This document shows positions 1 to 42,605 of a stretch of 42,605 nucleotides of DNA, piece after piece. The stretch comes from Clostridia bacterium (lineage in GTDB: Bacteria; Bacillota; Clostridia; Oscillospirales; CAG-272). A program made the translations under genes and the position numbers. Location: NCBI GenBank assembly GCA_017411605.1, contig JAFQPR010000082.1, positions 1 to 42,605 of the forward strand, read 5' to 3'. The stretch's first letter is position 1, and every line of letters starts with the position of its first letter. A model generated the notes under the pieces. It saw only the letters and a list, made by a program, of their open reading frames with translations, was not told where the DNA came from and searched no databases.

Positions 1-85
1 GATAGGGATAGCTTTTTTGTTTTGTGAATTTATCATAAAATTATAAAATTTTTAAAAAAGTATAGATTTTTATCTTTTTATATGT

Positions 86-96
86 TATAATATAAT
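86..96 (+). promoter_or_regulatory. Putative lon promoter -10 region
   Basis: Two overlapping TATAAT hexamers (86-91 and 91-96); the first is preceded by TG at 83-84, an extended -10. No good -35 hexamer is seen 16-18 bases upstream. The following 45 bases lead to an AAAAGGA ribosome site and the lon start. No clear CIRCE or CtsR operator was recognised, so heat-shock control cannot be claimed. Confidence 0.45.
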
Positions 97-140
97 GAAT
101 TTATATTGTCAAAATCTAGTATAGTTAAAAAGGAATTGTT

Positions 141-2474
141 ATGTCATTAAATAATACTGAAAAACCGATAGTCAGACTGCCAATAATCCCCCTTCGCGGA
201 TTAGTCGGTTTTCCCGGAGTTCAATTAAATATAGAAATTGTCAGACCGAATTCTCTCAAAGCCTTCACCGCAGCTGCAACAATGCACGGAATGGAAGTTC
301 TGCTTGTTACGCAAATTGATATATCTAAAGAAAACGTTGAAAGCGATGATCTTTACAAGGTAGGCGTTCTTGCAAAAATACGCCACGTTGTAAAAAACAC
401 GCAGAATAATCTTTCTGTAGTTTTCGAGGGCATCTCGAGAGCGATCATAGATGAGATCGACACAGAAGAAGGCTTTATGTACGGAACAGCTGAGTTGAGA
501 CGTGAGCCTGCATTCTCCACTTCCCCCTCTAAAATAGAAGCGTTAATGGGTGAGATCAAGAATACCATTTCAAATCTGGCTCAGATGCATCCAACGTTTA
601 CCGAAGAAATGCGACTCAGCGCCGAGGCTATTACCGATCCCGGTAAATTTGCAGATTTTATCGCATCATCCGCCGTTATTGATTACAGTAACAAGCAATC
701 TGTTCTCGAATTCTTCACCCCTAAAGCAAGACTTGAAAAGCTCCTCATCGTACTCGAAGAAGAAAAAATGCTTCTTCAATGCGAACATGATATACAGACG
801 CAAGTCAGAGAAAAAATCGATAAAAACCAAAAAGATTATTTTCTTCGTGAGCAAGTCAAGGCTATTCAAGCAGAGCTCGGAGAGGATGACGACGATGAAA
901 TCCATGAATACGAAGAAAAAATTCTCGCCAAAAATCTTCCCGACGAAATCAGAGAAAAGCTTCTTAAGGAGCTCAATAAGCTTTCAAAAACTCCTTTTGG
1001 AGCAGCCGAAGGAACTGTTCTCCGCACTTATCTTGACACTTGTATAGAGTTCCCGTTCGGAACTAGAAGCGAAGCAAAAACGACAGTTGCCGAAGCCAGA
1101 GAAATTCTGAATCAAGATCACGACGGACTCGAAAAGGTTAAAGAAAGAATTCTTGAATTCGTTGCTGTTAAGCAATTCTCCCCCGATGTTAAAAATCAGA
1201 TAATTTGTTTGGTAGGCCCTCCCGGCGTTGGAAAAACTTCGGTAGCCGCATCTATCGCCAGAGCGCTCGGAAGAAAATATGCACGGGTTTCTCTCGGCGG
1301 TATGCACGATGAAGCTGAAATTCGAGGTCACAGAAAAACCTACGTCGGTGCTATGCCGGGAAGAATCGTTTCCGCGATTATCGGAGCTAAGGTTGAAAAC
1401 CCCGTAATCGTTCTCGATGAAATAGATAAGCTTGCAAACGATTTCAGAGGTGATCCTACTTCTGCGCTACTTGAAGTCCTTGACCCCGAGCAGAACAAGA
1501 TGTTCCGCGATAACTTTATGGAGATACCAATCGATCTTTCCGATTGCTTATTTATAGCTACGGCAAACAGCTATGAAAGAATTCCCGCTCCTCTTCTTGA
1601 CAGAATGGAGGTAATTGAGCTTTCTACCTATACCGACTCGGAAAAGGTTGCTATCGCAAAAAATCATCTTATTCCTAAGCAGCTTAAAAGAAACGGTATT
1701 GCGAAAAAATACTTTCGCATAAACGATGATGCAATTTTAAAGCTAATCAAGGAGTATACCCGCGAATCCGGCGTTCGTAATCTTGAGCGCGAGATCGCTT
1801 CGCTTATTAGAAAATCAGCAAAAAGGATTGCTGAGGGCGAAGTTAAATCAGTAGGCATTACCCCTAAAAATCTTGCTTCAATTCTAGGAAAACCTAAGGT
1901 TATACCGGAAAAGCTCGAGGCTACAGATCCCATTGGAGTTGTTAACGGCCTTGCATATACTCAATCGGGCGGTGACCTTCTGAAGGTTGAGGTCGCGGTC
2001 ATGGAAGGCACGGGAAAGATAGAGCTTACCGGTTCTCTTGGCGAGGTTATGAAGGAATCCGCAAAGATTGCTCATTCTTACGTCAGAGGTGTAACCGATA
2101 AGTACGGACTTCCCTCATCCTTCTACAAAGACTCGGATATCCATATTCACTTTCCCGAAGGAGCAATTCCAAAGGATGGTCCCTCTGCCGGTGTTACTAT
2201 GGTTACGGCAATCGTCAGCGCACTAGGAAATATTCCCGTAAAGAGAACCGTTGCAATGACAGGAGAAGTAACTCTTCGCGGCAAGGTTTTACCTATAGGC
2301 GGGCTTAAAGAAAAAACTCTCGCGGCATACAGATGCGGAATAAGCACAGTTCTTATTCCTGCGGATAATATGAAGGATCTTGACGAAATAGATTCACAGG
2401 CTAAGGAGCATCTTACCTTTATTCCCTGTGAGAGCATTTCGGACGTTCTTTCCGCCGCGCTCACTAAATTTTAA
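141..2474 (+). CDS. lon: ATP-dependent protease La (Lon)
   Basis: Cytoplasmic ATP-dependent serine protease that degrades misfolded and regulatory proteins as a hexameric ring. The 777-residue length is normal for LonA. Visible in order: N-terminal LON substrate-binding domain (about 10-205), a helical linker rich in Glu/Lys (about 205-310), an AAA+ module with Walker A GPPGVGKTS (about 359-367) and Walker B VIVLDEIDK, then the C-terminal protease domain with the catalytic serine in KDGPSAG (about S682) and the lysine in GGLKEK (about K725). The ATG at 141 follows AAAAGGA at a good distance. engB follows 16 bases after the stop, matching the common Bacillota order lonA-engB (clpX is often upstream and would lie outside this window). 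All catalytic motifs are intact. Confidence 0.98.
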   Translation: MSLNNTEKPIVRLPIIPLRGLVGFPGVQLNIEIVRPNSLKAFTAAATMHGMEVLLVTQIDISKENVESDDLYKVGVLAKIRHVVKNTQNNLSVVFEGISRAIIDEIDTEEGFMYGTAELRREPAFSTSPSKIEALMGEIKNTISNLAQMHPTFTEEMRLSAEAITDPGKFADFIASSAVIDYSNKQSVLEFFTPKARLEKLLIVLEEEKMLLQCEHDIQTQVREKIDKNQKDYFLREQVKAIQAELGEDDDDEIHEYEEKILAKNLPDEIREKLLKELNKLSKTPFGAAEGTVLRTYLDTCIEFPFGTRSEAKTTVAEAREILNQDHDGLEKVKERILEFVAVKQFSPDVKNQIICLVGPPGVGKTSVAASIARALGRKYARVSLGGMHDEAEIRGHRKTYVGAMPGRIVSAIIGAKVENPVIVLDEIDKLANDFRGDPTSALLEVLDPEQNKMFRDNFMEIPIDLSDCLFIATANSYERIPAPLLDRMEVIELSTYTDSEKVAIAKNHLIPKQLKRNGIAKKYFRINDDAILKLIKEYTRESGVRNLEREIASLIRKSAKRIAEGEVKSVGITPKNLASILGKPKVIPEKLEATDPIGVVNGLAYTQSGGDLLKVEVAVMEGTGKIELTGSLGEVMKESAKIAHSYVRGVTDKYGLPSSFYKDSDIHIHFPEGAIPKDGPSAGVTMVTAIVSALGNIPVKRTVAMTGEVTLRGKVLPIGGLKEKTLAAYRCGISTVLIPADNMKDLDEIDSQAKEHLTFIPCESISDVLSAALTKF

Positions 2475-2490
2475 TAACTTGGACTAAATT

Positions 2491-3090
2491 ATGAGAATTA
2501 ATGTCAATAATGCAAACATAGCATTAACGATCGGCAACTCAAAGCAGTTTCCGAAAGATCCACGCCCACAGATAGCATTATCGGGAAGATCTAACGTCGG
2601 TAAAAGCTCACTTATAAACACATTACTGGGAAGAAAATCTCTCGCGAGAGTTTCTTCCGCTCCCGGTAAAACCATTACGATAAACTATTATAACGTTGAC
2701 GGCAAGATGTTTCTCGTAGACCTTCCGGGTTACGGATATGCGCAGCGCTCTAGGGAATCAAAGAAATCCTGGAGCGCCCTTACCGATGACTATTTTACAA
2801 AAAATCCTTCAGCTGATGCAATCAAGCTTGTTGTTCAGCTTATTGATATCAGAACGGGACCAACGAATGACGATATCATGATGATCAATTTCCTTATTGA
2901 TTCGGAAATACCGTTCGTCGTGGTTGCGACAAAAACCGATAAGCTCTCAAAAACTCAGCTCAAAAATGCTCTCGATGATATGTGGAAGGAGCATTTTGAG
3001 GGAACAAATATTAAAATAATTCCCTTTTCTTCGGTTACCCGCGAAGGAAAAGATATATTATGGAATGAAATATTTGAGGTTATAAATTAA
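2491..3090 (+). CDS. engB: Ribosome biogenesis GTPase EngB (YsxC/YihA)
   Basis: Essential GTPase of the TrmE-Era-EngA-EngB-Septin group needed for late assembly of the 50S ribosomal subunit. The 199-residue protein is full length. Visible motifs: G1 GRSNVGKSS (32-40), G3 DLPGYGYA (77-84), G4 TKTDK (147-151) and a G5-like SSVT near 178. The gene follows lon by 16 bases and precedes the M50 protease gene by 6, so the three are probably co-transcribed. No clear Shine-Dalgarno precedes the ATG at 2491; the upstream bases are TTGGACTAAATT. The start was chosen because the N-terminus aligns with the usual length before the P-loop. Confidence 0.95.
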   Translation: MRINVNNANIALTIGNSKQFPKDPRPQIALSGRSNVGKSSLINTLLGRKSLARVSSAPGKTITINYYNVDGKMFLVDLPGYGYAQRSRESKKSWSALTDDYFTKNPSADAIKLVVQLIDIRTGPTNDDIMMINFLIDSEIPFVVVATKTDKLSKTQLKNALDDMWKEHFEGTNIKIIPFSSVTREGKDILWNEIFEVIN

Positions 3091-3096
3091 AACAAA

Positions 3097-3846
3097 ATGA
3101 TTAATGCAGAAACTATAATTTATTATGTTTTGTCGGCATTTGCAGTTCTTGTTACCCTCACGATCCACGAATGCTGTCACGCATATGCAGCGTATAAGCT
3201 TGGTGATCCGACCGCGAGAAATCTCGGCAGACTCACATTAAACCCGATAAAGCATATTGATCCTATCGGCGCGCTTTGTATGCTCATCTTCCACTTCGGT
3301 TGGGCTAAGCCCGTTCCGATAAACGCAAGGCATTTCAGAAAACCAAAACGCGATTTTGCAATCGTTGCTTTTGCCGGTCCGCTATCCAACTTGCTTACCG
3401 CAATTGTATCCGCATTCGTTTATCTTTTACTTTTTGCTATCTTTCGGAATGTACAATTTGCAAACGAATATACATTTGCGTTAGTAGACAATACTTTATT
3501 ATTCTTTTATCTTTTTCATACAATAAATTTAGGTATTGCAATTTTTAATATGATACCAATTCCTCCTCTTGACGGCTCAAGAGTTTTAAACGTTATCCTT
3601 CCAGAAAGAATCTATTTCAAAATTATGAAATATGAAAGAACCATCTATTACGTTATGCTTGGATGGCTTCTTCTCGGAGATTACGTTGTAAGATTTCTCA
3701 GGTCTATAACGTTTATTGCGACAAATCCGATACTATCTTCAATAGTCAGTATCTTTTCGCTCTCGGAGCTTTTGGGCGCAGCAATAGAAGCACTCTCAAC
3801 GCTTATATTTAAAATGTGGCAGCTCATCCCGTTTCTTGCATTCTGA
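3097..3846 (+). CDS. Site-2 protease family (M50) membrane metalloprotease
   Basis: Polytopic membrane protein of 249 residues. The zinc-site motif HECCH (residues 24-28, HExxH) lies inside the first membrane helix, and the second family motif NMIPIPPLDGSR (about 150-162, with D159 as the likely third zinc ligand) lies in a later helix. Further hydrophobic helices occur at about 85-115 and 185-200. This matches the short YwhC-like M50 group without a PDZ domain, not the long RseP/RasP type. The substrate is unknown. It starts 6 bases after the engB stop with no strong ribosome site, suggesting translational coupling. The C-terminal hydrophobic tail after residue 215 is poorly conserved in the family as far as I can tell. 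Confidence 0.88.
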   Translation: MINAETIIYYVLSAFAVLVTLTIHECCHAYAAYKLGDPTARNLGRLTLNPIKHIDPIGALCMLIFHFGWAKPVPINARHFRKPKRDFAIVAFAGPLSNLLTAIVSAFVYLLLFAIFRNVQFANEYTFALVDNTLLFFYLFHTINLGIAIFNMIPIPPLDGSRVLNVILPERIYFKIMKYERTIYYVMLGWLLLGDYVVRFLRSITFIATNPILSSIVSIFSLSELLGAAIEALSTLIFKMWQLIPFLAF

Positions 3847-3906
3847 TTCACTCAACTGCATCGAATAAAAACGGTTTGACTTTACAAATAAAACGGAGAA
3901 TTCATA

Positions 3907-4740
3907 ATGTCAGAACAGTTAACCTACAGGCTTGACCAGTTTGAAGGTCCCCTAGACCTCTTACTAACGCTCATCAGTAAAAACAAGGTGAGTATCACTG
4001 ATATACCTATCGCAATGATATGCGACCAATATATGGAATATATCGAAGAGGCGCAGCGAATGGACCTTGAAATAGCCAGCGAATTTATCGTTATGGCAAG
4101 CGAGCTGATGCTTATTAAAAGTAAAATGATACTTCCTCACGAGGAGGGCACCGAGAATGACCCAAGACGTGAAATAGCAAACGCTCTTCTTCTTTATCAG
4201 CAGGCAAAGCTTGCGGTTACGAAGCTCCGTCCGCTCTATGAAGAATTTTCTTCGAGATTTGTCAAGGGTACGGACGACGTACCTCCCGAAAAAGGACTTC
4301 CTCTCAATCTCGATCCTGCGCTGATGCTTAAAGCTTTAAACTCGATTCTTAAGAGGATGCGTATCGCCGAGGCAGAAAGAAAGCCCACCGATCTCGTTAA
4401 TCCCCTTATCAAGCACCACGTCGTATCAGTCGAAGAAAAGATCGAAGAGATATGTGCTCTTCTCGAAGAACACGAGGAAGCTTCACTCTTCTTCCTTCTT
4501 AAAGATGCACAAAACAGAGCCGAGCTCGTCGCGAGATTTATGGGTGTGCTTGAGCTTATAAAAATACACAGAATATTTATTACGACAGTTCACTTCGTCG
4601 AGGACGTTGCTGAATACGATGCAGAAGGCTTGGAGATTAAATTCAAATTAAATCCAGATTATGTTCCGATAGAAGGCTTGGAGAGCGAATTTGATGCGCT
4701 TCCTGAGGATAATAAAGAAAAGGACGAAGATAAAAAATGA
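3907..4740 (+). CDS. scpA: Segregation and condensation protein A
   Basis: Kleisin subunit of the SMC-ScpAB condensin that compacts and separates chromosomes. The N-terminus reads YRLDQFEGPLDLLLTLI, the ScpA signature, and the protein is 277 residues, normal for the family. The C-terminal winged-helix part that contacts SMC lies at about 185-245 and is followed by a short acidic tail. An ACGGAGAA ribosome site precedes the ATG. The stop overlaps the scpB start by four bases (ATGA), the classic coupled arrangement. SMC itself is not in the window. Confidence 0.96.
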   Translation: MSEQLTYRLDQFEGPLDLLLTLISKNKVSITDIPIAMICDQYMEYIEEAQRMDLEIASEFIVMASELMLIKSKMILPHEEGTENDPRREIANALLLYQQAKLAVTKLRPLYEEFSSRFVKGTDDVPPEKGLPLNLDPALMLKALNSILKRMRIAEAERKPTDLVNPLIKHHVVSVEEKIEEICALLEEHEEASLFFLLKDAQNRAELVARFMGVLELIKIHRIFITTVHFVEDVAEYDAEGLEIKFKLNPDYVPIEGLESEFDALPEDNKEKDEDKK

Positions 4741-5534
4741 GTGAAATAGAAAATAAAGCAACCGAAAACGAAGACCTCGCCGAGCCCGAAAGAATCGTAG
4801 TCTTTGAAGAAGGACTCGAAGCCGTCCTTTTTGCTGCCGGTCATCCTGTTTCATACGCAACGCTTGCGAGAGTGTTTGATATGACCCCTTCGAAGGTTAA
4901 GGATAAAATATTCGAATACGCAATTAAATATAATGATCCTAAAGGTTTTCCCCGTGGCGTTATGCTTCTTACATACGGAGAATCCTGCCAGCTTTGCACA
5001 AAGGAACATTACCTGCACGAAATACGCGATGCCCTGGGTATAAGAAAGAGCGGTACTCTTTCGACCGCTGCTATGGAAACGCTCGCTGTTGTTGCATATA
5101 ACCAACCTGTTACAAGAGTATTTGTTGATACGATAAGAAAGGTCGATTCTTCATATGCTATGAACAGTCTTATTGACAGAGGTCTTATTGAATGCGTCGG
5201 ACGACTTGATGTTCCGGGCAGACCTATGCAGTACGGTACGACTTCGGACTTCTTAAGGTGCTTCGGTCTTAAATCGATCGAGGATCTTCCTTCCGCTTCA
5301 GAGGAGCTTGTTAACATGTTTGAGAAGACTCGCGAAAAGGAAGAAGCCGAGCGTAATCAAGACGATAATCAAATTACTATCGACGACGTCGAATCCGAAG
5401 AAACGGCGGAAAATATCGAGCAGACTGCAAATGATAGCACAGATACCGATGGCGACGTCGGCGAAGGTACGAATTCCGACACCGAATTATCTGACGAGCC
5501 TTCTGCCGAGGATGATATTATAGACGTAGATTAA
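4737..5534 (+). CDS. scpB: Segregation and condensation protein B
   Basis: Dimeric partner of ScpA in the SMC condensin. The winged-helix core spans about residues 22-190, including LEAVLFAAGHPVS near the N-terminus and TLAVVAYNQPVTR in the middle, typical of ScpB. The protein is 265 residues, longer than the usual 180-200. The extra length is a low-complexity acidic tail (about 195-265) made almost entirely of Asp, Glu, Ser, Thr and Asn, probably disordered. It is translationally coupled to scpA through the ATGA overlap. Confidence 0.95.
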   Translation: MSEIENKATENEDLAEPERIVVFEEGLEAVLFAAGHPVSYATLARVFDMTPSKVKDKIFEYAIKYNDPKGFPRGVMLLTYGESCQLCTKEHYLHEIRDALGIRKSGTLSTAAMETLAVVAYNQPVTRVFVDTIRKVDSSYAMNSLIDRGLIECVGRLDVPGRPMQYGTTSDFLRCFGLKSIEDLPSASEELVNMFEKTREKEEAERNQDDNQITIDDVESEETAENIEQTANDSTDTDGDVGEGTNSDTELSDEPSAEDDIIDVD

Positions 5535-5542
5535 GGAGATAT

Positions 5543-6046
5543 ATGATAATACAGTCGCTGTTATTTTTAATAGCTTCACTGATTGTCTTTCTCATTTTAA
5601 CAGAAGTTTTAACTATCGATATTTCTTATGGAGATATTACCGTTATAGATGTTAATTTTACGGTATTCGCCATAAGCTTTATTGACAGAAAAAGCAACAC
5701 AAGAAAAAAACGCAATAAAAACGAAAAAAATGGTTTTAAATATATAAGTGCTTTTGTGCTTTCGGCTTCGCGAAAAAGTGATATTATATTGCATAGACTG
5801 AATTTGCGTTTACCGGAAACCGAGCCGGCACAAAATGCTATAAATAAAGGAATCTGCTTTTCCCTGCTATCATCTCTTTTGGCATATATCGAAAGCAATT
5901 CTAAAAATTTTTATTTAGGGAATATATCATTTGACGATTCTGCAAATAATAACTCTATACTGACATTTGATATCAGCTTCAGAATTTCACTCTTAAGCTT
6001 TCTCGGACTTTTGCCGAGGTTTATCGTAAACAGAAGAAAGGTATAG
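5543..6046 (+). CDS. DUF2953-like membrane-anchored protein (YtfI position)
   Basis: A 167-residue protein with one N-terminal membrane segment (about 4-25) followed by a basic, strand-rich domain. It sits between scpB and gerW. In Bacillus the partner of gerW (ytfJ) is ytfI, a DUF2953 protein of similar design, so the call rests largely on position plus the N-terminal helix and beta-rich body. It is shorter than YtfI. The start has an AAGGAGATAT ribosome site. A role in spore germination or cortex is inferred only from its neighbour. Confidence 0.55.
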   Translation: MIIQSLLFLIASLIVFLILTEVLTIDISYGDITVIDVNFTVFAISFIDRKSNTRKKRNKNEKNGFKYISAFVLSASRKSDIILHRLNLRLPETEPAQNAINKGICFSLLSSLLAYIESNSKNFYLGNISFDDSANNNSILTFDISFRISLLSFLGLLPRFIVNRRKV

Positions 6047-6051
6047 ATATT

Positions 6052-6435
6052 ATGGCAGAAAACAAGATGAGCGATATGATACGTGCTTCTCTTGACGGTA
6101 TAAAGGATTTTACCGACGTTGATACCGTTTTCGGTAAAGCCATAACAACGCCAAACGGTGTTACCGTTATCCCCGTTTCAAAAATTTCGGTTGGATTTGC
6201 CACAGGCGGACTCGACATTCCAACGAAACGAACAATATCTCATAATAATTTTGGTGGCGGAAGCGGCACGGGTGTTTCAATTACCCCCGTTGCTTTTCTT
6301 ACCGTAGGTAAAAATGCCGAAATTAATTTAATTCAAATCGGCTCAACCGATCCATCCCCAATTGACAGAGCGTGCGAACTTATCGAAAGCTCTCCCGCAA
6401 TCATAGAAAAAATCAAAAAAACATTCACGGGATAA
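6052..6435 (+). CDS. gerW: Sporulation protein GerW (YtfJ family)
   Basis: Small soluble protein of 127 residues. In B. subtilis GerW is made in the forespore and is needed for germination through several receptors. The family pattern is clear: a short helical start, then TPNGVTVIPVSKISVGFATGG (written here in part as VIPVSKISVGF), then a glycine-rich NNFGGGSGTG loop and VAFLTVG. It begins 5 bases after the upstream gene with an AAAGG site. Its presence is the best evidence in this window that the organism, or a recent ancestor, forms endospores. Confidence 0.9.
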   Translation: MAENKMSDMIRASLDGIKDFTDVDTVFGKAITTPNGVTVIPVSKISVGFATGGLDIPTKRTISHNNFGGGSGTGVSITPVAFLTVGKNAEINLIQIGSTDPSPIDRACELIESSPAIIEKIKKTFTG

Positions 6436-6500
6436 TTTTCCGCTAAAGATTTTGAATATCTTTCCCCTTTTGTGTAAAAATAAGCAAAAAGGAGTTTGAT

Positions 6501-7616
6501 ATGAAAAATCCCAGAGAAAAATTAATAGTATTAACCTTATTTTTGATAATATGTTTCTTATTATTTGCAACTGTTATATTCTCGGAGTCGAACTTATCTT
6601 TAAGCGCCAGGTCGGCAGTATTGTATGAACCGTCTGAATTCGGCTTTATTTACTCAAAAAATGCCGATATCCGCCTACCAATGGCGAGTACAACAAAAAT
6701 AATGACGGCTCTTGTCGCTTTGGAAAACTCATCTTGTGACGCCATTGTTGATATTGATGATAGAGCAATCGGTATTGAAGGTTCATCACTTTATTTAAAG
6801 AGCGGTGAGGCTATGACTATGAAGGACCTTCTTTACGGTCTCATGCTCAGAAGCGCAAATGATGCAGCATCCGCCATCGCATATAATATCTCGGGAAGTA
6901 TTGAAGATTTTGCCGTGCTGATGAACAAAAAAGCCTTGGATCTTAAGCTTTCGAATACACATTTTATAAACCCGCACGGACTTGATTCTCCCGAACACTA
7001 CACTACCGCAAAGGAACTTGCTGTTATCGCGGGGGAAGCGCTAAAAAACGATATTTTTAAGGAAATCGTTTCTACAAAGAAGGTTACGATAACGAATCTG
7101 GACGGAGAAGCAAGACTTGTAGTTAATCACAATAAGCTACTTACTCTCTATGAGGATTCAATAGGAGTTAAGACGGGTTTTACCAAGAAAAGCGGTCGTT
7201 GCCTTGTAGGAGCTGCAGAACGTGACGGTTTAACTTTTATTACGGTTACCATAAATGCTCCTGATGATTGGAACGATCACATAAAGCTGTTTAATTACGG
7301 ATATTCCTTTCTGAAATCTCATAATCTTGCATCGCCCGAGAGCTTTAAATACAGAATACCCGTTATAAACTCCGATAAACAAATGATCGACGTTACAAAT
7401 ATTGACTCTTTTACCATAACTTCAAGACGAACCGAAAACGAGCCGGAATACGAAATAATTCTTCCAAAATACGTAACTGCACCAATATCCTGCGGCGATA
7501 TTCTTGGAAAGGTTGTTTTTACTGTTGACGGCGAGTATATCGGTGAAATTCCGCTTATAGCGGCCGAAGATGCAAACCGTATTAAAGAAAAAGGATTCTT
7601 TTCGTTTTTAAAATAA
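6501..7616 (+). CDS. D-alanyl-D-alanine carboxypeptidase (DacF/DacB-type, S11)
   Basis: Penicillin-binding protein that trims the terminal D-Ala from peptidoglycan stem peptides outside the membrane. An N-terminal hydrophobic segment (about 8-29) acts as signal or anchor. All three active-site motifs are present: SxxK at S63-T-T-K66, SxN at S118-A-N120 and KTG at K224-T-G226. The C-terminal PBP5-type beta domain follows (about 275-360). Length (371) fits DacF/DacB. A strong AAAAAGGAG site precedes the ATG. Neighbours gerW and rluB recall the B. subtilis scpAB-dacB-spmAB-rluB region, which favours a sporulation-related enzyme, but spmA and spmB are absent here. Confidence 0.93.
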   Translation: MKNPREKLIVLTLFLIICFLLFATVIFSESNLSLSARSAVLYEPSEFGFIYSKNADIRLPMASTTKIMTALVALENSSCDAIVDIDDRAIGIEGSSLYLKSGEAMTMKDLLYGLMLRSANDAASAIAYNISGSIEDFAVLMNKKALDLKLSNTHFINPHGLDSPEHYTTAKELAVIAGEALKNDIFKEIVSTKKVTITNLDGEARLVVNHNKLLTLYEDSIGVKTGFTKKSGRCLVGAAERDGLTFITVTINAPDDWNDHIKLFNYGYSFLKSHNLASPESFKYRIPVINSDKQMIDVTNIDSFTITSRRTENEPEYEIILPKYVTAPISCGDILGKVVFTVDGEYIGEIPLIAAEDANRIKEKGFFSFLK

Positions 7617-7636
7617 AATATTTTAAGGAAACTTCA

Positions 7637-8374
7637 ATGGAAAAAATCAGACTTCAAAAATTTATGGCTGACGCAGGACTTATGTCCAGACGCGCAGCCG
7701 AGGAAGAAATAAAGAACGGCAACGTTGCGGTTAATGGGCACGTTGCCATCCCGGGAACAAAGGTTGATCCCAGAAAGGATACCGTCAGCTTCAAGGGCAA
7801 GAAAATAGCTTACAGAAAAGAAGAATATACCTATATTATGATGAACAAGCCGAGAGGCTATCTATCCAGCACCTCGGATGACAGAGGACGCAAATGCGTT
7901 ACCGATCTTCTTGATGGTGTTGATGCGAGAGTTTACCCTGTTGGAAGACTTGACCTCATATCTGAAGGAATGCTGCTTCTTACCGATGACGGAGATCTAA
8001 AAAACAAACTCACTCATCCGAGTCATTCCCTTCCCAAAGTATACCGCGTAAAGGTAGGCGGCGCCGTAACCGAAGGGCAGATGGATATTCTTACCTCACC
8101 GTTAGTTATTGACGGATATGAGATAAAACCCGTAGAAGTCAAAATCAGCGGTACTGATGAAAGCGGTACAATTTTGAAAATGACACTCTTCGAGGGAAGA
8201 AACAGGCAGATAAGAAAAATGTGCGAGCAGGCCGATCTTACGGTCAAACGACTATCACGAATCTCTATCGGCAATCTGAAGCTTGACGGTCTTCAAGTCG
8301 GCAAATGGCGCTACCTTGAGGACGAAGAGGTCGAATATCTGAAAAAAGCAACAAGGAAGAAGAATAATGTTTAA
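7637..8374 (+). CDS. rluB: 23S/16S rRNA pseudouridine synthase, RluB/RsuA family
   Basis: Converts a uridine in rRNA to pseudouridine. An N-terminal S4 RNA-binding domain (about 4-60, beginning IRLQKFMADAGLMSRR) is followed by the RsuA-type catalytic domain. The catalytic aspartate is D106 in VGRLDLISEGMLLLT, and the late motif GRNRQIRKMCE is intact. Length is 245. AAGGAAAC precedes the start. Position next to the scp/dac genes agrees with rluB (ypuL) in Bacillus; the exact target uridine cannot be read from sequence. Confidence 0.93.
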   Translation: MEKIRLQKFMADAGLMSRRAAEEEIKNGNVAVNGHVAIPGTKVDPRKDTVSFKGKKIAYRKEEYTYIMMNKPRGYLSSTSDDRGRKCVTDLLDGVDARVYPVGRLDLISEGMLLLTDDGDLKNKLTHPSHSLPKVYRVKVGGAVTEGQMDILTSPLVIDGYEIKPVEVKISGTDESGTILKMTLFEGRNRQIRKMCEQADLTVKRLSRISIGNLKLDGLQVGKWRYLEDEEVEYLKKATRKKNNV

Positions 8375-8765
8375 AATAACTCCGGTACAGGATACGTGCC
8401 TTGCTAAAGTATACCTTGATTCCTGCTCCGCTATATATAAAGAAGGTAGCTTTGTTTATGCTATGACCGATTGCGATAACGGAAATATTATGGGTATTGC
8501 GCAGTTTGAATTAAACGAGGAGTGCGGATACATATTTGATTTAAAGGAAGCTAACGGACTTTCCGATTTTGAAGCTATGTTTATACTCGGACGGCAAACT
8601 ATGAACTTTATCAACGCATGCGGACTTGATATTTGCCGCGCTTCTCTTGATTCGGGTGATGAATCGCTTATTAAAGCCATCGGCTTTAAAAAATGCGACG
8701 GTTTTTATGAATGTAATACCGAAGGAATGTTCGACGGCAGTCATTGTTCCGGACATAAAAGCTGA
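8367..8765 (+). CDS. Small GNAT-like protein of unknown substrate
   Basis: A 132-residue protein whose start overlaps the end of rluB by eight bases, implying translational coupling. The pattern resembles a shortened GNAT acetyltransferase: an N-terminal strand, DGNIMGIAQFEL-like beta strands, a short turn where the acetyl-CoA loop would be (residues 65-75), then a strand with GLDICRASLDSG and a final KAIGFKKCDGFYEC motif, which in GNATs ends the fold. The canonical RxxGxG/A loop is not convincing, so catalytic activity is uncertain. The C-terminus has several Cys and His residues. It ends the plus-strand operon. Confidence 0.5.
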   Translation: MFKITPVQDTCLAKVYLDSCSAIYKEGSFVYAMTDCDNGNIMGIAQFELNEECGYIFDLKEANGLSDFEAMFILGRQTMNFINACGLDICRASLDSGDESLIKAIGFKKCDGFYECNTEGMFDGSHCSGHKS

Positions 8766-8799
8766 TTATAATTACTTACTCGCTTATATACTAACAAAT

Positions 8800-8852
8800 A
8801 AAAATGGCGGAAGCATTGTCTGATTTGTCTAAACATTGCCTCTGCCATTTTT
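8800..8852. terminator. Bidirectional rho-independent terminator
   Basis: Inverted repeat with arms AAAAATGGCGGAAGCATTGT (8800-8819) and ACATTGCCTCTGCCATTTTT (8833-8852), mostly complementary, with A-tract and T-tract ends that serve both strands. It lies between the converging 8367-8765 gene and the NUDIX gene. Confidence 0.85.
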
Positions 8853-8856
8853 AATA

Positions 8857-9342
8857 TTACTCTTTATGAACGAAATAAACGATATTATCCGGTAAACTCG
8901 CGATGTACGGCTTGAGCTCCTCGGGATAAAGCTTAATATCCTTCAAGTCTTCAATATTCACCCAGCACATATCAAGATCTATACGCGACTCCCCAAGCTC
9001 GTCAGTTGCTTCAAAAACGCCGTCGAGCGGTATTTGATTCTTATCATCAAGCGATACAAGGTAGTAAAGATTGATTTGATGGCAGGGACGACTTCCCCAC
9101 ATAAAAAAATTCTCACCCACTGCTATAAGCCTTTCGACCTTTATATCTGCCAAAAGCTCCTCTTTAAACTCACGTATAATTGTTTCATCAGTCGTTTCAC
9201 CGAACGTCACGTGACCGCCTATTATCGCATAACCGTCATCCCCCTTCGACCTTTGGAGAAGGATCTTACCGTTGTTTATAAGTATTCCGCCCACACGGTA
9301 TGAAAATACATACTCATCTGTTTTAAAAAGTATATCTGCCAT
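8857..9342 (-). CDS. NUDIX hydrolase
   Basis: Hydrolase of a nucleoside diphosphate linked to another moiety. The Nudix box is complete at about residues 43-65: G-x5-E followed by REFKEEL, giving the GX5EX7REUXEEXGU pattern. The protein is 161 residues, normal for a single-domain enzyme. An AAGGAGATAAT site precedes the start and itself lies in the end of the upstream pyrophosphatase-like gene, with one base between stop and start, so the two are coupled. Substrate is unknown. Confidence 0.9.
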   Translation of the reverse strand: MADILFKTDEYVFSYRVGGILINNGKILLQRSKGDDGYAIIGGHVTFGETTDETIIREFKEELLADIKVERLIAVGENFFMWGSRPCHQINLYYLVSLDDKNQIPLDGVFEATDELGESRIDLDMCWVNIEDLKDIKLYPEELKPYIASLPDNIVYFVHKE

Positions 9343-9343
9343 A

Positions 9344-9697
9344 TTATCTCCTTATCAGAAGTCCCTTCATATACTCGGTATTATTATGAAATACATATAC
9401 GGAAGCAATCTCCGCCTCGTTGCAACCGATAAGAAGCTTTATTTCTGAATCCTTCTTCATCAAATCAACGGTGCATATTATTGCGTTTACTTTATTTTCC
9501 GATAAAGAACCGCGCCAGATATCAATACCGCCGCCATCCATTGAGGCGGTATTTTCTATATATCCGTAATCGACGTCATATTTTACGTGAGGGAACCTTG
9601 GGTGCGTTGTACCCTTCGGTCTGTCAATAACGATTTTTCCGTCAGTTACGAGCTTATCTACAATCTTCCAAAAATCTTCATTATATTTTTCAATCAT
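9344..9697 (-). CDS. Short inorganic-pyrophosphatase-like protein
   Basis: A 117-residue protein with the core of family I soluble pyrophosphatase: IDRPKGTTHPRFP, then DVDYGYIENT, then DGGGIDIWRGSL. These match the Asp/Lys/Tyr-rich active-site segments (E. coli DYGYIPxT and DGDPLDV regions), but the protein is much shorter than the usual 165-175 residues and has DGGGIDIW in place of DGDPLDVL. It may be a family variant found in Bacillota with altered substrate. ATG at 9697 was chosen over the TTG six bases upstream because AGAGGA is correctly spaced. Coupled to the NUDIX gene, suggesting phosphoanhydride chemistry on related compounds. Confidence 0.7.
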   Translation of the reverse strand: MIEKYNEDFWKIVDKLVTDGKIVIDRPKGTTHPRFPHVKYDVDYGYIENTASMDGGGIDIWRGSLSENKVNAIICTVDLMKKDSEIKLLIGCNEAEIASVYVFHNNTEYMKGLLIRR

Positions 9698-9784
9698 TAT
9701 CAAATTCCTCTGCTACTGGTCTTTATATTTATTCGCTGCGATCACAATATGAGTATTAATAAAGCGTGTTTTTATTAAAATACC

Positions 9785-9816
9785 AAGGGACACCCGTCAG
9801 CCGTCGGGTATCCCTT
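9785..9816 (-). terminator. Terminator of the alginate-lyase/nucleoside-hydrolase operon
   Basis: Inverted repeat AAGGGACACCCG (9785-9796) with CGGGTATCCCTT (9805-9816), one mismatch, loop of 8. In the minus direction it is followed by GGTATTTTAAT. It lies 8 bases beyond the stop of the nucleoside-hydrolase gene. The rest of the roughly 125-base gap holds the upstream region of the pyrophosphatase gene; no confident promoter was found there. Confidence 0.75.
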
Positions 9817-9823
9817 AATTTAA

Positions 9824-10753
9824 TTACTTAGTAAGTTTATTAATAAGATCGTTAAGGAGCTCGTCGCGTCTTATATTATAAACGTAAACGATCTCTTGTC
9901 TTGTATTATCAAACGAATACGTAAAATCATACTCGCAGATCGGTGCGGGAGCAAGCTTATATTGCATAAACCTGTTATTATTTCCGTTAGCGCCCGTAAG
10001 CCAAGCAACCGCCGTTACGTCCCAGATAACTCTCGACCAGGCATTTCCATTTTTAACGTAAGATGAAACCTCTTCCTCTGAATGCGTTGTGAGATAAGTG
10101 CAAAGCTCATTCTTTCCGTAAAGTCTTGCTCTCATATCATCTCCCGAAACTGTAAATGCGCTTACAACTCCCATACAAGGAAGCTGAACAACGGGCGCGC
10201 CCGAATTAAAAATCACTCTTGCGCCTGCAACGTCCTGATACATATTGAATTCCTTTGTATTGGGCCAATCAAATGAATGACCACCCAGCCATACAAGCAC
10301 TATTCTATCTGCAATTTCGGGTTTAAGAAGAAGTGCGGACGCGACATTAGTTATAGCACCAATAGCGATAACATATAAAGGGTTCTCGGCAGAATAATTC
10401 ATTGCAAGCTCGCAAAGATGCTTAGCCGATTCGGATATCACGGGAGTTTTCTCATCGGGAAGATATGTCTCAGAACCACGGAATACGACCTTTTTCAAGT
10501 CTTCCTCTTTCATAAGAGTAAGAATATTATATATCTCATTGTAGCTTTTCTCCATTCCGTCTGCGGGAGATGTTGAATGAGAATTAAAGAACGGAGCTGC
10601 ATAGATAGCTTTCAAATTTATCTTGTCGTTTGAACGAATCATATACGCAAGGGCAAACTGATCGTCTATCTCGTTATAAGTATCGGTATCAAGTACAGCA
10701 TCAACTAGACCGCTCGGAGGAGTTAAAGCTTTGTATAACATTTCTTTATTCAT
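9824..10753 (-). CDS. Nucleoside hydrolase-like (IUNH superfamily) protein
   Basis: Inosine-uridine nucleoside N-ribohydrolase fold. The calcium-binding N-terminal motif reads VLDTDTYNEIDDQFAL (D22, D24, D30, D31), a modified form of DTDPGxDD. Other family features are GAITNVASAL, a WLGGHSF...NTKEFNMYQD segment and a C-terminal WDVTAVAWL where HDPxA usually occurs. These variations suggest a substrate other than a standard nucleoside. Length 309 is normal. ATG at 10753 was chosen because GAGGTG precedes it; the GTG nine bases upstream lies within that site. It is 20 bases downstream of the alginate-lyase-like gene, same operon. Confidence 0.82.
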   Translation of the reverse strand: MNKEMLYKALTPPSGLVDAVLDTDTYNEIDDQFALAYMIRSNDKINLKAIYAAPFFNSHSTSPADGMEKSYNEIYNILTLMKEEDLKKVVFRGSETYLPDEKTPVISESAKHLCELAMNYSAENPLYVIAIGAITNVASALLLKPEIADRIVLVWLGGHSFDWPNTKEFNMYQDVAGARVIFNSGAPVVQLPCMGVVSAFTVSGDDMRARLYGKNELCTYLTTHSEEEVSSYVKNGNAWSRVIWDVTAVAWLTGANGNNNRFMQYKLAPAPICEYDFTYSFDNTRQEIVYVYNIRRDELLNDLINKLTK

Positions 10754-10773
10754 TGAATTCACCTCGTAAAAAA

Positions 10774-11901
10774 TTAAACAGGAATTATATTTGTCAGATT
10801 TTTGGGCTTATTAAACTTCTTTGCCATATCAGCGTACTTCTCATCACCTGTAATTTCGGTAATGCTTTTCAAGATAAATGATAAGCTTGCGCCGAAATCA
10901 CCGGGATGCATCTGCTGATATTTGAACTCAGACTGATCCTCCGCATAGGGATAGAGGAATTCAGCAGCTTTTCCGATAAGAAGTACGCCTTTTTCGGTAT
11001 CTATCTCTGCATATTCCTTACGTCCAAGCTTAGTTCCGTATTTAGCAAGTCTGACAAGCGCCATAAGATTCATCGTAGAATAACTCATAGCTTGAGTTCT
11101 CGCAAGCTCATGAGGCTGAGAGCCGTCCGCCATAATATGAGTTTGATGCCTTCTGCGATATGCGTTCATGGCAACTCTTCTGGCAAGCTCGGGACGCTTC
11201 GTGAAGATTGCCGCTGAAAGAATCTGAACATCATACCAGGCTCCGTGATTGTTGAAATAATTATCCTCAAATATTCCCTTTTCGGATGTTATAAGCCAGT
11301 TGACGAAATCAACGTACCATTTCTGCATTCCGTTATACTGCTCATCAGTCATAACCCCGAGCGAATAAAGAATCTCGGTAGCATCAAAAACGTTGTATGA
11401 ATGAGCAAAATCAATTATTCCAATGCCTCTGCCCTCACATATGCCAGGAATAGCCTGAGCATATTCTGCATGAGGATTCATACGTGTCTCTTTATCAAGG
11501 TGCCATACGGAAAGAAATTCAAGGGCTTTCTTTGCGTAATCCTCTCTTTCGAGGAGGTATGCGGCGTGAGCAAGATTGAATGCGCCGTCCGCCATTGCCC
11601 CGTAAGTATTCCTGTCCTTTGCTTTGGGATTAAAAACTCCGTCACGGCGAATATAAGGAAGTCCGTCGGGTTTTGTCGGGTCGGGCCACCAATAAGTACC
11701 CATAGTCATATAATCGTGAGGGTCCTTCGACTCGGGAATAAGTTCTTTTTTTACAACCGTAAACGGCTCCGTTTCAAGAAGCTTATCGGCGCGATCTGTT
11801 ATTATCTTAACTTCTTCGGGATATAAAGCAAGTCTTTCCTTTATATCAGAAAGCTTTTTACCGTCGAAAGAAACGGTATTCGGGACGTTTGAATAATTCA
11901 T
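10774..11901 (-). CDS. Alginate-lyase (PL5-type) family protein
   Basis: An (alpha/alpha) barrel protein of 375 residues of the alginate_lyase domain family. Motifs seen: DYMTMGTYWWPDPTKPDGLPY near the N-terminus (given here as YMTMGTYWWPDP), the central NNHGAWYDVQ (about 215-225, with the Asn/His/Tyr used in PL5 catalysis), and a run of helical repeats. No signal peptide is present, so it should act in the cytoplasm on imported oligosaccharides. The start is supported by GGAGGTGCTGA. The polymer could be alginate, another uronate-containing glycan or something else; the family is broad. Confidence 0.78.
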   Translation of the reverse strand: MNYSNVPNTVSFDGKKLSDIKERLALYPEEVKIITDRADKLLETEPFTVVKKELIPESKDPHDYMTMGTYWWPDPTKPDGLPYIRRDGVFNPKAKDRNTYGAMADGAFNLAHAAYLLEREDYAKKALEFLSVWHLDKETRMNPHAEYAQAIPGICEGRGIGIIDFAHSYNVFDATEILYSLGVMTDEQYNGMQKWYVDFVNWLITSEKGIFEDNYFNNHGAWYDVQILSAAIFTKRPELARRVAMNAYRRRHQTHIMADGSQPHELARTQAMSYSTMNLMALVRLAKYGTKLGRKEYAEIDTEKGVLLIGKAAEFLYPYAEDQSEFKYQQMHPGDFGASLSFILKSITEITGDEKYADMAKKFNKPKNLTNIIPV

Positions 11902-11941
11902 TCAGCACCTCCAAAGTGTTATTTAACCAAACTTTAAAACA

Positions 11942-11970
11942 AGTATAACAAAAGGATAATTAATTGTCAA
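11942..11970 (-). promoter_or_regulatory. Near-consensus promoter for the alginate-lyase operon
   Basis: On the minus strand TTGACA (11970-11965) and TATACT (11947-11942) are separated by exactly 17 bases. About 40 bases separate the -10 from the ATG at 11901. An AT-rich near-palindrome (TTTAACCAAACTTTAAA, about 11921-11937) lies just downstream of the -10 and could be an operator, though this is weak. Confidence 0.8.
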
Positions 11971-11994
11971 TAATAAAAGTGTTTTTTATAATAG

Positions 11995-13137
11995 TTAATC
12001 AACACATCTCTCGTTGAGTTTAAATCTGTACTCGCGGTAGAATTCTTCATATCTGCCCTCGTCAAGCGCATCTCTTATTTTCTGCATAAGATCATTGTAG
12101 AAATAAAGATTATGAAGTACGGCAAGACGCATTCCGAGAGCTTCCTTTGCTTTGAACAGATGTCTTATATAAGAACGGGAATAATCTCTGCACGCGGGGC
12201 AAGAACAGGTCTTCGATATAGGTCTTGCATCAGCAAAATACTGCTCATTATTAATATTTATTTTGCCTTCCCAAGTAAAGAGATTACCGTGCCTTGCATT
12301 ACGGCTGGGCATAACGCAATCAAAGAAATCAACACCGCGGTAAACTGCCTCAACAATATTCTGCGGAGTACCTACCCCCATAAGATATCTCGGCTTATCA
12401 ACGGGCATATAAGGCTCAACAGTTTCAATAATCTCATACATTGTATCGGCATCCTCACCGACCGCAAGCCCTCCTATCGCATATCCATCGCAGTCGATTT
12501 CGGAAATAGCCTGCATATTTCTTATTCGAAGATCCTTATAAGTTCCGCCTTGATTTATGCCGAAGAGCATCTGGTGTGGGTTAACTGTTCCCTCCTTCGC
12601 ATTCAGCTCATCAAGCTTTGCGCGGCAACGTCTGAGCCAACGCACCGTTCTTTCCTCGGAAGCCTTAACGTACTGATAAGGAGCGGGGTTTTCAATGCAT
12701 TCGTCAAACGCCATAGCTATTGTTGAACCCAGATGCGACTGAATAGTCATAGATTCCTCGGGACCCATAAAAATTCGTTTTCCGTCAACATGAGAATTAA
12801 ACTGAACGCCCTGTTCTGTTATCTTACGTAGCTTAGCGAGCGAAAACACCTGAAATCCGCCCGAATCGGTAAGTATCGGTCTATCCCAATTAAAGAATTT
12901 GTGAAGACCGCCCATTCTGTATATCAATTCATCAGTCGGACGAACGTGTAAGTGATAGGTATTTGAAAGCTCCACCTGGCAGTTTACGTCGTGAAGGTCC
13001 ATAGTGGAAATGCCACCTTTAATTGCAGCCGATGTGCCAACGTTCATAAATACCGGCGTTTCTATTGTACCGTGAACTGTTTCAAAACGAGCGCGCCTTG
13101 CTTTCCCTTCGGTTTTAAGTAAAGTAAATTTTCCCAT
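11995..13137 (-). CDS. tgt: tRNA-guanine transglycosylase
   Basis: Exchanges guanine 34 of GUN-anticodon tRNAs for preQ1, the key step of queuosine biosynthesis. The 380-residue protein shows LTDSGGFQVFSL (D91, general acid/base), the later DCVMPSRNARHG with the nucleophilic aspartate, and the zinc site CSCPACRDYSRSYIRH with a downstream His. AAGGAGAAACA precedes the start, nine bases after the mutL stop. No queuosine biosynthesis genes (queA, queCDE) are adjacent; the tgt position after mutL is a common Clostridia arrangement only in part. Confidence 0.97.
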   Translation of the reverse strand: MGKFTLLKTEGKARRARFETVHGTIETPVFMNVGTSAAIKGGISTMDLHDVNCQVELSNTYHLHVRPTDELIYRMGGLHKFFNWDRPILTDSGGFQVFSLAKLRKITEQGVQFNSHVDGKRIFMGPEESMTIQSHLGSTIAMAFDECIENPAPYQYVKASEERTVRWLRRCRAKLDELNAKEGTVNPHQMLFGINQGGTYKDLRIRNMQAISEIDCDGYAIGGLAVGEDADTMYEIIETVEPYMPVDKPRYLMGVGTPQNIVEAVYRGVDFFDCVMPSRNARHGNLFTWEGKININNEQYFADARPISKTCSCPACRDYSRSYIRHLFKAKEALGMRLAVLHNLYFYNDLMQKIRDALDEGRYEEFYREYRFKLNERCVD

Positions 13138-13146
13138 TGTTTCTCC

Positions 13147-15132
13147 TTATTTGATACGCTCGAACTGTCTGTCAAGCTCAGCCTTCTTCAGCTTGTAGGC
13201 AATAGGTCTGCCGTGCGGACAAACGGTTATATCGGGCAGAGCCAGAACTTTTTTTATAAGCCAATCGATAATAGCTTTATCATAAACTCTTCCGCCCTTG
13301 ATTGCAGCCTTGCACGCAACCGAATAAAGCGCCTTGTCAAGTCTTATGTTTTCTGCATTTTCAGGAGTACCGATTCCGTCAATAAGGTCTCCGAGCATCT
13401 CAACGAAAAGTCCTTCGGAATCCGTGGGAGATACTGAAGTCGGAATTGAAGTAATGTCAACAGACTTATCGTTAATATTAAAATCAAATCCTACTTTTTT
13501 GAAATCTTCCTCGAATTCCTGAATATGCGAGAGCTCGTCCGGTGTCAGAATGATAGTTACAGGCAACATAAGATTCTGCGAAGCAACCATCTTATCGTCA
13601 TTTCTGCCGCGTTTTAAATCCTCGAATATAATTCTTTCGTGCGCTGCGTGCTTATCTATAATCAACAGAGAACCTTCATACTCTATTATTACATAACAAT
13701 CAAAAGCTTCGCCAACATACTTATAATGTATTTCTTCTTCGATACTTTTCTCATTGAAAGCAGCATTTACAGTCTCTGAGATTTCGGTTTTAGGAGTTGC
13801 AGTTCTATATTTAGCGAGAAGATCAACCGACTCTTTCGGTGACAAGCTTTCATACGATGAGCCGTCAAATCGCGTTTTTCTTTCGGTGTGTTCATAACCT
13901 ACGCTCGAAACGGAAACGGGCTTATCGAGGTCGTATGATTTCTCCCTCGGTATACCGGTCGAAAAAGTTTTCTCGGGTTTTGTAGAAGTGTATTCTAATC
14001 CGTTACTTCCCGAGCTGACGCGAGGTGCTACGCCTTGCATTGATATCTGCTCGCCCGAAGTTTTTTCACCTATCGGTACAAAAGCGCTCACGGGATTATA
14101 ATCGCTTTTTGAAGCTCTTGCGAGCTCCATTTCCGGACGGTATTCACTCTCCTCAAGAGCCTTTTTAACGGTATAATAAACTGCCTCGAATACCTTTCTT
14201 TCGTCAGAAAACTTAACCTCAAGCTTTGCGGGATGAACGTTCACGTCAACGATACCGGGATGCATCTCTATATTGAGTGCGCAAGTTGGAAAATGCTCGG
14301 TTGCTATAAACGATGTGTAAGCTTTTTCTATTGCGGCCTGAGCCGTAAGACTTTTAACGTATCTTCCGTTGATAAAAACGTTTTCAAGATTACGGTTTTT
14401 TCTCACGTTATCGCTTCTGCCGATATATCCCGAAACCTTTATACCGTCCGAAATTCCCTCGGCCTTGATAAGCTTTGATGCAAATTCCTTACCGTATATC
14501 GCTCTTATCGTGTGTAACAGCTCAGAGTCGCCCGGTGTTTTGAATTTCTCCTCTCCGTCAATCAGTAGCTGAATTGATATATCGGGGCGCGATAACGCGA
14601 TCTTCTCAACTAAAGCGGCAACGTTCATAGCTTCCGTAGCGTCTTTTTTCAGGAATTTGCGTCTGGCGGGAACGTTAAAGAATAGATTTTCAACCACAAC
14701 GGTAGTTCCGTCAGATGCTCCAACCTCGCTCATATCAATTATTCTACCGCCCTCGGACGTCAGCATATATCCCGTATCAGCTTCTTTTGTCTTTGTAATG
14801 ATAGTTACCTCTGAAACCGAGCTTATCGCTGCAAGAGCTTCACCTCTGAATCCGAGAGTCATAATACTGTTAAGATCATCTCTTTCGGATATTTTGCTCG
14901 TAGCATGACGCTTCAAGGAAACGGGAAGATCGTCCTTTTCGATTCCGCATCCGTTATCCGTTACCCTTATAAGAGCAACTCCGCCGCGCTTTATCTCGGC
15001 AACTATCTCGGTAGCACCCGCATCTATCGAATTTTCTATTAGCTCCTTGAGTACGGATGAAGGTCTTTCAACTACCTCGCCCGCTGCAATTAAATTTGCA
15101 ATCTCAAAGCTTAATACGTTAATTTTACTCAT
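13147..15132 (-). CDS. mutL: DNA mismatch repair protein MutL
   Basis: Couples MutS mismatch recognition to strand incision. N-terminal GHKL ATPase motifs: ENSIDAGAT (33-41), DNGCGI (59-64), GFRGEAL (94-100). A linker rich in Ser/Thr/Glu spans about 340-450. The C-terminal dimerisation/endonuclease domain has DKHAAHERIIFE, matching the endonuclease motif DQHAxxExxxxE with Lys in place of Gln, plus ACKAAIKGG and CPHGRP. So this is the nicking type of MutL, expected in organisms without MutH. Length 661. The start follows TGGAGAAAAT, 14 bases after the mutS stop. Confidence 0.97.
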   Translation of the reverse strand: MSKINVLSFEIANLIAAGEVVERPSSVLKELIENSIDAGATEIVAEIKRGGVALIRVTDNGCGIEKDDLPVSLKRHATSKISERDDLNSIMTLGFRGEALAAISSVSEVTIITKTKEADTGYMLTSEGGRIIDMSEVGASDGTTVVVENLFFNVPARRKFLKKDATEAMNVAALVEKIALSRPDISIQLLIDGEEKFKTPGDSELLHTIRAIYGKEFASKLIKAEGISDGIKVSGYIGRSDNVRKNRNLENVFINGRYVKSLTAQAAIEKAYTSFIATEHFPTCALNIEMHPGIVDVNVHPAKLEVKFSDERKVFEAVYYTVKKALEESEYRPEMELARASKSDYNPVSAFVPIGEKTSGEQISMQGVAPRVSSGSNGLEYTSTKPEKTFSTGIPREKSYDLDKPVSVSSVGYEHTERKTRFDGSSYESLSPKESVDLLAKYRTATPKTEISETVNAAFNEKSIEEEIHYKYVGEAFDCYVIIEYEGSLLIIDKHAAHERIIFEDLKRGRNDDKMVASQNLMLPVTIILTPDELSHIQEFEEDFKKVGFDFNINDKSVDITSIPTSVSPTDSEGLFVEMLGDLIDGIGTPENAENIRLDKALYSVACKAAIKGGRVYDKAIIDWLIKKVLALPDITVCPHGRPIAYKLKKAELDRQFERIK

Positions 15133-15146
15133 ATTTTCTCCAATTT

Positions 15147-17777
15147 TTAATCAGAAAGTATCTTTTTGAGCTCGAACAGCAGATTCATAGCTTCGATAGG
15201 AGTCATAGTGTTGATATCAGCCTGCCTAAGCTTTTCACTCACTTCACTCTCACGCGAAGCAACAATTCCCGAAAAGAGATCAAAACCGTTATCATTTTGC
15301 TCGCTCTTCTTAACTGAGGAAAAACTTTTCTCACCGCACTCGATGCTATTTAATATCTCTCTGGCTCTGCGAACGACCTCATTAGGTACGCCGGCAAGCT
15401 TTGCAACCTCAATGCCGTATGAATCATCAGTTCCGCCTCTTACTATTTTTCTTAAGAAGGTTACGGAATCGCCGCGCTTTTTAGCGGCAATATTATAGTT
15501 TACGATACCCTCGAACTCATCTTCCATCGAAGTGAGCTCGTGGTAATGGGTGGCAAAGAGTGTTTTAGCGCCAATCTTCTTCGAGTGAGTATACTCAACA
15601 ACAGCGCGCGCTATTGACATTCCGTCATAAGTACTCGTTCCACGTCCTACCTCGTCATATATAACGAGAGATCGTTTGGTTGCATTTTTTAGTATTGAAG
15701 CAACCTCGGTCATCTCAAGCATAAACGTAGACTGACCGGATGCAAGATCATCTGATGCGCCTACTCTCGTAAAGAGCTTATCCACAATACCTATCTTAGC
15801 TTCCTTGGCAGGAACAAAGGAGCCTATCTGAGCCATTATGGTAATGATTGCTACCTGACGCATATAAGTTGATTTACCTGCCATATTAGGTCCTGTTATG
15901 ATCATCACTCTGTCGGTATCCGTATTCAAAGTTGTATCGTTGGGAACAAAATAGCTGTCCGTAACAAACTTTTCAACTACAGGATGTCTTCCATCCTTTA
16001 TTATTATATCGGTAGAAAGATCTACCTCGGGGCAAACGTAAGAGTTCTTACTTGCAACCTCTGCAAACGAACGGTATACGTCAAGCTCGGCAATTGCCGC
16101 CGCGCTCTTTCGTATTCTGTCCGCATTCTTCGCTACAGTATCTCTTATCTTTGTAAACATCTCAAACTCAAGAGTCGCAAGCTTTTCTGCAGCGCCGAGT
16201 ATGGTAACCTCCATCTCCTTAAGCTCTTGAGTGATATATCGTTCGCAGTTAGTAAGCGTTTGCTTTCTTATGTATCTGTCGGGCACTTCCGAAACGAGAG
16301 ATTTTGTTACCTCAATGTAATACCCAAAGACTTTGTTATAGGATACTTTGAGAGTTTTAATACCCGTTTCTTCTCGCTCTCTTTGCTCGATAGATTGCAT
16401 TATTTCCGAACCGTTATCTTTTATAGTTCTGTAATAATCAATATCCGAATCAAATCCGGGTCTTATCATGCCGCCTTCTCTTATTGAAAAAGGCGGAGTA
16501 TCTATTATAGAATCACCGAGAAGTCCCGCTATATCGTCAAGAGTATCAAAATCGGAAACTATACTCTCAATGGCATCGCATTTGAGAGATGATAGAGTCG
16601 ATTTTATCTCGGGAAATGCTGATATACTCTGGTAAATTGCGCGAAGGTCCTTGGCATTCGCAGAACCGTATACTGCTTTTGCGGTAAGTCTTTCTATATC
16701 AAGAATATTCGAAAACAGATCGGAAATATCTTCTGCAATCAGCCTGCTCTTCACAAACGCCCCTACCGCCTTCTGTCTTTTAACAATTGTTGCCTGATTT
16801 AAAAGCGGCTTTACTATCCAGGTACGTAGAAGTCTGGCACCCATAGCGGTCTTGGTCTTATCGAGCACCCAGAGAAGCGAACCTCTCTTCTCTTTGCTCC
16901 GCATAGTTTCGACGAGCTCAAGGTTACGCCTTGTATTCATATCAAGATCAAGATATTTTCCTTTTGAATATATATTGATCTCTCTGACAAATGATACCTC
17001 ACTCATCTGCGTTTCCTTGATATAACCGAGAAGCGCGCCGATAGCCATTATCATCTCGGGGCTCGGAAGTCTGTCGTATTCATTTGAAAATACGCGTTTA
17101 ACAGCTTCTTTTGCCTTGTCATAATCAAAGAGCCTCTTCATATCCGTCTCTACCATAGAGCCGAATCTGAACTTTGCAAATTCTACGGTATCCTTTGCAT
17201 CCTTCTCGGAAATATTTATTATGATCTCCGATGGCTGATATGCGGCAAGCTCGTTGAAGAGCGTAGTTTTTGCATCCTCGTCGGTTATCTGTGTTACAGA
17301 TATTTCTCCTGTCGAAATATCAGCGAAAGCAACGCATATCTCTCTTGTGCCAAAGCATATGGCTGAGAGGAAATTGTTCTTCGTTTCATTGAGGAGCGAG
17401 TTATCTGTAATAGTACCGGGAGTTACAACTCTCGTTACTTCCCTTTTTACAAGCCCCGTTGCTTCCTTTGGGTCCTCAACCTGCTCGCAAACGGCAACCT
17501 TAAAGCCTCTTTCAACAAGTCTTCCAATATATAAGTCGGATTTATGGAAAGGAACTCCGCACATAGCAGCTCTCTTTCCGTCACCGCAATCTCTTGACGT
17601 AAGTGTAAGCTCGAGCTCACGCGAAGCTGTTACCGCATCCTCGAAGAAGCACTCATAAAAATCTCCGAGTCTATACATAAGTATATAACCCTCGTAAGTG
17701 TTTTTAACCTCAAGATATTGCTGCATCATCGGGGTGACGGTTTTTAATTCGCTTCTGTTATTTAAAACATCTGCCAT
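15147..17777 (-). CDS. mutS: DNA mismatch repair protein MutS
   Basis: Mismatch-recognition ATPase of the MutS1 group, 876 residues. The mismatch-wedge motif GDFYECF (F40-Y41-E42) is near the N-terminus; connector, lever and clamp domains follow; the ABC-type ATPase has Walker A GPNMAGKST (629-637), then DEVGRGTSTYDGMSIA and ATHYHEL. The C-terminus retains the helical dimer region. GCGAGGT precedes the start. It sits downstream of ricA, the same order as in B. subtilis except that cotE, which lies between them there, is absent. Confidence 0.98.
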   Translation of the reverse strand: MADVLNNRSELKTVTPMMQQYLEVKNTYEGYILMYRLGDFYECFFEDAVTASRELELTLTSRDCGDGKRAAMCGVPFHKSDLYIGRLVERGFKVAVCEQVEDPKEATGLVKREVTRVVTPGTITDNSLLNETKNNFLSAICFGTREICVAFADISTGEISVTQITDEDAKTTLFNELAAYQPSEIIINISEKDAKDTVEFAKFRFGSMVETDMKRLFDYDKAKEAVKRVFSNEYDRLPSPEMIMAIGALLGYIKETQMSEVSFVREINIYSKGKYLDLDMNTRRNLELVETMRSKEKRGSLLWVLDKTKTAMGARLLRTWIVKPLLNQATIVKRQKAVGAFVKSRLIAEDISDLFSNILDIERLTAKAVYGSANAKDLRAIYQSISAFPEIKSTLSSLKCDAIESIVSDFDTLDDIAGLLGDSIIDTPPFSIREGGMIRPGFDSDIDYYRTIKDNGSEIMQSIEQREREETGIKTLKVSYNKVFGYYIEVTKSLVSEVPDRYIRKQTLTNCERYITQELKEMEVTILGAAEKLATLEFEMFTKIRDTVAKNADRIRKSAAAIAELDVYRSFAEVASKNSYVCPEVDLSTDIIIKDGRHPVVEKFVTDSYFVPNDTTLNTDTDRVMIITGPNMAGKSTYMRQVAIITIMAQIGSFVPAKEAKIGIVDKLFTRVGASDDLASGQSTFMLEMTEVASILKNATKRSLVIYDEVGRGTSTYDGMSIARAVVEYTHSKKIGAKTLFATHYHELTSMEDEFEGIVNYNIAAKKRGDSVTFLRKIVRGGTDDSYGIEVAKLAGVPNEVVRRAREILNSIECGEKSFSSVKKSEQNDNGFDLFSGIVASRESEVSEKLRQADINTMTPIEAMNLLFELKKILSD

Positions 17778-17810
17778 ATTGGCATACCTCGCTTTATTAG
17801 CAAAAAATAA

Positions 17811-18212
17811 TCAGTGGCTGCTGCATCCGCCGCAGGTGGAGCAATCGTGCGTGCAGGCAGAAGGACGCTCACCCGTGATACAGAATTTTATCTCGCCATT
17901 AACGTCTGCCATAAGATCGTTCATAGCTTTCTGCGCATTAGCAAATGCGATGTAGATCTCATTCGCACAGATAACAGCACTTAGTTCTTCCATTCTTGCT
18001 TTAATATCTGCAATAGCCTTCTGGTCCATATCCTCTGTATTCTTAGAGAATTCTTCTCCGAGAAGCATTCTATCTGCCTCGTATTCACTCATTTTTGCCT
18101 GAAGCTCGGAATCCTTTTCGAATGCATCCTTTGCCGCCTCAAGGTTTTTGATCTCGTCACTTTTCGCAATCTCCTCACCAAGTGCATGAGCAAGTTCAAT
18201 AATTCTGGTCAT
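17811..18212 (-). CDS. ricA: YlbF/YmcA-family protein RicA-like
   Basis: Helical protein of 133 residues in the YlbF/YmcA family. In B. subtilis RicA (YmcA), RicF and RicT form an Fe-S-bearing complex that helps RNase Y mature mRNAs and affects sporulation and competence. The position between miaB (ymcB) and mutS argues for RicA over RicF. The last 23 residues are cysteine-rich (five Cys, including CSTCGGC), consistent with an Fe-S ligand tail. ATG at 18212 was chosen because AAGGAGATAAATAAA precedes it; an upstream TTG start would overlap miaB. Confidence 0.82.
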   Translation of the reverse strand: MTRIIELAHALGEEIAKSDEIKNLEAAKDAFEKDSELQAKMSEYEADRMLLGEEFSKNTEDMDQKAIADIKARMEELSAVICANEIYIAFANAQKAMNDLMADVNGEIKFCITGERPSACTHDCSTCGGCSSH

Positions 18213-18225
18213 TTTATTTATCTCC

Positions 18226-19617
18226 TTAAATATTATTAATTTCTGTAGCAAACAGGTCGAATGCGCCTGCTTTTTCTATTTTTACGTTTATAAAATTTCC
18301 TATGCTGTTTTTATCAGATTTAAAATGAACGAGCTTATTTGATCCCGTCCTTGCGGTATAAGTATCACCGCCTCCGCGTTTGGAAACCGATTCAACAAGT
18401 ACTCTGCAAACATTGCCAACGTACGGTTGATTCATTTCATAAGAAATGATATCTTGTTCCGCAAGAAGCTTTTTCATACGGTCGTTTTTTGCAGAGTCTT
18501 CCACAAAATCCGTCATTGATGCAGCTTTGGTACCTTCGCGCTTTGAATAAAGGAAGCTATACACCATATCGAAGCGAATTTCGCGAAGTACATTCATCGT
18601 ATCTTCAAAGTCCTCTTCAGTCTCACCCGGAAATCCAATAATCACGTCTGTTGATAGAGCTAAGCCCGGTATTTCAGTCTTTAACTTTTTAGCTACTGAA
18701 ATAAATCTTTCCCTATCATAAGATCTGTTCATTTTCTTAAGGATACTGTCACTACCCGATTGGAGAGGTAAATGGAAATACGGAGCTATCTTTCCGCTAT
18801 ATTTTTTCATAACAAGAATAAGTTTTTCCGATACGTCCTTGGGGTGACTTGTCATAAATCTTACTGTAAAATCCCCGTCGATCAAAGCTATTCTTTCGAG
18901 AAGCTCTGCGAATGAAATATCCGACCTATATGAATTTACGTTTTGCCCGAGCAAGGTTATTTCTTTAACTCCGTTTGAGATAAGCTCTTTGCACTCGGAA
19001 AGAACGTCTTCGCTTCTTCGGCTACGCTCTCTGCCTCTCACGTACGGTACTATGCAGTATGAGCAGAAATTGTTGCATCCATACATTATAGATACCCACG
19101 CCTTAAAATCTCCGACTCTGTATACAGGTGAACCTTCAACGATATCGCCTTTGTCCTCGCCGATAACGAATGTTCTTTTTGATTTTTCCAGTGCGGCAAG
19201 CACAAGTGATGGAAGCATATGAAGCATATTCGGCTCAAATGTAAAGCTGACATAATGAAAATCTTTCTTTATTTTTTCCATAACAGTCGGCTCCGCTGCC
19301 ATGCAACCGAAAACACCTACAATTAGATCCGGATTGTTCTTTTTTACGGCTCTGAAATTTCCGAGCATCGAAAGAGCCTTCATTTCAGCGTGCTCTCGTA
19401 TTGCGCAAGTGTTAACGAGAATGATATCACACTCCCGATAGTTATCCGAAAGCTCATATCCCATATCCAAAAGAATACCGCGCGCTCTTTCACTGTCGGC
19501 CTCATTCTGCTGACAACCAAAGGTCATAACGTGCGCCTTAAGTTTTTTACCTTCGGTATAAAGCTTAACACGACTGACGTCGTTTTGGTATCCGGTACTT
19601 TTTATATCAATTATCAT
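18226..19617 (-). CDS. miaB: tRNA-2-methylthio-N6-dimethylallyladenosine synthase MiaB
   Basis: Radical-SAM methylthiotransferase that modifies i6A37 of tRNAs reading UNN codons. The N-terminal auxiliary cluster cysteines are C35 (FGCQQNEADSE), C71 (NTCAIREHA) and C105 (GVFGCMA); the radical SAM CxxxCxxC is C181-C185-C188 in YGCNNFCSYCIVPYVRGRERSRR (shown here as CNNFCSYC). A C-terminal TRAM domain follows about residue 385. Length 463. The start overlaps the end of the GH36 gene by eleven bases and lacks a clear ribosome site, suggesting coupling. Confidence 0.96.
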   Translation of the reverse strand: MIIDIKSTGYQNDVSRVKLYTEGKKLKAHVMTFGCQQNEADSERARGILLDMGYELSDNYRECDIILVNTCAIREHAEMKALSMLGNFRAVKKNNPDLIVGVFGCMAAEPTVMEKIKKDFHYVSFTFEPNMLHMLPSLVLAALEKSKRTFVIGEDKGDIVEGSPVYRVGDFKAWVSIMYGCNNFCSYCIVPYVRGRERSRRSEDVLSECKELISNGVKEITLLGQNVNSYRSDISFAELLERIALIDGDFTVRFMTSHPKDVSEKLILVMKKYSGKIAPYFHLPLQSGSDSILKKMNRSYDRERFISVAKKLKTEIPGLALSTDVIIGFPGETEEDFEDTMNVLREIRFDMVYSFLYSKREGTKAASMTDFVEDSAKNDRMKKLLAEQDIISYEMNQPYVGNVCRVLVESVSKRGGGDTYTARTGSNKLVHFKSDKNSIGNFINVKIEKAGAFDLFATEINNI

Positions 19618-21625
19618 ATTTAATAAGTTTCAACCGTCTATTTTCTCTTTTGCAATATCCCGAAACAAGTATACCGTATCTTTCGGTTTCTATCTCGTGT
19701 CCTTCCTCGTCAAGTACGATATAATCTTCATCGGAAATAAATGCGAAATCTCCGCCTTCATAAAGAACTACTTCATCTTCAGTTTGGCTGATCACAGCAA
19801 GACGCGAATTGAATTTATCCGTTCTGCCTATAAATAAAGGCTTGTTTTTAGTTTTTTCAATAAATGTATAGCATCTGAAACAATCGTTATCCTCAAGGGT
19901 AACGTCTATGCATTCGTCACCGTTAACGTAACCGAATTCCCCCGTAAAATACTCATAATAAAGATAGGTTTTTTTAGAGGAAAGACCTGCGTCACAAGCA
20001 GAAACTGTGCCTTTCACCTCAGCTCCGCTCTCGGAAATATTAAAAGCAGCAACTACGGCACCGCCGTCAAAACTGTTTCTGATTTTAAAGGGGCGGCTCA
20101 GCAATCTCGGATTGCCTATTACGCAATCTTCCGTCGGCATTGCGCTATCCGAAAGGCGAAGTATCCTTCCGTCATCATACATTAGTGCGCAAAGTATATC
20201 CGGATTAGTTCTGTCAAGCTTATCGCTTACGTAAATGGGACCGCCACTTACCGCGTGGCAAAGCGCGTTCTTTTCAGCCTGAGCATCATCTGTCCACCAC
20301 ATATCCCAGTCATTTATGTAGAATCTACCCTGAAGTAAGCCATTATAGGCGCACTCGAGGATATTTTTCGCAAACCAGGATTTGCTTTCCGGCATAAAAT
20401 CATCGGAGCATCTCGATACTGCGCTCTCAGGTCTGTTCAGCATACATTCCGTTGGCATTCCCATACAGTTGATAAGCGCACCGCCGAAATGCTTAAACGC
20501 CGCTTTATCTATCGCTCTTTGCATCGCACGCGAGGTTTTTCCTATCGGATGCATTCCTTTATAGAAGAAGTGGCAGCTCTGATTATCTATTTTTACAAAA
20601 TCGCAGCCAAAATCCTTTGCCTTGCCGCAAAAGATATCAAAATATCTTTCTGCAGTTTCTTCTTTCGGGATGGCTATTATTCTTCCGCCCGCTGCTGCTT
20701 CAACGTTATGCTTTTGCATTTCATAAGCCGGAGCGTTCTCAGCCAAGCCGTACCAATATCCCGTTGTCGGGAACCAAAGTCCTACGTATTCCATACCTTC
20801 CGCCTTCATATCGGAAACTGCGGCAGAAAGACCTTTTGGAAACCTTTCGGGATCTCCTTCAAAGGATCTGAGCGGCGAAGCGTGCATAACCTTAACCATA
20901 TCATCAAAGGGTGCGCCTTCGGGACTTGTCTTGAGATTCGGTGCATCTCCCCACATATCGTCAATAATAGCATATTTTACAGGGACATCCTTTGATTTGA
21001 ATTCACGTATCTTTTTAAGAAGCCCCTCGTGATTCACCCTTATCTGGAACGCATCCCACGAACACCATCCGAAATACTCGAAAATCTCGGGCATAACCTT
21101 ATCCGAGCGAAGCTTAAGCCCGTTGTTCATAAATTTGCACATAGCACGGGCACCGTTATTCACAAGCTCGGTAATGCTTTTTCCTTCTCCGACTATAAAA
21201 GCAAGCTGATTATCAATTTTTTTCGAAGGATACTGCGAATATAAATAAATTTTTACGCCGACTTTATCTCCCTCGATGTAAGCTTTATATTCGTCGCCGA
21301 CAGCAGTCATAACGTAAACGTAATTACCGTTACTTTTTTTGAATATTACCGCAGCCGTCTTTTTCGGAATATCCTCTGTCTTTTCACCAAACGAGGGCTG
21401 AACCCAATAAAGCGAATGGCTGTATATCGCAGTATGTGGCATGTTTTCACACTCAAAAATAAATTCCAGCGCTTTATCGCAAGAAAAGCTTTCATCTGCT
21501 TCTGCGGTTACATAATAACCGTCAAAACCGCACTTATTTTCTTTATATACCGAAAATCCAATTAGATTTCCCTTTTTTTCTTCAAAAAAAGCTTTAGGAC
21601 TAAATCCCGAAACGATCTTTTCCAT
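19607..21625 (-). CDS. GH36-type alpha-galactosidase, Sip1/raffinose-synthase-like
   Basis: Glycoside hydrolase clan D protein of 672 residues related to plant Sip1 and raffinose synthase and to archaeal/bacterial alpha-galactosidases. Motifs: FGWCSWDAF (185-193), IIDDMWGD (220-227), the nucleophile segment FVKIDNQ (D347), RCSDDFMP (probable acid/base region), NDWDMWWTDDAQ and SGGPIYVSD. No signal peptide, so it acts on imported alpha-galactosides. ATG at 21625 was chosen because GGAG precedes it; an ATG four codons upstream lies within that ribosome site. It is inserted between dxs and miaB, an unusual place for a catabolic enzyme. Confidence 0.85.
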   Translation of the reverse strand: MEKIVSGFSPKAFFEEKKGNLIGFSVYKENKCGFDGYYVTAEADESFSCDKALEFIFECENMPHTAIYSHSLYWVQPSFGEKTEDIPKKTAAVIFKKSNGNYVYVMTAVGDEYKAYIEGDKVGVKIYLYSQYPSKKIDNQLAFIVGEGKSITELVNNGARAMCKFMNNGLKLRSDKVMPEIFEYFGWCSWDAFQIRVNHEGLLKKIREFKSKDVPVKYAIIDDMWGDAPNLKTSPEGAPFDDMVKVMHASPLRSFEGDPERFPKGLSAAVSDMKAEGMEYVGLWFPTTGYWYGLAENAPAYEMQKHNVEAAAGGRIIAIPKEETAERYFDIFCGKAKDFGCDFVKIDNQSCHFFYKGMHPIGKTSRAMQRAIDKAAFKHFGGALINCMGMPTECMLNRPESAVSRCSDDFMPESKSWFAKNILECAYNGLLQGRFYINDWDMWWTDDAQAEKNALCHAVSGGPIYVSDKLDRTNPDILCALMYDDGRILRLSDSAMPTEDCVIGNPRLLSRPFKIRNSFDGGAVVAAFNISESGAEVKGTVSACDAGLSSKKTYLYYEYFTGEFGYVNGDECIDVTLEDNDCFRCYTFIEKTKNKPLFIGRTDKFNSRLAVISQTEDEVVLYEGGDFAFISDEDYIVLDEEGHEIETERYGILVSGYCKRENRRLKLIKYDN

Positions 21626-21637
21626 ACTCATCTCCAT

Positions 21638-23506
21638 TTATATTAAATGCTTCATTGCATCTGCAATTTTTTCTGCAGAAAGTCCTATATAATCGTAAAT
21701 ATCGCACTTTTCGGTAGGAATAACAAAATTATCGTCTATAGCAACAATTTTCGTGATAACCTCCTTAGCAATTAAACCGTTTTCTTTTAACTTGCTTTCG
21801 GTTATCATAGAATATCCGCCGTTTTTAATTCCTTCCTCAACGAAAAGAACTTTTTTTACCCCCAAAAGATATTCTGCAACATGACTGACAGAGTCACGGT
21901 AAGGCTTAATCTTCTCAACAAGAATAATTCCGGTCCTTATTCCTTCGGACTCAAGAATTTTCTGAGCCTTTATAACGTTAGAGGTAATGTTTCCGTAAGA
22001 AACGAATACACAATCGGGAGCGTTGTTAATCTCGTAATCCGCAATAACTCCAAAACGCGAATAATTGCCGTCTTTGTAAAATTTATCTCTAATATCAATT
22101 TTTTGAGCACTGTTTGCATACCTGATTGCAACGGGAGCTTCCGATTTTTTTGCATAACGGATAGCCTCACAAAGAGATCCATACGTTACGGGAGCGAAAA
22201 GCTCAAGGTTAGGAATATGAGAAAGGAATGCAACGTCGAATATTCCGTGATGAGTTGCTCCGTCAGCAACAGCTATACCGGCTCGGTCTATCATTATTCT
22301 TACCGGAAGCTTTTGGAGAGCAATATCATGAACAATATTATCGTAACCTCTCTGAAGGAAGGTCGAATAAATTGCTACGAAAGGTTTAAGACCCGCTGCA
22401 GCAAGTCCCGCAGAAAACGTCAAAGCATGCTCCTCTGCGATTCCTACGTCAAAATATCTGTGAGGATACTTTTCACCAAAGGCATTCAGTCCGGTTCCCA
22501 TACCCATTGCCGCGGTAACTGCAACAATATTTTTATCAGCTTCCGCAAGATTGATAAGCTCGTCTGCAAAAACTCCATGCAATGTCTTTTGATCCATTTC
22601 CTTAGATGCTACGCTATGAAATCCGTCGGGAGATTTTTCGGCAGGCTCGTATCCTTTGCCTTTTTTCGTAAAGGCGTGAATAACGGTGCATTTTCCAAGA
22701 CGCTTAGCCTCAGCCAACGCCTTTTCCATAGTTGTATATGAATTCCCGTTAACAGGACCGATATAGTAGAGTCCGAGATCCTCAAAATAGTTACTGGGAT
22801 AAACAAGCTTTTTTATCTTATTTTTTGTGTAACTCAAAGCCTTGTATAAAGGTTTACCGATCAAAGGCACATGGTTGAGAAAAGAACTTGCTCCGCTCTT
22901 CCATTTTCTATAGCCCTTTGATATTCTTACCTTAGCGAGATAAGAAGCAAAAGCACCCTTGTTCTTGGATATGGACATTCTGTTCTCATTTATTATAATA
23001 ATAAGCTTAAGATCGCTTCTGCAGTTATTCAGCGCTTCGTGAACCATACCGCCTGTATACGCACCGTCACCTATAACCGCAATAGTATAAGCATCACTGC
23101 CGGCCAAAGCATCAGCCTCGGCAAAACCAAGCGCTGCCGAAATCGAGGTTGAACTATGACCTGCGCCAAAAGCATCATGCTTGCTTTCGGACATATTCGT
23201 AAATCCCGAAAGTCCGCCCGGCTCACGCAAAGAAGAAAAGAAAGCTTTTCTTCCGGTAATTATCTTATGAATATATGCTTGATGCCCTACGTCAAAAATT
23301 ATATGGTCGCGAGGAGAATCAAACACTCTGTGTATTGCTACCGTAAGCTCTGTGACGCCAAGGTTTGAAGCGAGGTGTCCTCCGCTCCTTTCAACGTTTT
23401 CAACAAGAAAATCTCGCATCTCGGAGCAAAGCTTTGGGATATCACTCTCGGGGATAGCTCTAAGGTCATCAGGAGAGTTGATTTTATCTAAAATTTTGTC
23501 TTCCAT
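21638..23506 (-). CDS. dxs: 1-deoxy-D-xylulose-5-phosphate synthase
   Basis: First enzyme of the MEP isoprenoid pathway: pyruvate plus glyceraldehyde 3-phosphate to DXP, using thiamine diphosphate. Motifs: FDVGHQAYIHKI, the TPP/Mg site GDGAYTGGMVHEALNN, and the transketolase-like VADGATHHGIFD. The 622-residue length fits. The start at 23506 (MEDKILDKI) was chosen because AAAGGA precedes it and because longer versions would run into the AraC gene. It lies 22 bases after the AraC stop with no room for a separate promoter, so AraC and dxs may share a transcript. Confidence 0.96.
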   Translation of the reverse strand: MEDKILDKINSPDDLRAIPESDIPKLCSEMRDFLVENVERSGGHLASNLGVTELTVAIHRVFDSPRDHIIFDVGHQAYIHKIITGRKAFFSSLREPGGLSGFTNMSESKHDAFGAGHSSTSISAALGFAEADALAGSDAYTIAVIGDGAYTGGMVHEALNNCRSDLKLIIIINENRMSISKNKGAFASYLAKVRISKGYRKWKSGASSFLNHVPLIGKPLYKALSYTKNKIKKLVYPSNYFEDLGLYYIGPVNGNSYTTMEKALAEAKRLGKCTVIHAFTKKGKGYEPAEKSPDGFHSVASKEMDQKTLHGVFADELINLAEADKNIVAVTAAMGMGTGLNAFGEKYPHRYFDVGIAEEHALTFSAGLAAAGLKPFVAIYSTFLQRGYDNIVHDIALQKLPVRIMIDRAGIAVADGATHHGIFDVAFLSHIPNLELFAPVTYGSLCEAIRYAKKSEAPVAIRYANSAQKIDIRDKFYKDGNYSRFGVIADYEINNAPDCVFVSYGNITSNVIKAQKILESEGIRTGIILVEKIKPYRDSVSHVAEYLLGVKKVLFVEEGIKNGGYSMITESKLKENGLIAKEVITKIVAIDDNFVIPTEKCDIYDYIGLSAEKIADAMKHLI

Positions 23507-23528
23507 CATAAATTCCTTTAAGTTTACT

Positions 23529-24332
23529 CTACTTAGATGCGGGAGATTTACCAAACACCTTAACATACGCTCTGTAAAAAGCGGAATAATCACCGAAGCC
23601 AACCTTATAGGCAGCTCCCGAAGCCGTTTCTCCCGAATCTATCAATTGCTTTGCATAGACGACTCTTTTGTGAGTAATGTATGAGTGTATTGAAACACCG
23701 CTATACTTTTTAAACGCTCGACACAAATAATATTTACTCACAAAGAAGCGTTTTGCGAGGATATCGAGCGAAATATCTCTTTCAAGATACTCATTTATAT
23801 ACTTTGCAAGTCTTGTACCGAGATCACACTCATCATGGGCAATTTTTTCGTTTCCCGCCAATGAAAGTAACACGATCAGTTCCGAAAGAAGGAGTTTAAA
23901 AAAGATTTCCCTATCTTCTCCGAGAAGGTGCTCTGCTTCAAAGAATCTATCGAACAAAGAAACTACGCTCTGAGAAATTGAATCGGGTGCAAAAAACGTG
24001 CCGCTCTCACCGTTTTCCGAATCAGCAAGCTTTTCGAGATTTGAGATAACTTCTTTGACAACGGAATTGTTACTGAAATGAATAACATATCTCTCGTAGT
24101 TGGAGTCGGCATTTATTTCAACACAATGATATTCAAACGGCTTTATTAGAACGAGAGTTCTTGGACGCAAAGAAAATTCGGCGCCTTCAATGAGATAACG
24201 TCCTTTACCGTCTGCTACAAACAGTATTTCGTAAGAATCATGGCAATGACTTATGCTGAGACTTTTGGTCGCCTTATGCACGCTATACGAAAAATCAATG
24301 CCCTGAGCAGTAATTTTCTTATCGTTATTCAT
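23529..24332 (-). CDS. AraC-family transcriptional regulator
   Basis: A 267-residue regulator: an N-terminal cupin-like sensor (HCHDSYEILFVADGKGRYLIEG, shown in part as SYEILFVADGKG; about 25-110) and a C-terminal double helix-turn-helix (about 165-267) ending in VGFGDYSAFYRAYVKVFGKSP-like residues. ATG at 24332 follows GGAGGGAAAGC; longer frames are not supported. It is divergent from the sugar-oxidation cluster starting at 24502 and is the obvious candidate to control it. It also precedes dxs and the GH36 gene on its own strand. Confidence 0.88.
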   Translation of the reverse strand: MNNDKKITAQGIDFSYSVHKATKSLSISHCHDSYEILFVADGKGRYLIEGAEFSLRPRTLVLIKPFEYHCVEINADSNYERYVIHFSNNSVVKEVISNLEKLADSENGESGTFFAPDSISQSVVSLFDRFFEAEHLLGEDREIFFKLLLSELIVLLSLAGNEKIAHDECDLGTRLAKYINEYLERDISLDILAKRFFVSKYYLCRAFKKYSGVSIHSYITHKRVVYAKQLIDSGETASGAAYKVGFGDYSAFYRAYVKVFGKSPASK

Positions 24333-24367
24333 GCTTTCCCTCCAATCCACACAATAATCCAAGATAC

Positions 24368-24396
24368 ATTCTAACACATTCGAGCAACTTTTGCAA
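24368..24396 (-). promoter_or_regulatory. Promoter of the AraC-dxs transcription unit
   Basis: Minus-strand TTGCAA (24396-24391) and TAGAAT (24373-24368) with a 17-base spacer, 36 bases upstream of the AraC start. Confidence 0.65.
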
Positions 24397-24419
24397 TAGT
24401 TTTCGCAACACTTACAATA
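24387..24419. promoter_or_regulatory. Direct repeats, candidate AraC operator
   Basis: On the plus strand ACTTTTGCAATA (24387-24398) and AGTTTTCGCAACA (24398-24410) are imperfect direct repeats about one helical turn apart, with a weaker third, ACTTACAATA, at about 24410-24419. AraC-type regulators bind direct half-sites spaced this way. The first repeat covers the -35 of the AraC promoter, which would permit autoregulation. Confidence 0.45.
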
Positions 24420-24437
24420 AAATATTTTAATTTTTAC

Positions 24438-24466
24438 TTGAAAAATTATTATTCTTATGTTAAACT
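24438..24466 (+). promoter_or_regulatory. Putative promoter of the sugar-oxidation cluster
   Basis: TTGAAA (24438-24443), a 17-base spacer and TAAACT (24461-24466, four of six matches to TATAAT). The weak -10 would suit an activator-dependent promoter. The candidate AraC repeats end about 20 bases upstream of the -35. Confidence 0.5.
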
Positions 24467-24501
24467 TAATTTAGAATATTAAACAAAAGGAGATATTGTT
24501 T

Positions 24502-25254
24502 ATGAAACTTGGCGCGCAATTCTATACGCTTCGTGAGAAAAATAAAACTCCCGAAGGACTCTACAACTCGTTCAAGAAAGTAAAGGAGATAGGTTATCAA
24601 GTAGTCCAGATGTCTGCTATCTGTCAGATCGAAGCTGAAAGACTTAAGTCTTTCTCTGACGAATTCGACCTTCCTATCACTGTTACCCACTCCGCTTTTG
24701 ACCGAATCATAAATGATACTGATGCTCTTATTAAGGAGCATATCACTTACGGTTGCCCCGTAATCGGTATCGGTAGTATGCCCAAAGAATACCGTGATTC
24801 TATCGAGGGTGCTCGCAAATTTATGGAAGCGATCAGAGATCCTATGAAGAAGATGAAAGATGCAGGTTTAAGATTTGCATATCACAACCACGAGTTCGAG
24901 TTTGTTGATCTCGGCGGTGTTTGCTCTTATGATCTTCTTATGGAAGAACTTCCCGACCTTAACTTCATTCTTGATACATATTGGTTCAAGTATGCAGGCA
25001 GAAGTTATCTCGATTACATTAAGCTTATGGGTAACGAAAGACTCACAAACGTTCATTTCAAGGATATGAAGGAAGAGCCTAAGGGTCCTATCTGTCCCTG
25101 CGGCGAGGGTACTATCGATTTTGCTCCCGTTGTTAAGCTTTGCGATGAGCTCAAGATTCCTTACGCTCTCGTTGAGCAGGATAACGCTCCGGCTCTCGGT
25201 GACGAGTATGAGCAGATGGCAACGAGCTTCAATAACCTTAAGCATCTCTTCTAA
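24502..25254 (+). CDS. Sugar phosphate isomerase/epimerase-like TIM barrel (AP endonuclease 2 fold), first copy
   Basis: A 250-residue xylose-isomerase-like TIM barrel. Likely metal ligands are seen in order: AYHNHEFEF (His/Glu), ILDTYWF (Asp), NVHFKDM (His) and ALVEQDN (Glu). Start ATG at 24502 follows AAAAGGAGAT; a TTG six bases earlier was rejected. First gene of the plus-strand cluster, with Gfo/Idh/MocA dehydrogenases downstream, a pairing often seen in pathways that oxidise a sugar hydroxyl and then epimerise, isomerise or eliminate. Substrate unknown. Confidence 0.85.
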   Translation: MKLGAQFYTLREKNKTPEGLYNSFKKVKEIGYQVVQMSAICQIEAERLKSFSDEFDLPITVTHSAFDRIINDTDALIKEHITYGCPVIGIGSMPKEYRDSIEGARKFMEAIRDPMKKMKDAGLRFAYHNHEFEFVDLGGVCSYDLLMEELPDLNFILDTYWFKYAGRSYLDYIKLMGNERLTNVHFKDMKEEPKGPICPCGEGTIDFAPVVKLCDELKIPYALVEQDNAPALGDEYEQMATSFNNLKHLF

Positions 25255-25280
25255 GATTTTTTTGTTGAAAGGAATAAATA

Positions 25281-26162
25281 ATGGCTAAGTTTGTATTTTC
25301 TGCATTTGCAGACGAAGCGGGTAATTCTCTTGACGAGCAGATAAAAGCTCTCGTCGAGAACGGTATTCATTATATCGAGCCCCGCAACATTGACGGTAAA
25401 TGTATAATTGATTTTACCGATGAAGAGCTTATTGAAATCAGACGTCGTCTTAACGAGAACGGTATCAAGGTCGGTTCCGTAGGATCTCCTATTGGAAAAT
25501 ACGGTATTACCGATGATTTCGATTCATACCTTCCCAAGGTAAAAAGAACTATTGAGGTAGCAAAGCTTCTCGGAACTAAGTACATAAGAATGTTCAGCTT
25601 CTTTGTTAAGCAGAATGAGCTTTCAATACACAGAGATGAGGTCATAAGAAGACTTAAGGAAATGGTTAAGCTTGCTGAGGCTGAAGGTGTAGTTCTCTGC
25701 CACGAGAACGAATCGAAAATTTACGGTCAGATGCCTAACGAGGTTAAGGACCTTCTTACCTCTGTTCCCGGTCTTGGCGGTATATTTGATGCCGCAAACT
25801 ACAGAATGAACAATGCAAATACTATGGAAGGTATAGGAGCAACTCTTATCAACTTCAAGTATATGCACATTAAGGATGCTATCTACTCCGAGCAGACAAT
25901 AGTTCCCGCCGGAGAGGGAGAGGGCAAGATTGCAGATATAATTGACGTTATCAACGGTCATACCGATGCTGAGGTTTATCTCACACTTGAGCCTCACCTT
26001 CACGCATTCCTTGCTTATAAGAGCATCGACGATCACGAGCTCAAGGGCAAACATCACTTTAACACAGGCAGAGAGGCATTTGATTTTGCAGTTTCTGCTC
26101 TCGCAGATCTTCTCACAAAACAGGGTTACGGAAAGGATGAAAACGGAGTATGGAAAAAGTAA
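25281..26162 (+). CDS. Sugar phosphate isomerase/epimerase-like TIM barrel, second copy
   Basis: A 293-residue protein of the same fold as the preceding gene but only distantly similar. Metal-site segments: LCHENESKIYG (His/Glu), GGIFDAANYRM (Asp), YMHIKDAI (His) and LTLEPHLHAF (Glu). The extended C-terminus with DDHELKGKHHFNTG is typical of a subgroup. GAAAGGAATAA precedes the start. Its last 13 bases overlap the start of the next gene, so the two are translationally coupled. Confidence 0.85.
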   Translation: MAKFVFSAFADEAGNSLDEQIKALVENGIHYIEPRNIDGKCIIDFTDEELIEIRRRLNENGIKVGSVGSPIGKYGITDDFDSYLPKVKRTIEVAKLLGTKYIRMFSFFVKQNELSIHRDEVIRRLKEMVKLAEAEGVVLCHENESKIYGQMPNEVKDLLTSVPGLGGIFDAANYRMNNANTMEGIGATLINFKYMHIKDAIYSEQTIVPAGEGEGKIADIIDVINGHTDAEVYLTLEPHLHAFLAYKSIDDHELKGKHHFNTGREAFDFAVSALADLLTKQGYGKDENGVWKK

Positions 26163-27316
26163 GATTTGGTATTGTTGGCTGCGGTAATATGGGTACCGGC
26201 CACTCTAAAAACTTTATGGACGGAAAGATCGCTAACGGCGTTATCACCGCTGTTTGCGATATAAATCCCGATAAATTTGCTTTCTTTAAGGAAAAGGAAT
26301 TCTTCGGTGATAATATCAAGTATTTCACAAGCGCCGAGGAGATGTTCAAGTCGGGCGAGTGCGACGTTGTTATTATTTGTACTCCTCACTACTTCCATCC
26401 CGAGCTTGCTATTCTTGCACTTAACAACAACCTCAACTGTATCGTTGAGAAGCCCGCAGGCGTTTATACCCTTCAGGTTAAGGAAATGCTCGAGGTTGCA
26501 AAAAAATCCGATAAGATCCTCGGTATAATGTTCAACCAGAGAACCAATCCCGCGTTCAAGAAGATGCGTGAGATGGTACAGAACGGAAGCATCGGCGAGG
26601 TAAAGAGAACTAACTGGATAATCACCGACTGGTACAGAACTCAGCAGTACTACGATAGCGGTGATTGGAGAGCTACATGGAAAGGCGAAGGCGGCGGAGT
26701 TCTCTACAATCAGGCGCCCCATCAGCTCGACCTCTTCCAGTGGATAGTTGGTATGATGCCCTCAAAGGTTCATGCTTTTTGCCATTACGGAAAGTGGCAC
26801 GATATTGAGGTTGAGGACGACGTTACATGCTACGTTGAATATCCCAACGGTGCAACCGGTGTGTTCATAACAACTACCGCTGATGCTCCCGGTACCAACC
26901 GTTTCGAGATCACCGGTACCAAGGGTACTCTTATCTTTGAAGGAAACAAGCTTTATTATAAGCAGCTCGAGGTTGACGAGAGAGTTCACTGCAAGACCTG
27001 CGAGGCGGGCTTTGAAAAGCCGAAGTGCCTTCCCACAGTTGAGGTAGAGCTCGAAACTCAGGAGCCCGGTCAGGTTCAACACAGCGGTATCTGCAATAAC
27101 ATTGCAAACGCTATCCTCGGTCTTGAGGAGGTTTATGCTCCCGCAAGTGACGGACTTCACGGCGTTCATCTTGCTAATGCTATGCACCTCTCAAGCTGGA
27201 TCGGCGATGCTGTTACCCTTCCTATCAATGACGAACTCTTCTATGAAGAGCTTAAAAAGAGAATAGCTATCTCTAAGCCCCACAGAGTAAACGCTAAAAC
27301 CGAAACTCAGGGTTAA
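26150..27316 (+). CDS. Gfo/Idh/MocA-family oxidoreductase, first copy
   Basis: NAD(P)-dependent sugar or cyclitol dehydrogenase of 388 residues. N-terminal Rossmann motif GIVGCGNMGTGH (7-18), the family EKP triplet (E100-K101-P102) and the C-terminal substrate-side motif GGGVLYNQAPHQLDL with the conserved His. A cysteine-containing insert HCKTCEAGFEKPKC lies at about 282-295 and could bind metal. The start is inside the preceding gene. Preceded by genes for two isomerase-like barrels, so it likely oxidises the same substrate class. Confidence 0.9.
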   Translation: MEKVRFGIVGCGNMGTGHSKNFMDGKIANGVITAVCDINPDKFAFFKEKEFFGDNIKYFTSAEEMFKSGECDVVIICTPHYFHPELAILALNNNLNCIVEKPAGVYTLQVKEMLEVAKKSDKILGIMFNQRTNPAFKKMREMVQNGSIGEVKRTNWIITDWYRTQQYYDSGDWRATWKGEGGGVLYNQAPHQLDLFQWIVGMMPSKVHAFCHYGKWHDIEVEDDVTCYVEYPNGATGVFITTTADAPGTNRFEITGTKGTLIFEGNKLYYKQLEVDERVHCKTCEAGFEKPKCLPTVEVELETQEPGQVQHSGICNNIANAILGLEEVYAPASDGLHGVHLANAMHLSSWIGDAVTLPINDELFYEELKKRIAISKPHRVNAKTETQG

Positions 27317-27342
27317 TCCGAATCTTTAAGCTAAGAAAAATA

Positions 27343-27368
27343 GCCGTGGGGCTTCTCTGCCCCGCGGC
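27343..27368 (+). other. Strong intergenic hairpin between the two dehydrogenase genes
   Basis: GCCGTGGGGC and GCCCCGCGGC form a ten-pair stem (one G-U) with a TTCTCT loop. It is followed by AAACAGGT, not by a T-tract, so it is unlikely to be a classic terminator. It could protect the upstream mRNA end or reduce expression of the following genes. Confidence 0.7.
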
Positions 27369-27383
27369 AAACAGGTAATAAAT

Positions 27384-28388
27384 ATGGAAAAGATTTATAA
27401 CGTTGCTATAGTTGGTTGCGGTACGATATTTGGCAACCACGTTAGAGCGCTTTTAGAACTTCCCTACGTTAAAATTGTTGCTATATGCGATATAAATACG
27501 GAAAAAGCTGAAAGCAAAAAAGCAGAATACGGACTTGACGCCAGGATATATTCCGACTACGAGACGATGCTTGAATGCGAAAAGCCCGATTCTGTTCATA
27601 TTGCTACACCGCATTATCTTCACGCGCCTATGGCTATATCCGCGCTGAAAAAGAACATTAACGTATTTCTTGAAAAGCCTATATGTATCAGCATAGAGCA
27701 GATCGAAGAGCTTAAGGCTGCGGAAAAAGAAAGCAAAGCTCAGATTTGCGTTTGCTTCCAGAACAGATTTAATCCGTCAACTATTCTTGCCGAAAAGCTT
27801 GTTGAAGAGGATGGCGGAGCTATGGCGGCGCTTGGAACCGTATTTTGGTACAGATCCGAGCCATACTATACAGAAAGCGGCTGGCGCGGCACATATGCAA
27901 CAGAAGGCGGCGGAGTAATGATCAACCAAGCTATCCACACGATTGACCTTCTCTGCTATTATCTCGGAAAGCCCGAAAGCGTTATTGCAACGATCTCAAA
28001 CCATCACCTTAAAGGTGTTATTGAGGTTGAAGACTCTTGCGAGGGTATCGTTAAGTTTGAGGGTGGCAAAACCGCAAACTTCTATGCTACTACTGCTTTC
28101 GCGGGTAAGGATACAACGATAGTATGCATAGTAACAAATAAAAAGCGTAAAATTCAGATCCAGGATTCCGCAGTATACCTTAACGGAAATAAAATCGAAG
28201 ATCCCAGCCTTGTGCAGGACTTCTACGGCAAAGAATGCTACGGAAACGGACATATGTATCTTATAGCAAAGTATTATGATGCTCTGAAAAACGGCAAAGA
28301 AATGCCTGTTACTCTTGAGAGCGCCGAATATGCTTTAAGAATTCTTCTCGCTGCGTACAAATCGCACGATACGGAAACCAAAATTTAA
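27384..28388 (+). CDS. Gfo/Idh/MocA-family oxidoreductase, second copy
   Basis: A 334-residue dehydrogenase with Rossmann motif VAIVGCGTIFGNH (7-19), EKP triplet (97-99) and GGGVMINQAIHTIDLL. It lacks the cysteine insert of the preceding dehydrogenase and is clearly a paralogue of a different subgroup. CAGGT is the only ribosome-site candidate. The order isomerase-isomerase-dehydrogenase-dehydrogenase-SDR suggests sequential redox steps on one substrate; which one cannot be told. Confidence 0.9.
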   Translation: MEKIYNVAIVGCGTIFGNHVRALLELPYVKIVAICDINTEKAESKKAEYGLDARIYSDYETMLECEKPDSVHIATPHYLHAPMAISALKKNINVFLEKPICISIEQIEELKAAEKESKAQICVCFQNRFNPSTILAEKLVEEDGGAMAALGTVFWYRSEPYYTESGWRGTYATEGGGVMINQAIHTIDLLCYYLGKPESVIATISNHHLKGVIEVEDSCEGIVKFEGGKTANFYATTAFAGKDTTIVCIVTNKKRKIQIQDSAVYLNGNKIEDPSLVQDFYGKECYGNGHMYLIAKYYDALKNGKEMPVTLESAEYALRILLAAYKSHDTETKI

Positions 28389-28406
28389 TTCAAAGGATGT
28401 AAACGT

Positions 28407-29261
28407 ATGAAATTACCATTTAACGTTGACCTTACAGGTAAGGTTGCAGTTGTTACGGGTGCAGGCGGAATCCTCTGCTCCGATTTCTCACGCGCAATTG
28501 CGCAGTGCGGAGCTGCTGTTGCGCTTCTCGATATCAATCTTGATGCGGCAGAGGCTGTTGCTGCTGAGATAAGAGCCAACGGCGGAAAAGCTATCGCAAT
28601 TAAGACAAACTGCCTTGATAAGGCAAGCATTGAAGAAGCAAAGGCTATTGTTGACAAGGAGTTTGGCGTTTGCGATATTCTTATCAACGGTGCAGGCGGA
28701 AATAATGGCAGAGCAACTACCGCTAACGAATATTTTGATCCCGCAACACTTGATAATCCCGACGTTCAGGACTTCTTTGATCTCAGCCCCGACGGACTTA
28801 AGTTTGTATTTGATCTTAACGTAACCGCAGCTTTCATAACCACTCAGGTGTTCGCACTTGATATGGCACGCCGCGGTCAAGGCGGAAACATTATCAATAT
28901 CTCCTCAATGAATGCTTACCGCCCATTAACTAAGATCCCCGCTTACAGTGCTGCTAAATCCGCAGTGTCCAACTTCACTCAGTGGCTCGCTGTTCATTTT
29001 GCGAACGCAGGCATCAGAGCTAACGCTATAGCCCCCGGTTTCTTCGTTACCAACCAGAACCGCGCGCTCCTCTTTGCAGAAGACGGAACTCCCACCGCAA
29101 GAACAGAAAAGATCTTGAGAGGTACTCCTATGAACCGCTTTGGCGAGAGCGACGAGCTTCTCGGCGGACTTCTCTTCCTTCTTTCCGATGCAGCATCAGG
29201 ATTTATCACCGGCGTTGTTCTTCCTATCGACGGCGGATTCTCTGCTTATTCGGGAGTTTAA
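28407..29261 (+). CDS. SDR-family oxidoreductase, UxuB/mannonate-oxidoreductase-like
   Basis: Classical short-chain dehydrogenase of 284 residues: cofactor motif TGAGGIL (17-23), NGAGG (94-98) and catalytic Ser166-Tyr180-Lys184 in YSAAK. The long insert around residues 100-135 (NEYFDPATLDN... ) and the ending are typical of SDR enzymes annotated as D-mannonate oxidoreductase/fructuronate reductase in Bacillota (as B. subtilis UxuB). That would link the cluster to uronic acid breakdown, but the identification is by recall of pattern only. AAAGGATG precedes the start. Confidence 0.85.
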   Translation: MKLPFNVDLTGKVAVVTGAGGILCSDFSRAIAQCGAAVALLDINLDAAEAVAAEIRANGGKAIAIKTNCLDKASIEEAKAIVDKEFGVCDILINGAGGNNGRATTANEYFDPATLDNPDVQDFFDLSPDGLKFVFDLNVTAAFITTQVFALDMARRGQGGNIINISSMNAYRPLTKIPAYSAAKSAVSNFTQWLAVHFANAGIRANAIAPGFFVTNQNRALLFAEDGTPTARTEKILRGTPMNRFGESDELLGGLLFLLSDAASGFITGVVLPIDGGFSAYSGV

Positions 29262-29270
29262 TTTTAAAAA

Positions 29271-29963
29271 ATGAAAAAAATATTTTTATTAGTAATTTCG
29301 ATAATTCTTGCATTAACACTTTGCGCGTGCTCATCGTCAAGTCATAAGCATGATTATATCGAAAAAAGCAAAACTGAACCTACCTGTTCAGAGGACGGAA
29401 GTATCACCTATGAGTGTAAGGATGAGGATTGCAAGCACGAATACACAAAGAAGCTTCCAGCAGGCCACGTTTGGCAGGCAAGCACTTGCACTTCCCCTAA
29501 AACTTGCACAAGATGCAAAGTGACGGAAGGCGAAGCAGTTGGACATACTTATGAGAATAATGTATGCACTGTTTGTGAGCACGAGATAGCCCTCGACCTT
29601 AAGCTTCCCGAATCTTCCGAGGAAAAACCTCTTGTAATTAAGAATATCAAAGGATCAGCAGAAGCAATATATTCAATAACAGAAATTGAATATAGCGTAA
29701 GCGGAAGCTCAGATGAAAACGTTACCGTTGTAATTACCCTTTGCGGTGAAAAAACGGCTGACGCCATCAACGGTAAAGAATTGAACGCTATCGGAAAGAT
29801 TGCATACAAGATCTACGACGAGGAGGGCTACGTTATTTTCAGTAGCACCAAGGATACTATGATGCTTGTTGAAGGTGATAAGTTTAAAAACCTCAAAATC
29901 TCACTTTCCGGATTTAATGCCGAGCAGAAATACACTTTGGAGTTCTTCGATTACAAATATTAA
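29271..29963 (+). CDS. Lipoprotein with Cys/His repeat modules
   Basis: A 230-residue exported lipoprotein: signal peptide with lipobox ending at Cys20 (LCAC; Cys18 is an alternative). Residues about 25-105 hold Cys/His modules of the form H-x-Y...C...C seen in many Clostridia surface proteins (for example GHTYENNVCTVCEHE, given in part as NNVCTVC). Residues about 110-230 form a beta-rich domain of unknown role. It starts 9 bases after the SDR stop without a clear ribosome site. Function unknown; it may be unrelated to the sugar pathway. Confidence 0.75.
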   Translation: MKKIFLLVISIILALTLCACSSSSHKHDYIEKSKTEPTCSEDGSITYECKDEDCKHEYTKKLPAGHVWQASTCTSPKTCTRCKVTEGEAVGHTYENNVCTVCEHEIALDLKLPESSEEKPLVIKNIKGSAEAIYSITEIEYSVSGSSDENVTVVITLCGEKTADAINGKELNAIGKIAYKIYDEEGYVIFSSTKDTMMLVEGDKFKNLKISLSGFNAEQKYTLEFFDYKY

Positions 29964-29983
29964 TTAAGTTAACCAATAAAAAT

Positions 29984-30023
29984 GCACACAGTAAGAGAAC
30001 AATTCTTTGCTGTGTGCTTTTTT
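29984..30023. terminator. Bidirectional terminator
   Basis: GCACACAG (29984-29991) pairs with CTGTGTGC (30010-30017), extended by AGA/TCT inside the loop, followed by TTTTTT on the plus strand and preceded by AAAAA for the minus strand. It separates converging genes. Confidence 0.88.
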
Positions 30024-30962
30024 CTATATAAACCTATTAAACCATATAAGCTGCTCTTCTAACATAACGTCATTATATCTATGCTCAACTCCGTCAAGAA
30101 GATGAAGCTCCGCATACGAGCCCGATCTGCGTATTGACTCATAGTATTCTTTAGCCATTACGGGATCTGTCACCTTATCATCCGTTCCCTGCCATATTTT
30201 AATCGGACAAGGCGGAATAACGACACGCTCGCCATCCGAGTTAATAAAGGAGCGAAGCTTATAGGGATTCGATCCGATTGTATTTGCTTCGGTCCACTCT
30301 CCGTTTGACATTCTATAAACATCTATAATTCTATCCTTGGTGCTTGGATTTCCGTTTTTTCGTTCAGTTTTATCCCACGTTCCTATACAATAGTGACCGT
30401 CAACCGTAACGCCGTCTATATTAAGACGAGGATAAAAAATTCCTACAGCGAGAACGATGGACGGAAACATATGAGCAAAATTGAGCGCAGTATGTCCACC
30501 CATAGATCCGCCCGCAAGAAGCACTCGGTCTGTCAGATTATAGTGCTTTATAGCATATTTATATGCCTTGTAAAGCGCGAAAATATGCTCGGGGCACCCC
30601 ATAGATAAACCGTTTTTAACAGAACCCGAAACGTCAAGCGCAGCATATCCGTTTTTTATGCATTTGGTTGCGATAGGAAGTCCACCTATCTGATTGTTTT
30701 CTTCAATTACGTTTGATCCCGCACCGTGGCAAGCGAGAATGAGCGGCGTCGGATCACCGTCATCGGTGTAACTGTCAGGGAGTGTCAATACACACTCGCA
30801 CTCGTCAATCTCTTCCCTATCCAAAACCTCAGGTGAAGACGAATAGCTTACGTCACGAAAATTGTTAAACTTTACCTTGAAGAAAATAAACTCACGTTCC
30901 CCCAGCGATTCCAACGGTTTACCGTCTTTAGAATTCGCTATTACTCTTTTTTTGATTTCCAT
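30024..30962 (-). CDS. Alpha/beta hydrolase, prolyl-oligopeptidase/esterase type
   Basis: A 312-residue serine hydrolase. The oxyanion-side motif ILACHGAGSN (about 75-83), the nucleophile elbow GGSMGGH (S153), an acidic residue in WQGTDDKVTDP and the catalytic His in LLDGVEHRYND are all visible. No signal peptide. Likely an intracellular esterase or peptidase; it is divergent from a second, much larger esterase-like gene with which it shares an upstream region. Ribosome site GGAAGG is rather far (about 11 bases) from the ATG. Confidence 0.82.
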   Translation of the reverse strand: MEIKKRVIANSKDGKPLESLGEREFIFFKVKFNNFRDVSYSSSPEVLDREEIDECECVLTLPDSYTDDGDPTPLILACHGAGSNVIEENNQIGGLPIATKCIKNGYAALDVSGSVKNGLSMGCPEHIFALYKAYKYAIKHYNLTDRVLLAGGSMGGHTALNFAHMFPSIVLAVGIFYPRLNIDGVTVDGHYCIGTWDKTERKNGNPSTKDRIIDVYRMSNGEWTEANTIGSNPYKLRSFINSDGERVVIPPCPIKIWQGTDDKVTDPVMAKEYYESIRRSGSYAELHLLDGVEHRYNDVMLEEQLIWFNRFI

Positions 30963-30993
30963 AACTATACCAACCTTCCTTTTGCTTAATTTA

Positions 30994-31021
30994 ATTATAC
31001 TACTTTAAAATTATTTGTCAA
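30994..31021 (-). promoter_or_regulatory. Promoter of the alpha/beta hydrolase gene
   Basis: Minus-strand TTGACA (31021-31016) and TATAAT (30999-30994), 16-base spacer. Confidence 0.78.
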
Positions 31022-31027
31022 TATTTA

Positions 31028-31056
31028 TTGAACTTGTTGTTTATTTGTGCTATACT
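31028..31056 (+). promoter_or_regulatory. Promoter of the 907-residue esterase-like gene
   Basis: TTGAAC (31028-31033), 17 bases, TATACT (31051-31056), preceded by TGC in the extended -10 position. The -35 boxes of the two divergent promoters are only 6 bases apart, so one regulator could control both. Confidence 0.75.
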
Positions 31057-31087
31057 GACTTTAGCAAATTATGCTTTGGAGGCAATT

Positions 31088-33811
31088 ATGAATAAGCTTT
31101 TTGATAAATTCTCGGTTTCCGCACCAATAATTCTTGAAAACGACGGATATATCGGTATACCCGTAAAGGTTTCTGTTCTTTTTGACAGCAACGCTCATAA
31201 AGCTATGCCCGGTTACCGCAAAACTCCGATAATGATATACGTTTTAAATGCAAATATTGAAAGAAACGGCAAAGATTCTGACGAAAGCATCGTTTCCCGT
31301 ATGCTTGACTCGGGTTATATCGTAACTGTTCTTGACTATATGAATTCTCCCCTTGCGACTTGTCCCGGGCTGGACTATTCTGTTCAAGGCATCAGAGCAA
31401 GAATTATTAAAGGCGAGTTTTTCACAAATCATGAGATATTTCCGCTAGGAAAATACTCAGAAACTATCGTTGTTCCCGCGGGATATGACGTACTGTACAA
31501 TCAGCCTTATTGGGCGTTTGATCTTCACGGCGGTGACGGCGATTTTGAAAAAATTGTAGAAGTATGGAACAACGATTTCAGAGGAACCAACGCTGACCAA
31601 ATTATAAAATGGACCAATACAAACGGTGAACGCAAGGCAACGCAGGAAGGACACGACGGTTCTTCTCCCGAGTGGCTCGATTCTGAAGGAAATTCCGACA
31701 ATAGCGGTGAGTATATAAGAATAAAACATACTAAAGCGAACACTATAACCGACTGCGTAAAGCCCGACGGATCTCCAATCGAGCTAAATCTCTATATGCA
31801 TATCGTTTACCCAACAAATCCTGAGAAGCCCGCCCCCGTAATGTGTCTCGCGAATTCAAGCGAGGACTTGTGCTCGGGCTCAGCAACTGCCGACAGACCG
31901 CATCTTCTCGGATTTCTCTTCAGAGGATACGCAGGCGTTATGTACGACTATGGATACACCCCTATGGCAAGACTTGATTGCTACGGATACTTTGACGGAT
32001 ATCCAAAAAAGGGATACGTTACGGGAGATAACGCCACCTATTCTATGGCGTTTTATAACGATAAGCGTATAAATACCGCTGCAATGAGATTTATTCGATA
32101 TACAACGCTTTCAAGCGAACAAATATCTCTCGATATTAATTCTATTGGTGTTTACGGTAATTCAAAGGGTGGCTGGATGACCTTCCTTGGCGAAAAAGAC
32201 CCCGAAAAAATGCAGTCAAAGCGTATGCATCACGGGCATCACGATGAAACACGTTTTGAAAACGGTAAAACCGAAAACGAAGGTATAATCAGAGGCGGTA
32301 CGGAGCAGCCATGGCTCATTTATGACGGAAAACGAATTTTAGGTGAGGCAAACTTCATCTATTCGAGCTGCGGCGGCGTCGACGATGCAGTCACCGAAGG
32401 CCACTGCCCTATGTTTATATCCTGCAACAGGCGCGACGGAAGCTGCTATTCAACCTCCAACGCACTCGTTAACACCTCGAGAATATACAACGTTCCCGCA
32501 CTTTGCGTAGAAATCCCGCTAGGTCATACAATAACACGCGATAACGATCTTCTCTACGGTTTTGATACATATAATGCGTTCTTCGATTTTATAGGCTATT
32601 ATTTCAAGAACGAAGCCCCCCGCGTTCTTGGCGCAAGAATAAATTATTCTCATTTTCCTGCTGATATTTCTGTAAAATTCTCAGGCGGTATTGACTTGCT
32701 CGAGGCTGATAAGATTAAAATTACAGACAGTTGCGGTGATGTAGTTTTCGGCGAATGGAAAAGCATTTTCGGCGGGGTTGAATGGATATTCACGCCCGAT
32801 ACAGCCGAATACGGCAAAGAATATACGCTTAACATTCCCGATACTGTTATCGGCAAAAACGGAAAAGCATTAAAAGAAGAATTTACTTCTAAGTTTAAAA
32901 CCGCAGATGCAAGCGTGACTGACGTAAATGTAAAATCCTCTGCCGACGGTTTAGGTATCAGGTTTACAAAAGCATTCGATAGAGACGAGCATTATATTAC
33001 ATTAATAAACGAAGGCGGAGCAAACACTATTGGTGTATATACCGCCGAGGGATCAAGAATAGCTATCGCAAACGTAGCTGTATCGGGATATTACAAGATT
33101 GATGTGACAGACTACCTCTCAAAACTTCCCTGCGGCGCTGAGTGTGAACTCATTTTGAAATCCGAATATGCTTCAGGAAACGCCGTTATCTCGTTTGAAA
33201 ACTTCACCCAAGAAAATTGCGGAGTTAAGCCGACCGAAAATTCGGTGTGCATACTCGACAAAGCGCCGGACGGTACTCCCGCCTTGAAATTCGAAAGCTT
33301 TAAAACCGTTACGGCATTTCCAACAGAAGAATTCTATTCATATCCTGCCCGCGTATTTGAGTATGACTCTATTATAAAAGATGAGCCTATCACAAGCTCG
33401 GATATGGGAAGAAAATTTAATATCAGTCTGAAGATTTATGATACGGTGTCAAGATATATCAGAGTTGAGTTAAGCCACTGCACGTCAAGACTTGACAGCG
33501 TTGCGGACTATAACAGAAATTGCTATAATATCATAACAGAGGCTGACAAGTGGATCGACGTTACGTTTGACTACACTGTTTACGAGCCTATGTATAAACA
33601 TATTGAGATGCAAAAGAAAAAGCTTCTCGTTTCCGCCTACGGGCTTGGAAACGAAGATAAACCTATGTATTTTGCCGAGATAAAAGCAACCGAGCTTTTA
33701 TCAGATGTTGAAATAAGCGATATAAGTCTTATATCAATGGCAAAATCAGACGTTTTACCCGATGGCCAGAGCGAGATATTCTGCGAAAAATCTCCCTGGG
33801 CAAAGAAATAG
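31088..33811 (+). CDS. Large esterase-like multidomain protein
   Basis: A 907-residue protein. Residues about 150-530 look like an alpha/beta hydrolase: nucleophile elbow VYGNSKGGW (S359), a His in PLGHTIT (H480), and acetyl-xylan-esterase-like surroundings. Residues about 530-615 resemble an SbsA-type bacterial Ig-like domain (KIKITDS...WIFTPDTAEYGKEYTLNI, shown in part as FTPDTAEYGKEYTL). Two further beta-rich, CBM-like regions follow (about 620-710 and 715-905). There is no signal peptide when the start is taken at 31088, which has GGAGG eight bases upstream, so an apparently surface-type domain set would be cytoplasmic. Exact substrate unknown; carbohydrate deacylation is a reasonable guess. 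Confidence 0.65.
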   Translation: MNKLFDKFSVSAPIILENDGYIGIPVKVSVLFDSNAHKAMPGYRKTPIMIYVLNANIERNGKDSDESIVSRMLDSGYIVTVLDYMNSPLATCPGLDYSVQGIRARIIKGEFFTNHEIFPLGKYSETIVVPAGYDVLYNQPYWAFDLHGGDGDFEKIVEVWNNDFRGTNADQIIKWTNTNGERKATQEGHDGSSPEWLDSEGNSDNSGEYIRIKHTKANTITDCVKPDGSPIELNLYMHIVYPTNPEKPAPVMCLANSSEDLCSGSATADRPHLLGFLFRGYAGVMYDYGYTPMARLDCYGYFDGYPKKGYVTGDNATYSMAFYNDKRINTAAMRFIRYTTLSSEQISLDINSIGVYGNSKGGWMTFLGEKDPEKMQSKRMHHGHHDETRFENGKTENEGIIRGGTEQPWLIYDGKRILGEANFIYSSCGGVDDAVTEGHCPMFISCNRRDGSCYSTSNALVNTSRIYNVPALCVEIPLGHTITRDNDLLYGFDTYNAFFDFIGYYFKNEAPRVLGARINYSHFPADISVKFSGGIDLLEADKIKITDSCGDVVFGEWKSIFGGVEWIFTPDTAEYGKEYTLNIPDTVIGKNGKALKEEFTSKFKTADASVTDVNVKSSADGLGIRFTKAFDRDEHYITLINEGGANTIGVYTAEGSRIAIANVAVSGYYKIDVTDYLSKLPCGAECELILKSEYASGNAVISFENFTQENCGVKPTENSVCILDKAPDGTPALKFESFKTVTAFPTEEFYSYPARVFEYDSIIKDEPITSSDMGRKFNISLKIYDTVSRYIRVELSHCTSRLDSVADYNRNCYNIITEADKWIDVTFDYTVYEPMYKHIEMQKKKLLVSAYGLGNEDKPMYFAEIKATELLSDVEISDISLISMAKSDVLPDGQSEIFCEKSPWAKK

Positions 33812-33812
33812 T

Positions 33813-33851
33813 AAAAATCCTCAAGGTCATTTTCGTGCCTTGAGGATTTTT
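33813..33851. terminator. Bidirectional terminator
   Basis: Perfect inverted repeat AAAAATCCTCAAGG / CCTTGAGGATTTTT with an 11-base loop, between converging genes. Confidence 0.92.
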
Positions 33852-33852
33852 A

Positions 33853-34629
33853 TTATTTATCTATTTTTTTACGATATTTTTTTACACCAAAATATATTGA
33901 GTAAAGAAGCAAATCAGCGAGATAGAAGACAATTATCATTACGAACGGCATAACATAAGGTGCTATTGGTTGCGGCAATATATAAAACGGGTCTTGGGTC
34001 ACGAAAAACCAATTGAAATTATGAGAATAATCTCCCGCTGTGCCGCAATAAAGAGTGTTACCTATAAGAGCCCAGACGGTCATAGCAACAATAACCAAAA
34101 GATCTTTATAGGAGTTTTTCCAGCGAAGTTCACTACGCTCAAATGCTAAAACGAATATCCCGTAAGCAGTCATAACACCGTGGAAAAGCAAGGTTTGCAA
34201 AGCTCTGTACGAAAGCGGATGGATCATATACCAGCCGATCCCCGCAGGATAAATAACGTATATGATATTGGAAAGCAAGCCCAAAATCGCAAGTTCATTT
34301 TTAAATCTCGAAAGAAAAGTATTTTTTCTGCTTAAAAAGCAGCATACGCAACTTGCTGTACAGGCATGGAACGGGAGTTTTTCGAGATCTATCTTCCCAT
34401 ATGCAAACGGCATTAAAAAGAAATCGGCTATATAAAGCCCGAATGCAATTGAGATCGACAGTTCTACTGCTCGTGATTTTACACTATCACTCTTATTTTT
34501 TAGTAATAAAATAAAAAAGGCTATGCCACCAAAAATAATCAGCATATAAATTATATGACATATTCCAAAGCAGGAAAACACCTCGCCGCCTTTTTTATCC
34601 GATAAAAGCTCGTTTAATAACTTATACAT
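33853..34629 (-). CDS. YwaF/TIGR02206-like integral membrane protein
   Basis: A 258-residue polytopic membrane protein with about seven hydrophobic helices. Matching features of the family are HACTASC in the third helix region, PLSYRALQTLLFHGVM, GNTLYCGTAGDYSHNFNWFF (segment about 190-209) and a last helix after PQPIAPYVMPFVM. Members are found across Bacillota and have no established function. GGGAG precedes the ATG. Its extremely short 3' gap to the terminator shows it is the last gene of its unit. Confidence 0.8.
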   Translation of the reverse strand: MYKLLNELLSDKKGGEVFSCFGICHIIYMLIIFGGIAFFILLLKNKSDSVKSRAVELSISIAFGLYIADFFLMPFAYGKIDLEKLPFHACTASCVCCFLSRKNTFLSRFKNELAILGLLSNIIYVIYPAGIGWYMIHPLSYRALQTLLFHGVMTAYGIFVLAFERSELRWKNSYKDLLVIVAMTVWALIGNTLYCGTAGDYSHNFNWFFVTQDPFYILPQPIAPYVMPFVMIIVFYLADLLLYSIYFGVKKYRKKIDK

Positions 34630-34681
34630 AAGGTACTCCCGGATTATAAAAATAAGACTTCAGATCTTACCGATGCTGTTA

Positions 34682-34894
34682 TCATTTCCCTTCCTCTTCC
34701 CAAGCAAGGCAAGGATATCCGCCTTCGGGGCCGTACCCCTTGTCGCAATGAGAGCCCGCAACGCAGTTACCGCACGAGCAACCGTTATTTTTGAGCTCGC
34801 GTACGTTACGTCCGCAATCCGAGCATACGTATGCCGTTGAAGATACTAATTTCCCGCAACAGCTACATTTTATAAAATTGTAATCGGTGAGCAT
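34682..34894 (-). CDS. Cysteine-rich zinc-ribbon mini-protein
   Basis: A 70-residue protein with ten cysteines: KCSCCGK (10, 12, 13), VCSDCGR (24, 27), then CSCGNC (39, 41, 44), C50 and C62. The first two clusters make a plausible zinc ribbon; the second half could hold another metal. ATG at 34894 has GGAGG seven bases upstream; a longer frame is not supported. A near-consensus promoter lies just upstream, so it is probably well expressed. It is followed by the YwaF-like gene. Function unknown. Confidence 0.7.
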   Translation of the reverse strand: MLTDYNFIKCSCCGKLVSSTAYVCSDCGRNVRELKNNGCSCGNCVAGSHCDKGYGPEGGYPCLAWEEEGK

Positions 34895-34937
34895 ATGTAA
34901 TCCTCCAACATACGAACATAAATACTTGATTAAATAT

Positions 34938-34966
34938 ATTATAAACAAGAATTATCGGATTGTCAA
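34938..34966 (-). promoter_or_regulatory. Promoter of the cysteine-rich mini-protein
   Basis: Minus-strand TTGACA (34966-34961) and TATAAT (34943-34938) with a 17-base spacer, about 44 bases upstream of the start: a consensus sigma-A type promoter. Confidence 0.88.
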
Positions 34967-35005
34967 GGCTATTATAAATGTAAAGCTACGGAGTCTAAGC
35001 TCAGG

Positions 35006-35116
35006 TTATATAAATAATCTTTTAAATCTATTTGTTCGTAGATAAATACGCATCAGGCACTCATAAAACAAGTATGGTTTCATCTTTTGATCGCTTTGTT
35101 TGCCCTGTGCCATCAT
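35006..35116 (-). pseudogene. Short ORF, probable truncated N-terminus of a regulator
   Basis: A 36-codon frame beginning MMAQGKQSDQKMKPYLFYE, preceded by GGCGGTGAG and a strong promoter. The first about 20 residues recall the start of WYL-type helix-turn-helix regulators from Clostridia; the rest does not and soon ends, so this looks like a deletion remnant. A genuine microprotein is the alternative. The resemblance is from memory and is weak. Confidence 0.35.
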
Positions 35117-35138
35117 CTCACCGCCTTTCAACTAAATC

Positions 35139-35167
35139 ATTATAACATTTTTCGCGCGGAATGGCAA
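35139..35167 (-). promoter_or_regulatory. Strong promoter ahead of the 36-codon ORF
   Basis: Minus-strand TTGCCA (35167-35162), 17 bases, TATAAT (35144-35139) with TG at the extended -10 position. It is divergent from the RNA promoter at 35186-35214. Confidence 0.75.
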
Positions 35168-35185
35168 GTTTTTTCGGCAATTCTA

Positions 35186-35214
35186 TTTACAAATTGTTAA
35201 AATGGTGCTATAAT
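35186..35214 (+). promoter_or_regulatory. Promoter of the structured RNA
   Basis: TTTACA (35186-35191), 17 bases, TATAAT (35209-35214) with TGC just before it (extended -10). Transcription would begin near 35221, exactly at the outer arm of the nested inverted repeat. Confidence 0.8.
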
Positions 35215-35220
35215 AAGTAT

Positions 35221-35438
35221 GCCAAACAAAACCAAATATCATTTTTAGGATAAACGCCCTGTTATTTTATAGGGGGTTTTGTACCCTTTTTCATTTTTTT
35301 ATACAAGTCGGATATAATAAGGCAAAAGCGCTTGTTCCACTGACTTGTATATGGTGTTTATCCGTAATAGTTGGTTTTGTTTGGCGACAATTGGAGTTGG
35401 CGTTTTTCGGTGCGGTGACTTCGGTTGCCGCACTTTTT
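35221..35438 (+). ncRNA. Candidate structured RNA (independent sRNA or leader)
   Basis: Three nested inverted repeats form a long rod. Outer: GCCAAACAAAACCAA (35221-35235) with TTGGTTTTGTTTGGC (35371-35385), 15 perfect pairs. Middle: GGATAAACGCC (about 35248-35258) with GGTGTTTATCC (about 35353-35363), one G-U. Inner: ATACAAGTC (about 35301-35309) with GACTTGTAT (about 35342-35350). A large 5' side loop between middle and inner stems holds a small AGGG/CCCT hairpin. A UUCG-capped terminator follows at 35410-35438. No long reading frame on the plus strand fits this stretch. I do not recognise a known family; 6S RNA was considered because of the rod shape but is not demonstrated. A MITE is another possibility. 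Confidence 0.6.
35410..35438 (+). terminator. UUCG-tetraloop terminator upstream of the membrane protein gene
   Basis: GTGCGGTGAC (35410-35419), loop TTCG closed by C-G, GTTGCCGCAC (35424-35433), then TTTTT. Ten pairs including two G-U. It stands 38 bases before the next start codon, so it either ends the RNA or acts as an attenuator for the gene. Confidence 0.88.
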
Positions 35439-35476
35439 GATTTTCACCAAAAAAATTTAAAAGAAGGACGTTTAAA

Positions 35477-36517
35477 ATGCTAACCCTAATTATTCTATTC
35501 TCAGTTGTTTTTGCGACCATTAGCATAGGCGCACAAATTTTCATCTCAAAAAAGTGTGATAACAGTGACGATATTCCAGATTCGTCAAAAATCAAAGCAG
35601 GTGCAATTATCTTATTGGTACTTAACGCTTATACATTAATCAAAACGGTAATTAATCTTACGATTAGGTATCCTGCAAATTATACAATGTATGATGTTGA
35701 AGAAGAGCTCGGACTTATGTTCGTTTACAGTTTTTCAATACTCATAATTATATCTTACATAGCATTCTCAATATTTTTGCTAATGAAATCTAAAACACTT
35801 GCTGTATTATCGTCAGTGTTTATTATATTCATCACTCTTTTCAATGCGATTATTGTTCGAACTACAACTATACTATCCAGTTATATTTCGCTTTTACCTA
35901 CATTATTAGTACTGTCTTCGTTTGCGATTATATTCGCTCCGATACGCATCGGATATCAAAAGATTATAAAAGCAACTCCGTATTTGTTATTACTTGACAT
36001 AATTAATACTATAATTCATATTATAAACGCAGGCTTTAGTTTTGATATTGTTATTTCAATCCTGACAATCATTCTTGAAGTTGCAGCATTTATACTTATA
36101 TTTAATTTCATTGAACCTTCATTGGAAAGTAATGAAAATGCAGAAAACAAAATGATAACACTATCGCAGAAGCAAGGATTACTTTTAATTTTCGCCATCT
36201 TAATCTTCCCACTCATTATTGCGCTAATTTCATCTATCGGAAAGGTTTGGTTATTTGTTTCTTTCATTTTGCTAGCAGTTGCAGTGCCTTTCGTAGTCTT
36301 ATATACGCAAGGGTTAAATATAAAGACTCGAATTGCTGCTGTAGCTATCATTTTAGCGATAGTTATTGGACTGTGTTTAATAGTGAGATTCGTTCCCGAT
36401 AGTGACAGCGGCGGTGATAAATGCGTTTCTTGTGGAGGTGTAGGAATGGTAAATGACGGTTTCTTGGATTTTAAAACTTGTCCTACTTGTAGAGGAACTG
36501 GTTTGCCCCCAAACTAA
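35477..36517 (+). CDS. Polytopic membrane protein with C-terminal DnaJ-type Cys motifs
   Basis: A 346-residue protein with about nine or ten hydrophobic helices spread over residues 1-310 and a short tail with CVSCGGVG (C316, C319) and CPTCRGTG (C335, C338). These CxxCxGxG units are the zinc-binding repeats of DnaJ and also occur as tails on unrelated membrane proteins. AAGAAGGA precedes the ATG. It lies right behind the structured RNA and its terminator, so its expression may depend on read-through. No transport or enzyme motif is seen. The gene is AT-rich compared with the housekeeping genes. Confidence 0.7.
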   Translation: MLTLIILFSVVFATISIGAQIFISKKCDNSDDIPDSSKIKAGAIILLVLNAYTLIKTVINLTIRYPANYTMYDVEEELGLMFVYSFSILIIISYIAFSIFLLMKSKTLAVLSSVFIIFITLFNAIIVRTTTILSSYISLLPTLLVLSSFAIIFAPIRIGYQKIIKATPYLLLLDIINTIIHIINAGFSFDIVISILTIILEVAAFILIFNFIEPSLESNENAENKMITLSQKQGLLLIFAILIFPLIIALISSIGKVWLFVSFILLAVAVPFVVLYTQGLNIKTRIAAVAIILAIVIGLCLIVRFVPDSDSGGDKCVSCGGVGMVNDGFLDFKTCPTCRGTGLPPN

Positions 36518-36588
36518 ATCAAGCTTAATACTCGGTCTTTAATTAAATATGCCTATCGTATACCGAAATATCGGTGTGGCAAAAGTTT

Positions 36589-36615
36589 AGCGAGCCGTTT
36601 TTGCGGCTCGCTTTT
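36589..36615. terminator. Bidirectional terminator
   Basis: AGCGAGCCG (36589-36597) and CGGCTCGCT (36604-36612), perfect nine-pair stem followed by TTT; lies between the membrane protein gene and the converging recombinase fragment. A smaller ACCGAAATATCGGT hairpin occurs just upstream at about 36562-36575. Confidence 0.85.
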
Positions 36616-36617
36616 CG

Positions 36618-36905
36618 TTATTTCAAAACCTTTATATACCTATATATTCTCGTTCTGCTCATATCGCAAACGCGCGCAAGCTCTGACACGTTTAGCTCGC
36701 CGCTGACGTAAGAGGGATAATGCCGATAAAATATCGCCGGAATATCGTCCTTCGTAAGCTTCGGTCTGCCGATGCGCACGCCCTTCGCCTTTGCGTTTGC
36801 CATTCCCGATTTTACGCGCTCGCGTATCATTCCGAGTTCAAGCTCGGCAAATACGCCGGACATCTGAATAAATGCGTTTGACATTGGGTCAAGTCTGCCT
36901 ATAAT
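36618..36905 (-). pseudogene. C-terminal fragment of a serine recombinase (resolvase/invertase)
   Basis: The frame reads IIGRLDPMSNAF, then FAELELGMIRERVKSGMANAK (given in part as FAELELGMIRERV), RIGRPKLTKDD and a C-terminal helix-turn-helix SELARVCDMSRTRIYRYIK. These are the E-helix and DNA-binding parts of small serine recombinases. The catalytic N-terminal half with its serine is absent: the coding similarity stops abruptly at about 36905, where the terminal hairpin of the four-helix-bundle unit begins. The missing half is not found elsewhere in the window. Confidence 0.82.
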
Positions 36906-36908
36906 GGC

Positions 36909-36962
36909 AAAAAGTTGGACACATTACATAGGAAAAACTTAAAATGATGTGTCCAACTTTTT
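36909..36962. repeat. Terminal inverted-repeat hairpin, copy 1
   Basis: AAAAAGTTGGACACAT (36909-36924) and ATGTGTCCAACTTTTT (36947-36962): 16 perfect pairs around a 22-base loop. It directly abuts the stop region of the decayed four-helix-bundle gene and would work as a terminator. A near-identical hairpin is at 41025-41077 by the second gene copy. Confidence 0.9.
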
Positions 36963-36963
36963 A

Positions 36964-37307
36964 TCATAGATTGTTTTTAGCGGTGTTAATAGAACTAATC
37001 AAAATTCGTCTTATTTTACCGGAATCGATACTCATTTTACCATAAACAGAATCGCTAATTATATTGGTTTTCACAAATAACTTTAACCAATACTCTGTTT
37101 CGTGGCATTCCTTGAGTGCAATTTGCATTTTTGCTACGAAATCAGCCTTACTGCTTGCGTAGTTCGCTTCATGAATATTTGCGCCTTACTTGTACCGCTG
37201 CGTAAAAGCTGGTTAGTTAAAGCATTCTTCCCTTTTAAGCTTTCGCAGAGATTAACAATATCGATAGCAAATTGCATTGATAAATCAAGAACAAGGTTTT
37301 CTGACAT
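36964..37307 (-). pseudogene. Frameshifted four-helix-bundle protein (bAvd/23S-IVP family)
   Basis: Read from ATG at 37307 (GAAGG upstream) the frame gives MSENLVLDLSMQFAIDIVNL and continues to NQLLRSGTS, then shifts: one base is missing at about 37186 compared with the intact copy. Restoring it gives IGANIHEANYASSKADF, KMQIALKE, ETEYWLKLFVK and ISSINTAK to a stop at 36964, 114 residues in all, collinear with the gene at 41216-41560 and clearly similar throughout. So it is a decayed relative, not a recent exact duplicate. A sequencing error is the alternative explanation. Confidence 0.85.
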
Positions 37308-37321
37308 AAAGCCTTCAATGA

Positions 37322-37379
37322 ATGAAATGACAGTAAACCGTCATGAAATGTTATACTGCTGCGCATAAAACATGAAATG
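37322..37379. repeat. Degenerate hairpin array upstream of the decayed copy
   Basis: ATGAAATG occurs three times (37322, 37343, 37372), separated by short palindromic stretches: TGAC...GTCA at 37328-37343 and TTAT...ATAA at about 37351-37368. The layout matches the TTGAAAT-linked hairpins beside the intact gene but is shorter and eroded. Confidence 0.6.
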
Positions 37380-37632
37380 AAGCTACTATTGAATAAAAGG
37401 ATTGGATACACTACACTTATATGATATTGCTAATTTAATCGGTATTAAAGACGACGCTACTGTTTTTGGACTTAATCATCGAATTTTAAACCGTGTGACC
37501 ATAGAAAATTACAGATACTGCGTTTCGCTCATAAAACATCTTACGGACATGCCATATATATCTTGCAAAGCTTGCAACAAAGCGGTATTTAAACCCACAA
37601 GAGCCGGACCGATTTGCAAAAGTACTTTCATT
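37380..37632. other. Unassigned stretch downstream of the FAD oxidoreductase
   Basis: About 250 bases with no convincing gene. On the minus strand, in frame after the oxidoreductase stop, there is an open stretch of 48 codons without start (begins NESTFANRSGSCGFKYRF); other frames on both strands are also open for 40-75 codons. It may be a fragment of a mobile or repeated sequence. No hairpin terminator was found for the oxidoreductase. Confidence 0.4.
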
Positions 37633-39846
37633 TTAATAAATTCGTATTTCAGGTATAACCGCTTTTGTATTTCCAACAGTTCTCTGCACGTCAATTTTGA
37701 TACCGCGCACGACGGTAGGTTCAAGATCAATAACAACCAATCGCATAATATTATCTGTGCATTTGTGTACTTCACACCACCCGGTTTCCGTCAATACAAG
37801 AAGCGAGAAGTCCGTAACCATATTCATAGCAACAGGCTGTTTCATATATCCGTATCCATATTCCGAGAAAGGAATATCAAATGTGATTCGCACCTGAGAA
37901 ATCATTTTTTCTTTGTCAAACATTAACTCGATACTATTAGGTACATCACTTTCGGATATCCATGCGTACTCTTTTCCGGAATTAGGCCAATTTATTCCGT
38001 TTATTGCGTTTTTAGGCTCTCCACCTTTGACAAAGGAAGTTGCAGTTGCAACTGCTTGCAATGCCAGATCGTTTACATCATGATTTTCAACGTATGGAAT
38101 GTTCATCCCATCCTTCAATAGAAGCTGCTGCAATTCGTCAATATAACCGTCTCTGACACCTCTCGGTGTTGTATTCCATTTTTTACAAAGATAAGCTGCA
38201 GTACCTACCGCTTGTCCCATCGTTCCAATCGTAAGTTGTACTCGCACGGGTCCGAGTCCTAAATGAGTAACGCTGATACATCTTCCCACCATCATAAGAT
38301 TTTCAATATTTTTAGAGTATAATGCTCCGAAAGGGATTGGTGAGATAGGAATTTTCTCGTTCGAGGTGAAGGCTCCCTTTTTGCCGGAAAAAATTCCGCT
38401 CGGGTGATGAACGTCAATTTTCCAACCGCAATATCCGATTGAATCAAAGTACTTACGTTTTTCTACATAATCATTTTCTGTAAGAATATAATCCCCGATA
38501 AGTCTTCTTGTTTCGCGCTTTGCGTTATACGTGCCCAACTTCACGAGCTGATAATTTCTTGCCTTCTCGCGATCTGCCCAAGAATTTTTCAACCAATCAA
38601 AATAACCGACGGACATTCTTATCATCGAATCTCTAACATACTCATTTTCAAACAAATCATCGTAGTCGTTTGGCATTTCAAGCCACCATTCTCCAATTCC
38701 GATCCTTGTCGGTACCCTGCCGAGTTCATCTTTTTCGGGAAGCTTAAACGCCCACTCCGGTGCTTTATAATCAATAGCACTATTTCGTTCTTCAGCGTAA
38801 TAACTGCAAACCGTGTAGCTTTTATTTCCCGGTGCGGTAGCACTTCCGCTCATAGTACATCCATCCGCTAAAATAGGTGCAAAAGACTCATTGTGTTGAA
38901 ATTTCGCTTCCCTTCCTATGCGGTATTGAGCGCCGGCATAATATCCCAGCCATCCGTCTCCTGTTGCATCAACGTAATAATCTGAAGTAAACTTATACTC
39001 TTCTTGGCTCAACGTATTAATCGTAAAAACATCGGTAATTTGATTGTTATCTGTAACAGCATCGATAAGCAACATATTTGAAAATACATCGAGATTTTTT
39101 TCTTGTTTTGTGAATCTCTCAAACGTCTCCGACCAAGTTAATGCATTTTTGTAACGGTAAGTTTTGAGTTCGAATACAACACCGGTCTCGTGATATCCAC
39201 GATGAGCAGAGCCTTCAAGCGTTACGTTAGCTTCGTCAGAGGCGTTTCCACCCAACATTGGACGATCATTAATCAGCGCAGTCTTCAAGCCATATCTTGC
39301 ACAGGTAATTGCAGCAACGATTCCTCCAACACCGCCACCAACGATTATCGTATCATAGTATCCCATATACTCCGTTTTAATTTCCAGGCGCTTGATTTCC
39401 GCACGCTGTTTTTTCAGCATGCGGATTTCCTTCGAAGGAGTAAAGTCGTAATCGTTTGTTATCACAACGCAGGCAAAACGCCCAAACCATCCCTTTGTAT
39501 CATATATTTTTAGTATATGCTCGCCTTTTTTTAACTCAAAATCTCCGGCAATCTCAAAATACCAATCCTTGATATGTGCTTCAGCACAAATATGCTCGGA
39601 GCGGATTCCATCGACCTCAACTACTATTCCGTCAGGATTATAATCTGATATCCAATTTTTTGTTCTTACATATATCCTATAATATCCATCTTCGGATGTG
39701 ACAAAAGCCGTTGTTGCCGGATTTACCGATTCACCAGCTCCGTTAGCCATCAGATACGCTTGCCCCATTTCGCGCACAAACTGTGTTTCGAGAATAAATC
39801 CGCCGTAGTCGTTAAATTCTACTGCATCTATCCATATTTTTTCCAT
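37633..39846 (-). CDS. FAD-dependent oxidoreductase with flanking CBM-like domains
   Basis: A 737-residue protein. An N-terminal beta-rich, carbohydrate-binding-like domain (about 1-135) precedes an FAD_oxidored domain: dinucleotide motif IIVGGGVGGIVAAI (about 167-180), MLGGNASDEANV and YYVDATGDGWLG, and ending motifs MVGRCISVTHLGLGPVRVQ (in part). The C-terminal about 120 residues form a discoidin-like beta domain. Such proteins occur in glycan-utilisation loci of Bacteroidota and Clostridia; reaction unknown. No signal peptide. ATG at 39846 is chosen because AGAGGTGG precedes it; a GTG four codons upstream lies in that site. Divergent from a PocR-AraC regulator. Confidence 0.85.
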   Translation of the reverse strand: MEKIWIDAVEFNDYGGFILETQFVREMGQAYLMANGAGESVNPATTAFVTSEDGYYRIYVRTKNWISDYNPDGIVVEVDGIRSEHICAEAHIKDWYFEIAGDFELKKGEHILKIYDTKGWFGRFACVVITNDYDFTPSKEIRMLKKQRAEIKRLEIKTEYMGYYDTIIVGGGVGGIVAAITCARYGLKTALINDRPMLGGNASDEANVTLEGSAHRGYHETGVVFELKTYRYKNALTWSETFERFTKQEKNLDVFSNMLLIDAVTDNNQITDVFTINTLSQEEYKFTSDYYVDATGDGWLGYYAGAQYRIGREAKFQHNESFAPILADGCTMSGSATAPGNKSYTVCSYYAEERNSAIDYKAPEWAFKLPEKDELGRVPTRIGIGEWWLEMPNDYDDLFENEYVRDSMIRMSVGYFDWLKNSWADREKARNYQLVKLGTYNAKRETRRLIGDYILTENDYVEKRKYFDSIGYCGWKIDVHHPSGIFSGKKGAFTSNEKIPISPIPFGALYSKNIENLMMVGRCISVTHLGLGPVRVQLTIGTMGQAVGTAAYLCKKWNTTPRGVRDGYIDELQQLLLKDGMNIPYVENHDVNDLALQAVATATSFVKGGEPKNAINGINWPNSGKEYAWISESDVPNSIELMFDKEKMISQVRITFDIPFSEYGYGYMKQPVAMNMVTDFSLLVLTETGWCEVHKCTDNIMRLVVIDLEPTVVRGIKIDVQRTVGNTKAVIPEIRIY

Positions 39847-39887
39847 ATTATTTACCACCTCTAAATATAAGTTTTTATAAAAAAATA

Positions 39888-39916
39888 TTGACTTTTTAAC
39901 ATTATAACACTATAAT
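39888..39916 (+). promoter_or_regulatory. Promoter of the PocR-AraC regulator
   Basis: TTGACT (39888-39893), 17 bases, TATAAT (39911-39916). A second extended -10, TGCTATGAT, lies at about 39939-39947. Confidence 0.72.
39901..39906 (-). promoter_or_regulatory. Extended -10 for the FAD oxidoreductase gene
   Basis: Minus-strand TGTTATAAT (TATAAT at 39906-39901), no clear -35. It overlaps the spacer of the divergent regulator promoter, so the two promoters would compete. Confidence 0.55.
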
Positions 39917-39970
39917 TAACATAAAAACTTTGATTTTGTGCTATGATACTTTAAAAAGGAGTGTTTTATT

Positions 39971-40870
39971 ATGATAGATGATCTTAGTGCCATAAAAAAT
40001 TATATAGATCTACTACAAAAAAATCTCAGCTTTGATATCATTATTTATAACGAATGTGGTTTATTACAGAATACAACGCTCTCGGCTATTTCATCTGTTG
40101 GCAAATGGCATACCAATCCCTACTGTTTAAAAATCAAAGAAAACGATTCTTTGCGGAATAAATGTGTTTCACTAAAGTCTTGTTTTGTGAAAAAAATTTT
40201 GAGTGGCAACGGAATTGTAAAAAGCACTTGCTTTTGCGGTGTCACCGAATACGTGCTTCCGATAATGATCGACGGATATCTCGTATCCTTGGTTTCGGCA
40301 AGCGGATTTAAGGGCGAGATAAAAGAAAGCACTTTTCAAATTTTAAGCAAACGCGTGAATTTAGATTATGAAAGCTTTATCGATATGAGAGAAAAAGAGC
40401 TTTCAACAGTTCGCGATGAAGCTTTTGTAATACAAGCGATAGAGATTCTAGGATATCTATTGAAGCGCTATTTACTCGAAAACACCGATATTCCGCAAAA
40501 AATAGTTACTATACATCAAAAAAACAACGGACACGTTCAAAAGGCTATAGAATACATCTCAAGTAATTTTACCAAGCAAATTGATGCTGAAATGGTTGCA
40601 AATCATTGTCATGTAAATATTTCATATCTTCAACATCTGTTTTCGGACATACTAAACCATGGAATTGCCGAAGAAATACGCCTTAAGCGTTTATTGTACG
40701 CAGCTGAGCTTCTATGCACTACGGATTATTCCGTGAAATACATATCACACGTTACGGGATTTTCGTCACCGGACTACTTTTCAACTGCTTTCAAAAAGCA
40801 CTTTAACGTCACGCCGCTTTTATACAAAAAGAACTATAAAAACGGAAGCCATCACATATCCATACCTTGA
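39971..40870 (+). CDS. PocR-domain AraC-family transcriptional regulator
   Basis: A 299-residue regulator. The N-terminal PocR-type ligand domain (about 8-165) has the expected cysteine/glycine pattern, including CGVTEYVLPIMIDGYLV (in the middle) and SASGF; this domain is known in PocR of propanediol utilisation and in many AraC proteins. The C-terminal double helix-turn-helix spans about 189-292, with VTGFSSPDYFSTAFKKHF (near the end). AAAAAGGAG precedes the ATG. Divergent from the FAD oxidoreductase gene, its most likely target. Confidence 0.88.
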   Translation: MIDDLSAIKNYIDLLQKNLSFDIIIYNECGLLQNTTLSAISSVGKWHTNPYCLKIKENDSLRNKCVSLKSCFVKKILSGNGIVKSTCFCGVTEYVLPIMIDGYLVSLVSASGFKGEIKESTFQILSKRVNLDYESFIDMREKELSTVRDEAFVIQAIEILGYLLKRYLLENTDIPQKIVTIHQKNNGHVQKAIEYISSNFTKQIDAEMVANHCHVNISYLQHLFSDILNHGIAEEIRLKRLLYAAELLCTTDYSVKYISHVTGFSSPDYFSTAFKKHFNVTPLLYKKNYKNGSHHISIP

Positions 40871-41024
40871 TAATCCACAACGTAAAGCATTGTTTAATAC
40901 ACCTCTCAAATCACTATAACAGATATTGCCGCTAATACACAAATTCTCATGTTTTTTAAGCACGGAGTACATATCTTAGTTTATTATAGCGAGCTTTGTA
41001 TTATAAAAAATCTTCCCTTTGAAT

Positions 41025-41077
41025 AAAAAATGGACACATCACAGAGGATTTCTCCAAAATGACGTGTCCAACTTTTT
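41025..41077. repeat. Terminal inverted-repeat hairpin, copy 2
   Basis: AAAAAATGGACACATC (41025-41040) pairs with GACGTGTCCAACTTTTT (41061-41077), with one bulge and one G-U/A-C type mismatch. It is the counterpart of the hairpin at 36909-36962. The 155 bases before it (from 40871) hold nothing I can identify. Confidence 0.85.
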
Positions 41078-41105
41078 ATGAATTTGACTTTGCAGTATCG
41101 GTTTT

Positions 41106-41212
41106 GCGAAGCTAAAGCTTCGCTTGAAATGCGCTTTTCACTTGCGCTTGAAATGATGCTACGCATCTTGAAATGAAACGCATCGCGTTTTCTTGAAATG
41201 CACTAAAGTGCA
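41106..41212. repeat. Hairpin array B: five palindromes joined by TTGAAAT
   Basis: Palindromes: GCGAAGC-TAAA-GCTTCGC (41106-41123), a weak GCGC...GCGC (41131-41147), GATGC-TAC-GCATC (41155-41167), GAAACGC-ATC-GCGTTTTC (41175-41192), TGCACTAAAGTGCA (41199-41212). The constant heptamer TTGAAAT stands between them at 41124, 41148, 41168 and 41193. The last palindrome ends four bases from the stop of the four-helix-bundle gene. Confidence 0.9.
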
Positions 41213-41215
41213 TTA

Positions 41216-41560
41216 TTACGCATTAGCCTTTGCAGTGTTTATCGAGGAAATAAGAAGCTTTCTTATTTTACCGCAGTCGTTTTTTAACTTCTTGTAGACT
41301 TCTTCGGAAATTATGGCGGTTTTCACGAACAATTCGAGCCAATATTCAGTTTCATAGCTTTCCTTTAATGCTATCTGCATTTTGGCAATAAAATCTGCTC
41401 TGCTACTCGCATAATTAGCTTCGTGAATGTTTGCGCCTATTGACGTACCGCTACGGAGAAGTTGATTTACAATAGCAGACTTCCCTTTTATGCTATCACA
41501 AATATTAACTATTGCAACAGAAAAATCCATTGATAAGTCTGCTATTATATTGTTAGTCAT
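41216..41560 (-). CDS. Four-helix-bundle protein (bAvd/23S rRNA IVP-like, TIGR02436 type)
   Basis: A 114-residue all-helical protein. The family signature NQLLRSGTSIGANIHEANYA (about 35-54) is intact, followed by KMQIALKESYETEYWL and a final ISSINTAK. Relatives include the protein encoded in 23S rRNA intervening sequences and the Avd accessory protein of diversity-generating retroelements; the fold forms pentamers and binds nucleic acid in the Avd case. No reverse transcriptase or template repeat is present here, and there is no rRNA gene. ATG at 41560 follows AAAGGG at 9 bases. The gene is embedded between palindrome arrays. Confidence 0.88.
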   Translation of the reverse strand: MTNNIIADLSMDFSVAIVNICDSIKGKSAIVNQLLRSGTSIGANIHEANYASSRADFIAKMQIALKESYETEYWLELFVKTAIISEEVYKKLKNDCGKIRKLLISSINTAKANA

Positions 41561-41587
41561 AGTATTTAACCCTTTCATTAAAGAGTT

Positions 41588-41846
41588 GCGAAGCTGTGGC
41601 TTCGCTTGAAATGGCAACAAGTTGCCTTGAAATGCCTCACGGCTTGAAATGAATCGCACAGTGCTTTTTGAAATGCACTAAAGTGCGTTAAATGAAATCG
41701 CCCTATCCCAATTGATAAATATGCGCCACGACGGAAAACCGCGTGGCGCATTTCAAGCTCACAAAGTGAGCATTTCAATCACCAAAGGTGAATTTCAATT
41801 GCTCGATTTATCGGGCGAATTTCATTGTAATTCGCGTTGCGAATTA
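41588..41846. repeat. Hairpin array A with internal inversion
   Basis: First half: GCGAAGC-TGTG-GCTTCGC (41588-41605), GGCAACAAGTTGCC (41613-41626), GCC-TCAC-GGC (41634-41643), GCAC-A-GTGC (41656-41664), GCACTAAAGTGC (41675-41686), joined by TTGAAAT at 41606, 41627, 41644 and 41668. Then a large stem ATGCGCCACG/CGTGGCGCAT (41721-41751), after which the heptamer is inverted, ATTTCAA at 41750, 41772 and 41792, separating GCTCAC-AAA-GTGAGC (41757-41771), TCACC-AAA-GGTGA (41779-41791), a TTGCTCGAT/ATCGGGCGA stem (41799-41818) and TAATTCGC-GTT-GCGAATTA (41828-41846), which includes the stop codon of the next gene. Confidence 0.9.
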
Positions 41847-42605
41847 CTTGCTTGCCTCTTCGATAGCAACTGCAACAGCAACAGTCATACCAACCATGGG
41901 GTTGTTACCTGCGCCGATGAGACCCATCATTTCTACATGCGCAGGAACGGAAGAGGAACCTGCGAACTGAGCGTCGCCGTGCATTCTACCCATAGTATCG
42001 GTCATACCATAGGAAGCGGGACCTGCAGCCATGTTATCAGGGTGAAGGGTTCTACCTGTACCACCACCGGATGCAACGGAGAAGTACTTCTTTCCGTTCT
42101 CATTACACCACTTCTTGTAGGTTCCCGCAACGGGGTGCTGGAATCTTGTGGGGTTAGTGGAGTTACCGGTGATAGAAACGCCAACGTTCTCAAGACGCAT
42201 AATTGCAACGCCTTCCGGAACACTGTCAGAACCGTAGCATCTTACCTTTGCTCTGTCTCCGTTGGAGTAAGCGATCTCCTTAACGATCTTAACCTCTTCG
42301 GTATAGGGATCGAACTGAGTCTGAACGTAGGTAAAGCCGTTGATACGGGAAATGATCATAGCGGCATCCTTACCAAGACCGTTAAGGATAACGCGAAGAG
42401 GCTTATTTCTAACCTTGTTAGCATTAAGAGCAATCTTAATTGCGCCCTCTGCAGCAGCGAAAGACTCGTGACCTGCAAGGAAGCAGAAGCACTCGGTCTC
42501 CTCGGAAAGAAGCATCTTACCGAGATTACCGTGGCCGATACCAACCTTACGGTTTTCAGCAACGGAGCCGGGGATGCAGAAGCTCTGCAGACCGATACCG
42601 ATAGC
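41844..42605 (-). CDS. GGGtGRT-family protein, C-terminal part (runs off the window)
   Basis: 253 codons plus stop are present; the frame is open to the window edge, so the N-terminus is missing. The defining motif GGGTGRTLHPDNMAAGPASY is intact, followed by GRMHGDAQFAGSSSVPAHVEM and an alanine/valine-rich end. Proteins of this family occur in Clostridia and some archaea and have no established function that I know. The codon choice is strongly biased toward C-ending and a few preferred codons (ggt, gtt, aac, ctt), unlike the neighbouring accessory genes, which suggests high expression. The hairpin array begins at its stop codon and could form the 3' end of its mRNA. Confidence 0.88.
   Translation of the reverse strand, partial: AIGIGLQSFCIPGSVAENRKVGIGHGNLGKMLLSEETECFCFLAGHESFAAAEGAIKIALNANKVRNKPLRVILNGLGKDAAMIISRINGFTYVQTQFDPYTEEVKIVKEIAYSNGDRAKVRCYGSDSVPEGVAIMRLENVGVSITGNSTNPTRFQHPVAGTYKKWCNENGKKYFSVASGGGTGRTLHPDNMAAGPASYGMTDTMGRMHGDAQFAGSSSVPAHVEMMGLIGAGNNPMVGMTVAVAVAIEEASK

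Follow-up and report, generated by a model that had tools for sequence, protein, structure and literature searches.

What are rows of short palindromes doing on both sides of a small gene whose product is not a known transposase? The question is raised by one locus of a Clostridia bacterium (assembly GCA_017411605.1), where a sequence-only reading had placed palindromes of differing sequence, spaced by a heptamer, around a gene for a four-helix-bundle protein. The window analysed here is the whole 42,605-nt stretch (contig JAFQPR010000082.1), which belongs to a 2.80-Mb assembly that is 82% complete; nearly all the data considered, in the window and beyond it, are metagenome assemblies. The reading we favour, at a probability of roughly 0.6, is that the locus holds one of a set of small mobile elements of gut Clostridia, in which DNA hairpins would be the sites of an IVP-type bundle protein that would direct their upkeep or movement.

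The locus in the window

In gene direction the locus is ordered as neighbouring gene, junction hairpin, left half (TTGAAAT), centre, right half (ATTTCAA), gene and second right half. Linker orientation is likewise ordered: one half-array is followed by another in the reverse orientation, and this second half recurs after the gene. The features are as follows.

41827..41847, minus strand: junction hairpin hp0, GTAATTCGC-AAC-GCGAATTAC, 9 bp, with the neighbouring gene's stop codon in its 5' arm
41723..41826, minus strand: left half-array, four hairpins, TTGAAAT linkers at 41792-41798, 41772-41778 and 41750-41756
41687..41722, minus strand: centre separating the two half-arrays
41588..41686, minus strand: right half-array, five hairpins, linkers ATTTCAA (TTGAAAT on the plus strand at 41606, 41627, 41644 and 41668)
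41216..41560, minus strand: four-helix-bundle gene, PF05635 23S_rRNA_IVP / TIGR02436, 114 aa, ATG at 41560-41558
41106..41211, minus strand: second copy of the right half-array, 3' of the gene, five hairpins, TTGAAAT on the plus strand at 41124, 41148, 41168 and 41193
41025..41079, minus strand: 3' stretch with a GGACAC..GTGTCC hairpin, common to the degenerate copy (78% over 55 nt)
36910..37286, minus strand: degenerate second copy of the element, frame broken, remnants of hairpins upstream

The 114-aa product lies over both curated cut-offs (TIGR02436, 98.5 bits against 24; PF05635, 88.2 against 33.8), which confirms the IVP-type four-helix bundle first proposed, and a profile of its relatives finds PDB 2rld, a solved five-chain entry, at E 9e-40. 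We presume that it also resembles Avd. Perfect hairpins (stem of at least 5, loop of 3-5) number 11 between 41100 and 41860, against a mean of 3.2 and a maximum of 8 in dinucleotide shuffles (0/500 reach 11); five hairpins in the same interval are joined by one 6-mer (shuffle mean 0.1, 0/500), and of 145 tiles of 280 nt taken from the first 40.6 kb not one holds two linked hairpins. By eye, imperfect stems included, about 15 palindromes surround the gene (one at the junction, four left, five right, five beyond the gene), in agreement with the initial count of at least 14. TTGAAAT itself occurs 28 times in the window against a shuffle mean of 17.5, with 11 of these in 41124-41798, and the right half-array and its copy 3' of the gene are direct repeats (72-92%).

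The arrays do lie inside the interval 41106..41846 first assigned to the feature; the element also takes in the junction hairpin up to 41847 and perhaps the sequence down to 41025, the stretch at 41025-41079 being its possible right end. The window copy sits between protein genes, and a promoter scan gave no excess over shuffles. The neighbouring gene carries the motif GGGTGRT and gave no NCBIfam match; it also stands on one side of three other loci (L128, L129 and L087), and in the orthologous L128 and L129 a hairpin occupies the position that matches the window's junction hairpin. The window's own element is old and has been kept by vertical descent.

Half-arrays and the Gut-1 family

The sequence-only reading took the system to be undescribed, which cannot stand for the half-array, as its sequence matches identify it with the already known Gut-1. 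Rfam RF01706 matches half-arrays on either strand, at 64.8 bits in locus L153 and 51.5 in L129 against a gathering score of 50, and other arrays of the window's genome reach 76.8 bits. In the window itself the match in the left half-array (41745-41827) stays below the gathering score of 50 at 40.7 bits (E 1.6e-6 in its genome), and that in the second right-half copy (41122-41204) is weak, at 26.2 bits. Gut-1 was counted among likely noncoding RNAs from gut samples, found solely in environmental sequences, and the portion of that paper available to us names no gene link (Weinberg 2010, PMC2864571). The 77-nt GUGAAAU-linked unit of three hairpins is the same sequence object; what differs here is that it forms half of an array with two sides, represents one linker class among several, is dispersed, and is tied to a bundle gene. 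Among the literature matches listed, which came mostly from outside subscription journals, bioRxiv preprints and supplements, none gave a fitting account of array and gene together.

Arrays accompany the bundle gene

The neighbourhoods of TIGR02436 genes in relatives were searched for linked hairpins, as the sequence-only reading had proposed, and arrays are associated with the gene. Of 84 TIGR02436 matches compared, 38 have two or more linked hairpins within 700 nt (windows of up to 1.7 kb), whereas the number is 7 among 327 tiles of 1.2 kb lying more than 1.5 kb away; the 84 matches, in 80 regions, are the higher-scoring part of the TIGR02436 matches, and six of the seven array-positive far tiles were inspected and look like solitary arrays. 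A strict score with all windows at most 800 nt places an array upstream of the gene in 51 of 80 loci and downstream in three (far tiles 2/266, block shuffles 0/400), and at least one linked hairpin lies upstream in 76. These loci are the best 80 of 569 by similarity to an alignment built mostly from array-bearing loci, so that the 51/80, and the 42/80 for tRNA genes below, are biased upwards; the 38/84 comparison and the class-wide co-occurrence of Gut-1 and gene are less biased.

Within this genome and its relatives, Gut-1 is present in 47 of 59 genomes, with up to 52 matches per genome, and in 43 of 47 carriers of the gene against 4 of 12 other genomes (Fisher p 8e-5). In the class-wide sample of 293 genomes 37 have Gut-1, 70 the gene and 28 both (Fisher p 7e-13). 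Gut-1 gave no match in 42 of these 70 carriers of TIGR02436, scored with a model that favours one linker and on 15 candidates per genome, and the gene gave none in 9 of the 37 Gut-1 carriers. Pairs at most 700 nt apart number 15 among the matches listed (150 Gut-1 places and 69 genes of Gut-1-positive genomes) against 0.33 expected, with Gut-1 upstream in 14. The association is not exclusive, as arrays with other linkers occur away from the gene. TTGAAAT-spaced pairs, whose equal frequency elsewhere had been named as the result that would reduce the link to chance, stand at 13 places in the genome, eight of them here. Many bundle genes are found a few hundred bases or less from the end of a contig (e.g. 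G016:C13:195-518 and G023:C4:5-310), so that hairpin arrays may break assemblies and be undercounted.

Linker and protein change together

The heptamer was at first described as a constant TTGAAAT, and this had to be given up: the linker varies among protein clades, in nine classes plus 'other' (TTGAAAT, GTGAAAT, ATGAAAT, TGAATTG, GTGAAGT, GTGATAT, GTTATAT, GCTAAAT and others). Linker and protein covary, and clades tend to have a linker of their own. On a tree of 115 proteins, with 59 of its 112 inner branches unresolved, the ten labels need 17 changes; the Mantel correlation is 0.72 (0/2000 permutations, which treat related loci as independent), and mean protein identity is 71% within a linker label and 54% between labels. 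This set keeps 115 of 154 loci, those with fewer than four linker flanks having been left out, and counts 'other' as one label. Since gene and array are neighbours, shared descent accounts for part of the covariation. What we consider notable is that the linker keeps to the protein while the stems change.

Perfect stems of changing sequence would also fit quasi-palindrome correction, and the palindromes could then be a functionless by-product of template switching. Such a by-product would not be expected to have linkers that follow a protein, a loop preference or a set position relative to tRNA genes, and the covariation contradicts it; we consider this origin highly improbable.

About eight of 18 solitary arrays of the window's genome, judged by eye, have the linkers GTGAAGT and GCGATAT, for which no resident gene was found in this 82% complete assembly; a full pairing of solitary linkers with resident genes was sought in this genome and not found. 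Some loci have several arrays. In L135 (1600-3300) and L198 (3320-4500) a second array with a different linker follows the gene behind the first block, as if stacked in tandem, and the two loci have a common stretch preceding the second array. L062 has single-orientation arrays with a GTGAATT linker (2368-3006 and 4603-5174) shortly before start codons, one of them preceding a truB-like gene (named by eye), and GTGCC/GGCAC against GCGCC/GGCGC there looks like a compensatory change.

Dispersed copies and moving blocks

The proposal that the arrays are mobilised units agrees with what we find, as dispersed copies with sharp ends, together with array-plus-gene blocks in mostly unrelated flanks, indicate mobility of both forms. 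The genome of the window holds 27 Gut-1 matches (E up to 0.01), of which three are at a four-helix gene, and half-arrays match Gut-1 on both strands, often as inverted pairs. In genome G029 several places hold nearly identical units, each of about 85 nt, with flanks that differ at the unit edge to the left of L263 and to the right of L275 and L278; some of its units sit inside a larger shared repeat. The 182-nt array of L226 recurs in its own and in other genomes with ends much alike, mostly without its flanks, and the match in genome G010 extends about 50 nt further, over the terminator. An empty-site check with L226 did not find its flanks in relatives, and the rumA locus was used instead. 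In three groups of loci with blocks 72-89% identical to the reference, the surroundings are otherwise unrelated but for a few short matches, and the shared block begins at the array start, or at the tRNA gene or terminator that immediately precedes it, and ends 5-16 nt beyond the match. Taken with the association and the linker covariation, these shared blocks support the initial view of gene and palindromes as one system.

Two further repeat arrangements were seen: seven Gut-1 matches on one strand at a spacing of about 64 nt, an expanded tandem array (G006:C68:8828-9292), and, beside Gut-1 units in G029 (L266, L269 and L272), another dispersed palindromic repeat, CCTTCCCC AA GGGGAAGG, with ACCAC..GTGGT. 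A phage origin is not supported, a pattern scan of viral contigs having given four relatives.

A Y1 (IS200/RAYT-like) transposase whose gene lies elsewhere could in principle move the arrays in trans. The layout of REP sequences, a short head and hairpin in paired orientation, is similar in the available parts of PMC2817692 and PMC8266576, two Y1 genes are present in the window's genome, and the Gut-1-rich genomes G004 (39) and G045 (36) have Y1 as well. However, Y1_Tnp was found in only 15 of the 59 genomes and gave no match in the Gut-1-rich G028 (52), G058 (48), G016 (39) and G038 (34), some of these assemblies being incomplete, and we hold this source of mobility to be very unlikely.

Sites of the element

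A tRNA gene on the same strand ends 211-284 nt before the bundle gene in 42 of the 80 selected loci, the upward-biased count referred to above, and lies within 600 nt in 49; among relatives' loci a tRNA gene within 600 nt is found in 25 of 84 only. The tRNAs before the bundle gene are of 13 isotypes, and 19 other tRNA genes occur in these loci. A terminator-like hairpin usually stands between tRNA and array, and a hairpin is frequent at the junction in general: one of at least 8 bp was found at the 5' edge of 64 of 104 arrays (all linkers) against 5 of 265 random places, and was not detected in the other 40, partly because array starts are misplaced.

The 3' end of rumA (TIGR00479) is another such site. 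Depending on the species, arrays of four linker classes start at or next to its stop codon; rumA genes without an array also occur (L347, L348 and L350), and the array may be followed by the bundle gene, its remnant, or a different gene. The 5' arm of the rumA edge hairpin is rumA's own coding sequence. The 3' arm fits its host at 9.0 of 12, as opposed to 6.9 when arms are swapped between loci (0/20000 permutations, with loci treated as independent); 7 of 24 arrays fit the host arm fully and 3 of 24 fit 4-5 of 12. The fit was scored on 24 of 27 arrays; the other three are L341, which is identical to L339, L105, where the hairpin is shifted, and L205, which has none. In the rumA set L353, L354 and L356 are possible paralogues, and L351 (359 nt) did not enter the analysis. 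We read the arm fit as a probable sign either of copying by fold-back or of entry directed by shape, followed by exchange between loci.

A different account is that the protein does no more than recognise hairpins, as part of its own regulation or of chromosome upkeep, and that homologous recombination, acting between repeats and from one tRNA or rumA locus to another, spreads the blocks. Different linker classes at one rumA site in different species, mismatched rumA arms that look recombined, G029 units within a larger shared repeat, and the position of the array immediately 5' of the gene at most of the 80 loci would all suit such an account. Furthermore, the bundle protein's family is not known to us for any nuclease, recombinase or polymerase activity, so that the protein may only bind. 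Sharp-ended solitary copies at many unrelated places are nevertheless poorly explained by homology alone, and sites by the tens, far from the gene, would be more than a regulator requires. We regard recognition without a part in movement as unlikely, though it is the likeliest of the alternatives.

DNA or RNA as the acting form

That Gut-1 is listed as an RNA family by Rfam, and counted among likely noncoding RNAs in what is available of the 2010 paper (PMC2864571), raises the question of whether the arrays act as RNA, either as a noncoding RNA or as a structured leader of the gene, bound by a protein of the 23S-rRNA-element family; RNA ligands were also among the roles first proposed. In 12 of the 15 close pairs the Gut-1 half is on the gene's strand, 109-184 nt upstream. 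Furthermore, all four Watson-Crick pair types occur at each of five stem positions, and thus structure is kept while sequence changes; both observations speak for an RNA.

The two halves of the array, however, are reversed in kind. Loops on the gene's strand are TNC/TNNC 87 times and GNA/GNNA twice in the left half (other, 51), and TNC/TNNC three times and GNA/GNNA 96 times in the right half (other, 92). Mismatches mirror this pattern, with A-C 11 and G-T 3 on the gene's strand of the left half and G-T 15 and A-C 1 in the right (GNA strand overall, G-T 26 against A-C 4, p 6e-5), and as such the strand with the GNA loop tolerates G-T in both halves, whatever the gene direction. The sense strand of the left half thus has A-C where an RNA would have G-U, and a single transcript in gene direction would not be expected to give such an asymmetry of loops and mismatches, which tracks linker orientation. 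The stems are also almost purely Watson-Crick: G-T makes up 1.4% of stem pairs against 8.1% in tRNAs of the same loci, a figure from which 187 of 570 inter-linker segments not scored as hairpins are left out, duplicates having been removed (330 left), and many of 40 unscored segments viewed look like hairpins of 3-4 bp. Half-arrays that match on both strands, often as inverted pairs, likewise speak against an RNA. We therefore judge an acting RNA unlikely, and on these sequence statistics DNA hairpins are the likely acting form. GNA and GNNA loops give unusually stable DNA mini-hairpins, according to the part of PMC4686876 available.

Genes behind the bundle gene

In 22 of the 80 loci another gene starts at -4 to +3 of the bundle stop codon, 15 of them at -4 with the overlap ATGA, and at these ATGA-type starts the ribosome-binding site lies inside the four-helix gene; in 11 loci the next start is further off (within 150 nt), and 47 have none. 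A start was accepted where an ATG had a ribosome-binding site and opened a frame of 50 codons or more. Most of the follow-on genes bear little resemblance to one another. Of 18 of their proteins scanned, eight are without a Pfam match, and the matches of the others include an immunity-like protein, DUF6678 (twice), DUF4288, an AAA protein and a hydrolase. These findings suggest that the element may serve as a gene-capture platform. In L105 and L106 the same downstream gene stands behind different four-helix genes, and as such some follow-on genes are resident and gene capture is something that we infer rather than observe. A short leader with a ribosome-binding site was also seen behind the bundle gene at L106:6304-6416, and it partly recurs elsewhere without that gene.

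One could go further and postulate that the bundle protein carries out the recombination in a new gene-capture system. The arrays would then be single-strand attachment sites, DNA hairpins such as the tRNA terminator or the rumA end would be its targets, fold-back synthesis on host sequence would supply part of the junction hairpin, and genes of host or foreign origin would be taken up directly behind the protein gene, whose last codons would supply their ribosome-binding site. At present we consider so complete a scheme doubtful.

Discussion

The reading to which we return is that of a mobile element served by its own bundle protein. The element would consist of short DNA hairpins, arrayed in two oppositely oriented halves with a clade-specific linker, and would exist in a gene-bearing form of about 600 nt, array followed by IVP-type four-helix-bundle gene, and a gene-less form of about 180 nt, the array alone, half of which is Gut-1. 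The acting form would be single-stranded or cruciform DNA, and the unit a linker plus GNA/GNNA-looped hairpin read on one strand. The bundle protein, related to 2rld by sequence, would bind these units through linker and hairpin shape, and binding would steer their upkeep or movement; elements would enter immediately 3' of a site able to form a hairpin, for example a tRNA terminator or the 3' end of rumA. That the arrays are substrates of the protein, and that it binds them and takes part in their movement, we infer from the patterns above.

Among known systems, REP/BIME sequences with their RAYT gene are the closest in layout, and the resemblance first noted holds to that extent. As far as the available text of PMC2817692 and PMC8266576 goes, the two have in common a constant short head with a hairpin, opposite orientations, a bordered gene, dispersal and strand-specific reading, and the units here are indeed dispersed and of opposite orientation. 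Membership was rejected, as the bordered gene encodes a four-helix bundle and not a Y1/HUH transposase; the GTAG/GTGG head of REP was not encountered either, the heads here being TTGAAAT, GTGAAAT, GTGATAT, GTTATAT, GCTAAAT and others. In further contrast, the hairpin sequence is free here while linker and shape are kept, and there are tens of copies per genome as opposed to the often hundreds described for REP in those texts.

By its protein the element is akin to the intervening sequences of 23S rRNA. The Coxiella IVS, in the part of PMC4990558 available, is a 428-nt element with an S23p/IVP gene, called selfish and bordered by complementary sequence, and is placed where a 23S rRNA helix had a small tetraloop. 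The elements described here have a protein of the same-named family (S23p/IVP) and are likewise placed at a hairpin (the window junction and 64 of 104 arrays). Unlike that IVS as there described, they lie outside 23S rRNA, behind tRNA genes, rumA and other genes, and have hairpin arrays with constant linkers as well as free-standing arrays. A likeness to integron attC sites, again as far as our partial sources describe them, is that hairpin structure and not sequence is kept, that folded single strands act, and that variable genes stand right behind the block in some loci; the multi-hairpin arrays here differ from the one imperfect hairpin of attC. Since the element falls outside the definitions of both REP/RAYT and the 23S IVS, we rate it as probably a kind of its own, which would work most like REP/RAYT and be related to the IVS through its protein.

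If this reading is correct, an orphan Rfam family and the widespread IVP/S23p proteins would both acquire a genomic context. The reading would also define a class of mobile element of about 600 nt, the sole gene of which encodes a small bundle protein without, to our knowledge, a catalytic site, and would raise the questions of whether such a protein reads hairpin shape and a seven-base tag in single-stranded DNA, and of how its hairpin targets are picked.
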